Assembly: GCA_020883125.1 (NCBI GenBank)
Contig: JAHREW010000004.1
Location: 50,236-114,235 of the forward strand
Origin: Microcoleus sp. CAWBG506
Lineage (GTDB): Bacteria > Cyanobacteriota > Cyanobacteriia > Cyanobacteriales > Microcoleaceae
DNA: 64,000 bases
Direction: 5' to 3'
Below, piece by piece: positions 1-64,000 of this stretch (positions are counted from its first letter, which is position 1; each line of letters begins with the position of its first letter). Position numbers and translations under genes: made by a program. The notes under the pieces are model-generated. The model saw nothing but the letters and a program-made list of their open reading frames with translations, ran no database searches and had not been told where the DNA came from.

Positions 1-569
1 GGGTTCACCCAAATCTACAATGAAATCGACGGACTCAAAAACCCGCCCCCACCCATCGCAAAACCCCAAAAACTTGTTTCCAATCGGAGTTGGTTGGTTG
101 GGTTGGGGCGGGTTTATAGATATTGTTCATTTGAGTTACAAATCAGGGTGAACCCGCCCCTACAATTCCTCGGAAAAGATGGTTGGTTGGTTGGGTTGGG
201 GCGGGTTTATAGATATTGTTCATTTGAGTTACAAATTAGGGTGAACCCGCCCCTACAATTCCTCGGAAAAGATGATTTTTTCGGGCTTACCTAGTCACAC
301 ACACTCCGCTTCACAAATCCAAAATTACATCTAAAATACCAAGATTCCTAGGGGCGGGTTCACCCAAATCTACAATGAAATCGACGGACTCAAAAACCCG
401 CCCCCACCCATCGCAAAACCCCAAAAACTTGTTTCCAATCGGAGTTGGTTGGTTGGGTTGGGGCGGGTTTATAGATATTGTTTGTCCCTCTCAAATATCA
501 TCTGTAAAACCCGCCCCTACCGCCACTAAATGTAATATCAACCCCATTTACCGCGTTTATAAGCGATAA
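1..569. repeat. Nested direct and tandem repeats, no gene
   Basis: Positions 1-127 recur without a visible difference at 356-482. Inside, a 93-bp unit beginning GGTTGGTTGGGTTGGGGCGG occurs in tandem at 92-184 and 185-277, with a third partial start at about 447. Each unit contains opposed GGGGCGGGTT and AACCCGCCCC blocks, so the units can fold back. Short open frames here are only the repeat being read through. This lies 3' of purL, which ends at 570, and may include its transcription stop. I see no gene. Confidence 0.85.
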
Positions 570-3161
570 TCAAACAGATCCAATCCGACGCTCGATCGCA
601 TTATAGAAGCGATCGCCCATATCAACCATCCCCACCTGAATCAACCCTAGATTATCCGCACTCACCACCCCCAAAGGCGAATCAGCACCCCCAACCACAC
701 CGATTTTCTGCCACATTTTAGCCAAATGTTCTTGCAGATAAGCTTCCCAAATTCCTTGATTTTTAGGCGCGACAGAAACAACAATACAATTGCCCATTTC
801 ACCAAACAAAACCTCATCCCAACGGCTAACACTTGCCGAATTCCAACCTAGATGAATCTCCGCACCCAGTTTACCAGAAATACAGGATTCCGCGAGGGCG
901 ATCGCAATTCCACCCTCCGCACAATCATGGGCAGAACATACCCAACCTTGCTGAATCCCATCGCGACAAATTGATTGCACCTTCCTTTCTAACTCAAAAT
1001 TAATAGTTGGCGGTTTCCCGGCAATAATCCCGTGAATTGATGCCAAATATTCCGATCCTCCCAAAGTAGGATAAGTTAGGAGATTTGAACTTTCAGATAA
1101 CGCAGATTCAGTGGAATTCATGGTAGTGGTATCGTCTGATTTGCCGATTCCCAAAACATATATTAAATCCCCTTTTTTCTGCCAACCTTGACCGCAAATC
1201 TTCGTCAAATCTGGAATCAATCCCACCATTCCGATGACCGGAGTGGGATAAATTGGCTGAGGATTGCCATCAGAATCGATGGTTTCATTATAAAGAGAAA
1301 CATTGCCACCAGTCACAGGAGTTTTCAACTCCCGACAAGCATCAGCAATCCCGCGACAAGCTGATGCTAACTGCCAATATCCAATGGGTTTTTCGGGACT
1401 GCCAAAATTCAGATTGTCTGTAACTGCGATCGGTTCCGCACCCACACAACTTAAGTTTCTGGCTGCTTCGGCTACGACGGCTTTTGCACCTTCATAAGGA
1501 TCGAGATAAACGTAACGAGAATTGCAATCAACCGTGGCTGCAACTCCGGGAATAACCCCCCCCGGCCCCCCCTTGCTAAGGGGGGGAGAAAGTTCCGGAG
1601 TTTCTCTACCTTGTGCCTTCTTAAATAAGGGAATAGCCTCTGCTTCCTCTTGAAGCGTCACCTTAGCAAGGGGGGGTTCTTCTTGCCCCTTAGCAAGGGG
1701 GGGTACTTCCTCTTGAAGCCCCCCCTTAGCAAGGGGGGGTTGGGGGGGTTTTTCTTGACACGGTTCCAGGGGCCGCAATCTGACAACCGCAGCATCCGCA
1801 CCACCGGGCAAAACAACAGTATTATTTTGCACTTGATGGTCATATTGACGATAAACCCAGCGTTTAGAAGCGATGGTGGGAGTATCTAAAAGTTGGAGCA
1901 AAATCTGATTCCAATTTTGCAAATTTCCATCTATTTCAATGCCGGCAACCGTACATTTTGGCAAGGAATCAGCAGTCCATTCCCAAGCTTTTATAGCATA
2001 TTCTGGCGGTTCTGTCAACAATTCTCGGTGATAAATTGGCGTATTATCTGCTAAAGCAGTTGCCGTTATTTCTGCTGCAATCTCACCTTTAAATAGAATG
2101 CGGACGATCGGCTCTTCAATCACTGTACCGGCAACTACGGCGTGCAATCCCCAGCGGTGAAAAATATCGATTAATTCCTGTTCTCGTCCCTTTTCGGCCA
2201 CAAATAACATCCGTTCCTGGGATTCGGAAAGCAGGTATTCGTAGGGAACCATGCCGCTTTCTCGGACAGGAACTTTGTCTAGATCGAATTCAATTCCTAC
2301 TCCACCTTTGGCAGCCATTTCTGATGTCGAACAAGTAATCCCGGCTGCACCCATGTCTTGGGCGGCGACGACTGCACCAGTTTTGAAGGCTGCTAAACAA
2401 GCTTCAATTAAGGACTTTTCTAAGAACGGATCTCCTACTTGCACGGCGGGGCGATCGTCCATGGATTTGTCGGTTAATTCTGCACTGGCAAAACTGGCAC
2501 CGCCCATGCCATCTCGCCCGGTAGTCGAACCGACATAAAGCACGGGATTTCCGATTCCTGAAGCGCCTGATTTAACTATTTCTTGGGTTTCCATTAAACC
2601 CAGGGCCATGACGTTGACTAATGGGTTGCCGGAATAGGCGGCATCGAAGTAAACTTCGCCACCTACTGTGGGTACGCCGATGCAGTTTCCATAATGGGAA
2701 ATTCCTGATACTACGCCTTTGAATAACCTCTGAGTTTTGGCATCCTCTAGGTTGCCAAAACGTAGGGAATTTAAAAGGGCGATGGGGCGTGCACCCATTG
2801 TGAAGATGTCGCGGAGAATTCCTCCGACTCCTGTGGCGGCACCTTGGAATGGTTCGACTGCTGATGGGTGATTGTGGGATTCGATTTTGAAGGCTAATTG
2901 CAGTCCGTTTCCTAAGTCTACAACGCCGGCATTTTCTCCGGGCCCGACGAGGATGCGATCGCCCTCTGTGGGAAACTGTTTTAATAGCGGCCGCGAATTT
3001 TTGTAACAGCAGTGTTCGCTCCACATGACGCCGAACATTCCCAATTCTGCTTTGTTGGGATGGCGGTTAAGACGTCGTACAATGTCTTCGTATTCTTCGG
3101 GCTTAATGCCTTCGGAGGCTATTTCTTCGGGGGAAAATGGAGATTCGGAGATTACAGACAT
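570..3161 (-). CDS. purL: Phosphoribosylformylglycinamidine synthase subunit PurL
   Basis: Cytoplasmic purine synthesis enzyme, ATP- and glutamine-dependent conversion of FGAR to FGAM, working with PurQ and PurS (not in this window). The protein shows the small-PurL hallmarks: the N-terminal [16 protein letters not shown] block, the [20 protein letters not shown] nucleotide/substrate block near residue 95, and the [20 protein letters not shown] and [11 protein letters not shown] blocks in the second half. At 863 aa it is longer than the usual roughly 740-790 aa. The excess is a Pro/Lys/Gly-rich segment at about residues 466-538 encoded by GC-rich repeats, in frame and without stops. All catalytic blocks flank it intact, so the gene is probably functional. 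The ATG at 3161 gives the standard family N-terminus. Confidence 0.95.
1545..1765 (-). repeat. GC-rich palindromic repeat cluster inserted in purL
   Basis: Five or so copies of a motif close to CCCCTTAGCAAGGGG lie in this stretch, some in reverse orientation near 1553-1590. Read in the purL frame they give repeated PPLAKGG-type peptides separated by LQEE and similar spacers. The same CCCCCC-AAGGGGGG core recurs between genes near 10025 and 10755, so it is a dispersed repeat of this genome that has entered a coding sequence without breaking the frame. Confidence 0.85.
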
Positions 3162-3267
3162 GGAAATTCGATATAAACCACAGGCTTTATTTTAAATGAC
3201 CTTGGTTTGTTATTCTCAAATCTCAAATTTCTCATCTAAAATCCAAAATATTAAATATATAATTTCT

Positions 3268-3873
3268 ATGATTGAACCTGGAAATCTCAATTTTTCTCAC
3301 CAAAATTTACGAAATCGCTCTTTTAAAGGCATGGATTTGTCAGGGGCAAATTTCAGTGGTTCGGATATTCGAGGCTGCAATTTCACTGGGGCGATGTTGA
3401 GGGGGGCAAATTTTCAGGGTGCCAGAATGGGACAAACCCGCAGACGGGTGAGAAGTTTGATTGCTAGGGCTGGGGTGACTGCGGTGACGGTGACGCTGGC
3501 TGGGGCTTTGATGGGATTGATTCGGGGTGCGGATGCGGGGGCGGCGGCGGTGGCGGCGGTGGCGGCGACTGCGATTGCTGCGACTAGGGCTGAGGCTGGT
3601 ATTGTGGCGGGGGCTGTGGCTGGGGCTGCTGCTGCGATCGGCGCTAGTGGTATTGTAACTTTTTTTGGGGGGGATGCGATTAGGGGCATTGTGTTAGTTT
3701 TGGTTTCTGGAGTGATCCTTGGCTTAACTGCGATCGGTTTTTTTATTGCTGTTGAAGAGATAGAAAAGTTGTCGGTGACTTCGTTTAGAAAGGCGGATGT
3801 AACTGATGCTATATTTGATGAGTATGCCCTGGTTAATGCTGATTTTTCTGATGCGCGAGGATTGCGGTGGTAA
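3268..3873 (+). CDS. Pentapeptide-repeat protein with Ala/Gly-rich membrane segment
   Basis: Unknown function. The start at 3268 (MIEPGNLNFSHQN) is preferred to an upstream TTG because the pentapeptide pattern begins right after it. Residues about 8-50 carry A(N/D)LxG-like pentapeptide units (GANFSGSDIRGCNFTGAML), residues about 60-110 are a long Ala/Val/Gly stretch encoded by unusually GC-rich DNA (3480-3650), followed by two hydrophobic segments, and the C-terminus returns to pentapeptide units (ADVTDAIFDEYALVNADF). This suggests a right-handed beta-helix interrupted by a membrane hairpin. It is divergent to purL and followed after 58 bp by the next gene on the same strand. Confidence 0.75.
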   Translation: MIEPGNLNFSHQNLRNRSFKGMDLSGANFSGSDIRGCNFTGAMLRGANFQGARMGQTRRRVRSLIARAGVTAVTVTLAGALMGLIRGADAGAAAVAAVAATAIAATRAEAGIVAGAVAGAAAAIGASGIVTFFGGDAIRGIVLVLVSGVILGLTAIGFFIAVEEIEKLSVTSFRKADVTDAIFDEYALVNADFSDARGLRW

Positions 3874-3931
3874 ATAATCTGGTAAGCTCAATCTCACTAT
3901 ATAACAATTAAAATCTCCCATCTAAAATCGG

Positions 3932-5092
3932 ATGACTAAGTTTCCCCACGATCAATTTGCGAAAGAATACTTACAAGAGTTATTGTCGCCTCTTGGAGAA
4001 GTAGAAACCAGCAAAGATGTCACTGCTGAAGTTAGAGAAATTGATGTTTGGTTTCAACCGACTTCTGTTGCTGAGGGCGAATATGTCCAAAGTTTGGGTT
4101 TGTTAGGTAAAATGGCTGCGACGGCTGCAATAATTGAACCGTTTCGCAATCCTGTGGCTGCTGAGGGAATTTTTAGTTGTGTGGTTAAATTATTAAATAG
4201 TAGGGCTGAACTGGGACGGCGGGCTAATCGAGAAGACCAACGTTTTGAGGAAAGACAATTACCGATGTTGTGGATTCTCACTCCTACTGCTTCGGAACTT
4301 TTAGTGAACAGTTTTGGTTTTCGGACTCCCGAAGCGTCTGAGGGCTGGGGGAAGGGAGTTTATTTTTTATCGCAGGCTTGGAGAGTTGGGTTAATCGCGA
4401 TTCACCAGCTACCGAGGACTCCAGAGACGATGTGGTTGCGGATGTTGGGTAGGGGTCGGGTGCAGCAGGGGGCGATCGCAGAATTAACTGCATTTCCCGT
4501 GAACGATCCGCTGCGAGTGAATGCGCTACAATTATTATACAACTTGCAAGCAAATTTGCAAGCGAATACACCAACTAATCCCGCAGGGGATGATGAAGAT
4601 CAGGAGTTAGTTATGGCGATCGTACCCCTTTTTCAACAACATTTACAAGAAGCACAACAACAAGGTATCGAACAAGGTATTGAACAAGGAAGGGAAGAAG
4701 GAAGGGAAGAAGGAAGGGAAGAAGGAAGGGAAGAAGGACAGCGATTGATTTTGGAGAGTTTCTTGCAGGTGAGATTTGGGGAATTAGACCCCCTAACTCT
4801 CACCTTCTTGCGCCCGGTATCGGCTTTGCCTACTGCCGAGTTTACGATGTTGTTAGTACAATTGTCCATGCTGCCGATCGCCCAAACCGATCGCCAACCA
4901 GTCCTGAATTTGCTTGCAGAAAGTATTTTGAACAACCGCTTCAGCGAATCAGGACAATTAGAAGCACGCCCGGTTACTCTCATCCCCAATTTGCTGAGCT
5001 TATCCCCAGAAAACTTATCATTACTGCTGTCAGAATTGCCTCAATTATCGCTGGAAAATCTGATAGCTAGATTGACAAAACGATCGAGTTAA
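3932..5092 (+). CDS. Rpn/PD-(D/E)XK-like cyanobacterial protein with GREEG repeats
   Basis: 386 aa. The N-terminal part (DQFAKEYLQELLSPLGEVE, then EVREIDVWFQP) has the style of the Rpn/transposase-like PD-(D/E)XK nuclease families that are abundant in cyanobacteria, with E-x-D in REIDVWF as a candidate acidic pair. Residues about 245-270 are tandem GIEQG and GREEG units encoded by a 12-bp DNA repeat. The C-terminal part (LILESFLQVRFGELDP...) resembles the DUF4351-type tail of these proteins. Their exact role is not established. The assignment is by sequence style only. Confidence 0.6.
   Translation: MTKFPHDQFAKEYLQELLSPLGEVETSKDVTAEVREIDVWFQPTSVAEGEYVQSLGLLGKMAATAAIIEPFRNPVAAEGIFSCVVKLLNSRAELGRRANREDQRFEERQLPMLWILTPTASELLVNSFGFRTPEASEGWGKGVYFLSQAWRVGLIAIHQLPRTPETMWLRMLGRGRVQQGAIAELTAFPVNDPLRVNALQLLYNLQANLQANTPTNPAGDDEDQELVMAIVPLFQQHLQEAQQQGIEQGIEQGREEGREEGREEGREEGQRLILESFLQVRFGELDPLTLTFLRPVSALPTAEFTMLLVQLSMLPIAQTDRQPVLNLLAESILNNRFSESGQLEARPVTLIPNLLSLSPENLSLLLSELPQLSLENLIARLTKRSS
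4663..4740 (+). repeat. In-gene 12-bp tandem repeat
   Basis: Unit GAAGGAAGGGAA, about four nearly perfect copies after two diverged ones, encoding REEG. Its length being a multiple of three keeps copy-number changes in frame. Confidence 0.85.
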
Positions 5093-5183
5093 AAACTAAT
5101 AACGTGGCGAGAACCTCGGCTTCTTAAACAAGTCCGGGTTCTGGGTGTATAATGAGAGACTGTGGTAAGTAAGTCGTTTGCTG

Positions 5184-6899
5184 ATGAAGTTGCGTTCGTT
5201 CTTCTATTTTCTAATTGCCGGTGTCTTGGCGCTGTTAGCCCTGAGTGCAGGCGGTTTTTACTGGCTGACAACTCAAACTCCCCTCAATTTACTCAACGGC
5301 GGGCCGATAACTACTCCGGCTGCTGCTGTGTTTGTCTCGAAACAAGCACCTTTGTTAGCGTCAATGCTGGTAAATCCCGATCGCCTGGAATCCCTGCGAC
5401 AAGTTTTTGCTACTCCCGCAGAAAGAAGCCGATCGCACGCTGAATTTGAACAAATCAAAAACAGCCTCCTCGCCAATACAAACCTCAATTACAGTAGAGA
5501 TATCCAACCTTGGATAGGTGACGAAATCACCTTCGCGATCGCTACACGAGACATCGATCGCGACAGCAAAAATGGCAAACAAACTGGATTTTTGGTAGCC
5601 CTTTCCTCCCAAAATCCCGATCGCAGCCAGCAGTTTCTCGATTCCTACTGGAAAAAACAAGGTCAGTTTGAACAATATAAAGGTGTTAAACTCAGTTATA
5701 AACAATTACCCACAGTCCCCAAAAAAACTGAGCCGTTCTCACCTTTGAGTCGCTTTTCTTTGCCAAGTTCCAGTTTAACCTCAAGCTTGGCTACTGCTTT
5801 AGTTAGTGGCAGTTTAGATGGCAAAAATTACCAAAGTTTTGTTTTATTGGCTAATCATCCGCAGGTGATCCGAGAGGCCATCGATAACGTAGAAGCAGCC
5901 AACCTCAATCTTAACAATAACCCCGAATATCAAAAAGCTTTGCAGCAGCTAAAACAAGGCAGAATAGCTTTAGCATTTTTCAATCTACCCCAGTCGGAAA
6001 CCAAGGAAAAATCTGATGTTTCCCTTTCTTCCCTAGGAGTAGCTGTGGGAGTAAATAGACGGGGATTAGTGGCCGAAACTGCTTTAGTCAGCGATCGCCA
6101 AAACAAGGCAATTCCAACACTCTCGGAACCTGTACAAGCCTTACAATACATTCCATCAGCCAGCCCTTTGGCAGTGGCTAGCACCAGTTTAAACAATTTT
6201 TGGACTGAATTTTCATCGGCTATTTCTGGCAATACAGAAGTGTCAAAATTAGTCGATCGCACCCTCGCAGATATTCAGACAGCTTGGGGCATTAACTTAC
6301 CCCAAGATATATTCAACTGGGTAACAGGAGAATACGCTTTAGCAGTGCTTCCAGGTGCATCAAACAGCAGCGATTGGATTTTTGCCGCCGAAACATCTGC
6401 TGATTCCCAAAAGGCGATCGCCCGCTTGGACGAAATTGCCCGTAGCAAAGAATACAGCATAGGTAGTTTCACTCTCAGAAACCAAAAAATAACCGCTTGG
6501 ACGCAGTTGACAACTACCCAAAATTATGGTAAGGAAAAAAAGATGAAAAGTGCGATCGAAGCCGAGGCAAAAGGAGTCCGAGCGACAGTTGGTAAATACG
6601 AAATTTTTACAACCTCAGTAGAAGCAATGGACGAAGCTCTGAAAGCTGCTGAAACAGGTTCTTTGGTGGCCAATCAAGACTTTCAAACCAGTATTGAACC
6701 CTTACCCCCATCTAATGACGGCTATTTTTATTTAGATTGGCCCTCAAGCAGAGGAATTTGGGAAAAACAAATTCCTCTGTTGAGGTTAATTGAACTTTCC
6801 GCAAGACCATTGTTCGACCATTTGCGATCGCTCACAATTACTAGCACCGGAGAAACAGCAGGCATTCGTAAAGCCACCATATTTATGCGATTGTATTAG
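5184..6899 (+). CDS. DUF3352 domain protein, membrane-anchored
   Basis: 571 aa. The ATG at 5184 ([13 protein letters not shown]) is chosen over a TTG two codons upstream. Residues about 5-25 form an uncleaved signal anchor, and the remaining roughly 540 residues would be extracytoplasmic. Blocks such as [52 protein letters not shown] and [11 protein letters not shown] are typical of the cyanobacterial DUF3352 proteins of unknown function. It is a single gene between convergent or unrelated neighbours, with repeats behind it. Confidence 0.8.
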
Positions 6900-6902
6900 T
6901 TA

Positions 6903-6976
6903 TTGGTAATTGGGAATTGGGAATTGGGAATTGGGAATTGGGAATTGGGATGCTCCCAACAACCAACAACCAACAA
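6903..6976. repeat. Heptanucleotide tandem repeat (STRR type)
   Basis: GGGAATT is repeated about six times at 6908-6949, followed by CCAACAA units. This fits the short tandemly repeated repetitive (STRR) class known from cyanobacteria. It sits between the convergent DUF3352 and mrdA genes. Confidence 0.9.
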
Positions 6977-8803
6977 CTAAGGACTAACCACTACTGACTC
7001 ATCCACCTTTTTTGGCTTACCAAAATAAGCTTGAAACACCTCTTTGGCGATCGGGGCCGCCGCCATAGAACCAAAACCACCATTTTCCACAACCACGGCG
7101 ATCGCAATTTCTGGTTTCTCCGCAGGTCCATAGGCCACATACAATGAGTGATCCTTCTGTCCGATTACCTCCGAAGTCCCGGTTTTGCCCGCAGTCAGCG
7201 GAATGGAACCGTCATTGAGTCCCCGTCCCGTACCCTCCGTCACCACCGCCGCCAGTCCTTGCTTAATCACCTCAATCGTCCCAGGTTTAATCCCCGTAGC
7301 CACGGGTTTTGTTTCAAGTTTACCAGTCATCGAAGTCAAAAGATGGGGCTTGACACGATTACCACCATTGGCGATCGAACTCACCATCACCGCCGCTTCC
7401 AAAGGAGTCACCAACACCAAACCCTGGCCGATAGACATCGTTACCGTATCTCCCGCATACCAAGGTTCCTTATAAATTTTCTCCTTCTCCTCCGGTGTCG
7501 GCATTTGACCGTGATCTCCGCCACTAAGGCCCAAAAGCTTCAAATCCGTATCCTTACCAATTCCCAAGCGGTGTCCCCACTTAGCAATTGCTTCTGGCCC
7601 AGCACTGATGCCGATTTGATAAAAAAACGTATTGCTGCTAAAAGCCAAAGCCTCCCGAAAGCCGATTTCGCCGTAACCACCACTGTGTTCGTTAAAATCA
7701 ATTCCCCCCACAGTAATGTAAGCCGAAGTGTTCAAAATAGAGTCCGGTGAAAACTTACCCGATTCCATACCAGCGACGGAAGTCACAATTTTAAAAGTGC
7801 TACCAGGGGGATAGCCTTGCATGGCTCGATTCAAGAAGGGATTTTCCAAATCTTGGAGATTTTGCCAATCTTCCGTGGTGATTTTTCGCGTAAACAGATT
7901 GGGGTCAAAAGTAGGGTGGCTGGCTAACACTAATACTGCACCAGTTTTCACGTCCAGGGCTACTACTGCCCCTCTGCGATTCCCCAGGGCCTCTTCAGCC
8001 GCTTTTTGCATCTTCAAATCTATAGTTAGCTGCACTGTTTCACCTGGTTTCGGAGGTGTCTCTCCGATCAGGCGCAGTTCTTGATTTTGGGCATTCGTCT
8101 CGATCAGTCGATAGCCCCAAACTCCGGCAATCTTGCTGTTAGAACTCGCTTCTATGCCCATTTGACCCACAATCATTCCCATCGGATATTCTGGATGAGT
8201 TTTCAAGTCTGCTTCGGTAGCTTCGCCAATATATCCGAGAACGTGAGCAGCTAAACTGCCTTCTGGATAGAAGCGTCTGGCTTCGGGGCGCACTTCCACT
8301 CCTCGCATTTGTCCCACCAGTTCTGCTAGTGGCACAAATACCTCTGGTGGCATTGCTTGTCTAAGTCGTACCGGTCTGTAGGATGAAGGATCGACTTGTT
8401 TTAATTTTTCGAGAATTTCCTGGGCTGGGATTTTCAGCAGCGGACTTAACTTGTCTGCTGTTACTTTCCACTGTTCCGGCGTTTGTTCTTTGGGCCACAA
8501 ATAGATCGATCGAGCTAAATTGTTCGCAGCTAGCAGTTTACCTTGGCGATCGACTATATGTCCGCGATTGGCTGGTTTTGGCACTTCCCGAACCCGATTG
8601 TTTTCGGCTCGTTCCCGGTTTTGTTTCCCTTCCACCAGTTGCAACTGCACCAGCCTACCGACGTGCAGACTCAGCAAACCCGTTGCAATCAACATCAACA
8701 CGATCGCCCGCTGTATCGGACGGGACTGTTTCCTAGGAGTTTCCCCCAGGGTTAGGTCAGAAGCGCGAAATCCAGATATGGCAGAAATTTGTCGTTGCAT
8801 CAT
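6977..8803 (-). CDS. mrdA: Penicillin-binding protein 2 (peptidoglycan transpeptidase)
   Basis: 608 aa, the size of class B PBP2 enzymes that cross-link peptidoglycan during cell elongation. A cytoplasmic tail is followed by one membrane anchor at about residues 32-52 ([19 protein letters not shown]). The dimerisation domain begins with [20 protein letters not shown]. The transpeptidase domain carries all three active-site motifs: STFK (near residue 335, in [10 protein letters not shown]), SSN (in FSSNTFFYQ) and KTG (in [10 protein letters not shown]). The start [12 protein letters not shown] could also be one codon later. It lacks FtsI-specific context, so PBP2/MrdA is favoured. Confidence 0.9.
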
Positions 8804-9194
8804 TACTATACGTAGATCTCACATCCTAGATGTGAGATGACTAATTATTAACTATGAAATATCAGGCATGGGGAATTTGACTACTGACTGCCGGTTCCTG
8901 ACAAATGAATAATTTCCCAAATAGCCAGAAATAGCCCGAAAAATTAACAGCGGGGTCTCACCCTTGGGGGATAAAGCCATCTCGATCCACCCATAAGTAA
9001 TAATACCAAAAGTTGTGTTAATCAGGAACTCAGCACTCAAAACAAGCCCAAAAGTATCCAAAGCAGGATCTTTGGTGCACTGTTAACTGTTGAATGGTCA
9101 AATATTTGGTGATTCGGTTTACACCATCGGCAGCTATCTTCCCTCATCCGGTAAAATAAAATGGCGTGTTTAACCAAAATTGGTAACTCCGAAA
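8804..9194. other. Intergenic region between divergent mrdA and cysE
   Basis: About 390 bp that should hold both promoters. A small inverted repeat, CATCTAGGATGTGAG-like, lies at 8815-8840. A 69-codon open frame on the minus strand (8852-9061) has no family resemblance, and I do not call it a gene. No structured RNA was recognised. Confidence 0.5.
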
Positions 9195-10001
9195 GTGCTA
9201 AAGACTCTTAGAGCTGACTTCAGTATTATTTTCGATCGAGACCCTGCTGCTCGCAACTGGCTGGAAGTTTTGTTTTGCTACCCTGGTCTTCAGGCCCTGG
9301 TATTCCACCGCATCGCACACTGGCTGTACTTGGTCGGAATTCCCTTCATCCCCCGCTTGATGTCCCACCTGGCTCGCTTTTTTACCGGAATTGAAATTCA
9401 CCCTGGGGCAACAATCGGTAAAAGCGTTTTCATTGACCACGGTATGGGAGTAGTCATCGGCGAAACCGCGATCGTCGGCGATTTTGCCCTCATTTACCAA
9501 GGAGTTACCCTCGGTGGTACTGGCAAAGAAAGTGGCAAGCGTCACCCTACCGTCGGCGAAAACGTCGTTATCGGTGCTGGTGCTAAGGTACTCGGAAATC
9601 TTCAAATTGGCAATAACGTGCGCATCGGCGCAGGTTCCGTCGTGCTCCGGGACGTACCATCTGATTGTACAGTGGTAGGGATTCCCGGCCGCATAGTTTA
9701 TCGATCGGGAGTACGAGTCAATCCCCTAGAACACGGCAGTTTACCAGATTCCGAAGCTGTGGTGATTCGCTCTTTAGTCGATCGCATCGAATCCCTCGAA
9801 CAGCAACTTAAAAGTTTGCAAACTCAACAGCCTGTTTCCTTCACATCCGAACCAAATTCTCACAATTTCCATTCAACATTCCCAACTTTACATCAAACCA
9901 CTAATTTAGCCCTAGCCGAAACAACTAAATTAGCTGTTGCTAGCACTTGTCAGTTAAAAGATAAAGCAATTCAAGAATTTTTCGACGGCAGTGGCATCTA
10001 A
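9195..10001 (+). CDS. cysE: Serine O-acetyltransferase
   Basis: First step of cysteine synthesis: acetyl-CoA plus L-serine gives O-acetylserine. The GTG at 9195 gives [17 protein letters not shown], the usual cyanobacterial N-terminus. An upstream TTG at 9180 is less likely. The helical N-terminal region is followed by the left-handed beta-helix hexapeptide domain (about residues 65-180) with [20 protein letters not shown], the catalytic-type [12 protein letters not shown] and [20 protein letters not shown]. Residues after about 200 ([16 protein letters not shown]) form a short coiled coil and a low-complexity tail, longer than in plain CysE proteins. Confidence 0.93.
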
Positions 10002-10109
10002 CCATTGGGAATTGGGAATTGGGCAACCCCCCCCAAGGGGGGATCGAATTGGGCATTGGAAGCAACAAATAACCAATAACCAATAACCAATAACCAATAA
10101 CCAATTATT
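10002..10109. repeat. Short tandem repeats between convergent genes
   Basis: GGGAATT units, a CCCCCCCCAAGGGGGG palindrome near 10026 and five CCAATAA heptamers at 10070-10105 lie between cysE and the flavoprotein gene. It is the same repeat vocabulary as at 6903 and 28495. Confidence 0.85.
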
Positions 10110-10691
10110 TCAAGGATTCACCTCGCGCGCCGACCAATTTCCCTCCCCATCGATCCCATAAAGGAACCTATTCTGGGGCGCACCTCGCAACTCCAACAAA
10201 TCCACAGTTTCCGGTTCCAACAACAGCAAACAAAAATTAGACAGCGGCTCGATCGCATCTGGGACAGTAGGTTCAAAAGCGCTGGAAACAGCCCTATTTG
10301 CCCCTGGATGCGGCCAAGCAAATTGCACCCGCGCCGCGTCAGAAATTTGCTGCCAAGCCCTTCTACGCGACGCACAAAGTGCAGGATCGGGATGTTCCGC
10401 ACTTACCAACACCAGTTGTCCAGCAATCCGAAATTGTTCGCGAGTTTGCGGGAAATACCAACAAATCTCCCCCCAAGGATAGAAATTAATTTCTTCTACC
10501 TTTTGACTCCGAATATCTGTAATAAACTGTAACTGGTTGGTATCTTCCAAAAACCCTCTAAACACAACCGTGCGGTTAGCCGGACGCCCGTCAGCCCGGA
10601 CTGTTGCTAGTTGTAAGTATCGGGAAACAGGAAGACTCCGATTGCGATGGAGAGTACCAGCAAGATGCGATCGCCAAGGTGCTAAAGTCAT
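10110..10691 (-). CDS. Pyridoxamine-phosphate-oxidase-like FMN flavoprotein (Npun_F5749-type)
   Basis: 193 aa. The sequence runs APWRSHLAGTLHRNRSLPVSRYLQLATV, then GRPANRTVVFRGF and TDIRSQKVEEI, the split-barrel FMN-binding pattern of the PPOX superfamily. The closest family I know is the cyanobacterial Npun_F5749 group of FMN-dependent PPOX-type flavoproteins. The C-terminus (NRFLYGIDGEGNWSAREVNP) matches PNPOx-like ends with a conserved R and W. The substrate is unknown. Neighbouring tocopherol-cyclase-like gene is divergent. Confidence 0.8.
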   Translation of the reverse strand: MTLAPWRSHLAGTLHRNRSLPVSRYLQLATVRADGRPANRTVVFRGFLEDTNQLQFITDIRSQKVEEINFYPWGEICWYFPQTREQFRIAGQLVLVSAEHPDPALCASRRRAWQQISDAARVQFAWPHPGANRAVSSAFEPTVPDAIEPLSNFCLLLLEPETVDLLELRGAPQNRFLYGIDGEGNWSAREVNP

Positions 10692-12000
<1,309 letters not shown>

Positions 12001-12005
12001 ATTTG

Positions 12006-12090
12006 ATATCAAATCCGTTGACATCGGAATTATTATTTCTCTCTTCTCTTTCTCTGTGTCCTCTGTGTTCTCTGTGGTTTAATCATTCCG
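12006..12090. mobile_element. MITE-like element, right end missing
   Basis: Starts ATATCAAATCCGTTGACATC and continues with a CTCTTCTCTTTCTCTGTGTC-type pyrimidine-rich core to ATCATTCCGA. It is near-identical to 24415-24507, which is complete with a matching inverted end at 24518. Here the sequence runs directly into a headless cupredoxin gene, so the element's right end and the gene's 5' part are both gone. Confidence 0.75.
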
Positions 12091-12325
12091 AAATCATTTC
12101 GATCGCAATTTTACTGCTAAACACTTTGCGGATGCGATTTGGACACAAAAAGTAGAAGCTGGGAAAGTGGAAATTAAAGGAGCTATTCACGAGTTGGAAC
12201 TTAAACCCGGAGCTAGGGCAGAATGGGTATTCATCCCCATGAAGTCTGGAACTTATAACCTGCGATGTACGGTAGCCGGACATACAGAGGCGGGAATGAT
12301 TGGCCAAATTGCGATCGCCCCTTGA
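12083..12325 (+). pseudogene. 5'-truncated cupredoxin-like gene fragment
   Basis: Open frame of 80 codons with a stop (TAA) at its left border and no plausible start before an internal Met. It reads HFDRNFTAKHFADAIWTQKV, then HELELKPGARAEWVFIP and SGTYNLRCTVAGHTEAGMIG, ending IAIAP. The C-x(n)-H-x(n)-M spacing (C in NLRC, H in AGHTEAGM, M) is the C-terminal copper-ligand loop of a cupredoxin. The N-terminal half with the first His ligand region and signal peptide is absent. The fragment begins exactly where the MITE-like repeat ends. Expression as a functional protein is unlikely. Confidence 0.75.
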
Positions 12326-12357
12326 AATCCCATATCCCAGTTAATATTAACATCCAC

Positions 12358-12651
12358 TTAAGCGGACTCTAACGGTGCCATGGTCAGTCCAGCGCGGCTC
12401 AATTGCATATGATAAAGTTCTGCTTGCTCTTGTGGGCCAACCCATACCGTAGCTTGGCCTTCGTGATGGATTTGATTAGCAAGCTCCCAAGCTCTATCGC
12501 TTGTCATCCCTGGAATATATTTGGTCAAACATTCAACAACGTGCTGGAATGTATTGAAATCATCGTTGAGAACAATTACCCGATAATTTGGATAAGGCTT
12601 GCGGGTAACTTGACTCGATCGAACTGGAGCTATGGTCGGTGAAGAAGTCAT
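12358..12651 (-). CDS. clpS: ATP-dependent Clp protease adaptor ClpS
   Basis: 97 aa from the internal ATG at 12651 (MTSSPTIAPVRS); an 11-codon upstream extension is hydrophobic and atypical. ClpS delivers N-degron substrates to ClpAP/ClpCP. It shows the family core PNYRVIVLNDDFNTFQHVVECL (N-degron-pocket Asn-Asp-Asp block), then A(L/N)QIHHEGQATVWVG and the final L-x-x-A-G-L. Length and motifs are standard. Confidence 0.93.
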   Translation of the reverse strand: MTSSPTIAPVRSSQVTRKPYPNYRVIVLNDDFNTFQHVVECLTKYIPGMTSDRAWELANQIHHEGQATVWVGPQEQAELYHMQLSRAGLTMAPLESA

Positions 12652-12792
12652 CGCGCGAACAGCCACTGAAACTACAAACAGCATAAAAAATTTACCCTTA
12701 CTATGCTAACACGATCTCAGCCGATTTTAAATTTTAAATTTGAGATTGGACAATTACTCGCACGGCTCAATCTGCGTGGCTGTGAAGTTGAC

Positions 12793-12826
12793 AAAAAGGC
12801 AGTCACTTTTCACAGAGTGACTGCCT
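12793..12826 (-). terminator. Rho-independent terminator of sodB
   Basis: On the minus strand a perfect 10-bp stem GGCAGTCACT/AGTGACTGCC with an 8-nt loop is followed by TTTTTG, 56 bases after the sodB stop. Confidence 0.85.
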
Positions 12827-12881
12827 CTAGGACTATTTTAGACTTTTACCAACAGCGCGATCGCCGAGGGCAAAACCTCTA

Positions 12882-13484
12882 TTAAGCCGCAGCCAAATTT
12901 GCTGCTGCAAAATCCCAATTAGCCAAGTTATCCAAGAAATTAGCAATGTAGTCAGGACGGCGGTTTTGGAAGTCCAAATAGTAAGCGTGTTCCCACACAT
13001 CCAAAGTCAGCAACGGGATTTGACCATGGGCTAAAGGAGTATCGGCGTTGGCAGTTTTGGTAACTTTCAAAGTGCCATTGTCTAAAACCAGCCAAGCCCA
13101 GCCACTACCGAACTGAGTTGTCGCAGCAGCCTTGAATTCTTCTTTGAATTTATCGAAGCTGCCGAAGTCAGCGGTAATTTTGTCAGCTAAAGCTCCTGTC
13201 GGAGTGCCACCACCACCTGGTTTGAGAGAATTCCAGAAAAAATTGTGGTTCCAAACTTGACCTGCATTGTTAAAAATGCCTGCTTTGGACGAGTCTTTGG
13301 CAGATGCCTTGACAATCTCTTCGAGAGATTTGCTGGCAAGTTCAGTGCCTTCAATCAGTTTGTTGAGGTTGGTCACGTAAGCAGCGTGGTGCTTGTCGTG
13401 ATGGAACGAAAAGGTATTGGCCGACATATGGCCTGACTCTAGAGCGTCAGCGGCGAAGGGTAATGGTGCAAGTTCAAATGCCAT
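12882..13484 (-). CDS. sodB: Superoxide dismutase, Fe/Mn family (FeSOD-like)
   Basis: 200 aa from the ATG at 13484 (MAFELAPLPFAADALESGHM); a TTG three codons upstream is rejected. It dismutates superoxide in the cytoplasm. Metal ligands are visible: first His in FSFHHDKHHAAYV, second in VWNHNFFWNSLKPGGGG, and Asp/His in DVWEHAYYLDFQNRRPDY. FFWNSLKPGGGGTPTGAL and GSGWAWLV favour the iron-type cyanobacterial SodB, though Fe versus Mn is not proven by sequence alone. A strong terminator follows. Confidence 0.92.
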   Translation of the reverse strand: MAFELAPLPFAADALESGHMSANTFSFHHDKHHAAYVTNLNKLIEGTELASKSLEEIVKASAKDSSKAGIFNNAGQVWNHNFFWNSLKPGGGGTPTGALADKITADFGSFDKFKEEFKAAATTQFGSGWAWLVLDNGTLKVTKTANADTPLAHGQIPLLTLDVWEHAYYLDFQNRRPDYIANFLDNLANWDFAAANLAAA

Positions 13485-13585
13485 TGTGTTCAATCCTCTC
13501 TGGATTACTTTTAGTTTTTGGGTTGACTCTCAGGCTTTTGTGTGATTAGAGCCTTTAGTCCCTAGCCTGAGTTGATCGAGCTATT

Positions 13586-14025
13586 TGACACTCCCCTGCC
13601 TAAAGGCGAGGGGATTCTTAATTCAGCGACAGACCTTTAAGTGTTACGTCCTTTCGGCAATACTCAAACCTTTTAACCGTGGGAATTCCACCAATTAACG
13701 AGCCTGATTCGCAGCCACCCCAGAGGGTCTATCTCCAAAAGCTTACTAGGATACTGACCTAGAGTTTGGGTGTGCCCCACCCTACTTAACAAGACTAGAA
13801 TAGTTTGTTTTTCTGGTTTTGAGACTGTGTTAAGCCTCTAGCTGTTTAAAGAGTTTTCGCCGCTCTTTGCCCCCCCGTTTATGCCTAAAAGTGTGTCTCA
13901 TGTCCCGTTTCACGATGGCAAAGGAGTTTAACCTCGACTATTGCAGTATACTACGATTACTGGAATTGGCAGAAGTTTTAGGAATAAATTAAAGCCGTCC
14001 TAAAAGGACGGGGTTTTCGACCCGA
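13586..14025 (-). mobile_element. IS200/IS605-type relic without transposase ORF
   Basis: A hairpin CCCCTGCC-TAAA-GGCGAGGGG lies at 13593-13613 and another, CCGTCC-TAAAA-GGACGG followed by GGTTTTCGACCCG, at 13994-14024. Read on the minus strand, the stretch from 13740 down to 13590 (CAGGCTCGTTAATTGG, AATTCCCACGGTT, TTGAGTATTGCCGAAAGGAC) has the look of the 3' end and right terminus that follow tnpB in many cyanobacterial IS605-group elements. No tnpB or tnpA frame remains in the roughly 440 bp. It is a decayed element or a non-autonomous derivative, possibly retaining the guide-RNA (omega RNA) region. Confidence 0.6.
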
Positions 14026-14283
14026 CTCCTTTGATAACAATTACAGCATTTAAGCATTTTCTGTTCTGGCTTTTACCTGTAAAAACTTTCAAACGCCAGC
14101 ATTGAATACCATAAAGCTTGGCAAAATGTCAACCCACCTGCGATTTACCTAAAAGTTTGTGTAAAATTTTAAAGTGACGGAAGTTTTATCATGGTTATAA
14201 ATAAATTAAACCATTGTCTTGTCAAATATCAGCTCTATTTAACTTAAGCTGTAAACAAGTCAAACAAGTCGCAGGAGCCATCC

Positions 14284-14778
14284 ATGCAAAAGCCTTTAAA
14301 CAAGTCCACGAGCCATGCCTCACCATGGTTAAATCTGAAACTAATTGTTAGCGCTCTGGAAACAGTCCAAGACTTAATTGTAATTTCCTTATGTATCGGT
14401 TTGTTCTGCTTCATGGTATTGGAACTTCGAGAAATGTTTTTCTCGCTGTTGCCTCCGTTGAATTTCAAGCAAGTCACCGCTGATATTCTATTTCTATTAG
14501 TTTTAGTTGAACTATTTCGATTATTAATTATTTACTTGCAAGAGCAGCGAGTTTCCATTGGTGTTGCTGTGGAAGTTTGTATTGTATCAGTTTTGCGAGA
14601 AGTAATCGTGCGGGGAGTGCTGGAGACTCCCTGGGTTCAGATATTATCTACAGGTGGATTTTTGCTAGTTTTAGGAATGTTGTTGGTAATCCGAGTCTGG
14701 TTGCCCCCAACCTTTGAGGGAATTGACCCAGAACGCCGGATGTCTAGGAGCAATAGAAATCTTTACGACCAGGACTAA
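14284..14778 (+). CDS. PsiE-family (phosphate-starvation-inducible) membrane protein
   Basis: 164 aa. Four hydrophobic segments lie at about residues 33-53, 62-85, 95-120 and 122-142. The TADILFLLVLVELFRLLIIY and VCIVSVLREVIVRGV blocks match PsiE-family proteins. The biochemical role of the family is not established. The ATG at 14284 follows GCAGGAG eight bases upstream, a good ribosome-binding site. It stands alone between an IS relic and a convergent peroxiredoxin gene. Confidence 0.75.
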   Translation: MQKPLNKSTSHASPWLNLKLIVSALETVQDLIVISLCIGLFCFMVLELREMFFSLLPPLNFKQVTADILFLLVLVELFRLLIIYLQEQRVSIGVAVEVCIVSVLREVIVRGVLETPWVQILSTGGFLLVLGMLLVIRVWLPPTFEGIDPERRMSRSNRNLYDQD

Positions 14779-14900
14779 AATCCTGAGTATGCACCTATTT
14801 GTCATGGAGGCGATCGCTTTGCTAGTCAGGGATTGAGTCTGGAATGCTCAATTTCTGACTAGCCACCTATTTAATTCGTATGATTCCAGGTAATACAATA

Positions 14901-15452
14901 TTATCTCTGAACTTGCAACTCACCCAACTTTGCGAGGACTTCTTGAGAGTGAATTGCCGGATTTATCTTCACAAAAGTGGCCCGCAAAATGCCCTTAGTA
15001 TCGATAATAAAACTGTGCCGTGCCGAGATAAAATTCATCCAAGAACCGTAAGCTTTACTCACTTTTCCGTCCGTATCAGCTAACAGCGGAAATTTCAAAC
15101 CTTCCGAATCACAAAATTCGGCGTGGGAATTGACATCATCAGCGCTAATGCCGATAATGCGAGCATTCTTTGCCAAGTATTTGGGCAAGTCTTGCTGGAA
15201 TCGGCGCGCTTCGATCGTACAACCGGATGTAAAATCTTTGGGATAGAAATAAACTACCAGCCACTTACCGCGATAATCGGAGAGAGACACTTGTCCGCTA
15301 CCGCTATTAGTCGGTAAAGTAAACTCCGGTGCTGGTTGATTTACCTGGGGAAGCTTGCCACCGAGGGCGGCAGCGGGGGCTGCAAAATTAAAACTTAAAA
15401 CAACTAGACAAATTGCCACGAAAGTGCTAAAAAAGTAGCGGCGGGAGAGCAT
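14901..15452 (-). CDS. Exported PrxQ/BCP-type peroxiredoxin
   Basis: 183 aa. A signal peptide spans residues 1-29 (RRYFFSTFVAICLVVL ... APAAAL), so the protein should act in the periplasm or thylakoid lumen. The thioredoxin-fold AhpC/BCP domain has PAPEFTLPT, then VVYFYPKDFTSGCT with the peroxidatic Cys at residue 78. The PrxQ resolving Cys, normally five residues later, is Arg here, though another Cys occurs near residue 112 (AEFCDSEG). It is therefore a 1-Cys-like or atypical 2-Cys enzyme reducing peroxides. Confidence 0.88.
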   Translation of the reverse strand: MLSRRYFFSTFVAICLVVLSFNFAAPAAALGGKLPQVNQPAPEFTLPTNSGSGQVSLSDYRGKWLVVYFYPKDFTSGCTIEARRFQQDLPKYLAKNARIIGISADDVNSHAEFCDSEGLKFPLLADTDGKVSKAYGSWMNFISARHSFIIDTKGILRATFVKINPAIHSQEVLAKLGELQVQR

Positions 15453-15582
15453 AATTTGAGAACTAGAACTGTACTTAACACAAGTTTACAGTTTTCTGAT
15501 TAAATAGGTAGGGGCAATTTGTGGATTATTCTTAAATTGTTCCGAAAATCTAAATATCACTCACTAAAATAGCAATTTACTT

Positions 15583-16917
15583 ATGGCCGCTGCACTCCCG
15601 TTATCAGGCAAAGCTACTGTAGTCCAGGTAATTAACGGTCAACCCGTTGCGATCGAAGTTGATGGCACTAATGCCCCAATTACGGCAGGCAATTTTGTAG
15701 ACTTAGTTGAGCGTGGTATCTACGACGGGGTGATGTTTCACCGAGTTGTGCGTCAACCCACTCCTTTTGTGGTGCAAGGTGGCGATCCTCGCAGCAAAGA
15801 TACCACAATTCCGGCAAGTCAATTAGGAACGGGTAATTTTATTGACCCGGATACCAATCAGGCCCGTTTTATTCCTTTGGAAATTAAGCCCCAAGGAGCT
15901 ACGGAACCTGTTTACAACCAAGTTGTTACCCAAACTCCGCAGTTAAAGCACACTGTCGGGGCTGTGGCCATGGCTCGTGCTACTGCTTTGAATACGGCTT
16001 CTTCTCAGTTTTATTTTGCTTTGGATGATTTGCAGTTCTTAGATGGTAATTATGCTGTTTTTGGCTATGTTACTCAAGGTTTTAATACGGTAAATGCGGT
16101 GCAGCAGGGCGATCGCATTTCCAGCGCCAAAGTTGTTCAAGGAATCGTCCCCAGTCGGGTTTCTAGTATCATTAGCGATGTTACTTTACTGAACAATTTC
16201 GTTAATACTACCAATCTGGTCAATCTGCCTTTGCGATCGCTCAAATTGGCCAACACCCCCAATAACTATCAAGTCACTTCCCAAGATTTTCAGCAAAATC
16301 CCAGCGGTGTAGTAGGAGGTAATGCCAGCGATCGCATAACTGGTTCACCAACCAATGATGCAATTAATGGTAGCCAAGGCAATGATACCATCACTGGTGA
16401 AGTTGGTGACGACTTTTTGCGAGGTGGCAAAGGTAATGACTCAATTAGCGGTGGTGTTGGCAACGATATTTTGATTGGAAATCTGGGTGACGATAATCTC
16501 AATGGAGATGCTGGTAACGACTTTTTGCGAGGTGGCAAAGGTAACGATGTTTTAGTTGGTGCTGAAGGCAACGATATTTTAATTGGAGATGCTGGTGCTG
16601 ATACTCTGACCGGTGGTGCAGGTGCGGATAGTTTTGTTTTAATTACTGGTAACAATATACCTGTGGATAATACTAGCGATCTAATTCTTGATTTTGTACC
16701 AGGAGAAGATCGCATTGGCATTACCGGCAGTTTATCCAGTATTGCATTTACTGCCTCTGGAAGCAACACTCTGATTCAATTGGGAGGGGCAACTTTGGCA
16801 ACAGTTCAAAATGCCACCCCTACCGCAGTTCAAAACGCGGCGTTTGCTATTAACTTTGCTACTATTTCTCGTCCCAATGACTTGCCAGTCGGTGATGCAG
16901 CTTTTAGAATTGGCTAA
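15583..16917 (+). CDS. Cyclophilin-type peptidyl-prolyl isomerase fused to RTX calcium repeats
   Basis: 444 aa. Residues about 5-205 are a cyclophilin domain ([53 protein letters not shown]). Residues about 250-350 hold RTX nonapeptides ([46 protein letters not shown]), which bind calcium and are usually exported by type I secretion. The tail is Ser/Ala-rich. There is no N-terminal signal peptide, consistent with a C-terminal secretion signal. The pairing points to an extracellular foldase or a surface protein that reused the domain. Confidence 0.87.
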
Positions 16918-16930
16918 GTTGGCGATCGCT

Positions 16931-16962
16931 CTGAGAACCCCGGCTTTTTTAAGAAGTCGGGG
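16931..16962. terminator. Palindromic hairpin after the cyclophilin-RTX gene
   Basis: CCCCGGCTT-TTTTAAG-AAGTCGGGG can fold into a 9-bp stem with one G-U pair. A related AGAACCTCGGCTTCTTAAAC palindrome lies at 5112-5143, so this is a dispersed repeat that may act as a terminator. Confidence 0.5.
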
Positions 16963-16977
16963 ATGTGGGTAAATCTA

Positions 16978-17241
16978 TTACCATACTTCTGTAATTTTAG
17001 CAACAGCTTTATGATCATCTTCAATTTTATCCTGAGCCTTAAACAGCTCTGCTGATTTCTGAAAATCCTCCAATCCTCCGGGAATATCTTTCAAGTTATA
17101 TTTAGCTATTCCTCGGTTAAAATAAGCTTTACCAAATTCAGATAAGAATTTGTCAGCCAGATTAGTTAATCCTAAAAAATCCATCGAATTTACAATACTT
17201 GTGACAATTAATCTGCTGGGAAGGATGGCGATAGTGGGCAT
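16978..17241 (-). pseudogene. TPR-protein fragment
   Basis: 87 codons. Only the last 45 residues look like protein with homologues: AYFNRGIAKYNLKDIPGGLE and FQKSAELFKAQDK, a single tetratricopeptide helix pair with the usual C-terminal tail of cyanobacterial TPR proteins. The first 40 residues have no family pattern. It is probably the 3' remnant of a longer TPR gene rather than an intact small gene, but an intact one-TPR protein cannot be excluded. Confidence 0.45.
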
Positions 17242-17615
17242 AGGAAAGTCATGATTTAACTGTACTCTTTTATTTTCTGCGATTTTGTAGCTCTAGGCAG
17301 TGATATTAATACCGTCAGGAAGGTGATTATATTGATGAGATGCGGTGATGGTTGGGTATTCACTTGTGGGAGGAGATTTGGCCTTAGTGAGTGAGGCAGA
17401 TCGCAAGTCAGGGCAATTTCCCCTAGAGACTATCTAGTCTAGCCTTTGTAGGTAATTGATCCGATCGACCAACAGAATACCCAGATATCCTAGTGCTTAC
17501 AGAAGTCTGGTATCTAACAGCAGAATTACTTTTCAGTAAAATTTCTGATGAAAGTTGCCGATTATTTGCTATGATTTAATTATTCATTAAGAATCTCTTG
17601 CTCAACTTAGTGTCA
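17242..17615. other. Intergenic region, no feature recognised
   Basis: About 370 bp with ordinary base composition. The imperfect palindrome CTAGAGACTATCTAGTCTAG at 17434-17453 is the only structure I noticed. It should contain the promoter of the pentapeptide-repeat gene. Confidence 0.4.
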
Positions 17616-18347
17616 ATGAAAATAGTTCTGAAGTTAAAAAAAATCGTGGTGACAATAGGAGCGCTCGCCCTGTTCACTCTTGGTTTAACTCTTCCAGTGA
17701 TGGCAGCTAACGATCGAGATATTAGTCAAATTAAAAAAGATAATTGGTGCGTCAGCTTTTTGTGGAAGCAGTGCGATTTAAGCGGTGCTGATTTAAGCGG
17801 TGCTAATCTCCAAGACGCTAACCTCAGTAGGGCAAATTTAAGCGGAGCTAATTTGTCCGGCGCTAACTTGAAAAATGCCGACCTTTCTGATGCCGATCTC
17901 AGTGGTGCAAACTTAGCAGATTGTGATATTTTTGGTACAGACCTCAGTAAAGCTAACTTGACGGCAGCTAATTTCCATCGTAGTCGATTGTGGGATGCTA
18001 ATTTGACTTTAGCGAATTTGAGTAGGGCAAATTTAAAAAATGCTAATGTTTTAGATTCTCGACTCTGGGGGACAAATCTTACCAAAGCTAATTTAACTGA
18101 TGCGACGCTCCATGGCGCTGATTTGCAATATGCCAATTTGGCTGACAGTAATTTAACTGGTGCGGACTTGCAGAGCTTCTTTTTCAGAGGTTATAAACAA
18201 CTAACCAACCTCAGTAATGCTAATTTAGAAGGTGCTGTTTTAACCAGAGCTAATCTCGAAGGTGCATTGATGTCGGGGACTGTGATGCCGGACGGTTCTA
18301 TTAATGACGAAATTGCGATTAATTTAAAGTCTAGCTCCTTGGATTAA
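17616..18347 (+). CDS. Exported pentapeptide-repeat protein
   Basis: 243 aa from the ATG at 17616 (MKIVLKLKKIVV); a TTG at 17598 is the alternative. The signal peptide ends near VMAA (residue about 31). The mature region opens with NWCVSFLWKQCDLSGADLSG, and about 30 pentapeptides A(D/N)LSG follow, ending near residue 215, which predicts one long right-handed quadrilateral beta-helix. The two Cys (WCVSFLWKQC) near the start of the helix could form a disulfide. Biochemical function is unknown. It is probably periplasmic or lumenal. Confidence 0.85.
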   Translation: MKIVLKLKKIVVTIGALALFTLGLTLPVMAANDRDISQIKKDNWCVSFLWKQCDLSGADLSGANLQDANLSRANLSGANLSGANLKNADLSDADLSGANLADCDIFGTDLSKANLTAANFHRSRLWDANLTLANLSRANLKNANVLDSRLWGTNLTKANLTDATLHGADLQYANLADSNLTGADLQSFFFRGYKQLTNLSNANLEGAVLTRANLEGALMSGTVMPDGSINDEIAINLKSSSLD

Positions 18348-18509
18348 GGTCGATAATAACCAAGCTACCAGTGCCACTTTTTTGGGGTGCGGTCTACTTT
18401 TTTCCTGTTAGGTAGTCAATTAATTTAACTAAAATGTATATTTTTTAACCGAAGTACACCCGATCTGTTACAATTTTCAATACAGCCAGAACAGCACCAA
18501 ATACTCGTA

Positions 18510-19241
18510 ATGGAAACCCTGCAAAACAAAATTTACGAACTAGCACAATTTGCTAATACTTTAGTCAACTCTCAACTTACACACCTCAGTTTCGTTAGCG
18601 TCGGAGTCATCTTTTTGGCTGGGTTGCTAACTAGCTTAACTCCCTGTATGCTTTCCATGTTGCCGATTACCATCGGGTATATCGGCGGCTACGAAGCCAA
18701 AAGTCGTCTCCAAGCTGCTACTCAGTCGGCTTGGTTTTCCCTAGGATTGGCGACAACTCTTGCTGGTTTGGGTATTTTAGCTTCCTTTGCTGGGCAGGTT
18801 TATGGCAAAATAGGCATCGGTTTGCCGATCGTTGTTAGCATTATTGCTATTTTAATGGGGCTGAATTTACTGGAAGCTTTACCTTTGCAAATGCCCTCTT
18901 TTGATGCTGTGGCTTTGGTGCCGAAGAATTTGCCCGCTGGAGTGCGATCGTACTTATTGGGCTTAACTTTTGGTTTGGTGGCCTCTCCTTGCAGCACTCC
19001 TGTTTTGGCTACCCTCTTAGCCTGGGTTTCCAAGACTGGAGATACATTTTTAGGTGGTGTTTTATTACTATTTTATGCTGCGGGCTATGTGGCTCCTTTG
19101 ATTATAGCAGGAACTTTTACTGCGAGTATTAAAAAGTTGTTGGAATTGCGCCGTTGGTCTAGTTGGATTACGCCTGTTAGTGGTATTTTATTGGTAGGAT
19201 TTGGCGTTTTTTCTCTACTTTCTCGCTTACTTCCTACTTAA
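18510..19241 (+). CDS. ccdA: Cytochrome c biogenesis protein CcdA
   Basis: 243 aa with six predicted transmembrane segments. It carries reducing power across the thylakoid or plasma membrane to keep apocytochrome c haem-binding cysteines reduced. The two redox cysteines are in TSLTPCMLSMLPI and LVASPCSTPVLAT. It lies 219 bp upstream of ccsB on the same strand, the usual cyanobacterial System II partnership. The spacer carries a dispersed repeat (CGAACCGCGAAGACGCGAAG). Confidence 0.93.
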   Translation: METLQNKIYELAQFANTLVNSQLTHLSFVSVGVIFLAGLLTSLTPCMLSMLPITIGYIGGYEAKSRLQAATQSAWFSLGLATTLAGLGILASFAGQVYGKIGIGLPIVVSIIAILMGLNLLEALPLQMPSFDAVALVPKNLPAGVRSYLLGLTFGLVASPCSTPVLATLLAWVSKTGDTFLGGVLLLFYAAGYVAPLIIAGTFTASIKKLLELRRWSSWITPVSGILLVGFGVFSLLSRLLPT

Positions 19242-19460
19242 TTTTTGTACTCAGGACTTAACGTAGGTTTTCAAAATATAGCGATCGCGGTGGTTTTGGT
19301 GATTTTTTTACGAACCGCGAAGACGCGAAGAACACGAAGGAAGAAAGAAAAGAGTAGGGAATCTAAGTTGATAGAGTTGTCTGAGGAAAATAAGATCGCG
19401 GTTCTCTATTAAGTGATGTACGTCAGCTACTAATGGCCTATTACCTATTACCTATTACCT

Positions 19461-20873
19461 ATGACATCTAAAGAATTATTTCTATCTAAGTTATCGGACT
19501 GGGCGACTGCTCCTCAAAGGTTTTTTAAGCGAGAAGTTTTGCCGGTGCTGGCTGATTTGCGGTTGGCAATTATTTTGTTGTTGGCGATCGCCTTTTTTAG
19601 TATTTCTGGTACTGTGGTCGAGCAAGGTCAATCTGTGGCTTTTTATCAGTCCAATTATCCAGAACACCCTGCTCTTTTTGGATTCCTCACTTGGAAAGTT
19701 TTATTAATTGCAGGATTAGACCATGTATACCGCACTTGGTGGTTTTTGTCAATCCTGATTTTGTTCGGAAGCAGCTTGACGGCTTGTACTTTTACTCGAC
19801 AGTTTCCGGCGCTAAAAGCTGCCCGTCGCTGGAAATTTTATGAAGAACCGAAGCAGTTTGAAAAATTAGCCCTGAGTGCGGAGTTGGGAACTGGTTCTTT
19901 AACTTGTTTAGAAGAACTTTTGCAGCAAAAAAAATATCTGGTGTTTCGAGAAGGAGAGAAAGTTTATGCTCGTAAGGGCATAATTGGTAAAATTGGCCCG
20001 ATTATTGTTCACGCCAGTATGCTGATTATTTTAGCTGGGGCGATTTGGGGTACGATGACTGGTTTTATGGCTCAAGAAATGGTTCCGAGTGGTGAAAATT
20101 TTCAGGTGCAGAATATCACGGATACGGGACCTTGGGCGGGGCCGCAAATACCGAAGGATTGGTCGATGCGTGTCAATCGGTTCTGGATCGATTATACTCC
20201 TAACGGTGCGATCGACCAGTTTTATTCTGATTTATCAGTTTTGGATAAAGCAGGCCAAGAGGTCGATCGCCAAACTATTCATGTTAACAAGCCTCTGAGA
20301 TACCGAGGAGTGACTTTTTATCAGGCAGATTGGTCGATCGCTGCTGTGCGGGTTCGCCTCAACAAAAGCCCGGTTTTGCAACTACCAATGGCTCAGTTAG
20401 ATACTCAAGGTAAAGGCCGGATTTGGGGCGCTTGGATTCCTACTAAACCTGATTTGAGTGCTGGTGTTTCTCTCCTAGCCAAAGACTTGCAAGGAACTAT
20501 GTTAGTTTATGGTATGGATGGCAAGTTGTTAACTACTGTTCGCGCTGGTAGTGCTATAGAAGTTAATGGAGTGATGCTGACAATTGATGAAGTTGTTGGT
20601 AGCACGGGATTACAAATTAAAGCCGATCCGGGAATTCCGATTGTTTATACTGGCTTTGGGTTGCTGATGTTGAGCGTTCTGATGAGCTATCTGTCTCACT
20701 CCCAGATTTGGGCTTTGGAAACAGAGGGCAAACTTTATGTTGGTGGCCGGACTAATCGGGCTCAGGTGACTTTTGAAAGAGAGGTTGTGGAGATTTTGGA
20801 TAAGTTAGCTGCATCGAAACAACAGGTTGAACCAAGTGCGATCGCCCCGACTTCTTTAGCTAATCAAAACTAA
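19461..20873 (+). CDS. ccsB: Cytochrome c biogenesis protein CcsB/Ccs1 (ResB family)
   Basis: 470 aa. Together with CcsA it forms the System II haem-delivery and ligation complex. Features are [20 protein letters not shown] (TM1), the [20 protein letters not shown] loop, [25 protein letters not shown] (TM2), [21 protein letters not shown] (TM3 with the conserved VHxS His), a large lumenal domain with [17 protein letters not shown], and a last TM at [19 protein letters not shown]. All the expected blocks are present and the length is normal. Confidence 0.93.
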
Positions 20874-20929
20874 TTTTAGGGCCGCTAACGCTCACTTTCT
20901 GGCTTTCTCAGGACATACCCACGGGGACC

Positions 20930-20996
20930 AAAAACCCGGTTTCTCCATCAACATCTATGGAAAAAGGGAATATTTGTGGAAGAAACCGGGTTTTTT
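20930..20996. terminator. AAACCCGGTTTCT palindrome after ccsB
   Basis: AAAAACCCGGTTTCT and AGAAACCGGGTTTTTT form a 15-bp inverted repeat with a 36-base loop and a T-run at the right end. It is one of at least three dispersed copies (also 24345-24415 and 52927-52995, with half a copy at 63978-63993), each just behind a plus-strand gene, and probably serves as a bidirectional terminator. Confidence 0.65.
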
Positions 20997-21313
20997 GCCT
21001 AAATCCTCTTTTTTTAGATTCTATTGCTGAACTAGCTTGCGAAGTTGTTGAGGGCGGGTATCCGATGTTACCGGGGGGCGATCGCCTGATCGATCTCCGG
21101 TAATTTACCTTAATATCTAGAGATATAGGCGATCGATACTACAATCCCGTTCCATCTCTCACCGTGACTGCTAGAATTCCAAAAAAATTGAAATTAATGT
21201 TCGATCCGTGGCAATATTAAGGAATTGTTAAGTTATGCGACGGTTTCGCAAACAAAACTTCCCGCACAAATAGTCCCGCAAATTCACCGTTCCCATTAGG
21301 AGCCAACCCATCT

Positions 21314-22780
21314 ATGATTCCCAACCATTCCTTCGCGGCTGACGAGCATTCTAGCAAACCTGACAAGCCCGAGGAAGCTTGCGGCGTTTTCGGTATCTAC
21401 GCACCTGGTGAAGATGTCGCCAAGTTGACCTATTTTGGTTTGTATGCGTTGCAGCACCGAGGCCAGGAATCCGCAGGTATTGCCACCTTTGATGGCGATC
21501 GAGTATACCTGCACAAAGATATGGGACTGGTTTCCCAAGTCTTCAATGAATCTAGTTTAGGTCACTTGCCCGGTAATTTAGCCGTAGGTCATACTCGCTA
21601 CTCTACTACTGGCTCGTCGCGGGTTGTCAACGCTCAACCTGTGGTCGTCCAAACTCGTTTGGGAAGTCTGGCTCTAGCACATAACGGGAATCTTGTCAAT
21701 ACAAAAGAATTGCGGGAAGAATTGTTGTCTCGGAACTGCGAGTTTGTCAGCACGACGGATTCAGAGGCGATCGCCGTGGCGATCGGTTCGGAGGTAGATA
21801 AGGGTAAAGATTGGCTCGAAGCAGCCATCACTGCCTTTGGGATGTGCCAAGGAGCCTTTAGTTTGACCATCGCCACCCCCAAAGGTGTCATGGGAGTCCG
21901 CGATCCCCACGGAGTGCGCCCCTTGGTAATTGGCACTCTACCCACAAATCCGGTACGGTATGTTTTGGCATCGGAAACTTGCGGATTAGATATTATCGGT
22001 GCGGAATTTTTGCGCGACGTAGAACCGGGAGAATTAGTTTGGATCACAGATGAAGGTATGGCTTCCTTTCACTGGAGTCAGCAACAAAAACGCAAACTTT
22101 GCATCTTTGAAATGATCTATTTTGCTCGACCAGATAGCATGATGGAAGGTGAAAGTTTGTACAGCTATCGACTACGAATCGGGCGTTTATTAGCCGCTGA
22201 ATCTCCGGCAGATGCTGATATAGTCATCGGCGTTCCTGATTCTGGAATCCCAGCGGCGATCGGTTTTTCTCAAGCTTCCGGCATTCCCTACGCGGAAGGA
22301 TTGATTAAAAATCGCTACGTCGGACGCACTTTTATTCAGCCGACTCAAACTATGCGGGAGTCAGGAATCCGCATGAAACTAAACCCTCTGCGAGATGTGT
22401 TGGAAGGGAAACGGGTAATCATTATCGATGATTCGATCGTCCGCGGTACTACCAGTCGCAAAATAGTCAAAGCCTTGCGGGATGCTGGTGCTACCGCAGT
22501 TCACATGAGAATTTCTTCCCCCCCTGTGACTCATCCTTGTTTCTATGGCATTGACACCGACAATCAAGATCAGTTGATTGCTGCTACTAAGTCTGTCGCT
22601 GAAATCGCAGATCAAATTGAGGTTGATTCTTTGGCTTTCTTGAGTTGGGAAGGAATGCTTAAGGCGACTAATGAAGATACGAACAGTTTCTGTTCTGCGT
22701 GTTTTACCGGCGATTATCCGATCCAGGTTCCCGAATTGATTAAACGAGCGAAGCTAATATTAGAAAAAGCTGCAACTTAG
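21314..22780 (+). CDS. purF: Amidophosphoribosyltransferase
   Basis: 488 aa, first committed step of purine synthesis (PRPP plus glutamine gives phosphoribosylamine). The 22-residue propeptide (MIPNHSF...PEEA) precedes the catalytic Cys23 of the N-terminal nucleophile glutaminase domain (CGVFGIYAPGED, ALQHRGQESAG). The phosphoribosyltransferase domain has VIIIDDSIVRGTT near residue 370. Cysteines at KLCIFEM, THPCFYG and FCSACF match the four iron-sulfur ligands of the B. subtilis-type enzyme. purL, a pathway partner, lies 18 kb away on the other strand. Confidence 0.96.
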   Translation: MIPNHSFAADEHSSKPDKPEEACGVFGIYAPGEDVAKLTYFGLYALQHRGQESAGIATFDGDRVYLHKDMGLVSQVFNESSLGHLPGNLAVGHTRYSTTGSSRVVNAQPVVVQTRLGSLALAHNGNLVNTKELREELLSRNCEFVSTTDSEAIAVAIGSEVDKGKDWLEAAITAFGMCQGAFSLTIATPKGVMGVRDPHGVRPLVIGTLPTNPVRYVLASETCGLDIIGAEFLRDVEPGELVWITDEGMASFHWSQQQKRKLCIFEMIYFARPDSMMEGESLYSYRLRIGRLLAAESPADADIVIGVPDSGIPAAIGFSQASGIPYAEGLIKNRYVGRTFIQPTQTMRESGIRMKLNPLRDVLEGKRVIIIDDSIVRGTTSRKIVKALRDAGATAVHMRISSPPVTHPCFYGIDTDNQDQLIAATKSVAEIADQIEVDSLAFLSWEGMLKATNEDTNSFCSACFTGDYPIQVPELIKRAKLILEKAAT

Positions 22781-23241
22781 AAGAAGTCATTAGTCAGTAG
22801 TCATTAGTCATTAGTCATTAGTCATTTGTTAATTGCTACCAAGGCCCGATGCCCAATACTTCGGCTACGCTCAGCACAGGTGCCCGATGCCCTTCTGCCA
22901 TAACTCGTTGCCAGACTGTGTGTAGAAATGTTAAATTAAATTAGCTTTGCCATTGGCAGGCTGGAAGCTTTGCTTCCAAAACCTCACTCTCAGATCGAAG
23001 TCGCATTTCGCACTTCCAACGGGCACAGGAGATTTTTTCAGATAACAGGGTCGATCGCACAAATTTTCCCCCTACCAGCATTCCCCAAGCCACTGGGCTG
23101 GAGAATCGCCGACGGATGATTTCCTGCGAACTAAATAACTTTAGAAACCCTTACTGAGTATAAATTATGGCTCCTTGGAGCCAGAGTGACTGATAAGTAA
23201 CGAAATGCGGTTTCTCAAGTCAGCTTAAAATCGGAAACTTC
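22781..23241. other. Intergenic region upstream of desB with short repeats
   Basis: CATTAGT heptads at 22789-22825 and a CTTCGGCTACGCTCAGC repeat at 22859-22875 come first. The remaining roughly 350 bp is a long leader or promoter region for desB, a class of gene that is often cold-induced. I could not identify a riboswitch or sRNA. Confidence 0.45.
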
Positions 23242-24327
23242 GTGCAATCAAATACTGTTCTCAATCAGCCGAGCGATAAAAGCTCATCCTCTCGTACAAC
23301 AGAGTTACCTTTTACTCTTGCTGATATCAAATCAGCCATTCCAGCCCATTGTTTTGAACCCTCGGCGGGGAAATCCCTTGCTTACTTCTTCTTGGATCTT
23401 GGAATCATCGCAGGTTTATATGCGATCGCCTATACCCTTGATTCCTGGTTCTTTTATCCCATATTCTGGTTAATGCAGGGAACCATGTTTTGGGCATTGT
23501 TTGTAGTCGGCCACGACTGTGGACACGGTTCCTTCTCTAAGAGCAAATGGCTCAACAACCTGATCGGACACCTTTCCCACGCTCCAATTCTCGTACCCTT
23601 CCACGGTTGGCGGATCAGCCACAGAACCCACCACGCCAATACAGGTAGCTTGGATACTGACGAAAGCTGGTATCCGGTGTCCGAGAGCAAATACAATCAA
23701 ATGCCCTGGTATGAAAAACTGGGACGCTTCTATTTGATGTTATTTGCCTATCCAATATATCTATTTCGTCGATCGCCCGATCGGGTAGGTTCTCACTTCA
23801 TGCCGAGTAGCCCCATTTTCCGTCCTTCCGAAAAATGGGATGTGTTAACCAGCACAGCATCCTTAATAGTAATGGTCGGATTTTTGGGTGCGTTAACCTA
23901 TCAATTTGGTTGGCTGTTTTTACTCAAATTCTACTTGGTTCCCTATGTAATTTTCGTGATGTGGTTGGATTTGGTAACATTCCTGCACCACACGGAGCCG
24001 GATATCCCCTGGTATCGTGGAGATGACTGGTACTTCTTGAAAGGTGCCTTATCAACGATCGATCGGGATTATGGCATCATCAACCCTATCCATCACGACA
24101 TCGGCACCCACGTAGCCCACCACATTTTCTCGACAATGCCACACTATCACTTGAAGGAAGCAACCGAAGCCATCAAGCCAGTGTTGGGCGATTATTATCG
24201 CAAATCAAGCGAGCCAATTTGGAAGAGCTTTATTCGCTCTTACTGGGATTGTCATTTTGTTTCCGATACAGGATCTAAAGTGTACTACGAATCGCCTAAC
24301 AGTCGGAGTTATAGCCAAGTGAAGTAA
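23242..24327 (+). CDS. desB: Acyl-lipid omega-3 (delta-15) desaturase DesB
   Basis: 361 aa membrane di-iron enzyme inserting the omega-3 double bond into membrane lipid acyl chains, typically raised in the cold. The three histidine boxes are HDCGH (residue 91 on), HRTHH and HVAHH. SKSKWLNNLIGHLSHAPILV followed by PFHGWRISHRTHHANTG is the DesB signature and distinguishes it from DesA. The start is GTG at 23242. A later in-frame start would remove part of the N-terminal region. It is monocistronic with a terminator behind it. Confidence 0.9.
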   Translation: MQSNTVLNQPSDKSSSSRTTELPFTLADIKSAIPAHCFEPSAGKSLAYFFLDLGIIAGLYAIAYTLDSWFFYPIFWLMQGTMFWALFVVGHDCGHGSFSKSKWLNNLIGHLSHAPILVPFHGWRISHRTHHANTGSLDTDESWYPVSESKYNQMPWYEKLGRFYLMLFAYPIYLFRRSPDRVGSHFMPSSPIFRPSEKWDVLTSTASLIVMVGFLGALTYQFGWLFLLKFYLVPYVIFVMWLDLVTFLHHTEPDIPWYRGDDWYFLKGALSTIDRDYGIINPIHHDIGTHVAHHIFSTMPHYHLKEATEAIKPVLGDYYRKSSEPIWKSFIRSYWDCHFVSDTGSKVYYESPNSRSYSQVK

Positions 24328-24344
24328 ATCCACTAGGACTTACC

Positions 24345-24415
24345 AAAAAACCCGGTTTCTGAACCTAAATTTGTCATTTCAAATTGATAAAAATGTTCAG
24401 AAACCGGGCTTTTTA
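24345..24415 (+). terminator. Terminator of desB (AAACCCGGTTTCT palindrome)
   Basis: CCCGGTTTCTGAAC at 24351-24364 pairs with GTTCAGAAACCGGG at 24395-24408, followed by CTTTTTAT. The stem is 14 bp. Confidence 0.75.
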
Positions 24416-24518
24416 TATCAAATCCGTTGACATCGGAATTATTATTTCTCTCTTCTCTTTCTCTGTGTCCTCTGTGTCCTCTGTGGTTTAATCATTCCGA
24501 TACAACCGGAATTGATAT
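24415..24518. mobile_element. Complete MITE-like element, 104 bp
   Basis: The ends ATATCAAATCCG...ATCGGAAT and, in inverse complement, ATATCAATTCCG...ATCGGAAT agree at about 20 of 25 positions. The core is a pyrimidine-rich CTCTTCTCTTTCTCTGTGTC stretch. The copy at 12006 shares left end and core, and 30147-30365 shares both ends but has another core. It has no coding capacity. Confidence 0.7.
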
Positions 24519-24544
24519 TATTTTTTATATTTAAACTTGTTATA

Positions 24545-24988
24545 TTATTGCCTCTGACTTCTTCCTTCAAAATCTGCTATAAAATTCAACAAAATACGTT
24601 GGTGAGCAACACCAAAAGGTCGCACATCTCCTGACTGCTGGGAAAAGCATTTTCCAGCCCGAATCTCCTCCGGTGTCAACAACTTCAGATCCCAACCCTC
24701 AAGCAAAACTAAATCATTGACATCGACATCAAGTCGTGCATGAAAAACATGGCGGATCACATCTCCTTCTACATCCTCACAAAAAAAAGAAACACTGGGA
24801 GGAGCATAACTAATTTCCTCCTTCAATTCCCGTAGGACAGCAACTTCCGGCGTTTCTTCCGGTTCCATATGACCACCAAACAAAGCCCAATGTCCGGGAT
24901 ATCTAATATGAGGCACATCATCCCGCAACTGGCACAGAAACTTGCCATCTCGGTACAAAATAGCGATCGCAACGTGAATTTTAGTCAT
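24545..24988 (-). CDS. Nudix hydrolase
   Basis: 147 aa. The Nudix box reads GGHMEPEETPEVAVLRELKE followed by EISY, matching G-x5-E-x7-R-E-x2-E-E with Ser at the usual late Gly position. The N-terminus MTKIHVAIAILYRDGKFLCQ is typical. The substrate (a nucleoside diphosphate linked to another moiety) cannot be told from sequence. It ends three bases before the lipoprotein gene's 3' end on the same strand, so the two may be cotranscribed. A decayed copy of its 3' third occurs at 36771-36920. Confidence 0.88.
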   Translation of the reverse strand: MTKIHVAIAILYRDGKFLCQLRDDVPHIRYPGHWALFGGHMEPEETPEVAVLRELKEEISYAPPSVSFFCEDVEGDVIRHVFHARLDVDVNDLVLLEGWDLKLLTPEEIRAGKCFSQQSGDVRPFGVAHQRILLNFIADFEGRSQRQ

Positions 24989-24991
24989 TAG

Positions 24992-25417
24992 TTATTGGTT
25001 ATTGGTTATTGGTTTACGTTTAAGCAGTTCAACTTCTTCAATATAAACCTCACCTAAATCTTCAGCCAAACCCTTGAGCTTAATACTTTTATAGCGAACT
25101 TGCCCCTTGAGCATGATTTGATCTCCTAGCTGTGGCAAAGCCTGCTTAGTTAAAACCCAAATACTACCACTAGCATCTTGAAGTTGATAAGCGGCATTCC
25201 CCACAAACGGAGCGCGATTTTCCACCTTTCCATCGATATAAACCTCCGCATCCACTTGCCGTTTTTCTTGAATAGCACTAATTTTAGAAACATTAAAACC
25301 AAAATTAAATTGAGACGCCGGCAAATTTGCACAACTTACTAAACCGCTAGCGATCGCGAGGAATAAACAACCCATGGAGAACTTTTGAAGCCAAACTTCC
25401 TTAATTGCATTAGTCAT
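24992..25417 (-). CDS. Putative lipoprotein with OB-fold-like domain
   Basis: 141 aa, family not recognised with certainty. Residues about 14-29 are hydrophobic and end in LVSC, a lipobox-like site. The rest (AEVYIDGKVENRAPFVGNAA, YQLQDASGSIWVLTK, GDQIMLKGQVRYKSI) has the beta-strand rhythm of small OB-fold domains. There is no catalytic motif. It lies immediately upstream of the Nudix gene on the same strand and divergent to folD. Confidence 0.65.
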   Translation of the reverse strand: MTNAIKEVWLQKFSMGCLFLAIASGLVSCANLPASQFNFGFNVSKISAIQEKRQVDAEVYIDGKVENRAPFVGNAAYQLQDASGSIWVLTKQALPQLGDQIMLKGQVRYKSIKLKGLAEDLGEVYIEEVELLKRKPITNNQ

Positions 25418-25562
25418 CTTTCAAATGATTTGAAATGTGAGATACGACTCAACTTTAACCAGAATCCTGAGAATCGATCGAAACTAAGCAATTTCGATAT
25501 TATAGTCCTTGGCGACGGTTAAGCTAAAATCTAAAATCGTCAGCCCTAACCCAGAGTCTACT

Positions 25563-26432
25563 ATGGATGCCAAAACTGCTCAAATACTAGATGGCAAAGC
25601 TTTAGCAACAAAGATTCAAAACGAGCTGAGCGATCGAGTTCATTCCCTACAAACCCAGATTGGGCGTCCTCCGGGACTTGCGGTACTGATGGTGGGCGAC
25701 AACCCAGCCAGCGCAGCTTACGTGCGAAACAAAGAACGAGCCTGCGCTAAAGTTGGCATAGCTTCCTTTGGTCAGCATTATCCCGCAAATGCAACTCAAG
25801 CCGAACTCGAACTGGCAATTCATGCACTCAACGAGGACGATCGAGTAGACGGGATTTTAGTACAACTCCCACTTCCAGAGCACTTAGACGCAATTTCTCT
25901 ACTCTACCAAATTGCCCCCGCCAAAGATGCAGACGGACTCCACCCTGTAAATTTAGGCAGCCTGGTACGGGGAGAACAAGGTTTACGCAGTTGTACTCCC
26001 GCCGGAGTCATGCGACTGTTGCAAGAATACCAGATTGATTTAAAAGGAAAAAATGCCGTAGTTTTGGGGCGGAGTATTTTAGTAGGTAAACCGATGGCGC
26101 TGATGCTATTAGAAGCCGATTGTACAGTGACAGTAGCTCATTCGCGGACGAAAAACCTAGAATCCATAACCAGCCAAGCCGATATCTTAATCGCCGCCGT
26201 CGGCCGCACAGAAATGATTACAGCTAATATGGTGAAACCAGGAGCCGTAGTCATCGATGTCGGTATCAACCGCGTTGTCAATCCAGACGGTACTAGCCGG
26301 TTGGCGGGAGATGTGGACTTTGATGCTGTTAAAACAGTAGCGGAATTTATCACACCAGTGCCAGGAGGAATCGGGCCAATGACTGTGGCGATGCTTTTGG
26401 AAAATACCGTTTCTAGTTACAGCATCAAGTAG
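25563..26432 (+). CDS. folD: Methylenetetrahydrofolate dehydrogenase/cyclohydrolase
   Basis: 289 aa from the ATG at 25563 ([15 protein letters not shown]); an 18-codon TTG extension is not needed. Bifunctional cytoplasmic enzyme interconverting 5,10-methylene- and 10-formyl-tetrahydrofolate. Motifs are [20 protein letters not shown] with the catalytic Lys in [12 protein letters not shown], and the NADP site [33 protein letters not shown] closes the family pattern. In many cyanobacteria folD lies next to crtE; here about 10.6 kb of accessory DNA separates them. Confidence 0.95.
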
Positions 26433-26479
26433 TCATTAGACATCTCCAATAATTCCTGTGGAACAGGCATCCTGCCTGT

Positions 26480-26752
26480 TCAAGACATTTTTTTTGGAAG
26501 ATGTCTTTTGGCTTTAAATTCCAGAACTATCATTTGACGTGGAAAATACCAAGGATTAAGCGATGCAGGCGACTCGCAACCAATTTCCGACAAAACACTC
26601 AAAATTGCCCCAACTATAGCCCCCACATTGCCCTTACCCCCAAACTCAGCCACAAAACGCCCACCCGGCTTCAGTGATTTTGCCACGCAATTAATCACAG
26701 CATCCGCTTCCTTAACCCAATGCAAAACAGAATTCCAAAAATCTTGTAACAT
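26480..26752 (-). pseudogene. SAM-dependent methyltransferase fragment
   Basis: The central part reads LHWVKEADAVINCVAKSLKP followed by GGRFVAEFGGKGNV, then CESPASLNPWYFP, which is the post-motif I-III stretch of class I methyltransferases of the trans-aconitate-methyltransferase type. The N-terminal SAM-binding GxGxG motif and the C-terminal third are missing, and the ends (MLQDFWN and KAKRHLPKKMS) fit no family pattern. The fragment abuts the TnpB element at about 26750, which is one likely breakpoint. Confidence 0.65.
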
Positions 26753-26835
26753 CCTTCTTTCCTCTTCACAGAAAGACCTCGGTATGCGGGAAGCCCAGCG
26801 TCTTCAGACCTGGGAGGGAAGCGACTCGCGGGACT

Positions 26836-27015
26836 TTAGTCCCCTTGTTCTGCCAACAGTTCATCAATAAACCTTCTAACTTTGTTCTGCCAGTCATCTA
26901 CAGTCATCAATCGCTCTCGGACACCCGGCATAACCTTAAGTTGGACAGGGGTTCTAGCGTAGGCAATTCCCTTGTCTGCCTTCCATCCGAGATTAGGATT
27001 TCCACCTTTCTTCAT
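26836..27015 (-). CDS. Small TnpB-associated protein, divergent to tnpB
   Basis: 59 aa from the internal ATG at 27015 (MKKGGNPNLGWKADKG); 17 more codons to 27066 would overlap the tnpB promoter. The sequence continues VQLKVMPGVRERLMTVDDWQ and NKVRRFIDELLAEQ. It has two predicted helices, is basic, and resembles short proteins I recall beside cyanobacterial tnpB genes (pattern GGNPxxG...L...WQ..VR..I). It may be a DNA-binding regulator, but this is inference. The homologous position in the 54.6-kb relic has lost it. Confidence 0.55.
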   Translation of the reverse strand: MKKGGNPNLGWKADKGIAYARTPVQLKVMPGVRERLMTVDDWQNKVRRFIDELLAEQGD

Positions 27016-27082
27016 TTTGCTATTGAAACCTTGTGATTTATGGTATACCATATAAGAATACAACACATTGAAGGTCGAATCA

Positions 27083-28408
27083 ATGGCAAAAACAAAGAAA
27101 AAGATGGGAGTTCAGCAAGTTCTCTTGAATCCTGACCCAGAGACGAAAGCAATCTTGCAATACCTCTGTGAGCAATCAGGTAAGGTCTACAACAGCGGTG
27201 TCTATTTTTCTCGTCAGACTTTTTTCAAGACTGGGAAGATGATGACCGGGAAATATGACCTTGATTTTGAACCCACTGTTTCCAAGACTCAAACGGCTCA
27301 GAGTATGCCGTCTACTCCTATGCAGCAAACCCTTAGATCTGTAATTGAGTCTTGGAAATCCTTTAAAGAACTTCGCGGTTTGCACTCTAAAGGTCAGTTG
27401 CACTTTCGACCTAAACCTCCGGGGTATCTTGAAGGTTCCAAGCTCTTCAAAGTTGCATATCCCAATAGCGGTGGTCAAAAACCTTTGCTTAAAGATGGTC
27501 AACTTAGATTCAGTTTGGGGCTTACAGTTTCCCGATGGTTCAAGGTGAAAGAGTTCTTTCTGCCTACTATCTCTAATATTGAGATGTCAAAAGTGAAAGA
27601 ATTTACGATTCTTCCAAAGAACGGTGCATTCTACCTTGAATGCAGCTATGAAGTCCCAACTCAGCAAGCCGATGTAGACCCTTCAGAAGCCCTAGGCATT
27701 GACTTAGGGACTTCTGCAAACATGGCGGCTTGTGTGGATACCAAAGGTAATTCCTTCTTGATTGACGCTTTCAATATGAAGGCTATGAATCAACTTTGGA
27801 ATAAGCGAGTCTCTACCCGGAAAGAAGGAAAGTCTTCGGACCACTGGGATTCGTGGCTTGATAGAGTGACTCGTAAGCGCAACCATCAGATGAGGGATGG
27901 CGTAAATAAAGCTGCAAAATTGATTGTTGACCATTGTATTAAACATGGTATCGGGACAATTGTTTGCGGATGGAATGAGGGATTCAAAGTCAATTCCAAT
28001 ATAGGAAGAGTGAACAACCAAAAATTTGTTCAGATGCCTTTAGCAAAGCTGAAAGACCGTATCCAACAGCTTTGCGATGTGAATGGACTTACATTTGAAA
28101 CGACCGAAGAAGCCTATACGTCTAAGGCAAGTTTTCTTGATGGCGACTCCCTACCCAAGTATGGCGAAAAACCAGAAGGGTGGAAAGCATCAGGTAAGCG
28201 TGTTAAACGTGGTTTATATCAGTCCGGTGATGGCTCAAGAGTGAATGCAGACCTAAATGGTGCAGCAAATATCTTGAGAAAAGTAGCCTCCAACTTAGGT
28301 TTAGATCTAAGCAGAGTGGGTAGACGGTCTTTGACAACCGTAGCGAGGATTAAACTGTGGGCAAGTCCTACGGTTAAACCCCTGTCAGCAGAATCTCAGT
28401 CTCTTTAG
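27083..28408 (+). CDS. tnpB: TnpB-family RNA-guided nuclease (IS200/IS605 OrfB)
   Basis: 441 aa from the ATG at 27083 (MAKTKKKMGVQQVLLNPD); a TTG 15 bases upstream is the alternative. The RuvC-like triad is visible: D207 in LGIDLGTSANMAACV, E299 in VCGWNEGFK and D390 in NADLNGAANILRK. The usual C-x2-C zinc finger between the last two motifs is absent and replaced by AYTSKASFLDGDSLPKYG and WKASGKRVKRGLYQSGDG, a finger-less subgroup. TnpB proteins cut DNA guided by an omega RNA from the element's right end. The frame is intact, so it is probably active or recently so. Confidence 0.88.
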   Translation: MAKTKKKMGVQQVLLNPDPETKAILQYLCEQSGKVYNSGVYFSRQTFFKTGKMMTGKYDLDFEPTVSKTQTAQSMPSTPMQQTLRSVIESWKSFKELRGLHSKGQLHFRPKPPGYLEGSKLFKVAYPNSGGQKPLLKDGQLRFSLGLTVSRWFKVKEFFLPTISNIEMSKVKEFTILPKNGAFYLECSYEVPTQQADVDPSEALGIDLGTSANMAACVDTKGNSFLIDAFNMKAMNQLWNKRVSTRKEGKSSDHWDSWLDRVTRKRNHQMRDGVNKAAKLIVDHCIKHGIGTIVCGWNEGFKVNSNIGRVNNQKFVQMPLAKLKDRIQQLCDVNGLTFETTEEAYTSKASFLDGDSLPKYGEKPEGWKASGKRVKRGLYQSGDGSRVNADLNGAANILRKVASNLGLDLSRVGRRSLTTVARIKLWASPTVKPLSAESQSL

Positions 28409-28445
28409 AGCTGAGAGTGTCAATTCGTGTCCTTAGCGCCTTCGC

Positions 28446-28693
28446 GGTTCGTTATCATCCATTTTTTCGATCGCACAAGTTGACAATTAAATCATTAAAT
28501 TTCCAATTACCTATTCCCAATTCCCCAATTCCCCAATTATCAATTCCCCAATTATCAATTACCCAATTACCTATTCCCCAATTATCAATTGCTAATTATC
28601 AAAATGTCCAATATCTTTCGATCGATCGGCCACCGTAAAAGTCGGCGCGATCGACCTTAATCACTCATCGATTAGTCCCAACCGGAATCCCTC
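28446..28693. repeat. CCCCAATTAT-type tandem repeats behind the encapsulin operon
   Basis: CAATTCCCCAATTATCAATT-like units run at 28500-28600, an STRR-type array. The opposite-oriented dispersed repeat CCTTAGCGCCTTCGCGG lies at 28432-28448. No gene is seen. Confidence 0.8.
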
Positions 28694-30100
28694 CTAGCGC
28701 CCAATTTCAACATCTTCAAGGATACCAAGTGCGTCAGGTACTAGCACGGCTGCGGAGTAATATGCAGTAACAAGGTAGGACATAATCGCCTTTTCACTAA
28801 TACCCATAAATCTAACAGATAGGCCTGGTTGATATTCGTCGGGTATTCCTGTTTGTTGTAAACCGATCACGCCCTGATCTTCTTCGCCAGTACGCATCAC
28901 AAGAATAGAACTGGTTTGGTTCTTGGTGATGGGTATCTTATTGCAGGGAAGAAGAGGTACACCACGCCACGCAATAACTTTACTCCCGTCCATGTCGAGG
29001 TTTGGTGGATAGATGCCCAAGCGGTTACACTGCCGGCCGAAGGCTGCAATAGTGCGAGGATGGGCTAACAAAAACTTCGACTTTCTGCGGCGAGTAAGCA
29101 ATTCATCTAAGTCGTCAGGTGTAGGCGCACCAGTGCGGGGATGAAGACGCTGTTTAAGGTCAGCATTGTGCAGTAAACCAAATTCACGGTTATTGATCAA
29201 TTCATATTCTTGACGTTCCCGTAATGCCTCAATCGTCAGACGTAATTGTTGTTCCGTCTGGTTCATTGGTTCATTATACAAATCAGCGACGCGAGTATTG
29301 ATCCTTAACACAGTTTGGGCAATACTTAACTCATATTCGCGGGGAGAAAGTTCGTAGTCAACGAAAGTCCCTGGTAATTGAGTTTCTCCAGTATGTCCTG
29401 AAGATAAAGCAATGGTGGCTTCACCCTGCTTATTCTGTGGTAATTGTGCGCGAGTTACGGCTCGATCGATATGAGTCTGTAAAGCCTCCGACTGGTTCAG
29501 AATTTCCCTAAACGCTTGTTGTGGTAAGCTTAATACTGTGCATCGAGTCACAGCTTTAACCGTAAACTTCCAATTGCTTTGAGATGCTACTAAAGCTTCA
29601 TCGCCAAAATGATCCCCATCAGCTAACCCACCTAATAAAGGTTCTTCTTCATATTTGGGAAGACCAAATTTATTAAGTTTACCATGAGCGATCAGGAAAA
29701 GTCGATCGACTGGTTGACCTGATTGTACAATAATGTCACCAGAAGCAAACTCCTGTTGCACGAAGCGACTAGCTAAAGCTGTTAAGACTTCAACATCATC
29801 AAAACCTCGCAATAAGGGTAATTCGGTCAGTTCTTGAGGAATTACCTCAATATTTGCACCTGTATTCGTAAAAGTAATTCGTCCATCACCTAAAGTATAG
29901 GTTAAACGACGGTTTACCCGATAATTACCACCTTTGATCTGCACCCACGGCAACATCTTCAACAACCACCGCGAGGTAATTTCCTGCATTTGCGGTGCAG
30001 ATTTAGTTGTTGTTGCCAAATTACGGGCTGCTGCTGTACCTAAACTCTGTTGAGGTTGTCCATTCTCAACCTCCAAACTCGAATCATTAGAATATGTCAT
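28694..30100 (-). CDS. Family 2B encapsulin shell protein with cNMP-binding domain (copy 2)
   Basis: 468 aa. It has an N-terminal arm ([34 protein letters not shown]), an inserted cyclic-nucleotide-binding domain at about residues 95-210 ([33 protein letters not shown]), then an HK97-like shell region ([20 protein letters not shown] to [20 protein letters not shown] and [18 protein letters not shown]). These match the family 2B encapsulins, earlier annotated as cyclic-nucleotide-binding proteins beside terpene synthases. It would self-assemble into a cytoplasmic protein shell. It is last in the terpene synthase cluster, 371 bp after copy 1. Confidence 0.85.
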
Positions 30101-30146
30101 TACCTCATCCTTTACTTACTAACAAAAATACCCGCTCTAATAGGTG

Positions 30147-30365
30147 ATATCAAATCCGGTTCCATCGGAATTAATATTACCCGGAATCAGGAAACGGCAA
30201 TGCCGTGTCCCTACAATTAATTGGGGTAGTCCAAGGGCAATGCCGTGTCCCTACAATTAATTGGGGTAGTCCAAGGGCACTGCCGTGTCCCTACAATTAA
30301 TTGGGGTAGTCCAAGGGCACTGCCGTGTCCTCCATATCATGTCTGAGTGCAACCGGAATTTATAT
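30147..30365. repeat. MITE-like ends enclosing a 40-bp tandem repeat
   Basis: The unit TGCCGTGTCCCTACAATTAA plus TTGGGGTAGTCCAAGGGCAA occurs at 30201-30240, 30241-30280 and 30281-30320, with a further 10 bases. It is bounded by ATATCAAATCCGG (30147) and CCGGAATTTATAT (30353-30365), near-complementary ends like those of the 24415 element. It lies between the two encapsulin genes and could separate their transcription. Confidence 0.8.
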
Positions 30366-30471
30366 GAGAGGTTAAGACGATTGTTTTGTCAATAATTACT
30401 GGATTTAACGCTTAAAATAGAGCGTAATTACCGATTGACAAAAATCAATTACCTTAACCTCTCAAAACCAA

Positions 30472-31881
30472 TTAACGACCGATTTCGACATCTTCAAGGA
30501 TGCCGAGGGCGTCAGGAACTAGGACGGCTGCGGAGTAGTAAGCTGTGACGAGATAAGACATAATTGCCTTTTCGCTGATGCCCATGAAGCGGACAGATAA
30601 GCTAGGTTGATATTCGTCAGGGATACCAGTTTGATGTAAACCGATAACGCCTTGTTTTTCAAGACCAGTGCGCAGTAAGAGGATAGAACTGGTGCGGTTA
30701 TTGCTGATGGGCATCTTGTTGCAGGGAAAGATTGGTACACCACGCCAAGCTGGAACGTGGTTGCCGCCCATTTCCACACTTTGGGGATAAACACCCATAC
30801 GGTTACATTCACGCGCGAAGGCTGCGATCGTGCGGGGATGAGCGAGGAAGAAACCAGGGTCTTTCCATACTGTCGCCAACAATTCGTCCATATCATCGGG
30901 TGTAGGTGCGCCCGTGCTGCTATAGATACGTTGTTTGAGGTCTGCGTTATGTAATAACCCAAATTCAGGGTTATTGATCATTTCGTGTTCTTGACGCTCC
31001 CGTAATGCTTCCACTGTCAGACGTAATTGTTGTTCAGTCTGATTCATTGGTTCATTATACAGGTCAGCAACGCGAGTATTGATGCGTAAAACGGTTTGTG
31101 CGATGCTTAAATCATATTGACGAGGTGAAAGATCGTAATCAACGAAAGTACCTGGTAACTCAATTTCACCGCGATGTCCCGCAGATACATTAATAGCAGC
31201 TTCACCTTCGCCAGTTTGTGGCTGACTGAGGAGGACGCGGAATTGATCGACTTGAGTTTGTAAAGCTTCTGACTGACTAACCAGTTGTTCAAATGCACTT
31301 TGAGGTAATGCTAAAACAATACATCTCGTGACAGCTTTGAGGGTATATTGCCAAGTATCTTCAGATTGTACTAAAGCTTCATCACCAAAATGATCGCCAT
31401 CAGCGAGTACATCTAAAACAACTTGTTCGTCATACTTGCCAAGACCAATCTTGTTAACTTTACCACGGGCGATCAATAATACTTGATCGGCTGCTTGACC
31501 TATTTCAACGATCGTGTCCCCGGCTGCAAATTCTTGCTGTACAAATTGGTTCGCCAACGCGGTTAAAACTGCTGTGTCTTCAAAACCTCTTAACAAGGGC
31601 AATTCAGTCAATTCTTGGGGAATTACTTGGACAGTTGCGCCAGTGTTGGTAAAAGAAACTCGTCCATCACCTACGGTATAGCTTAAACGACGGTTAACGC
31701 GATAGACACCACCTTTGGTTTGTACCCAAGGTAAAAGTTTTAATAACCACCGTGAGGTGATTTCCTGCATCTGTGGTGCAGATTTGGTGGTTGTTGCCAG
31801 ATTACGGGCTGCGGCTGTACTTAAACTTTGTTGAACCTGTTGATTCTCAAGATCTGAACCTGAATCATTAGAATAGGTCAT
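30472..31881 (-). CDS. Family 2B encapsulin shell protein with cNMP-binding domain (copy 1)
   Basis: 469 aa, same architecture as the downstream copy: N-terminal arm ([20 protein letters not shown]), inserted cNMP-binding domain at about residues 95-210 ([33 protein letters not shown]), and HK97-type shell domain ending in the identical [18 protein letters not shown]. The copies are most alike in the arm and shell and most different in the sensor domain and the loop after it (about residues 205-235). It begins 179 bp after the geosmin synthase stop on the same strand. Two shell isoforms could form mixed compartments responsive to different ligands; that is inference. Confidence 0.86.
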
Positions 31882-32060
31882 GATTTAATTCTCGACTTTC
31901 TGGTTACTACAAAAACGCGGTTTCACTTTACCAAATACCGATAAAGAAAAACCGAAGTGGACAAGAGAGATTATCTGGTAAAAAGGTTACGATGAGATTT
32001 TTTTTTACAAAAATATACAATCTCAACATTTTGACAAACAGAGATAATTTGAATCAAATT

Positions 32061-34337
<2,277 letters not shown>

Positions 34338-34344
34338 CTATTTT

Positions 34345-36770
<2,426 letters not shown>

Positions 36771-36920
36771 ATAAAATTTAACAAAATACTTTTGTGAAGC
36801 AGAGCGAGCGATCGCACATCTCTTGACTGCTCAGAAAAGCAGATTCAGTCCCGAATCTGTTCCGGTGTCAACAAATTCAGATCCCACCGTCAAGCAAAAC
36901 TAAATCCTTGACATCCACAC
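36771..36920 (-). pseudogene. Decayed copy of the Nudix hydrolase 3' end
   Basis: About 150 bp aligns by eye with 24577-24730 in the same orientation (shared blocks include TCGCACATCTC, TCCGGTGTCAACAA, TTCAGATCCCA and TCAAGCAAAACTAAATC). Indels and substitutions destroy the reading frame. The intact gene lies at 24545, on the other side of folD and the island, so this is a duplicated border fragment. Confidence 0.85.
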
Positions 36921-37063
36921 TAATAAATTTCTGTGCAACAACACCCGTAAAATGATTAAATTGAGTCTCAGATTTAGGTCGATCCGCCCCCCTAAAAGTC
37001 GGCGCGATCGACCAAAACAACTCAAAGTATCCTTTCGTCACATTAAGTACAAGAGAGCAAGGG

Positions 37064-37990
37064 ATGGTATTGGCAACAGAAATGGATTCGTCCCAACCGG
37101 AATCCGCTTTCGACTTATCTACTTACCTAGTCGAACAGAAAAAGGCGATCGAGGTAGCTCTCGACAGTGCGCTACCGGTCATCTACCCAGAGAAAATTTA
37201 CGAAGCCATGCGCTACTCGCTCCTAGCAGGTGGCAAAAGGCTACGTCCCATCCTGTGTCTGGCAGGGTGCGAAATCGCCGGTGGCACGAACCACATGGCA
37301 ATGCCAACAGCTTGCGCTGTGGAAATGATTCACACCATGTCGCTGATCCACGATGATTTGCCGGCAATGGACAATGATGACTATCGGCGCGGCAAACTGA
37401 CTAACCACAAAGTCTACGGCGAAGACATCGCAATTTTGGCTGGCGATGGTTTGTTGAGCTATGCCTTTGAATTGATCGCCACTAAAACTGAGAACGTACC
37501 CCCCCATCTGGTATTGCAGACGATCGCCCATTTAGCGCGGGCATCTGGCGCTCCTGGACTCGTAGGCGGTCAGGTACTTGACCTGGAATCGGAAGGATTG
37601 AAAGATGTTTCTATAGAAACTTTGACCTACATTCACGCTCACAAAACCGGCGCGCTGTTAGAAGCCTGCGTAGTTTGTGGGGCAATTCTGGCTGGAGCGT
37701 CGGCTGCGGATTTGCAGCGGCTTTCTCGTTTCGCTAAAAATATTGGGCTAGCTTTCCAGATAATTGATGACATTCTGGATATTACTGCTACGGCAGAAGA
37801 ACTTGGTAAAACCGCTGGCAAAGATGTTCAAGCTGGAAAGGTGACTTATCCTAGCCTGTGGGGCATTGAGGAGTCAAGCCGTCAAGCTAAACAACTTGTT
37901 ACTGATGCTAAGGCTCAACTGGCAGTGTTTGGGAATAAAGCCCAACCGCTGTTGGCGATCGCAGACTATATTACCAGTCGCAGTTATTAA
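37064..37990 (+). CDS. crtE: Geranylgeranyl diphosphate synthase (CrtE)
   Basis: 308 aa trans-prenyl transferase making GGPP (and possibly FPP) for carotenoids, phytol and quinones. The first Asp-rich motif is [15 protein letters not shown] near residue 97, the second IIDDILDIT near residue 234. GGKRLRP near residue 57 and [10 protein letters not shown] are also standard. The ATG at 37064 is preceded by AGAGAGCAAGGG. It lies one base pair or so upstream of the DUF212 gene, a pair often found together in cyanobacteria. Its product class feeds terpenoid synthesis, so proximity to terpene synthases could matter, but the neighbours look imported. Confidence 0.93.
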
Positions 37991-37992
37991 AA

Positions 37993-38463
37993 ATGCCAAA
38001 CACTATGCAGGAAATTTGTAGCGGCATCTTAAACAATCATGTACTCGTGGTTTCTCTAATCGCTTGTCTGGCTGCCCAAGTATTGAAATTGCCGATCGAA
38101 TTAATCAAAAATCGGAAATTTAATCTTCAGTATTTAGTAACAACCGGAGGAATGCCTAGCTCTCATTCGTCTTTTGTAGGCGCTTTGGCTGCTGGGGTGG
38201 GACAAACTTTGGGATGGGAAAGTCCTGAGTTTGCGATCGCCACAATTTTTGCCATTATTGTAATGTACGATGCAGCCGGAGTCCGCCAAGCAGCAGGAAA
38301 ACAAGCTCGAATCCTCAACCAAATTATTGATGAATTTTTTGAAGAACACCACAACTTGAATGAGGCTCGTCTAAAGGAGTTACTCGGACACACTCCTTTT
38401 CAAGTGCTTGTCGGTTTAGGGCTAGGAATAACTATTTCTTGGCTGGCCGGGCCAGCTTATTAG
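37993..38463 (+). CDS. Divergent PAP2/DUF212 membrane protein
   Basis: 156 aa. VTTGGMPSSHSSFVGALAAG is the SxxSH signature of acid-phosphatase/vanadium-haloperoxidase-like DUF212 proteins, followed by VMYDAAGVRQAAGKQARILN and EEHHNLNEARLKELLGHTPF. Four hydrophobic segments. It may dephosphorylate a prenyl diphosphate or related lipid; this is a guess from its coupling with crtE, whose stop lies two bases upstream. A hairpin terminator follows at 38488. Confidence 0.85.
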   Translation: MPNTMQEICSGILNNHVLVVSLIACLAAQVLKLPIELIKNRKFNLQYLVTTGGMPSSHSSFVGALAAGVGQTLGWESPEFAIATIFAIIVMYDAAGVRQAAGKQARILNQIIDEFFEEHHNLNEARLKELLGHTPFQVLVGLGLGITISWLAGPAY

Positions 38464-38487
38464 GTTGAGAGTACCGATTAGATTTGT

Positions 38488-38514
38488 GGCACTGCTGTTT
38501 TTCATTGCAGTGCC
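38488..38514 (+). terminator. Hairpin behind crtE-DUF212
   Basis: GGCACTGC-TGTTTTTCATT-GCAGTGCC is a perfect 8-bp stem 25 bases after the stop; only a weak T-run follows. Confidence 0.55.
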
Positions 38515-38585
38515 TATTCCCTAATTAAGCAGATCAAAAAATTCAAAAAGTTTTTTCACTTCTCACTCCTTGGAATTGTTTTGCT

Positions 38586-39710
38586 ATGCTCCAAAGACTA
38601 TATGTAAACAACTTCAGATGCCTAGAAAACTTTGAACTGCTCATAAAGGGAATGCCATCTGCTCTCTTGATTGGAAAAAACGGTGCAGGTAAATCAACTA
38701 TTGCCTCTGCATTAGAAGTCCTTCAGAAGATTTGTCGAGGCATCAATAGAATGCGTGACCTTGAAAAACTTAACCTTATTAGCCCGAAAGATTTCGCTCG
38801 TGGAAAGTCTGATGTTCCGATTCGGTTTGAAATAGAAGTATTACTCGAAGATAAATTATATAAATATGTCCTTGCCTTAGACTTGCCAGAAAAATTTAGA
38901 GAGCTTCGAGTTTTTGAAGAACAACTGCTAGTTGCAGGAGAACCAATTTACTCTCGAAAAGAAGCCCAAGTCACTCTTCACACCATCTCCCAAAATCGTG
39001 AAGCTCAGTTTATGGTAGATTGGCATCTTGTTGCCCTGCCAGTAATTCAGAAGCAATCTGAGACTGATCCGCTTCATATTTTCAAGACTTGGCTTGCTCG
39101 CACGATCATTTTAGCCCCGATTCCCAGCTTGATGACTGGAGACTCAAACGGTGAAACTTTGGAGCCAAAGCGAGATGGTTCAAACTTTGGGGAATGGATT
39201 TCTGGGTTACTCAGTCGCTATCCTGCCGCCTACACACAGGTTGATAAATATCTCCGAGAAGTGATGCCTGACATTCAGGATTTTCTGAATGAATTAATCG
39301 GCAAAGACTCGAAAAGCATGATTGTTCGGTTTGAAGAAAATAATGCGAATCTGAGTATTGAATTTAATGACTTATCAGACGGGGAAAAATGCTTTTTTCT
39401 TTGTGCTGTCGTCTTGGCTTCCAACAAATTTTATGGCCCACTTTTTTGCTTCTGGGATGAGCCTGACAACTATATCTCATTATCAGAGGTTGGAGATTTT
39501 GTCACATCATTACGACGCTCATTTCAGGGTAACAGTCAAATTTTAGTGACATCTCATAATCCTGAAGCGATCCGAAAATTTTCAAATGAAAATACCTTTG
39601 TACTCGATCGAAAAAGCCACTTGGAGCCAACTTTAGTCAGATTACTCAGTGATATACCTGTACCGGGCGACCTTATAACGAGTTTAATCCTGGGCGATAT
39701 AGAACTATGA
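38586..39710 (+). CDS. AAA/ABC-type ATPase of a putative two-gene defence module
   Basis: 374 aa. The N-terminus MLQRLYVNNFRCLENFELLI is typical of SMC/RecF/OLD-like (AAA_21) ATPases. Walker A is GKNGAGKST at residues 30-38, the signature region DLSDGEKCF near 264 and Walker B FCFWDEPDNY with D291-E292. SQILVTSHNPEAIRKF carries the H-loop. There is no own nuclease domain. Its stop overlaps the start of the next gene (ATGA), implying coupled translation. ATPases of this type pair with TOPRIM-type effectors in OLD/Gabija-like and PARIS phage-defence systems. The DNA is poorer in GCGATCGC than its surroundings. Confidence 0.75.
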   Translation: MLQRLYVNNFRCLENFELLIKGMPSALLIGKNGAGKSTIASALEVLQKICRGINRMRDLEKLNLISPKDFARGKSDVPIRFEIEVLLEDKLYKYVLALDLPEKFRELRVFEEQLLVAGEPIYSRKEAQVTLHTISQNREAQFMVDWHLVALPVIQKQSETDPLHIFKTWLARTIILAPIPSLMTGDSNGETLEPKRDGSNFGEWISGLLSRYPAAYTQVDKYLREVMPDIQDFLNELIGKDSKSMIVRFEENNANLSIEFNDLSDGEKCFFLCAVVLASNKFYGPLFCFWDEPDNYISLSEVGDFVTSLRRSFQGNSQILVTSHNPEAIRKFSNENTFVLDRKSHLEPTLVRLLSDIPVPGDLITSLILGDIEL

Positions 39711-40192
39711 AAGTAAATAGGGAGCAACCACACCTTCTTGTGTTGCCAGAAGATGATGCCAATCGCCAGATTTTCAATGGATTTATTAATCACCTTAGCG
39801 TTAATAAGAGTGCAATTAAAGACCTACCGATTGCTAATGGTTGGACAAAAGCTGTGGAACAATTGCGGAAGAATCATGCGCATGGAATGCGACAATATCT
39901 ACAAAGAAGGATTGTTTTGATCGTTGATTTCGATCGGGATGAAAATCGCTTGAGTTATGTAGAGAGTCAAATCCCAGACGATTTAAAAGAAAGAGTATTC
40001 ATTCTTGGAGTGCAATCTAACCCAGAAGATCTAAAGAGAGCCACCAAAAAGAGTTTTGAAGATCTCGGAAAAGCTCTGGCACAAGATTGCTCTGATAATA
40101 CGAATGAATTATGGGGGCATGAGCTCCTGACACACAACAAAACTGAGTTAGAGCGTATGGTTTCATCTGTTAAACCATTTTTGTTTAATTAG
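39707..40192 (+). CDS. Putative TOPRIM-like effector coupled to the AAA ATPase
   Basis: 161 aa, not a recognised named family. The pattern LLVLPEDDANRQIFNGF (acidic residues 15-17 after a hydrophobic strand) and RRIVLIVDFDRDEN (D74-x-D76-x-D78 after another strand) fits the E...DxD arrangement of TOPRIM nuclease/RloB-like folds. The rest is alpha/beta with ERVFILGVQSNPEDLKR. The start overlaps the ATPase stop by four bases. Because the ATPase lacks a nuclease domain, this is the natural effector candidate. A DUF4276/DUF4435-like assignment is possible, but I cannot confirm it. Confidence 0.6.
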   Translation: MKVNREQPHLLVLPEDDANRQIFNGFINHLSVNKSAIKDLPIANGWTKAVEQLRKNHAHGMRQYLQRRIVLIVDFDRDENRLSYVESQIPDDLKERVFILGVQSNPEDLKRATKKSFEDLGKALAQDCSDNTNELWGHELLTHNKTELERMVSSVKPFLFN

Positions 40193-40275
40193 ATACACCC
40201 AAAAGTCTCCCACCCTACTTAAATTTTAGGTGCGCGACTGCGAACGATCGCGCTCAAAAGTCTCGCACCTACTGA

Positions 40276-40779
40276 CTACAGCCCATATTCAGCTTGCAAC
40301 AGATCATCATTATCATCGGCGATAGTCGCGACAATCGTAATAGCGCGAGAAATTTCCCCAGTCGAGATTTCTGCGATCGTCCGAGTCGATAGTACCGCAA
40401 CTTGACTGTCAACGATCGCAAAATGAGATTCCAAAGTAGCCAGCCAATTCATTTCCAGAAGTTTCCGCATTAATTGAGCTTCATTCTTCGCCGGCAACTG
40501 AAGCACAAAAGCCCAAACAGTCAAAGTATCATCTTCGGTTTCGCCCGTGAGTTTCACCAACACTTCGACACTACCGTACTTAAATTTCCAAAGATATCCG
40601 CCAGCCTCATTTTGACCTACCATCACTTTTTGGTCTACAGCCATGCTGGCGATGACAGTTTCAATTTCTTCTGCATAGGTGACGGCTGTGGCTTTTTCGA
40701 CCTGGGCATCGGCGATCGCGCTTTCACTCAAAAGGCTTTCTGGAGAAACTGTTTCTTGGTTCGGCTCGCTGGTAGTCAT
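40276..40779 (-). CDS. YbjN-domain (T3S-chaperone-like fold) protein
   Basis: 167 aa. After about 45 acidic, probably disordered residues it shows YAEEIETVIASMAVDQKVMV, LWKFKYGSVEVLVKL and LMRKLLEMNWLATLESHFAI with TRTIAEISTGEISRAITIVA, the single-chain CesT/YbjN-like sensor fold common in cyanobacteria. Function is unknown; such proteins may regulate partners through binding. It ends with an acidic helix DNDDLLQAEYGL. Confidence 0.7.
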   Translation of the reverse strand: MTTSEPNQETVSPESLLSESAIADAQVEKATAVTYAEEIETVIASMAVDQKVMVGQNEAGGYLWKFKYGSVEVLVKLTGETEDDTLTVWAFVLQLPAKNEAQLMRKLLEMNWLATLESHFAIVDSQVAVLSTRTIAEISTGEISRAITIVATIADDNDDLLQAEYGL

Positions 40780-40868
40780 GGTTGTAATTAGATGGAAACT
40801 ATTCCACTAATTATTTTAGCTTAATTGGTAATATCAATTGCGATTGTTCGCGATCGCTACCAAGGTCG

Positions 40869-40930
40869 GAGACGGCAATGCCGTTTCCCTACCCCAAAAT
40901 AATGTTGTAGGGAAACGGCACTGCCGTCTC
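40869..40930. repeat. Long perfect-type hairpin, 24-bp arms
   Basis: GAGACGGCAATGCCGTTTCC-CTAC at 40869-40892 and its inverse complement at 40907-40930 differ at one position. The core CAATGCCGT-TCCCTAC also occurs in the 40-bp tandem repeat at 30201, so both derive from one dispersed repeat. It lies upstream of the YbjN-like gene and behind the ferritin-like gene. Confidence 0.85.
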
Positions 40931-40990
40931 GTAATTTCTTAGTCTGCGGAGGCAGACTTCGTTTCTGTAGCCGCGGTTTCAACCGCCGGG

Positions 40991-41860
40991 TTATCTGTTC
41001 ATCCCATTCAGGAACATCGGCACAAACTTCTCCACAAATGCCTGCGGGTCACGGTTCCAGGCCCGCTGAGCCACATCAACCCTAGTCATCTGCAAATCCG
41101 GGGCCAGCAAAGTCCCAGCCAACCGTTCCATCAAATATTGAGGCCGTTCCCACATTGGCATGGTATTGGCAATATCCACCAAGCGAGTGACACGGCGCAG
41201 TTCTGCCCCCAGCATGATATCCATTCCCGACGCAAATGCAGCTTGTTCGATCGCCACATACTTCCGCTTAGCCCGATCGACCTTCTGCGCGTGTGCGGGG
41301 CTCTTAGCAGCTATTTTGCCCAACCAGCGATTACCCCAGCGGACGTGGCCAGCTTCTTCAGGAAAAATCTTTTCGATAGTTTCGCGGATTTTGACGTTTT
41401 CATCAGTTTGCGGAGCCATTTTCAGGGCGTGGATGTGCGCTGAGAAGTATTCGCAGCCCCGCTTTTCAGTGACATTAATCGCCGCTAGAGAAGAAATTAC
41501 AAAATCTTCCCGGTCTTTAGCGGGGTCTTTTTGGTCGCTGTCGAGCAATCTCTCAAACTCATCAATGTAGGATACTCCTGGCGGCTTACCAATCCCACAG
41601 CCAATGTCTACAAGCAAGTCTGTTAGCCACATAGCGTGTCGCGCTTCATCGGAAATGTGCCGGGAGAGGTCTCGCACCAGTTCTACTGGGTTCCCGTCTA
41701 GCTGTTCGATTAAGTCCGTGAGGTCTTTGCAACTGCGCTGTTCGCTAAAGCGGTAGCGGTTGAGAGTGATCAGGTGAATTTCGCGATCGCGCACGACTTG
41801 AGCTAAAATTTCACGGGCTCCCATGCCATTGCGAAGCTTGCGAGGATAAGCAACTGTCAT
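40991..41860 (-). CDS. Ferritin-like di-iron domain protein
   Basis: 289 aa from the ATG at 41860 (MTVAYPRKLRNGMGAREILA); an upstream 22-codon extension is rejected. Helices carry carboxylate/His pairs of a ferritin-like four-helix bundle: RHISDEARHAMWLTDLLVDI and EKIFPEEAGHVRWGNRWLG, with a further E in TEKRGCEYFSAHIHAL. The family's substrate is unknown to me; it could be an oxygenase or an iron-binding protein. It stands alone between repeat-rich spacers. Confidence 0.7.
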   Translation of the reverse strand: MTVAYPRKLRNGMGAREILAQVVRDREIHLITLNRYRFSEQRSCKDLTDLIEQLDGNPVELVRDLSRHISDEARHAMWLTDLLVDIGCGIGKPPGVSYIDEFERLLDSDQKDPAKDREDFVISSLAAINVTEKRGCEYFSAHIHALKMAPQTDENVKIRETIEKIFPEEAGHVRWGNRWLGKIAAKSPAHAQKVDRAKRKYVAIEQAAFASGMDIMLGAELRRVTRLVDIANTMPMWERPQYLMERLAGTLLAPDLQMTRVDVAQRAWNRDPQAFVEKFVPMFLNGMNR

Positions 41861-42227
41861 TGTTTTATGTTTTTTTGTAAAGATACTTATACAAGTGTAA
41901 CTCACTTTTTCGGGTTGCGGATTCACAAAGCAAGGTAGAAGTTTGTTATCAATGCCCTATTCCCAATGGCCTATTCCCAATGCCCTATTCCCAAACTTAT
42001 ACCAATTTGCCAAATTAATGCAACAGTATATGTAGGGTGTGTCGCCATCGATAATATCTAAAAAAGAGTAAAAATCTAATAGCGACGCACCTTATGGAAT
42101 AACTTTAGCTGTCATGCCCACGTTACTCTGATTGCGGATCATCACAAAAATATCAGACATCGTTTGGTCATTGGTCATTGCTAATTGCTACTTTATACTC
42201 AGAGCAGCACCTGACCAACAAATAAGC
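41861..42227. other. Intergenic region with STRR and an imperfect palindrome
   Basis: CCCTATTCCCAATG units at 41951-41992. An inverted repeat GGGTGTGTCGCCAT / TAGCGACGCACCTT spans 42034-42095 with an AT-rich loop. Otherwise no gene is seen. Confidence 0.5.
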
Positions 42228-42677
42228 ATGAAAACTGTGGATTATTTCAAACCTTTGCTAATTTTGACGGTTTTTGCAGCGGTTCTCGGTTTGGGAAAAA
42301 GTGGGGGGCTAGCTGCTGAGTGGAATATCTCTGAGACTGAGCCTTGTTTGCAGCTTCACAACGTGCAGATAGCAAAAAAGACCGATCGCAATTTCAAGAC
42401 TTCAAAAGGTACATTAAAACCAGGCAGTGTCCTCTCTGTCGATCCAGATGAAGTTAGGGGCATACCAAAAGCTGACGCGCGGAGGCGTTTCATCCTGAAT
42501 AAAATATATCGCGTTCAGGAAGGCACTAGCGCTGACGATTTATTCATCGTCGATCAGAAAGCAAATAAATGGGCAGTAGAGAATGTCTCTGACGCTACAA
42601 TGGGTGCTACTACTCACAGCGTCGCTGAGATAGTTTCCGGTAAAGGCAAAGTCTGGGCGCTGATCCAGAAATTCTAA
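42228..42677 (+). CDS. Secreted hypothetical protein
   Basis: 149 aa from the ATG at 42228 (MKTVDYFKPLLILTV); the longer upstream frame reads through a repeat region. The signal peptide ends near GGLAAEW (about residue 29). The mature part (NISETEPCLQLHNVQIAKKT, GSVLSVDPDEVRGIPK, KANKWAVENVSDATMGA) is unrecognised, with one Cys. A hairpin terminator follows immediately, supporting a real transcription unit. Confidence 0.6.
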   Translation: MKTVDYFKPLLILTVFAAVLGLGKSGGLAAEWNISETEPCLQLHNVQIAKKTDRNFKTSKGTLKPGSVLSVDPDEVRGIPKADARRRFILNKIYRVQEGTSADDLFIVDQKANKWAVENVSDATMGATTHSVAEIVSGKGKVWALIQKF

Positions 42678-42685
42678 ACCGCAAA

Positions 42686-42714
42686 AGAATGCCGCTTTTA
42701 AGGGTGGCATTCTT
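42686..42714 (+). terminator. Hairpin terminator
   Basis: AGAATGCC-GCTTTTAAGGGT-GGCATTCT, 8-bp perfect stem nine bases after the stop of the secreted protein gene. Confidence 0.7.
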
Positions 42715-42860
42715 AAGCTTTGGCGACATTTGAATTGTGTATCAAGAATTAATCAATCTCTTGTGGAGTGGGCTTATAGCCCGCTCCGAATATGCAATTA
42801 CAATGTGCAACAACTTATCAATTAAAAATGGGAATTATGCCGTTTTTAATGCTTAATTTT

Positions 42861-44282
42861 CTAACAATCGTAGTACAAAGCAAACTCGTAAGGGTGAGGA
42901 CGTAACCGCATCGGGTTGACTTCATTATCGAGTTTGTAAGAAATCCAAGTTTTAATGAAATCTTCGGTAAATACACCAGTTTCAGTCAAGAAAGCATGGT
43001 CTTTTTCCAAAGCTTCCAGAGCACCTTCCAAGGAACCGGGAGTCGAAGGAATTTTGCTCAATTCTTCCGGGGATAAATCGTAGATATCCACATCCAAAGG
43101 TTCACCCGGATCGATTTGATTCTTGATACCATCTAATCCCGCGCATAGCATGGCTGCAAAGGCTAAATAGGGATTGGAAGTGGCATCGGGACAGCGGAAT
43201 TCTAAGCGCTTAGCTTTGGGGTTAGTTCCTGACAGCGGAATCCGCACTGATGCCGATCGATTCCCTTGAGAGTAAGCTAAGTTTACAGGGGCTTCAAAAC
43301 CTGGAACTAACCGCTTGTAGGAATTAGTTGTGGGATTGGTGATTGCCAAAAGTGCCGGGGCGTGCTTGAGAATACCGCCGATGTAATGCAGTCCCATTTG
43401 ACTGAAACCAGCATATTGGTCGCCAGCAAATAACGGTTGACCGTCTTTCCAAATTGACTGGTGAACGTGCATCCCGGAACCGTTGTCGTTAAACAATGGT
43501 TTGGGCATGAAGGTGATGGTTTTGCCGTATTTTCTGCCGACGTTTTTGATGACGTATTTGTAAGTTAACAAATAGTCTGCGGCTTTGACTAAAGTGTCAA
43601 AGCGGAAGCCGAGTTCGCACTGGCCACCGGTGGCGACTTCGTGGTGGTGCTTTTCTATGGGTACGCCACATTTTGCCATTGTCAGCAGCATTTCCGTTCT
43701 CATGTCTTGAGAGGTATCGGTTGGTGCTACTGGGAAATAACCTTCTTTGTAACGTGGTTTGTAGCCGAGGTTGCCGCCCGGTTCTTCTTTGCCGGAATTC
43801 CAACGTCCTTCTACTGAGTCTACATAGTAATAGCCACTGTTTTGGGTTTGGTCGAAGCGAACGTCGTCAAAAATGAAGAATTCTGCTTCCGGGCCAAAGA
43901 ATGCGGTATCGCCCAGGCCGGTGGTAACTAAATATTCTACGGCTTTTTGGGCTATGGTGCGGGGACAGCGGCTGTAGGGTTCGCCTGTGCGGGGTTCTTT
44001 GATGCTGCAAATGAAGCTGAGGGTTGGTTCTGCCATGAATGGGTCGATCCAAGCGGTGGTAGGATCGATGACCATTGTCATGTCTGATTCGTTGATGGCT
44101 TTCCAGCCGCGAATGCTGGAACCGTCGAAGGGTACGCCGTCTGTGAAGGCTGTTTCGTCGATTTGGTCGTGGAACAGGGATAGGTGCTGCCAAATCCCTG
44201 GCATATCGATGAATTTGAGGTCAACTATCTGGATGTTATTTTCTTTTATGTAGTTTAAGGCTTCTTGGGGTGTCTGGAACAT
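42861..44282 (-). CDS. glnA: Glutamine synthetase type I
   Basis: 473 aa, the classic dodecameric GSI that assimilates ammonium: glutamate plus NH3 plus ATP gives glutamine. Visible signatures are [89 protein letters not shown] and the adenylylation-region-like [17 protein letters not shown]. It is divergently transcribed from apcF with 195 bp between them. Its regulator NtcA is usual in cyanobacteria, but I could not find a perfect GTA-N8-TAC box there. Confidence 0.97.
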
Positions 44283-44477
44283 GACTTACTCCTGATATTG
44301 GTTTTGTCTGGGCCGCGCACAAGGCATTCATCAGAATTAGGGCTTTTCTGCCTGGGTTTAACCTGTGTCAGAAAATCCTATCTCAAATCTTAATCAAACG
44401 CCGATTTGTAGTAGTCTACAATAGGCGGTCTATCTTAGATAGCAAAGTATTGATAAAGATTTTTGGGAGAGAAACTT
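44283..44477. promoter_or_regulatory. Divergent glnA/apcF control region
   Basis: 195 bp holding both promoters. TGTAG-TAGT-CTACA at 44407-44420 is an inverted repeat whose spacing is two bases short of the NtcA consensus. CTATCTTAGATAG at 44431-44443 is a second palindrome nearer apcF. Assignment to any regulator is not supported by sequence alone. Confidence 0.4.
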
Positions 44478-44987
44478 ATGCGGGATGCAGTGACGAGTCT
44501 GATTGAAAATTATGATGTTGCTGGTAGGTATTTAGACCGAGATGGTATCGATCGGTTGAAATCTTATTTTGCAACGGGTACAGCACGAGTACAAGCAGCA
44601 GCAGCAATTAACAGTAATGCAGCGGCTATTGTCAAGCAAGCTGGTATTCAATTATTCGCAGAACAACCGGAACTGATCCGCCCTGGTGGAAATGCTTACA
44701 CGACTCGTCGCTATGCGGCTTGTCTTCGGGATATGGACTACTACTTGCGCTATGCTACTTACGCTCTAGTGGCTGGAAGTACAGACGTGCTTGATGAGCG
44801 GGTTCTGCAAGGGCTACGGGAAACTTACAATTCACTGAGTGTACCCATTGGCCCGACGGTTTTGGGGATTAGCATTATGAAGGAGATGGTTAAGGCTCAA
44901 GTGGAAGCTGCTGGCTTGTCTGTCGGGGCTTTTCTGGAGCAGCCTTTTGATTACATGATTCGCGAATTGAGCGAACAGGATATCTAA
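44478..44987 (+). CDS. apcF: Allophycocyanin beta-18 subunit ApcF
   Basis: 169 aa from the ATG at 44478 (MRDAVTSLIENYDVAGRYLD); an upstream five-codon extension is not used. Phycobilisome core subunit that helps pass energy to the chlorophyll reaction centres. GGNAYTTRRYAACLRDMDYY carries the bilin-binding Cys in the usual ApcB/ApcF position, and LDERVLQGLRETYNSLSVPI is family-typical. ARVQAAAAINSNAAAIVKQA and the PFDYMIRELSEQ end distinguish ApcF from ApcB. Monocistronic with a strong terminator. Confidence 0.95.
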   Translation: MRDAVTSLIENYDVAGRYLDRDGIDRLKSYFATGTARVQAAAAINSNAAAIVKQAGIQLFAEQPELIRPGGNAYTTRRYAACLRDMDYYLRYATYALVAGSTDVLDERVLQGLRETYNSLSVPIGPTVLGISIMKEMVKAQVEAAGLSVGAFLEQPFDYMIRELSEQDI

Positions 44988-45120
44988 GTCAGTTTGCTAG
45001 TGATTGGTAATTGGTAGTGGCGCTTCGCCACTCTCCAATGTCGATTGTTAAATTTTGTCAATTTTGACTTGATAACTAGCAGTTTGATGTATCTAAATTT
45101 AATCCCTTAATATTGCAAAG

Positions 45121-45149
45121 AGACTGGTAATTTTTTGCCAGTCTTTTTT
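45121..45149 (+). terminator. Rho-independent terminator of apcF
   Basis: AGACTGGTAA-TTTT-TTGCCAGTCT followed by TTTTT, about 133 bases after the stop codon. Confidence 0.8.
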
Positions 45150-45235
45150 CAAAAAAAAGGAACTTGTGGTGGTGGGTTTGTGTAAATTGGCTCGATCGCA
45201 TCACAGTATTAAAGGGTGCGATCGTTGTTCAAGGA

Positions 45236-45433
45236 CTAAAAATCGCCGATACGTCCCCAGACGAGACATTTGTCTAGGGAAATTTTTGTTTGGCGACGCT
45301 CGACCTGTTCGACTGTTGTTGCTTCTACATCCCCATTTGGGTAGAGAATATGAACTACCTTACCACTGAGAAATGCTAGAGGATTCTCTTGACAATTGTC
45401 GATATTTTTGATAGGGAAATTAAATTTTTTCAT
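45236..45433 (-). CDS. Small hypothetical protein, doubtful
   Basis: 65 aa, ATG start (MKKFNFPIKNIDNC), with ENPLAFLSGKVVHILYPNGD in the middle. The composition is protein-like with alternating strand residues and no low-complexity stretch, and the overlapping plus-strand frame (45166-45369) looks less natural. No family was recognised. It fills part of the 750-bp space between apcF and tlyA. Confidence 0.35.
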   Translation of the reverse strand: MKKFNFPIKNIDNCQENPLAFLSGKVVHILYPNGDVEATTVEQVERRQTKISLDKCLVWGRIGDF

Positions 45434-45589
45434 GGTTGAGCGATGCAGGTCTAATCAGTCCAAAATAGGGCATTGGTTGACAAAGCATTTGATTTGTAAC
45501 GGTTTGACCTATGGTTACATCATCTGTTAGTCACCAAGGTTTCAGTGCGATCGTACAAAGGTATATCTGTGATCAAAGTACACCCATCT

Positions 45590-45660
45590 CGTGATATGAG
45601 TCACCAAAACAAGGGTGAGGGGAAACACCCATCAGTCTTGTTTTGGTTTAGTCCTGATGC
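45590..45660 (+). ncRNA. Structured RNA candidate, Yfr2/Cyano-1-like
   Basis: CCAAAACAAG (45604-45613) pairs perfectly with CTTGTTTTGG (45637-45646), and within it GGTG pairs with CACC around a loop containing GGGGAAACA. The Yfr2 family of cyanobacterial small RNAs is, as I recall, 63-95 nt long with a GGAAACA motif in a loop. The location in an ORF-free stretch upstream of tlyA fits. Strand and ends are guesses. Confidence 0.45.
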
Positions 45661-45734
45661 TGCGTGCTGTTGACCAGTTGTTTGGGAGATGTCTAATAAA
45701 CTATTGTTAACCCTATCTTTAAACATTAAAAATC

Positions 45735-46574
45735 TTGGCTAAACAACGATTAGATACTTTATTGGTCAACCTAAATTTGTGTACTTCCCGACAGCAAGCT
45801 CAAGCTTTGATTCGGACGGGAAAAGTTGCAGTCAACCAGCAGGTAGTTGACAAACCGGGCACAGAGGTTGATATTGCAGCCCAAATTCAAATTAAAGAGC
45901 GATCGCGCTACGTTTCTAGAGGCGGCGACAAATTAGCTAAAGCATTAGAAGTTTTTGCGATTCCCGTTACAGATAGAATTTGTCTCGACGGCGGCATTTC
46001 CACAGGCGGTTTTACCGACTGTTTGCTACAAGCGGGCGCAGCCAAAGTCTATGGGATAGATGTGGGTTACGGGCAAGCAGATTGGGGCTTGCGGAACGAT
46101 CCGAGGGTAATTTTGAAAGAACGCACAAATTTGCGCTACATGACGGCTACAGAGCTCTATGGCGACTCTGGGCGAGCAGATTTGGCGGTAGTAGATGTGT
46201 CGTTTATTTCCCTGGATAAAGTTTTACCAGCGCTGTGGGAGTTGTTAGCACCACCGCGAGAAGCCGTGTTGCTGGTAAAGCCACAGTTTGAAGTTGGGCG
46301 CGAGAGAGTAGGGAAAAAAGGGGTAGTGCGAGACTCAGCCACCCAAGCCGATGCGATTTTCCAAGTGTGGAAAGCAGCCACTGGTTTAGGATGGGAACAA
46401 CGGGGCTTAACTTGGTCGCCTTTACTTGGCCCGGCTGGCAATATCGAGTATCTTTTATGGTTGGGGAGCGATCGTCAGCAGTCGGAGCAAAATGCTGTGG
46501 AAGATAGTGTGATGAAAGAAAGGATTACAGAAGTGACAAAGGGGGCTAAAGGGGAACTGATCGATAAATTTTAG
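45735..46574 (+). CDS. tlyA: TlyA-family rRNA methyltransferase/hemolysin A homologue
   Basis: 279 aa, TTG start (MAKQRLDTLLVNLNLCTSRQ). Residues 3-62 form an S4 RNA-binding domain (RLDTLLVNLNLCTSRQQAQALI). The FtsJ-like SAM domain starts at RYVSRGGDKLAKALEVF, with CLDGGISTGGFTDCLLQAGA as the SAM-binding loop, VVDVSFISLDKVLPALW and LLVKPQFEVGRERVGKKGVV. TlyA methylates the 2'-OH of rRNA cytidines in characterised bacteria. The acidic tail after about residue 245 is unusual. The TTG start is chosen because MAKQRLD matches the family N-terminus. Confidence 0.88.
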   Translation: MAKQRLDTLLVNLNLCTSRQQAQALIRTGKVAVNQQVVDKPGTEVDIAAQIQIKERSRYVSRGGDKLAKALEVFAIPVTDRICLDGGISTGGFTDCLLQAGAAKVYGIDVGYGQADWGLRNDPRVILKERTNLRYMTATELYGDSGRADLAVVDVSFISLDKVLPALWELLAPPREAVLLVKPQFEVGRERVGKKGVVRDSATQADAIFQVWKAATGLGWEQRGLTWSPLLGPAGNIEYLLWLGSDRQQSEQNAVEDSVMKERITEVTKGAKGELIDKF

Positions 46575-46760
46575 ATTTAGCAAGCTTCGGATGCGACACT
46601 TCTTAACGATAGATTGTTCAACGATGAGCTAGGATGACCTCTGCCTCCTGCTATACTTCGACTTGGCGATCGTACAATTTTTAGAGTTTATACGGGAGAA
46701 ATAAAAAATTGAGTTCACTGATAAATCGGTTTTTTAACCTTTTACTTAACTAATAATTTC

Positions 46761-47450
46761 ATGCAGTCATTCAAACAAGTTGGTTCGCTTTTTTTGTACC
46801 TGTTAGGTGCTATCGGCTATGTAGCTAGTGCAGCGATGATTGTGGGGATTTCAGTGCTGATTAAATTTGTCGCTCTGATGTTGGCAGATAAAATTTTATA
46901 TACTATTTTTATTATCGGCGATTTGTTGAGAGGCATCGAAGTTATTGAACTATTAAATATCTTAGTATTTGCTTTCATCGGCATGGGGTTTGGTTTGGCT
47001 ACCAGACTTTTAAAACCTGAATATTGTCGCCAAGTTAGTGCTATTTTGTTAATTTTGATAGTTCCTTTTATTTTCATGAGTACGCCGATAATTCGCTACA
47101 ATTCTTGGTTAGATAAAGTTGAAGAATCAGATAATTTATCGCCGGATGAAACTACCAAAATCACTAACTTATTTTTGAAAAAACAGATAGGAGTTCCCGG
47201 CTTCTTGGGTTATTATTTATATACAGGTCAGTTTCCAGTGATTCCTACGACTCAATCACAGATGAAAGACCTCGATAGCTTTGAAAAAAAAGTTAACTCC
47301 AGATTTGTGCAGTTAACAGGTGCTGCGCCCACTATTGTTTCTTGGTCGATGTTGATTTGTTTTTGGCTGATTAGACTATTTTATTTTTCGATCGCAGTAA
47401 TTGCTACGATTGCCCATTTTAGGCAAGGTGTGGTGATTGCTAGAAGGTAA
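46761..47450 (+). CDS. Hypothetical membrane protein
   Basis: 229 aa, no family recognised. Four hydrophobic segments at about residues 8-33, 38-55, 60-85 and 93-113, then a polar region of about 65 residues (NSWLDKVEESDNLSPDETTK, QIGVPGFLGYYLYTGQFPVI) and a final segment at about 195-215. It converges on a DUF697 GTPase gene, 11 bp from its stop, and those GTPases often cooperate with membrane proteins. Confidence 0.6.
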   Translation: MQSFKQVGSLFLYLLGAIGYVASAAMIVGISVLIKFVALMLADKILYTIFIIGDLLRGIEVIELLNILVFAFIGMGFGLATRLLKPEYCRQVSAILLILIVPFIFMSTPIIRYNSWLDKVEESDNLSPDETTKITNLFLKKQIGVPGFLGYYLYTGQFPVIPTTQSQMKDLDSFEKKVNSRFVQLTGAAPTIVSWSMLICFWLIRLFYFSIAVIATIAHFRQGVVIARR

Positions 47451-47461
47451 TAGGTTAATTT

Positions 47462-48904
47462 TTACTTGCCTATTTTTAATTCTTGTTGTAGGCGATCGAC
47501 AAGTGTATCACGTTCTATGGTGCCGAGAATTTCTTGAATTACCGTATCTTGTCCCAAGGGGCCCCAAGTGCAGCCTTTTTCTAAATAAACTTGGGCGGCG
47601 CGACCCACAGCATAGGTTCCGTAAGCTGCTAAACTAGCTTGAGTTACCGCAACTCCTGCAAAAGTAGAAAAGCCAATTTGGGGAGCAGCAATCGCCGCGC
47701 TTTTCCCGAATCCCAACAAAAAACTACTACCTAATTCTCCCAAGAGTACACCACCGGCACTCGAAAAAATAGTTTGCCAAAGTTTCCCCGCTTCATAGCC
47801 AGTCATGGGTAAACCGTAAAGTCTGGATAAAGAGCGAATTAAGGCTAAATCAGCGACAGTTGCTCCCATGACATCGAGAAAAGCAATCGGATTTAAGCCC
47901 ACAGCCAAAGCTTTATATTTAGCAAATTGCCAGATTAAATCCTCGGCTTCGGTATGTCGCAATTTGATAATTTGATGGGCAATATTTGCCTCTGCATCTC
48001 TAGCTTCCATTAAAGCATTGAGAGCGAGGAGCGATCGACCTTCTCGGTTAAGAATCGTGAAAATTGTCTGTTTGAGCTCATCTATCTGCGGCGGTGGCGA
48101 GTCCCACTCGTGGGTAATGCTCCCATCAGGCCATTCAATGCGCACCTGCATCGGTGCCGGTTCCGCCGCTACCATGACTATTTCTAAGGATTTGGGGTGA
48201 TTATTTGTAGTAGATTTAGGCGAGGGATTGTTTGAGGATAAATTTTCGCTATCAGATTTATCTGTCACCCCATCGGTGGCTAAATTTTCGCTATTATTTC
48301 CGAGATTTTGCAAACTTTTATAAATAGTTTGCCTATCTAATTCTGGATAGAGGTCTATTTTATTAAAAACTAAAATTAGCGGTTTTTGAGCTGTTTGTAA
48401 TTCGCACAGTGCTTGATATTCAGTGCGGGTGATATCGCCAGCGACGACAAACAAAATTAAGTCAGCTTGGCGAGAGACTTGCTTCGCCATATCGCCCCGC
48501 ACTTCGCCACCAACTTCATCAATTCCTGGAGTATCAATTAATTCTATTTGCACTTTTTCTGGGTCTTTTGTGCCAGAAATAGCCGGAATTGTCCAAGCCA
48601 CGGAACGCGGCCACTGAGTCACACCGTTAAGAGGGCCTGTTTGCAGGATTTTTTTACCTAAAAGCGCGTTTAATACGGCTGACTTGCCGCGGCTGACCAA
48701 ACCAAAGGTAGCAATGCGAATGATGTTTTGGTTAAGTTTTTCTGAGGTAGAATTTAAGATATCTAACTGATTTTGTAGCGTAGCTGCCAATTCTGTATTT
48801 GAGTTGTTTTTGCTTGGGCGCAAGTTAGAGTAGCGCGCCAGGGATTGGCGCAAACTGGCGCGGGCAAGGGATAAGCGATGGTCTTGAATCGATTTGTCAG
48901 CCAT
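47462..48904 (-). CDS. Dynamin-like GTPase with DUF697 C-terminal domain
   Basis: 480 aa. G1 is FGLVSRGKSAVLNALLG at residues 67-83, G3 DTPG at 124-127 and G4 NKID at 181-184. After an acidic Ser/Asn-rich insert (about 205-250) the C-terminal region (FAKYKALAVGLNPIAFLDVM, TVADLALIRSLSRLYGLPM) is the DUF697 membrane-associating domain with hydrophobic helices at about 320-430. Such cyanobacterial proteins are thought to act at membranes. A degenerate relative is encoded at 49194-50642 on the same strand. Confidence 0.83.
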   Translation of the reverse strand: MADKSIQDHRLSLARASLRQSLARYSNLRPSKNNSNTELAATLQNQLDILNSTSEKLNQNIIRIATFGLVSRGKSAVLNALLGKKILQTGPLNGVTQWPRSVAWTIPAISGTKDPEKVQIELIDTPGIDEVGGEVRGDMAKQVSRQADLILFVVAGDITRTEYQALCELQTAQKPLILVFNKIDLYPELDRQTIYKSLQNLGNNSENLATDGVTDKSDSENLSSNNPSPKSTTNNHPKSLEIVMVAAEPAPMQVRIEWPDGSITHEWDSPPPQIDELKQTIFTILNREGRSLLALNALMEARDAEANIAHQIIKLRHTEAEDLIWQFAKYKALAVGLNPIAFLDVMGATVADLALIRSLSRLYGLPMTGYEAGKLWQTIFSSAGGVLLGELGSSFLLGFGKSAAIAAPQIGFSTFAGVAVTQASLAAYGTYAVGRAAQVYLEKGCTWGPLGQDTVIQEILGTIERDTLVDRLQQELKIGK

Positions 48905-49193
48905 TGGCGATCGGCTTTTTTAAGCAAGTATAATTGAATATCTAACCAGGGATATTCTTATTCATTCTAGTACAAATTTTGATAATTTGCTAAACAAATT
49001 TATTCTCCATCAAAATTACTAATTTATCTCAGATCTCTCTCTGTGTTCTCTGCGCCCTCTGTGGTTAAATAATCACAATACAACAGTAAGCGATATAATC
49101 TCTATTGCGCGTTCCACAAGGACAATTTTTTTGTGTGGAACAGGCCGCAAAGCCTGTTCCTAAATAGAGTACAAAATATGATTAATATTGTAC
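48905..49193. repeat. Intergenic spacer with dispersed repeats
   Basis: CTCTCTGTGTTCTCTGCGCC at 49039-49058 is a relative of the MITE core at 12035 and 24450. GTTCCACAAGGACAATTTTT...GTGGAAC (49111-49142) and AACAGGCCGCAAAGCCTGTT (49140-49159) are palindromes; the latter motif recurs near 26462 and 63354. Confidence 0.75.
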
Positions 49194-50642
49194 TTAATTG
49201 AGATCTGAATTAACTGCTTTAGGCTGAGATATTTGCGGCCCAAGACGACTCCCCATTTGGTTGATGAAAGATTGCAAGAACGAAACTTGCTGATTTTGTT
49301 GAAATACCGCTTGCAAAGTTTTAGTCAATTGGTCAATATTGAAACTGCTATTTACAGAATTTTCCAGGTCTCGACTTTGGAAATATTCCACTAAACTGAG
49401 TCCAGCTATTCTGGTAAAATAGGCTGCACTAATTCCTTGCACTGCGCCCCCAGCGACAAAAGTTACAGCATTGCTTTTGAGCAATCCCGCAATAGTTTGA
49501 GTAGACAATTCAACTAATCCCAATTTCAACATTTGGGTAGCCAAAGTTGCCGCTACTGTCTTAGCTTGGTCTAGGGAAAACTTTTGCTGATAAATAGTGC
49601 CGAGATCGATTACAAGTTGGGTACTGATGGCTGTGGTTGCTAACAAGTCTAGGGCTGCAACGGGATTAGCAAAAACGGCTGCGGCTGCGATATATTGATA
49701 TTGATCGATGATGGGCATTGCCCGATCGCGCCTGACTGCATTTAATAAAGTTTTTGCTTCCTGTTTAACACTTCCAGCGCCCCGCACTGTATTAGCCCAC
49801 ACCAATTGTTGTCTTTCTGCTGTTAAGAGTTCCGTCAGTTTTGCCGTCAAAGGCTGAATTTGAGTTCCCGGATTTTCCATCCGTTCGCTGATTGTACCAT
49901 CAGCTTGATGCTGCCGCACTTTCAGGGAATTAGGGTTCGCTGCGATCGCAATTATATCTTCTTTCGGCAGTAGGCCGTCCATTTTTTCCTGCAAAGAATG
50001 CAAAATTTGGGAATGCTGTGCTGGCAAATATTGGTCTTGTTTGTTCCAAACTAGCAATAAACGTTGACCTGCTAAAACTAGCTGAGATAATACTTGAAAT
50101 TCCGAATCCGTAATGTCGCCTGCTGTCACAAACAGCACTAAATCATCGCTGATTTTAGCATCGGCATTGGTGCTAGTAAATAGCGGGGTTGTTTCCTGGA
50201 AAGTTAGCTTGTGTGGCTGTTGGGATGTCCAGTGAGAATTCAAAACTTGAATTAAGGTACTTTTGCCTACTGCTTTGCCGCCAGTGACACTAATTCTCAA
50301 ATCTGGTCTGTCTAATTCGGCTGTGAGTCGATCGAGCTGTGCTTTAAGCATAGCTGGAGATTCGGATATTTGAGCTTCTGAAGCCAGCAAATTAATCGAG
50401 CTTTCTGCCGCCCCGATCGCCTTTAAGGCTGCTTCCCTGTTGGCTAGGGCTTGGGGGAGTGGAAATTCCAGTGTAGGCGATTGTCGCTGCCACCACCAAT
50501 ATCCGGCGCTAGCGGCCACCAAGCCGATGAGTGCCGTTTCGCCCATTTCTGAAACCGAGTGCTGTAGACTTTCTAACAGCCAGAGTGCTGCTGAGAGTCC
50601 GATTCCGCCAATTAAAACCGGTCGCCGCAAGTTAAGTGTCAT
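49194..50642 (-). CDS. DUF697 GTPase relative with degenerate G3 motif
   Basis: 482 aa from the ATG at 50642 (MTLNLRRPVLIGGIGLS); the 23-codon extension upstream is basic and unlikely. Two hydrophobic segments (about residues 7-25 and 37-50) anchor the N-terminus. A P-loop VTGGKAVGKSTLIQVL and G4 VWNKQD are present, but the DTPG motif is replaced by ETTPLF, so GTP hydrolysis may be weak. DLVLFVTAGDITDSEFQVLS mirrors the equivalent stretch of the upstream-type paralogue, and the C-terminal DUF697-like region (NPVAALDLLATTAISTQLVI) is conserved. Both genes lie on the same strand, 290 bp apart. Confidence 0.75.
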   Translation of the reverse strand: MTLNLRRPVLIGGIGLSAALWLLESLQHSVSEMGETALIGLVAASAGYWWWQRQSPTLEFPLPQALANREAALKAIGAAESSINLLASEAQISESPAMLKAQLDRLTAELDRPDLRISVTGGKAVGKSTLIQVLNSHWTSQQPHKLTFQETTPLFTSTNADAKISDDLVLFVTAGDITDSEFQVLSQLVLAGQRLLLVWNKQDQYLPAQHSQILHSLQEKMDGLLPKEDIIAIAANPNSLKVRQHQADGTISERMENPGTQIQPLTAKLTELLTAERQQLVWANTVRGAGSVKQEAKTLLNAVRRDRAMPIIDQYQYIAAAAVFANPVAALDLLATTAISTQLVIDLGTIYQQKFSLDQAKTVAATLATQMLKLGLVELSTQTIAGLLKSNAVTFVAGGAVQGISAAYFTRIAGLSLVEYFQSRDLENSVNSSFNIDQLTKTLQAVFQQNQQVSFLQSFINQMGSRLGPQISQPKAVNSDLN

Positions 50643-50767
50643 TTTTCCCTTCCTGTGGGTATTCCCGCCAAGCTTAACTTTACCGGGCTTGGCATTCCCC
50701 CTAGATTCCATCGTACCTCAAGACATTTTGAAATACCCGACGCGATCGCCGAGTTAAGTTTTTGATT

Positions 50768-50813
50768 TAAAAAAAATTGAGCAACCAGATCAATTAAACA
50801 AGTCTGGCTGCTC
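50768..50813 (-). terminator. Rho-independent terminator of pfkA
   Basis: On the minus strand GAGCAGCCAGA and TCTGGTTGCTC (11 bp, one G-U) flank a 13-base loop and are followed by AATTTTTTTT, about 37 bases after the pfkA stop. Confidence 0.85.
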
Positions 50814-50849
50814 ACTCCTTAATGTGGGAAAATTCCGATGACTGCTTTT

Positions 50850-51932
50850 CTAGTCTCCGAGGCAAATTTCCAAACCACGGGCTGTTTTCACCAGAGTACC
50901 ATCGAACTCTACTGCTCTGTATTTGGCGATCGCATCTTTCAAGGGAACGCTGACTACTTCCCGTTTTTGCCAAGATACCATGCAATCGTATTTTTCTTCA
51001 GCAATTAAATCAACTGCTGCTACTCCAAAAGCCGAAGCAATTAATCTTTCTAGCGGTGAAGGCGTTCCTCCTCGTTGAATGTGTCCCAAAACAGTAACGC
51101 GAGTTTCTGCGCCGCTACAATCAGAAATTTGATCCGCTAAATACTGACCGATACCACCCAACCGACTTTGACCTAATCGATTTGTGTGCATCACTAATTC
51201 GCCTGCTTCAGTGCGAACTGCCTCGGCTACTACAATTAAACAGTAGTTTTTTCCCTGTGCTTGACGTTCTTGAATTTTGGCACAAATTTTGGAAATTGTG
51301 TAAGGAATTTCGGGAATCAAAATGATATCAGCGCCCCCAGCAATGCCCGCACTAATCGCAATATGTCCCGCATCGCGTCCCATGACTTCAATAATCATGA
51401 CGCGACTGTGACTTGCTGCGGTAAAATGCAAGCGATCCAGTGCTTCAGTGGCAATATTGACAGCAGTATCAAACCCGATGGAACGCTCGGTAATACCGAC
51501 ATCATTATCAATAGTTTTAGGAATAGCAACTAAGTTCAACTTGCCTTGTTGAGCTATCTTCCTGAGAATAGCTAGACTACCATCGCCACCAATGCCAATT
51601 AGGGCATCTAGACCTAGTAGATGATAGCCTTCGATAATATCATCAGAGCGATCGCGCAAAGTCCCATCGGACATCGGATATGCAAAAGGATTACCCTGAT
51701 TAGTCGTCCCTAGCATGGTACCGCCAATCGTCCGCCAATCGTCTACTTTTTCAATATCCAAAGGAATGGCTTGGGGGGGACGACTCATTAAGCCATTAGT
51801 GGCCTGACGAATTCCCATCACCTTCCAATTGTAAGTTGCTGTTGCGCGGTACACAACGGCTCGAATCACTGCATTTAAACCTGCACAGTCACCCCCACTG
51901 GTAAGGATGCCGATGCACTTTTGTTGTCCCAT
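50850..51932 (-). CDS. pfkA: ATP-dependent 6-phosphofructokinase
   Basis: 360 aa. Phosphorylates fructose 6-phosphate in glycolysis. Motifs are GILTSGGDCAGLNAVIRAVV (ATP), IGIGGDGSLAI, AIPKTIDNDVG (catalytic Asp region) and MIIEVMGRDAGHIAISAGIA. GGDGS rather than GGDDT at the second glycine-rich site favours ATP over pyrophosphate. QRGGTPSPLERLIAS closes the substrate site. The start ATG at 51932 is unambiguous. Confidence 0.95.
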   Translation of the reverse strand: MGQQKCIGILTSGGDCAGLNAVIRAVVYRATATYNWKVMGIRQATNGLMSRPPQAIPLDIEKVDDWRTIGGTMLGTTNQGNPFAYPMSDGTLRDRSDDIIEGYHLLGLDALIGIGGDGSLAILRKIAQQGKLNLVAIPKTIDNDVGITERSIGFDTAVNIATEALDRLHFTAASHSRVMIIEVMGRDAGHIAISAGIAGGADIILIPEIPYTISKICAKIQERQAQGKNYCLIVVAEAVRTEAGELVMHTNRLGQSRLGGIGQYLADQISDCSGAETRVTVLGHIQRGGTPSPLERLIASAFGVAAVDLIAEEKYDCMVSWQKREVVSVPLKDAIAKYRAVEFDGTLVKTARGLEICLGD

Positions 51933-51969
51933 AGTTGATAATTAGAAGGAAGAAGGAAGTTAGCCCAAT

Positions 51970-52212
51970 TTACTTGGGATTGAGACGCTTAGAAACTTGG
52001 TTAATAATCCCACTAACAATAGCGCCTCCCATGAGAATTCCTAGGGCGGGATTAAATACAGGCTGCCAGAGACTGTACCACAGATCGAAACCGAGATTCA
52101 CACCGGTCGATCTACCTAATACTGCGATCGCAAACCAAGCAAAGCTAGCAAAGACAAAAAATACGTCAGCGACTAAAACTATGTTCAGCCAGTTCATAAA
52201 TTTCTCTTTCAT
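51970..52212 (-). CDS. Small conserved membrane protein
   Basis: 80 aa from the ATG at 52212 (MKEKFMNWLNIVLVADVFFV). It could start five codons later at MNWLN. Two hydrophobic segments, about residues 10-32 and 50-65 (FNPALGILMGGAIVSGIINQ), with a basic C-terminus. No known function. It lies just upstream of pfkA on the same strand (37 bp), so the two could share a transcript. Confidence 0.6.
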   Translation of the reverse strand: MKEKFMNWLNIVLVADVFFVFASFAWFAIAVLGRSTGVNLGFDLWYSLWQPVFNPALGILMGGAIVSGIINQVSKRLNPK

Positions 52213-52351
52213 TATGTTAGAGTTCCTTGTGAGTATATGTCTGTTAACTTTTGAAAACCGATTTGCCCGCTTGACAGGAGTGATAGCTGCAAGTGGCGAT
52301 CGAATCAAGATAAAATATCATTAATTGTTGTCGCACAAAGGCTGTCAAAAT

Positions 52352-52858
52352 ATGGTTCGCTATACACTTCCTCAAAGCCCCGAAACTATTTTAACTGTTA
52401 AAGGGAAAGATTCAGCCAAAGCCCGCGAAGAAGCTATGGATCAGCTTATGCAGCTGATCGACTCTGACAAGCTACCTACGGAGCTCCAAGAAGGATTTGG
52501 CCCAAAACAGTTTGTGGAAGTTAAAGATATGGAAGATGCGACATCTGAAACCGAGGATGCGATTACCGAAGCAATACAGATTTTGAGCAATTTGGCAAGT
52601 CTCAAATTGAAAGTCATGGAATCCCGCGAAGAAGCCCTAAAAATCCGGGCGGCGATCGACATTTTGTTTACAGATGAGGCTGTCAGTGCTGAGGAAATCA
52701 CCAGTCTCAAAGACGGTTTCAAGGTGCTCAAAAACTTCGCCCAAGCTAATGTCCGCTATCGAGAAGCTAGGAATAAAGCAGAGTCAGCCCGTGCAATTTT
52801 AGACGAAGCTTTGCAATCTCCTGAATCTGAAAACAAAGCCTCAAAATCTGCCAAATAA
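52352..52858 (+). CDS. Conserved hypothetical protein, helical
   Basis: 168 aa from the ATG at 52352 (MVRYTLPQSPETILTVKGKD). The N-terminal 55 residues are mixed (DQLMQLIDSDKLPTELQEGF), and the remainder is a long amphipathic helix pattern rich in Glu/Ala/Lys (TEAIQILSNLASLKLKVMES), suggesting a coiled coil. No membrane segment or catalytic motif. I recall similar proteins only in cyanobacteria. A palindromic terminator-like repeat follows at 52927. Confidence 0.6.
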   Translation: MVRYTLPQSPETILTVKGKDSAKAREEAMDQLMQLIDSDKLPTELQEGFGPKQFVEVKDMEDATSETEDAITEAIQILSNLASLKLKVMESREEALKIRAAIDILFTDEAVSAEEITSLKDGFKVLKNFAQANVRYREARNKAESARAILDEALQSPESENKASKSAK

Positions 52859-52926
52859 GGATTTTAGTGGTGCGTCGCCACTATTCAATCTGCAAATTCC
52901 ATCGAAAATCTCATAGTCCTGGACGC

Positions 52927-52995
52927 AAAAAACCCGGTTTCTTCCAAAAATAGTCGTTTTTTTCGACAAAGATTCACGCATAAACCGGGTTTTTG
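52927..52995. terminator. AAACCCGGTTTCT palindrome
   Basis: AAAAAACCCGGTTT and TAAACCGGGTTTTT flank a 40-base spacer with its own GTCG-TTTTTT-CGAC mini-hairpin. Same family as 20930 and 24345. It lies between the convergent hypothetical and ygfZ genes and could stop both. Confidence 0.65.
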
Positions 52996-53081
52996 ACGGG
53001 AGCATCCCGATTTCGCCTATGCGAATATATTTGCAAAATTGAAATGCACGCTTTTTGATTCCCCATGCGTCCAGGACTGTC

Positions 53082-54131
53082 TCACATTAAAAAAGGCACA
53101 TTTACTACTTCTCCGACAATTTCTCCTACCTGCACTTTCAATCCTGCACCACCAGCTTTGGTGCGGATATAAGCAAGACCAAAAAAGCCAGATTGTGTTT
53201 CTGTAACACTGGTAATTTTGCCTACTTTTTCCTCTTCAATGGTGACTACGCTTCCTGGTTCAACAGCACCGCTCAGTTGTATGCCCCAAAGTTGTTGTTT
53301 GACTCCTTTGTAGGTGTTCAATCTAGCAATTGTTTCTTGACCGATGTAGCAGCCTTTGTCATAGGTAATGGTGTGTAACAGTCTTGCTTCTAGGGGATTG
53401 TAGTCATCTGTAAGCTCAAAATCTGCGGCGGGGCGGCCTTGTTCGATTCGCAGTTGTTCCCAGACTCGATCGCCCATGGGTACGGCCCCTGCTTGCACTA
53501 ATTCATGCCACAATTTAGCTGCATCCGTGGCTGCGGCAATTAAGGTGTATCCGGGAGATGCTAACCCACTACCCATAGCAACTCGAACTTCTATCCCAGC
53601 TAATTCGATCAATTTGTGACTGGCATTAGGTAAATTTTCGAGTTCGCTAACGCCCAGTTTTTCTAGTAATTTCCTGCTTTCAGGACCGATCGCACTGAAA
53701 GCGACTGTGGTATCAGTTAAATCTGTTAATTCTACCCGATCCATGGGGAAAATATAGCGATCGAGTAATTCTAGCAACTGTCGGCGACGGTTGGGAGAAA
53801 CTAAGATCAACAAAGCATCTTCTGTAGCATAAGCTGTGGCGAGGTCAATCGTCCGGGCGGTGGAAGTCACAAACACAGTGTCGCAGCCTTGACCGGGTTG
53901 GAGTTTATTGATATTATTGGTACTTTGATTGTGCAAAAACCGTAGGCGATCGGTATCGGAAATTTGTATGCGTCCCCAGTGAGTGCGATCGCACAGCGCT
54001 ACACTTTCTTTGGTGGCGGTGATGGCGGCGGCATCATTAGCAAAACTAACGGGGACTGTTTCTGTGGTTGTTAATTCGCCAAAGATAGCACCGAAAGATG
54101 TTTGGATATCGTGCAATTCTTGAATCAGCAT
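53082..54131 (-). CDS. ygfZ: Folate-binding protein YgfZ (iron-sulfur cluster maintenance)
   Basis: 349 aa, GcvT-like fold. The diagnostic motif KGCYIGQE appears in ITYDKGCYIGQETIARLNTY, with the conserved Cys. CDRTHWGRIQISDTDRLRFL near the N-terminus is typical of the cyanobacterial branch. YgfZ helps repair or assemble certain Fe-S proteins using folate. It is followed after about 50 bp by a small hypothetical gene on the same strand (upstream in transcription order). Confidence 0.88.
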   Translation of the reverse strand: MLIQELHDIQTSFGAIFGELTTTETVPVSFANDAAAITATKESVALCDRTHWGRIQISDTDRLRFLHNQSTNNINKLQPGQGCDTVFVTSTARTIDLATAYATEDALLILVSPNRRRQLLELLDRYIFPMDRVELTDLTDTTVAFSAIGPESRKLLEKLGVSELENLPNASHKLIELAGIEVRVAMGSGLASPGYTLIAAATDAAKLWHELVQAGAVPMGDRVWEQLRIEQGRPAADFELTDDYNPLEARLLHTITYDKGCYIGQETIARLNTYKGVKQQLWGIQLSGAVEPGSVVTIEEEKVGKITSVTETQSGFFGLAYIRTKAGGAGLKVQVGEIVGEVVNVPFLM

Positions 54132-54184
54132 AAGAGGTGGTTGACGGTTGACGGTTACTAAAACTAATGACTAACAACTACTGA

Positions 54185-54568
54185 CTAATTAGCTAAATTA
54201 GCGAAGATTTCCTGTATTAATTGGCTGGCCTTGGCATCAAGACGATTCCAATCTACATCGCCAGTATCCTCCTCAATCAAAAAAGTGTCAATTTCAACTT
54301 CCTGACTTTGGATCTCGGAGTGGGCTGGTTGGTAGTCAACAAAACAGACTCGATAACAAAGTTCCCAAATATCGATGGACCTTTGCTCGCCTTGACGCTC
54401 TAAAATCAGTTTATAGCCAGGAAAAGGAGTTTGTACTTCTTGATAAGTCCCTGTCCAAACAGAATCTTCTAGTTGTTTGCGGATATTGTCGAGGACTCGA
54501 ATCAAGGCGGGCTGCATTAGCAGTTCAGCTTGCTGCCATGCGATCGGGGTAGTTATTTTCGGCTTCAT
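54185..54568 (-). CDS. Conserved hypothetical protein
   Basis: 127 aa, start ATG (MKPKITTPIAWQQAELLMQP). Alternating acidic/aromatic text (IDIWELCYRVCFVDYQPAHS, DTFLIEEDTGDVDWNRLDAK) and a helical end (LIQEIFANLAN). No known domain. It lies 53 bp upstream of ygfZ on the same strand, a probable cotranscript. Confidence 0.6.
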   Translation of the reverse strand: MKPKITTPIAWQQAELLMQPALIRVLDNIRKQLEDSVWTGTYQEVQTPFPGYKLILERQGEQRSIDIWELCYRVCFVDYQPAHSEIQSQEVEIDTFLIEEDTGDVDWNRLDAKASQLIQEIFANLAN

Positions 54569-54603
54569 ATATCAGGATTCTAAAAAAGAAAATCAATCAT
54601 AAA

Positions 54604-54897
54604 TCAATACGGGATGCGGGAAACGAGGGAGACTTCAGTCCTTCCTAGGGAAGCGGTGCGAGGGATTTCACTGGCCCGTGTTCTTTCTTTCTTTCTTTCT
54701 GTCTTTCTAAATATTTTGTCCATCGAGCTTGAGATATCTAGTATAATAGCTAAAAGTAGACAAGTCAACCTATTTTTAGGAAAATAGAGGTGAATCAAAC
54801 CCAAAAAACAATGGGACTTCAGCAAGTATTGATGTCTCATAACAAAGAAGTTAAAGCATTGTTGGAATATCTCTGCCAACAATCAGGTAAACGGTAA
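54604..54897 (+). pseudogene. Broken tnpB element at the border of the helicase island
   Basis: From the GTG at 54790 the frame reads NQTQKTMGLQQVLMSHNKEV and KALLEYLCQQSGKR then stop, i.e. only the first 35 codons of a TnpB like the one at 27083 (VQQVLLNPDPETKAILQYLC). The upstream flank 54606-54675 also matches the left flank of that element, but the small divergent gene is lost and a TTTC microsatellite (54684-54714) has grown there. The break is followed within 105 bp by the helicase gene, marking the edge of an insertion. Confidence 0.85.
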
Positions 54898-55002
54898 AAT
54901 AGTGTTGTTGATTTGGTTAGTTAAACTTTTTTTAAGATAGGTAAACTGTGCGATCTGCTATTTTGGTTGTAGGATATCCAGATAAAAAGGTGATAACACG
55001 TA

Positions 55003-58000
55003 ATGCAAAAACAAACAGACTCTCTTAATCAGCGGTTAGAATCACCTCGTTCCAAAATTATTAATTCCTACCTTGGAACTATTGAAGATAGCTTTAAAGA
55101 AAACCGTCCCCAACTAAAACTAATCAATTATGGTACGGGGTCAGGAAAAACTCACCAATTGTTTGAAGCAATTTATCAAACAATAGAAGAAAATAAAGAT
55201 ATTCAAATAATCGGTATATATGTTGCCCCATTGAGAGAACACTTATCTGTTCCTACTTCAGTTGAGATCAAATACCAAAATATTACCGTCTATAAACTTC
55301 TTTCCGAAGAAATGAAAACGACGGATGAGTATCTCAAATTATACAAACAATTGATATCTTCAATCCTCAAAAACACCAAAACTTGGAACCTCGCTAAAAA
55401 AGTATGTCCTGATGAAAAGGTTCAGGAAAATCGACGAAACCTTGAGAAAGTAAAAGATGTGATTAAACGCCTTGAATATGTAAAAAACACAAGTTTTGGA
55501 GATGAGGCTTTTAATAAATCTGAGATTAAGAAAATAGAACAGGAACTGAATAAGTTAATTGAAAAGTTTTTAGAATTTTTCATCAAATGTGAATTAGATC
55601 AAAAAAATTGTCCTGATGAATGTTTACAGTTAATTGAAATATTTTTGCCCCTTCATCTTCTGCAAAAAAAATCTGGGATTTTGATGCTCACCTATGCTAA
55701 ATTTGAAACGGCTATTCCGTACTTTATCCACAACGGTACAAAATGGGTCAAGAAAAGTAGTTATCTCGATCAATACGTTATTCAGCATACAGACAACTCC
55801 CGAAAGTTTATCCTGGCCTTAGACGAGCAAGAAGATGGCTATCAAATTATGCTAAAGGAGAAGATTGATATCATCTCTCCTGAAAAACTGGCAATCAATA
55901 ATGCGCTATCATCTATGAATAGAGAATTTTCTATGCTGTTTTCAACTAAAAACAATGAAAACAGAGATTTTTTAAATTTCATAGATAAGAATAAGGGAGC
56001 TTTTTACGAATTTCAAGAATACTTTGAAAAAGACAAAACCCTCGAACCCAAACTGCAAAATTTTGCCCAGACATATCAACGGTTGACCTTTGAGGAGGGA
56101 AACTCTATCAATTTTTTAGAACAAATAGTAAGAATTCAAAAATCTCTTGACAAATCAATGGAAGAAATTGTTGGAATTTTCGACAATAATGATGAACAAA
56201 ATTCCATCATAGTAGATTTTGAAATGTTATCCAGAGTTATTTCAAAATTCGAGAATAATAGAAGTTTATTGATTCCTCAAAAGCTTTACAATAAAATATG
56301 TGATGATTTAATGAACATTTTTGCATACAACAACCTATACATCTACAACCTCGAACCCCTGCAAAAATTGTTTTTAACCAAACCTTCTGGCGGGCACGTC
56401 CAAATCGCCGAGGAAAAAGTTGCAGATAATACTTCTGTAGCAGAGTTAATTTATGCCATTCTAGCTGTGCGATCGCAAATCAAAACCATCAAAGATTTTC
56501 TAGCTAACGTCTTAGATGCTGAAGATTCTCAATCCCATTCTTTAGAAATTTGGTCAGAACAAATAACTAAAGTCCAAAAGGCAATTGAAGAAAGCCCCTC
56601 GCAAAATAAACTGCTAAAATACTTAAATACTGCTTATGTCTATGAAAGTTATAAGTCTATCATAAATATCAAAGAAATTTCTCGTTATCAAAATCCTAAA
56701 AATAATCTGATAGATCGCGCTCTTAGAGAAGTTTCTATTGGTAGTACGGCTATATTGACTTCGCCTGAATTCAAGATAAAATCCATGTTATGCAATAATA
56801 GTAATGTGATTTTTCTGATTTCAGCAACAGGAGGAATTTTAGGAGATTTAAGCACTAGCTATGATATGCAGTATTTCAAAGATAAATTGCGGAATGCTAG
56901 TGAATCCGGTGAAAGTTCCTTCAAGGAAATGAGCGATGAAGAAGTGTCGCTTTGCGAAGAAATCAGAGAGAGTCGTGAAGCGAAGCGACAGATTGCAGTA
57001 AAGTTTTTCGGTGAGGATTTATTGTCTTTCCCAAATAACGAAACTCAACAAGTGGTGGAACGATTTGAAGAAACTATTTTAAAAAGTTTTATCGACGATC
57101 TCAAACAGGATGGGAATTGGCTGGGTATTTACAAAATCCAAGAACTTCAAAAGTTTGTTCGTTTCTTGTTTTACCTGTTTGAGGATGACTCAATTCAAGA
57201 AACAATTGCTTTTACTCAAACTCTACGCTGGATTGAACAGTTAATTCAACATTGCGAGCGGCTCAATCATGCTAACTTTCTATTTGAGGTGTCATCAGAG
57301 CATCCAAACATATATTATGTGGAAGTGAAGCATAATAAATATCAGAGTAAAATTCGGATTAAAATAATTTTGTATAAGGCATCATTCAACAGTCTTTACT
57401 GCGACAAACAAGCTCATCACACGTATTTGGATGAGCTTGTTGAAAAAGAAGGGGAAAAAATCTTCTTTATATCCGCTTATCAATCAGCTTCCAAAGGATT
57501 GAATCCTATCATAAAAAACCCTAACGGCGATGAAAAAGATTTCGACTCTTTAATTTTGTTAATGGACAGTTACTATACAGTAATGAGCCCATCGGTTAAC
57601 AAATCAAAAGATTCTGGATTATCTATGACGCTTTACCATTTTGCATTAATGAAAAGTATTGTAAACTTGGGAGAGTCTGATCTTGAAATCAAAGATTTTA
57701 ACAAATACCTCAGCAAACCAGAAGCTGGAGCATTTCGAGAGCAGCAACACCAGATTTTATTAGGGAAACAAGTTTTGCAAGCTATCGGCAGATCTGAGAG
57801 ACGCGATTTTCCAAGCCAAGTGGTAAAAATATTTGTTAATGAAGAAACTAGAAAAAATTTAGTGAATTTTTACAGATACCTGGAAGGGAAAGAAAAGGAG
57901 GAAATTCGTAAGTTTTCTGTTAACAACCACACAGTTTACTTAAGCGTTCGAGAAGAAGAGAAAAAACGAGCAATTAAGGATTATGACGATCATGTTATTG

Positions 58001-58956
58001 ATGAGATTGATGCCACTCTGGCTTTTCAAGAGTTTAGAACAAAAATGTTGGAGGAAATCGATCGCTTTCATCTTAATAAACATACTTTTGATATCGCAAA
58101 AGCGTGGGATGCGTTGCGTGACCCAATTGTTTTCAAAGATCCAGCCAAGTATCTGGAAAAGTTGCGAAATTCAGGGCTATTTGCTGATGATTTTATTGAG
58201 TCATTATTCTATCACAACCCAGAACAAGTTGAATTTATGCCATATTTAGCTTCCGAGGAAGAAAGCGGCCAAAAGTTCCAGATTATTAGCGATAGTATCA
58301 ATGGAGAAAAAATATATCCTTATCAAAAGCGGTTATATCCTGAATATCTAAAGATAAATTATCGAGGCTATGACTTAGAAGGTAATGAAATTAGTTCGCT
58401 AGATGCTTCGACTGATTTAATCTACAGACTGTACAACAAGTTGATGCCACAACCGGAAGTTTTTAATACTTATATTCCGCGCCCGCATTTCTTTTACGAT
58501 GTCTTGTATCCCTCACTGGCTGAAAATTTTGTGGAACGCTGGATTCAAGATGTAGTTTTCAAAGGCAAAGACTGGAAAGACATAAAAGCCACCTATGGTT
58601 TTGAGCCATTGCAAAATTTCAAAAAATATCGTAAGCTATACGAGCGGTTTGATTTGTACTATGTCAAGGATAATACGCTATTCTGTATTGATGTTAAAGC
58701 TTGGAGCGTAGCTTCGGGTAATCGCCTGTCTAAAAAGACGCTGGATAAAACCGAAAACAAGCTGAAGGCGATTGTTTCAGACTATCCAGAATTTAGCACT
58801 GCGAGAGGGTTACTTCTTAACTTGCACGCCGCCCAAGAAAAAAATCAACAATACTCACCCATGTTATTTTCGGGAAATTTGATTTTTTTTGACGATCGCA
58901 ATTGTCCAGTAGAATCCAATATCCTCAGAGATTTTTTGTTTCACAAGGAGAAATAA
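55003..58956 (+). CDS. Superfamily 2 helicase with C-terminal PD-(D/E)XK-like nuclease (DdmD-like candidate)
   Basis: 1317 aa. Helicase motifs: I GTGSGKT (44-50), Ia VAPLREHL, Ic ILMLTYAKF, II DEQED (274-278), III SAT (607-609), V SAYQSASKGLN (824-834), VI QAIGRSERR (926-934). A long helical insert lies between I and II and a large one between II and III. The C-terminus has a nuclease-like core: RFDLYYVKDN with D1217, and FCIDVKAW with D1230 and K1232. The next gene starts one base after the stop with a good ribosome-binding site. A helicase-nuclease followed by a 700-800 aa partner resembles DdmD of DdmDE, which destroys plasmids. AT-rich unlike the flanks, hence probably imported. Confidence 0.72.
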   Translation: MQKQTDSLNQRLESPRSKIINSYLGTIEDSFKENRPQLKLINYGTGSGKTHQLFEAIYQTIEENKDIQIIGIYVAPLREHLSVPTSVEIKYQNITVYKLLSEEMKTTDEYLKLYKQLISSILKNTKTWNLAKKVCPDEKVQENRRNLEKVKDVIKRLEYVKNTSFGDEAFNKSEIKKIEQELNKLIEKFLEFFIKCELDQKNCPDECLQLIEIFLPLHLLQKKSGILMLTYAKFETAIPYFIHNGTKWVKKSSYLDQYVIQHTDNSRKFILALDEQEDGYQIMLKEKIDIISPEKLAINNALSSMNREFSMLFSTKNNENRDFLNFIDKNKGAFYEFQEYFEKDKTLEPKLQNFAQTYQRLTFEEGNSINFLEQIVRIQKSLDKSMEEIVGIFDNNDEQNSIIVDFEMLSRVISKFENNRSLLIPQKLYNKICDDLMNIFAYNNLYIYNLEPLQKLFLTKPSGGHVQIAEEKVADNTSVAELIYAILAVRSQIKTIKDFLANVLDAEDSQSHSLEIWSEQITKVQKAIEESPSQNKLLKYLNTAYVYESYKSIINIKEISRYQNPKNNLIDRALREVSIGSTAILTSPEFKIKSMLCNNSNVIFLISATGGILGDLSTSYDMQYFKDKLRNASESGESSFKEMSDEEVSLCEEIRESREAKRQIAVKFFGEDLLSFPNNETQQVVERFEETILKSFIDDLKQDGNWLGIYKIQELQKFVRFLFYLFEDDSIQETIAFTQTLRWIEQLIQHCERLNHANFLFEVSSEHPNIYYVEVKHNKYQSKIRIKIILYKASFNSLYCDKQAHHTYLDELVEKEGEKIFFISAYQSASKGLNPIIKNPNGDEKDFDSLILLMDSYYTVMSPSVNKSKDSGLSMTLYHFALMKSIVNLGESDLEIKDFNKYLSKPEAGAFREQQHQILLGKQVLQAIGRSERRDFPSQVVKIFVNEETRKNLVNFYRYLEGKEKEEIRKFSVNNHTVYLSVREEEKKRAIKDYDDHVIDEIDATLAFQEFRTKMLEEIDRFHLNKHTFDIAKAWDALRDPIVFKDPAKYLEKLRNSGLFADDFIESLFYHNPEQVEFMPYLASEEESGQKFQIISDSINGEKIYPYQKRLYPEYLKINYRGYDLEGNEISSLDASTDLIYRLYNKLMPQPEVFNTYIPRPHFFYDVLYPSLAENFVERWIQDVVFKGKDWKDIKATYGFEPLQNFKKYRKLYERFDLYYVKDNTLFCIDVKAWSVASGNRLSKKTLDKTENKLKAIVSDYPEFSTARGLLLNLHAAQEKNQQYSPMLFSGNLIFFDDRNCPVESNILRDFLFHKEK

Positions 58957-58957
58957 A

Positions 58958-61288
58958 ATGAAAAATAAAATAGCAGCTTTATCAGATATATCGCGAACCA
59001 ACCAACTAAAAATATCAGAAAATCTACAACAAGTTCCCGAAAAACTGTTTCAGTATTTATTTAAAATGGGACAAGGGATAGAACATTTTATTCTTGAATA
59101 TCGGCTTGCTGAAGATGAAAATTCTGAGAATGAAGATTCACGGGCTAGCTTTTATAAAGAACGGCATAAATACATTAAAAATGAAATCAAAAAAAGGCTG
59201 GCTGAATATGGGAAAGAACGGGAAAATTCAGACATTCAATACTTCCTATCCTATACGGGTGGCAAAAAATATGTGTTCTTTTTATCGCCCAATAAAAATC
59301 ATTCTGGATGGCAAAAGTTATTTACAGACAATTCTAGCGATCGAGAAAGAATCTTCAACCTCATTTTCAAGTTTTATATTCTGTCTCAAGGCTTATCCGT
59401 TGAAACAATTAATGGCTTTGAAGAATTACTCTTACTCCATTCCAGATACATTCCACCTAAATCGAAAGACAAAGATCTTTTAGTGTGGGGCCAAAATTTA
59501 TTAGTCAAATACAATCAACATGGTGTACTCACATTAACCTTATCTCGAAAAAGGCGACGCTTTTTACCAAAGGATCAGTACAGTACCATAGATGGTGATG
59601 ATTTAGGAGATTTGTTGGTCTACAATAAAAAGAACTACTACTTCGATCGCGATCTAGATGCTCGCGCAAAAAATGATATTTATTTTATGCAATTCGATAG
59701 CGATCCCAAAAATTACGATAAGTTCAAAAAGACTCAGCTTTATCATTACCAAAACCTCATGACAAAACTTGAGGGCTTTTTAAGTGAGTGCCAGATTAAA
59801 TTTAAATCTCTTGATTTTCAGGCTGACCACTACTTGGAAAACCCTTTCATCAAAAACATAGGATCTGTAGAATTCTTAGAGATTATTAACAATACAGGAG
59901 TCGATTTAACTGAATCTGACAGACCATTTCTGCAATGCTTCCTGAAACATCAAGGGGTATCTACGATTGTATTTTACAAGGATGGGAAAACTGTCAGTAC
60001 CTACGAACAAGTACCTGACGGTGAGGATGAAGTTTGCTGGAGAATTACGGAATCTATTAAATGGTCAGATATTCAACTCGAAGCAGGAAAAAACTATCTG
60101 GTTTTAAATAAACTTTTGGAGGAAGAAGCAGGTTCGATGGCTTATCAGACAAAAGACAATCTGTGGTATCCATCAACAACAATAGATAATAAATCGTCAG
60201 TAGATTTCTATTCACAGTTAAAGAAAAGATTTAACTATTTGGAGACGGGACAGTTTTTTAGCACACAGGGGATAAATATACCAGAATTTCGTGCTGTGGG
60301 AGATGAAAAAACTAATTTTGCGGTTTTTAATTATACAAATTGGAAAATCGATCGAGATCGAGATAGTCTACACAAGGAGACACAAGATTTTACAGAAGGG
60401 AAAATATTGGATGTAGAGGGCTCTATTTTTTGTTATCTAAAAGAACAAGCAGATAGCAAACAATGGGAAAGTTTCTGCGAACGATACAAGATAAATCTTT
60501 CCCCAGAATTTCAGAAGGTATTGATTGAGTTGGGAATTAAGAACTGGATCGCACAGAGTCTTGCAAATCCGAACTTGGGCTTGCGTATTACTACTCCTCA
60601 ATCATTTTCTGAAAAACAATTTTTTAGTATTTATGTACGCAGCCCCAAAAAAAAGGAAGCTAAAGCGGTTGCGGTAGAATTTCTGTACAAAGATGGTTAT
60701 ATCTATATAAAAAATGTAATCCGAGATATGAAACAAATAGAAACGAAATTTCGATTTTTAAGAAAGCGAAAAAACAAGTCAGAAAAATTAATTAATGATC
60801 AGAAAATTTTTGTAGATGACGCAGAAAAGCTGTATATTAGTTGTTATAAAGACGACTTTTATACGCCAACATTAATTGGACGGACTGGTATTATTGAAGA
60901 CTTGGAAAGCGGAGAACTAACAATAGATCGAAAAAATAAAGGTGAAAATAGTAGTAGATTGTTACCTTTGGTATCCCATTACAACAGCGAGATTAAACCT
61001 ATTAACAGAATCCAAAAGATGATATCTTTGGATTTGAAGAAGGAAACGTTTATTCAGTATTATGTTCCTCTCGCACAAAGTGTTGGGGAAGTGATAAAGA
61101 AAGGTTTTAGAGTCTATCATTTGATTGGGAAGACATATTCAGGAGAGTCAATTCCCACATCTGAGCTGATCGAGCATCCCATCACAGCTTTACATTTGAG
61201 TACGCTAACTCACAATGTTTTAAAAATCGGGGAAAACAGTCAATCGTCATTGTTACAAAAAGTAGCACAAGTATTAATTGAAAATTGA
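58958..61288 (+). CDS. Partner of the helicase-nuclease, possible Argonaute-like (DdmE-like) protein
   Basis: 776 aa, no motif I can name with certainty. The start ATG at 58958 is set by AAGGAGAAATAAA directly upstream. The C-terminal 150 residues (SRLLPLVSHYNSEIKPINRI, FIQYYVPLAQSVGEVIKKGF, ELIEHPITALHLSTLTHNVL) have the alternating strand/helix rhythm and the final P-x-x-x-x-H-L-S type element that prokaryotic Argonaute/PIWI-like C-termini show, but no clear catalytic tetrad is visible. Many prokaryotic Argonautes acting in defence, including DdmE, are catalytically dead. PIWI-RE proteins and an unrelated DNA-binding subunit are alternatives. Confidence 0.5.
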   Translation: MKNKIAALSDISRTNQLKISENLQQVPEKLFQYLFKMGQGIEHFILEYRLAEDENSENEDSRASFYKERHKYIKNEIKKRLAEYGKERENSDIQYFLSYTGGKKYVFFLSPNKNHSGWQKLFTDNSSDRERIFNLIFKFYILSQGLSVETINGFEELLLLHSRYIPPKSKDKDLLVWGQNLLVKYNQHGVLTLTLSRKRRRFLPKDQYSTIDGDDLGDLLVYNKKNYYFDRDLDARAKNDIYFMQFDSDPKNYDKFKKTQLYHYQNLMTKLEGFLSECQIKFKSLDFQADHYLENPFIKNIGSVEFLEIINNTGVDLTESDRPFLQCFLKHQGVSTIVFYKDGKTVSTYEQVPDGEDEVCWRITESIKWSDIQLEAGKNYLVLNKLLEEEAGSMAYQTKDNLWYPSTTIDNKSSVDFYSQLKKRFNYLETGQFFSTQGINIPEFRAVGDEKTNFAVFNYTNWKIDRDRDSLHKETQDFTEGKILDVEGSIFCYLKEQADSKQWESFCERYKINLSPEFQKVLIELGIKNWIAQSLANPNLGLRITTPQSFSEKQFFSIYVRSPKKKEAKAVAVEFLYKDGYIYIKNVIRDMKQIETKFRFLRKRKNKSEKLINDQKIFVDDAEKLYISCYKDDFYTPTLIGRTGIIEDLESGELTIDRKNKGENSSRLLPLVSHYNSEIKPINRIQKMISLDLKKETFIQYYVPLAQSVGEVIKKGFRVYHLIGKTYSGESIPTSELIEHPITALHLSTLTHNVLKIGENSQSSLLQKVAQVLIEN

Positions 61289-61525
61289 AACAAGGCTGAA
61301 TTTGAATGCTGATTCCAGAAAAAATCCAGATATTTCAGCGATCGGAGAAGATCGTCGGATATACTCACATCTGGTCTGAGGCCGGAGACAAGTATCAATG
61401 TCAGCTAGAAGCCAACCTGTTACTTAGAGCCGATCGAAGAGTGCGATCGCCATTTAGACTGGTAACTTGGCCAACCATACGTGCCATAATCAGCCATATT
61501 CTCTGGTATGCGATCGCCCGAACCT

Positions 61526-63283
61526 ATGGATGCGCTAATCGGCAAAACTTTACAGGGTGGAAAATACACCCTCGAACAAGAATTGGGAAGAGGCGGCTTT
61601 GGGATTACCTTCAGAGCAACTCACCGCTATTTAGGACAATTTGTAGTCATAAAAACCCTCAACGAATCTCTGCGACAGCAACCCAATTTTGCGGAGTTCG
61701 ATCGCAAATTTCAAGACGAAGCCAGACGCCTAGCCTCCTGCGTTCATCCCAATATAGTCCGCGTCAGCGATTTCTTTGTCGAAGACGATCGCCCTTACAT
61801 GGTAATGGACTACATTCCAGGGCAGAATTTGGGCGATGTCGTATTGCCAAATCGACCGCTTCCAGAAGCAGTCGCCATTATATACATACAGCAGATTGGC
61901 GCGGCTTTGAAGGCAGTTCATCAAAAGAATTTGCTGCACCGAGATATCAAACCACAAAACATTATTCTGCGCCAAAACACCCAGGAAGTTGTGTTAATTG
62001 ATTTTGGCATAGCCCGCGAGTTCACTCCCGGTGTCACCCAAAGTCACACTAATATGGTGTCCGACGGTTACGCGCCGCCAGAACAGTATTTTGCCCAAGG
62101 AAAATACACGCCCGCTACAGATGTTTACGGTCTAGCTGCGACGCTTTATACTTTGCTAACTGGACAAGTGCCGATGCCGGCAGTTTTTCGCCCCAGTCAG
62201 CCGATGGCTACACCCCGCGATTTACAGCCTCAGCTAAGTGCGGCCATCAGTCAAGCGGTGATGCGAGGGATGACTTTAGATGCTGAAAATCGCCCTGGTA
62301 CTGTGGATGAGTGGCTGTCACTGCTACGGAATTCCCCGGTGTCCGTTACCGGCCCGACGCTGGCAGTGATGCCGGGACACGGGCCTATGATGCCTGCGGG
62401 ATCGAGAACAGCGCCTGCTGTCGTGCCTTCTGGGGCTGGGGAAAGTAAAATTTGGTTGATTTTGGGGTTGGTGGCGATCGCCCTTATTTTCGCAGGATTT
62501 GTGGGTATAGCGAGGATTTTGCTGAACAGGCCCTCAGCAGCACCCGCACCGGTGGCCAAGGACGATCGCACTTCTGCACCCGCCACTCCAGAACCGCGCG
62601 ATAATAACCGACAGACTCCAATCCCCGAACCGGCCTTAACTCCCACACCCGCGCGACAAACTCCAACTCCGGAACCAGAAAAGATTCCAACTCCCAAACA
62701 AACTCCCACGCCGACGGTAGAAACTCCCACGACGCCAGCCCCAACACCAACTCCTGCGGCCGAGTCCCCCGCACCAAGGAATAAACCTGTTGAAGAACAA
62801 AGACCGATCGATCGAACCTCGCCTACACCCTCACCCTCACCCCGCCCAGAACAACCAGCCACAACTTATCAAAAAGTTCCTACAATACCTGGTTTTCCGG
62901 TTGGTACAGCGGAAAACCAGGTAATAGCTGCCTTGGGAACCCCAACAGACACTCAAGCCAAGGGCTATTGGCCCAATACTCGCACCGCACTTTACGAAAT
63001 ATTGCCCAATCGGATTACTCTCGGCTACATATACGATCGCGATTCGGGCCAGTTAGTACAAACAGAGGGTTCTTTTGCTCAGTCTGTGGATGACTTGGTA
63101 GTGCGAACCGCGTTAAACGGGATGTTGGGCGGGGCCGATCGAGATATCATGCAAGGGTTCCTCCATGTGCAGCAGCGGCGGACTAATCGGTTTACTTTTA
63201 AGAAGGGTTCCCTCGAAGGTACGATCGAACGCAACAATCGCGATCGAATTTACATCGGCGTCTGGGACGAAAACTTGCATTAA
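61526..63283 (+). CDS. Membrane-anchored Ser/Thr protein kinase
   Basis: 585 aa from the ATG at 61526 (MDALIGKTLQGGKYTLEQEL); an ATG at 61508 is a possible alternative. Hanks-type kinase: Gly-rich loop GRGGFGITFRA, VAIK-type VVIKTLNE, HRDIKPQN, DFG in LIDFGIAREF, and APPEQY. One TM helix (IWLILGLVAIALIFAGFVGI) follows at about residue 315. A Pro/Thr-rich linker (about 345-450) leads to a C-terminal extracytoplasmic domain (PGFPVGTAENQVIAALGTPT, YWPNTRTALYEI) shared by cyanobacterial kinases of this type. Likely a sensor of envelope conditions; ligand unknown. Confidence 0.9.
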   Translation: MDALIGKTLQGGKYTLEQELGRGGFGITFRATHRYLGQFVVIKTLNESLRQQPNFAEFDRKFQDEARRLASCVHPNIVRVSDFFVEDDRPYMVMDYIPGQNLGDVVLPNRPLPEAVAIIYIQQIGAALKAVHQKNLLHRDIKPQNIILRQNTQEVVLIDFGIAREFTPGVTQSHTNMVSDGYAPPEQYFAQGKYTPATDVYGLAATLYTLLTGQVPMPAVFRPSQPMATPRDLQPQLSAAISQAVMRGMTLDAENRPGTVDEWLSLLRNSPVSVTGPTLAVMPGHGPMMPAGSRTAPAVVPSGAGESKIWLILGLVAIALIFAGFVGIARILLNRPSAAPAPVAKDDRTSAPATPEPRDNNRQTPIPEPALTPTPARQTPTPEPEKIPTPKQTPTPTVETPTTPAPTPTPAAESPAPRNKPVEEQRPIDRTSPTPSPSPRPEQPATTYQKVPTIPGFPVGTAENQVIAALGTPTDTQAKGYWPNTRTALYEILPNRITLGYIYDRDSGQLVQTEGSFAQSVDDLVVRTALNGMLGGADRDIMQGFLHVQQRRTNRFTFKKGSLEGTIERNNRDRIYIGVWDENLH

Positions 63284-63376
63284 GAAGGAAGAAGGAAGAA
63301 GGAAGAAGGAAGAAGGAAGAAGGAAGAAGGAAGAAGGAAGATTTCAGTGTGGAACAGGCCCTCCAGCCTGTTCAAA
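63284..63376. repeat. GAAGGAA tandem repeats and palindrome
   Basis: AGAAGGA heptads run from 63285 to 63339, like the array at 10699. GTGGAACAGGCC...CCTGTTC is a short palindrome at 63350-63376. Confidence 0.85.
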
Positions 63377-63466
63377 AAGAATGCTGCTCAGCTTCCTACC
63401 AAAGTCTAAAATTTAAAATCGAGTTGACGTCATACACAATCATGTCTATCATGAAAGTATGCACGA

Positions 63467-63853
63467 GGGGCTGTAATGGTTTCGACAGGGTGGCGAAAGC
63501 TGCTCCGTGATGCAGGTCGAGAGGGAGTCTACTCTCGTAAATATCGGCTCAAAAAAATAGTAAATGCGAACAACATCGTTCCTTTCGCTCGCAAAGCCGT
63601 AGCTGTAGCCTAAAAACTTCTTGAGCTTGGTTTAGAGTGTATGCAACCTAACTCCGTTAACGGTAGCATAACAACCCCCAACGGATGCCCTAGCTAAACG
63701 CTTCTAGTCGGCTAGCTGGGAAAGCAATCACTAGAAAATCCTCCCATTTAGGATAAAGATGGTTCCCGCCCCGAGGGTAAGAGGGGATAAACCTGTGAAC
63801 GATCGGAAAGTTAATACCCATTTTGGACGGCAGTTCGATTCTGCCCAGTTCCA
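63467..63853 (+). other. ssrA: tmRNA (ssrA)
   Basis: The 5' end GGGGCTGTAATGGTTTCGAC pairs through GGGGCTG with the 3' acceptor CAGTTCC-A; CCA is not encoded. The T-arm is GGCAGTTCGATTCTGCC. The tag frame starts at GCG 63566 and ends at TAA 63611, encoding ANNIVPFARKAVAVA, a typical cyanobacterial tag with hydrophobic end. tmRNA rescues stalled ribosomes with SmpB and marks the product for proteolysis. One-piece gene, not permuted. Confidence 0.95.
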
Positions 63854-63911
63854 TAAAAAAGGTAGCGTAAAATCAATGGTTTAAACCATTTGAAAGTTAC
63901 CTTAAAGCATA

Positions 63912-63947
63912 AAAAGGGCAGAGAGTTAACTCTCTGCCCTTTTGTTT
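63912..63947 (+). terminator. Rho-independent terminator of ssrA
   Basis: GGGCAGAGAGTT-AACTCTCTGCCC is a perfect 12-bp palindrome at 63916-63939, followed by TTTTGTTT. Confidence 0.9.
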
Positions 63948-64000
63948 GGGCTATATGTCGCTCTACGCACGGGTAGTCAGAAACCGGGTTTTTGGGAGAA

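Follow-up and report, generated by a model that had tools for sequence, protein, structure and literature searches.

What kind of system is formed by a large helicase-nuclease gene and the gene beginning one base after it, within a 64,000-nucleotide stretch of Microcoleus sp. CAWBG506 DNA (the window)? A preliminary description of this DNA proposed that the pair resembles DdmDE or else represents an undescribed two-gene defence system. Here we find that the pair is a distant new member of the already described ApsAB rather than a new system, and it very probably constitutes a cyanobacterial ApsAB system serving as an accessory anti-plasmid defence, the anti-plasmid function being predicted by analogy with E. 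coli. The features of the locus are collected in Table 1.

Table 1. Features of the gene pair and its surroundings (window positions; protein motifs by residue number).
Feature	Position	Strand	Remarks
Accessory segment carrying the pair	54601..61471		Absent at the corresponding site of G026 and G011
35-codon ORF remnant	54790..54897	+	Unique left flank; read by eye
apsA-like gene	55003..58956	+	1317 aa; SF2 helicase, C-terminal PD-(D/E)XK nuclease
Helicase GTGSGKT	residues 44-50		Checked motif I column agrees in 13/13 rows
Helicase DEQE (motif II)	residues 274-277		Placed by eye; MAFFT left motif II unaligned
Helicase SAT	residues 607-609		Checked column agrees in 13/13 rows
Helicase QAIGRSER	residues 926-933		Checked column agrees in 13/13 rows
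PD-(D/E)XK active site D...DVK	D1217, D1230, K1232		13/13 rows
apsB-like gene	58958..61288	+	776 aa; Argonaute-like partner; motif as published for ApsB (PMC11096173)

Both open reading frames lie exactly where they had first been placed, start with ATG, are intact and stand a single base apart. Six homologous loci (L001-L006) encode both proteins in the same order with zero internal stops, at 71-87% identity to the window for the helicase and 63-83% for the partner, and we therefore regard both frames as real genes. L001 is located on a contig of the same-genus relative G028. The genes are AT-rich, as had been stated (GC of 0.347 for the helicase gene and 0.344 for the partner gene, against 0.447 in the remaining window). 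The reported scarcity of GCGATCGC stands as a low count, with one site over 6312 bp versus a mean of 4.5 in 98 overlapping stretches of 6312 bp left of the pair, but this count falls inside their range of 0-9. A 231-aa ORF at 61306-62001 was considered as a third gene and rejected, since Pfam does not match it and a kinase gene read in a different frame overlaps it.

The 2024 publication of ApsAB from E. coli ST38 already mentions cyanobacterial relatives (PMC11096173); because the system is thus already described, the reading of the pair as an undescribed one falls. In the E. coli ST38 pair (L014), which was reached by similarity, each checked ApsA and ApsB motif residue stands at its published number, and the window pair has the corresponding residues. 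The two pairs agree in gene order, in the helicase motifs and D...DVK nuclease core of ApsA, and in the Y-x3-K...QG...K motif and C-terminal EN of ApsB. They differ in host, that of the window being a cyanobacterium; the window helicase lacks a roughly 170-residue N-terminal extension of E. coli ApsA (the motif lysine is residue 49 in the former and 221 in the latter), and the Q-to-K spacing of the window partner is longer by 33 residues. For ApsA, identity is 20.3% between window and E. coli, 21.5% between window and Acidovorax and 18.1% between E. coli and Acidovorax; the corresponding ApsB values are 23.2%, 21.1% and 22.5%. The distance from the tested E. coli pair counts against a shared function, as function can drift that far.

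The SF2 motif set GxGK[ST], DExx, SAT and QAxGRxER is complete in the window helicase, with motif II assigned by eye. Conservation was assessed in a 13-row alignment that includes the E. coli and Acidovorax sequences and in which three rows are near-identical E. coli copies; the nuclease core proposed in the preliminary description is present in all 13 helicases. In the partner, the published ApsB motif Y[X]3K[X]nQG[X]nK corresponds to Y418-x3-K422, Q437-G438 and K528. Y418, K422, Q437 and G438 occupy aligned columns in 13/13 rows, and the C-terminal N776 is likewise shared by every row. The fourth motif lysine, K528, is matched only via a local E[LI]xxK (13/13) that lines up after a gap shift, the MAFFT column of K489 showing A532 rather than a lysine in the window partner. 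The motif glutamine and this lysine stand 91 residues apart in the window, compared with 58 in E. coli and 39 in Acidovorax. The Argonaute-like signature identified in the partner consists of a MID-type motif spanning 418-528 and the terminal asparagine, and does not by itself show an Argonaute-like C-terminus.

The ApsB fold has been characterised as loosely pAgo-like and lacking typical PIWI and PAZ, and long prokaryotic Argonautes carry MID-type 5'-end-binding residues as ApsB does (PMC11096173). The window partner differs from long prokaryotic Argonautes in having no recognisable PIWI domain, with zero Pfam family matches at E up to 1, Piwi included, and in having no detectable similarity to their profile in what is a weak test. 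The Piwi family PF02171 was found in 17 of 194 cyanobacterial genomes, with zero matches in genome G000. AlphaFold models lent no structural support, being of very low confidence both for helicase residues 118-1317 (pLDDT 35.5) and for the partner (mean pLDDT 39.2), probably owing to too little diversity among the seven close sequences in each alignment.

According to PMC11096173, E. coli ApsAB removes a plasmid upon induction and needs both genes; the helicase residues are essential, as is the motif lysine of ApsB, the nuclease lysine of ApsA makes a partial contribution, and the identity of the guide is unknown to the authors. By analogy, the window pair would act as E. coli ApsAB does, and would use a guide. 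In the most likely mechanism, ApsB would bind a short guide nucleic acid by its 5' end, in a MID-like pocket predicted to comprise Y418, K422, Q437 and K528 together with the C-terminal N776. The guide-loaded protein could then locate plasmid DNA and recruit or load ApsA, whose SF2 helicase may unwind the plasmid while its PD-(D/E)XK domain cuts, such that the plasmid is lost. ApsAB being a recently described plasmid-clearing system, intact cyanobacterial members at approximately 20% identity help reveal its essential residues; furthermore, the pair suggests a natural plasmid barrier in Microcoleus, which is relevant to the genetic engineering of such cyanobacteria.

It is conceivable, though we consider it unlikely, that members of the cyanobacterial branch retain the parts of ApsAB but are directed at something else, such as phage or other mobile DNA, or act via cell death. 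The identity of about 20-23% to the tested member, the longer Q-to-K spacing and the missing N-terminal extension would all accommodate such a change. However, PMC11096173 describes E. coli ApsAB as inactive against eight phages, its authors found no evidence of killing, and another E. coli system at only 28/25% identity is still anti-plasmid. A related and similarly doubtful idea is that the ApsAB/DdmDE superfamily has a third deep subtype made up of the cyanobacterial pairs, with a reshaped guide-binding region, no N-terminal extension and perhaps another guide or invader class; the cyanobacterial pair is about as distant from the E. coli and Acidovorax pairs as those are from each other.

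We judge it very improbable that the pair is instead a diverged DdmDE, in which a DdmD-type helicase-nuclease is recruited by a DNA-guided, catalytically dead DdmE-type Argonaute. DdmDE systems (9ix4, 8u0u etc.; cyanobacterial L020, L021 and L035-L038) do have a two-gene layout with the same order, and ApsA is a remote homologue of DdmD: the profile check proposed earlier yielded an hhalign score of 171 (E of 7.6e-19), with 40 permuted controls at 27.9 or below and RecG at 32.1, and scores of 80.6 for the nine cyanobacterial ApsA alone and 69.0 for the window helicase alone. The homologous region begins at the SAT motif and takes in the nuclease. For this comparison, the DdmD and DdmE profiles were built from eight pairs, namely six cyanobacterial pairs plus Persicobacter and Lactobacillus, the latter two resting on tblastn to the L021 DdmD alone; tblastn plasmid matches in Lactobacillus delbrueckii and Cetobacterium were left out.

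Nevertheless, the PADLOC DdmD model failed to match the window helicase even with E values of up to 1 allowed, and in a 21-row tree, which carries a long-branch warning, ApsA and DdmD are split by a 100/100 branch with the window helicase inside ApsA, clearly separate from the true cyanobacterial DdmDE of L021. On these grounds, and for want of a PDB match to the partner, we rejected DdmDE membership. The partner has no detectable similarity to DdmE in a weak test, as its comparison with the DdmE profile is near chance (2/40 permuted controls reach the score). Against a pAgo profile of 14 of the 17 Piwi loci (one dropped at <600 aa, two not extracted) it is at chance (5/40). Both comparisons are insensitive, because DdmE against pAgo, meant to serve as a positive control, is also near chance (1/40). 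The best local match between partner and DdmE, although not significant, joins columns 235-297 and 236-297, the same place in both profiles, as a diverged DdmE might. The partner gave zero matches to PDB sequences up to E 10, whereas the L021 DdmD matches solved 9ix4 at 1.3e-54 and its DdmE, the one cyanobacterial DdmE tried against PDB, matches solved 9iw3 at 8.1e-14. Moreover, DdmE is described in PMC11096173 as lacking the MID-like motif. What survives of the DdmDE-like logic is therefore a helicase-nuclease remotely homologous to DdmD beside a diverged partner with MID-type residues.

The locus is accessory, because two close relatives of the same genus show an empty site, with approximately 87 other bases in place of the segment. 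The pair had been said to be bordered by a broken transposon gene, which is presumably the short ORF remnant in the left flank; other places in the genome carry partial copies of this DNA (on contig C45, 79% over 192 bp), and the earlier statement is confirmed only in part.

We give next to no weight to a stand-alone DNA repair helicase-nuclease beside an unrelated neighbour, for even though the helicase alone has recognisable motifs and the partner family is absent from the libraries searched (Pfam, PADLOC, NCBIfam), the pair co-occurs across cyanobacteria, Acidovorax and E. coli, with the partner directly downstream in all 12 aligned full-length homologues (L001-L006, L012, L014, L023, L024, L026 and L027), and is patchy, missing at the corresponding site of close relatives. 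The stand-alone helicases that would have spoken against a paired system were thus not encountered. The apsA-apsB order is kept in L001-L006, L012, L014 and L023-L027. For the window pair, Pfam returned weak helicase matches under the cut-off and otherwise nothing relevant, PADLOC no match, NCBIfam none that was relevant, and PDB sequence searches, whether by single protein or by profile, nothing meaningful; no solved structure in PDB matched E. coli ApsA or ApsB. Four queries found zero relatives on viral contigs, and phage records likewise held zero. Plasmid records gave two matches to the window helicase and none to the window partner, and the E. coli partner query gave one fragment, in Oceanisphaera.

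The distribution of the pair is sporadic, and decayed copies occur: apsA is split in L013 and truncated close to an IS1 in L042, and an isolated 170-aa apsB end is found in Oceanisphaera (L028). Among E. coli homologue islands, one ends at an integrase and tRNA-Leu, one pair lies a few kb from toxin-antitoxin genes, and one directly follows AbiE-type genes and a TerB/ATPase/helicase cluster. In Acidovorax, a TIR-domain gene lies 440 bp downstream of the pair.

The two genes of the window are a distant, intact ApsAB pair, itself new, of a system that is already described: the preliminary description had allowed for an undescribed two-gene system, and ApsAB has been published for E. coli ST38 (PMC11096173). 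Both genes proved intact and lie where they had been placed, with a single base between them, and their AT-richness was borne out (GC 0.347 in the helicase gene and 0.344 in the partner gene versus 0.447 in the remaining window). GCGATCGC, claimed to be scarce, has a low count (one site in 6312 bp) that falls inside the range of other stretches (mean 4.5, range 0-9 among 98 overlapping stretches left of the pair).

Gene pair, motif residues (beside those of L014, the E. coli homologue) and other features of the window
Feature	Position	Strand	Remark
apsA-like gene, 1317 aa	55003-58956	+	Intact ORF
apsB-like gene, 776 aa	58958-61288	+	Intact ORF, 1 base after helicase gene
Window ApsA, helicase	GTGSGKT at 44; DEQE at 274; SAT at 607; QAIGRSER at 926		Residues
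Window ApsA, nuclease	D1217, D1230, K1232		Residues
L014 ApsA, helicase	GFGKS 218-222; DELH 532-535; SAT 823-825; QAVGRVER 1140-1147		Residues
L014 ApsA, nuclease	D1420; D1433-V-K1435		Residues
L014 ApsB	Y409, K413, Q431-G432, K489, N743		Residues
Two SrpI-like encapsulin shell genes	28694-30100; 30472-31881	-	With cNMP-binding domains
Tandem pair of terpene synthase genes (755 aa, 753 aa)	within 28694-37990	-	Beside encapsulin genes
Polyprenyl synthetase	37064-37990	+	Same cluster
374-aa AAA_21-type ATPase, 161-aa protein	38586-40192	+	Overlapping
Dispersed repeat, ~100 bp	54597-54700		Left edge of accessory segment
Slot 5' of kinase gene	61508
Repeat encoding KKEEGRR-type units	63165-63416		At and just past kinase gene end (by eye, ORF translation)

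The E. coli locus reached by similarity (L014) is ApsAB, because its tabulated ApsA and ApsB residues sit exactly at the positions numbered in the published account (PMC11096173). Residues Y418, K422, Q437, G438 and N776 of the window ApsB share columns with the published residues (13 of 13 aligned sequences). The column of E. coli ApsB K489 holds variable residues in the MAFFT alignment, alanine in the window; a local E[LI]xxK is present in all 13 ApsB sequences, and window K528 comes to stand opposite K489 after a gap shift. Motif II of the window ApsA was assigned by eye, since MAFFT misaligned it. The window pair differs from E. coli ApsAB in its low identity (20.3 and 23.2%), in lacking the ~170-residue N-terminal extension of E. 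coli ApsA (motif lysine at 49 versus 221) and in the ApsB stretch from Q to K, which spans 91 residues versus 58 in E. coli ApsAB and 39 in the Acidovorax pair. AlphaFold models were too low in confidence for use, both for the 776-aa partner (seven sequences; mean pLDDT 39.2, pTM 0.34) and for helicase residues 118-1317 (mean pLDDT 35.5, pTM 0.25), and a search of solved structures with E. coli ApsA and ApsB returned no meaningful match.

According to the E. coli ST38 study (PMC11096173), ApsAB joins a helicase/nuclease to a new type of Argonaute-like protein and removes plasmids, which are gone within hours of induction; plasmid loss requires both apsA and apsB, and is abolished by K221A or E533A in the ApsA helicase and by K413A in ApsB, with a partial effect of K1435A in the ApsA nuclease. 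Eight phages were unaffected, and the nature of the guides is, per its authors, still to be characterised. In the window pair, guide-loaded ApsB would mark plasmid DNA, which ApsA would unwind and then cut.

The preliminary description had also proposed a DdmDE-like pair, and here the PADLOC DdmD model, which has genes in 6 of 194 genomes, found no match in the window genome at E values up to 10. Weak matches to the helicase profile in two other cyanobacteria (G076 and G232) are genuine DdmDE pairs: PADLOC assigns both helicases to DdmD, and the pair of G232 (L021) hits a solved DdmD structure at 1.3e-54 and, for the one DdmE compared, a solved DdmE structure at 8.1e-14. DdmDE pairs were seen in six cyanobacterial genomes (L020, L021, L035-L038). 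In a profile comparison of 13 ApsA sequences (11 kept by hhalign) with eight DdmD sequences, the match runs from the SAT motif to the nuclease, inclusive, and scores 171 (E 7.6e-19), versus at most 27.9 for 40 column-permuted controls, 25.0 for a reversed profile and 32.1 for generic SF2 helicases (16 RecG); subsets scored 80.6 (cyanobacterial ApsA), 60.4 (the E. coli and Acidovorax four) and 69.0 (window alone). A 21-row tree splits ApsA from DdmD at 100/100 support, with a program warning of long branches, and groups the window with L001 and L023 (94/92). The partner scored 24.4 against a DdmE profile (reached by 2 of 40 permuted controls) and 20.1 against a pAgo profile (5 of 40); these negatives carry little weight because DdmE against pAgo, a real relationship, reaches only 20.3 (1 of 40).

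In two genomes of the same genus (G026 and G011) both flanks adjoin, with 54601-61471 absent and ~87 other bases instead. L001 and G025 (carrying L023) match the window unbroken from ~54987 through the pair and the adjoining protein kinase gene, and their left neighbours are unlike the window's. Gene content 5' of the kinase varies among 20 genus genomes, G026 and G011 included, with 192- and 217-aa genes common to several, and this slot looks like a variable insertion site. By species it holds apsAB, an HNH-like gene (by eye), a gcvT-like block or others (L146-L165). The dispersed repeat has many partial copies in the genus.

Neighbours of homologues were compared for defence islands, as had been suggested, and the E. 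coli homologues do lie in islands. That of L014 has a tyrosine integrase and tRNA-Leu at its end, ~13-15 kb off; in the island of L025 and L026, toxin genes of CbtA and RelE type precede the homologue by a few kb, and L027 directly follows AbiE-type genes and a TerB/ATPase/helicase cluster, in our reading Shango. Shango and AbiE are companions of apsAB in such islands, as the authors of the E. coli study report (PMC11096173). The Acidovorax pair has a TIR-domain gene 440 bp downstream.

Six loci with a near full-length helicase at 71-87% identity emerged when species genomes were scanned by pattern, all six with the partner directly downstream; L001 and G028 appear to be one contig (14483 bases). 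The partner occurs in 5 of 59 near genomes, counting the window genome and G003, matched only in part and at the end of a contig, and the helicase profile matched 4 of 386 sampled phylum genomes, the window genome being the sole full match. Plasmid records yielded two helicase matches at 20-23% identity, from Acidovorax and E. coli, the latter gene broken into several ORFs. Its DNA led to intact E. coli copies: of 5426 E. coli genomes, 147 have a match, which covers at least 80% of the query in 141, and all 152 places are chromosomal; decayed copies also exist among homologues. ApsAB-like systems occur in cyanobacteria, according to the E. coli study (PMC11096173), and none of the open-access papers listed under ApsAB or cyanobacterial DdmD appears to be devoted to cyanobacterial ApsAB.

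Elsewhere in the window, the doubled encapsulin-terpene synthase cluster could merit attention. The 374-aa ATPase has AbiLi and HEC-01A as its best PADLOC matches, its 161-aa neighbour has no Pfam match, and the two are possibly another two-gene defence system.
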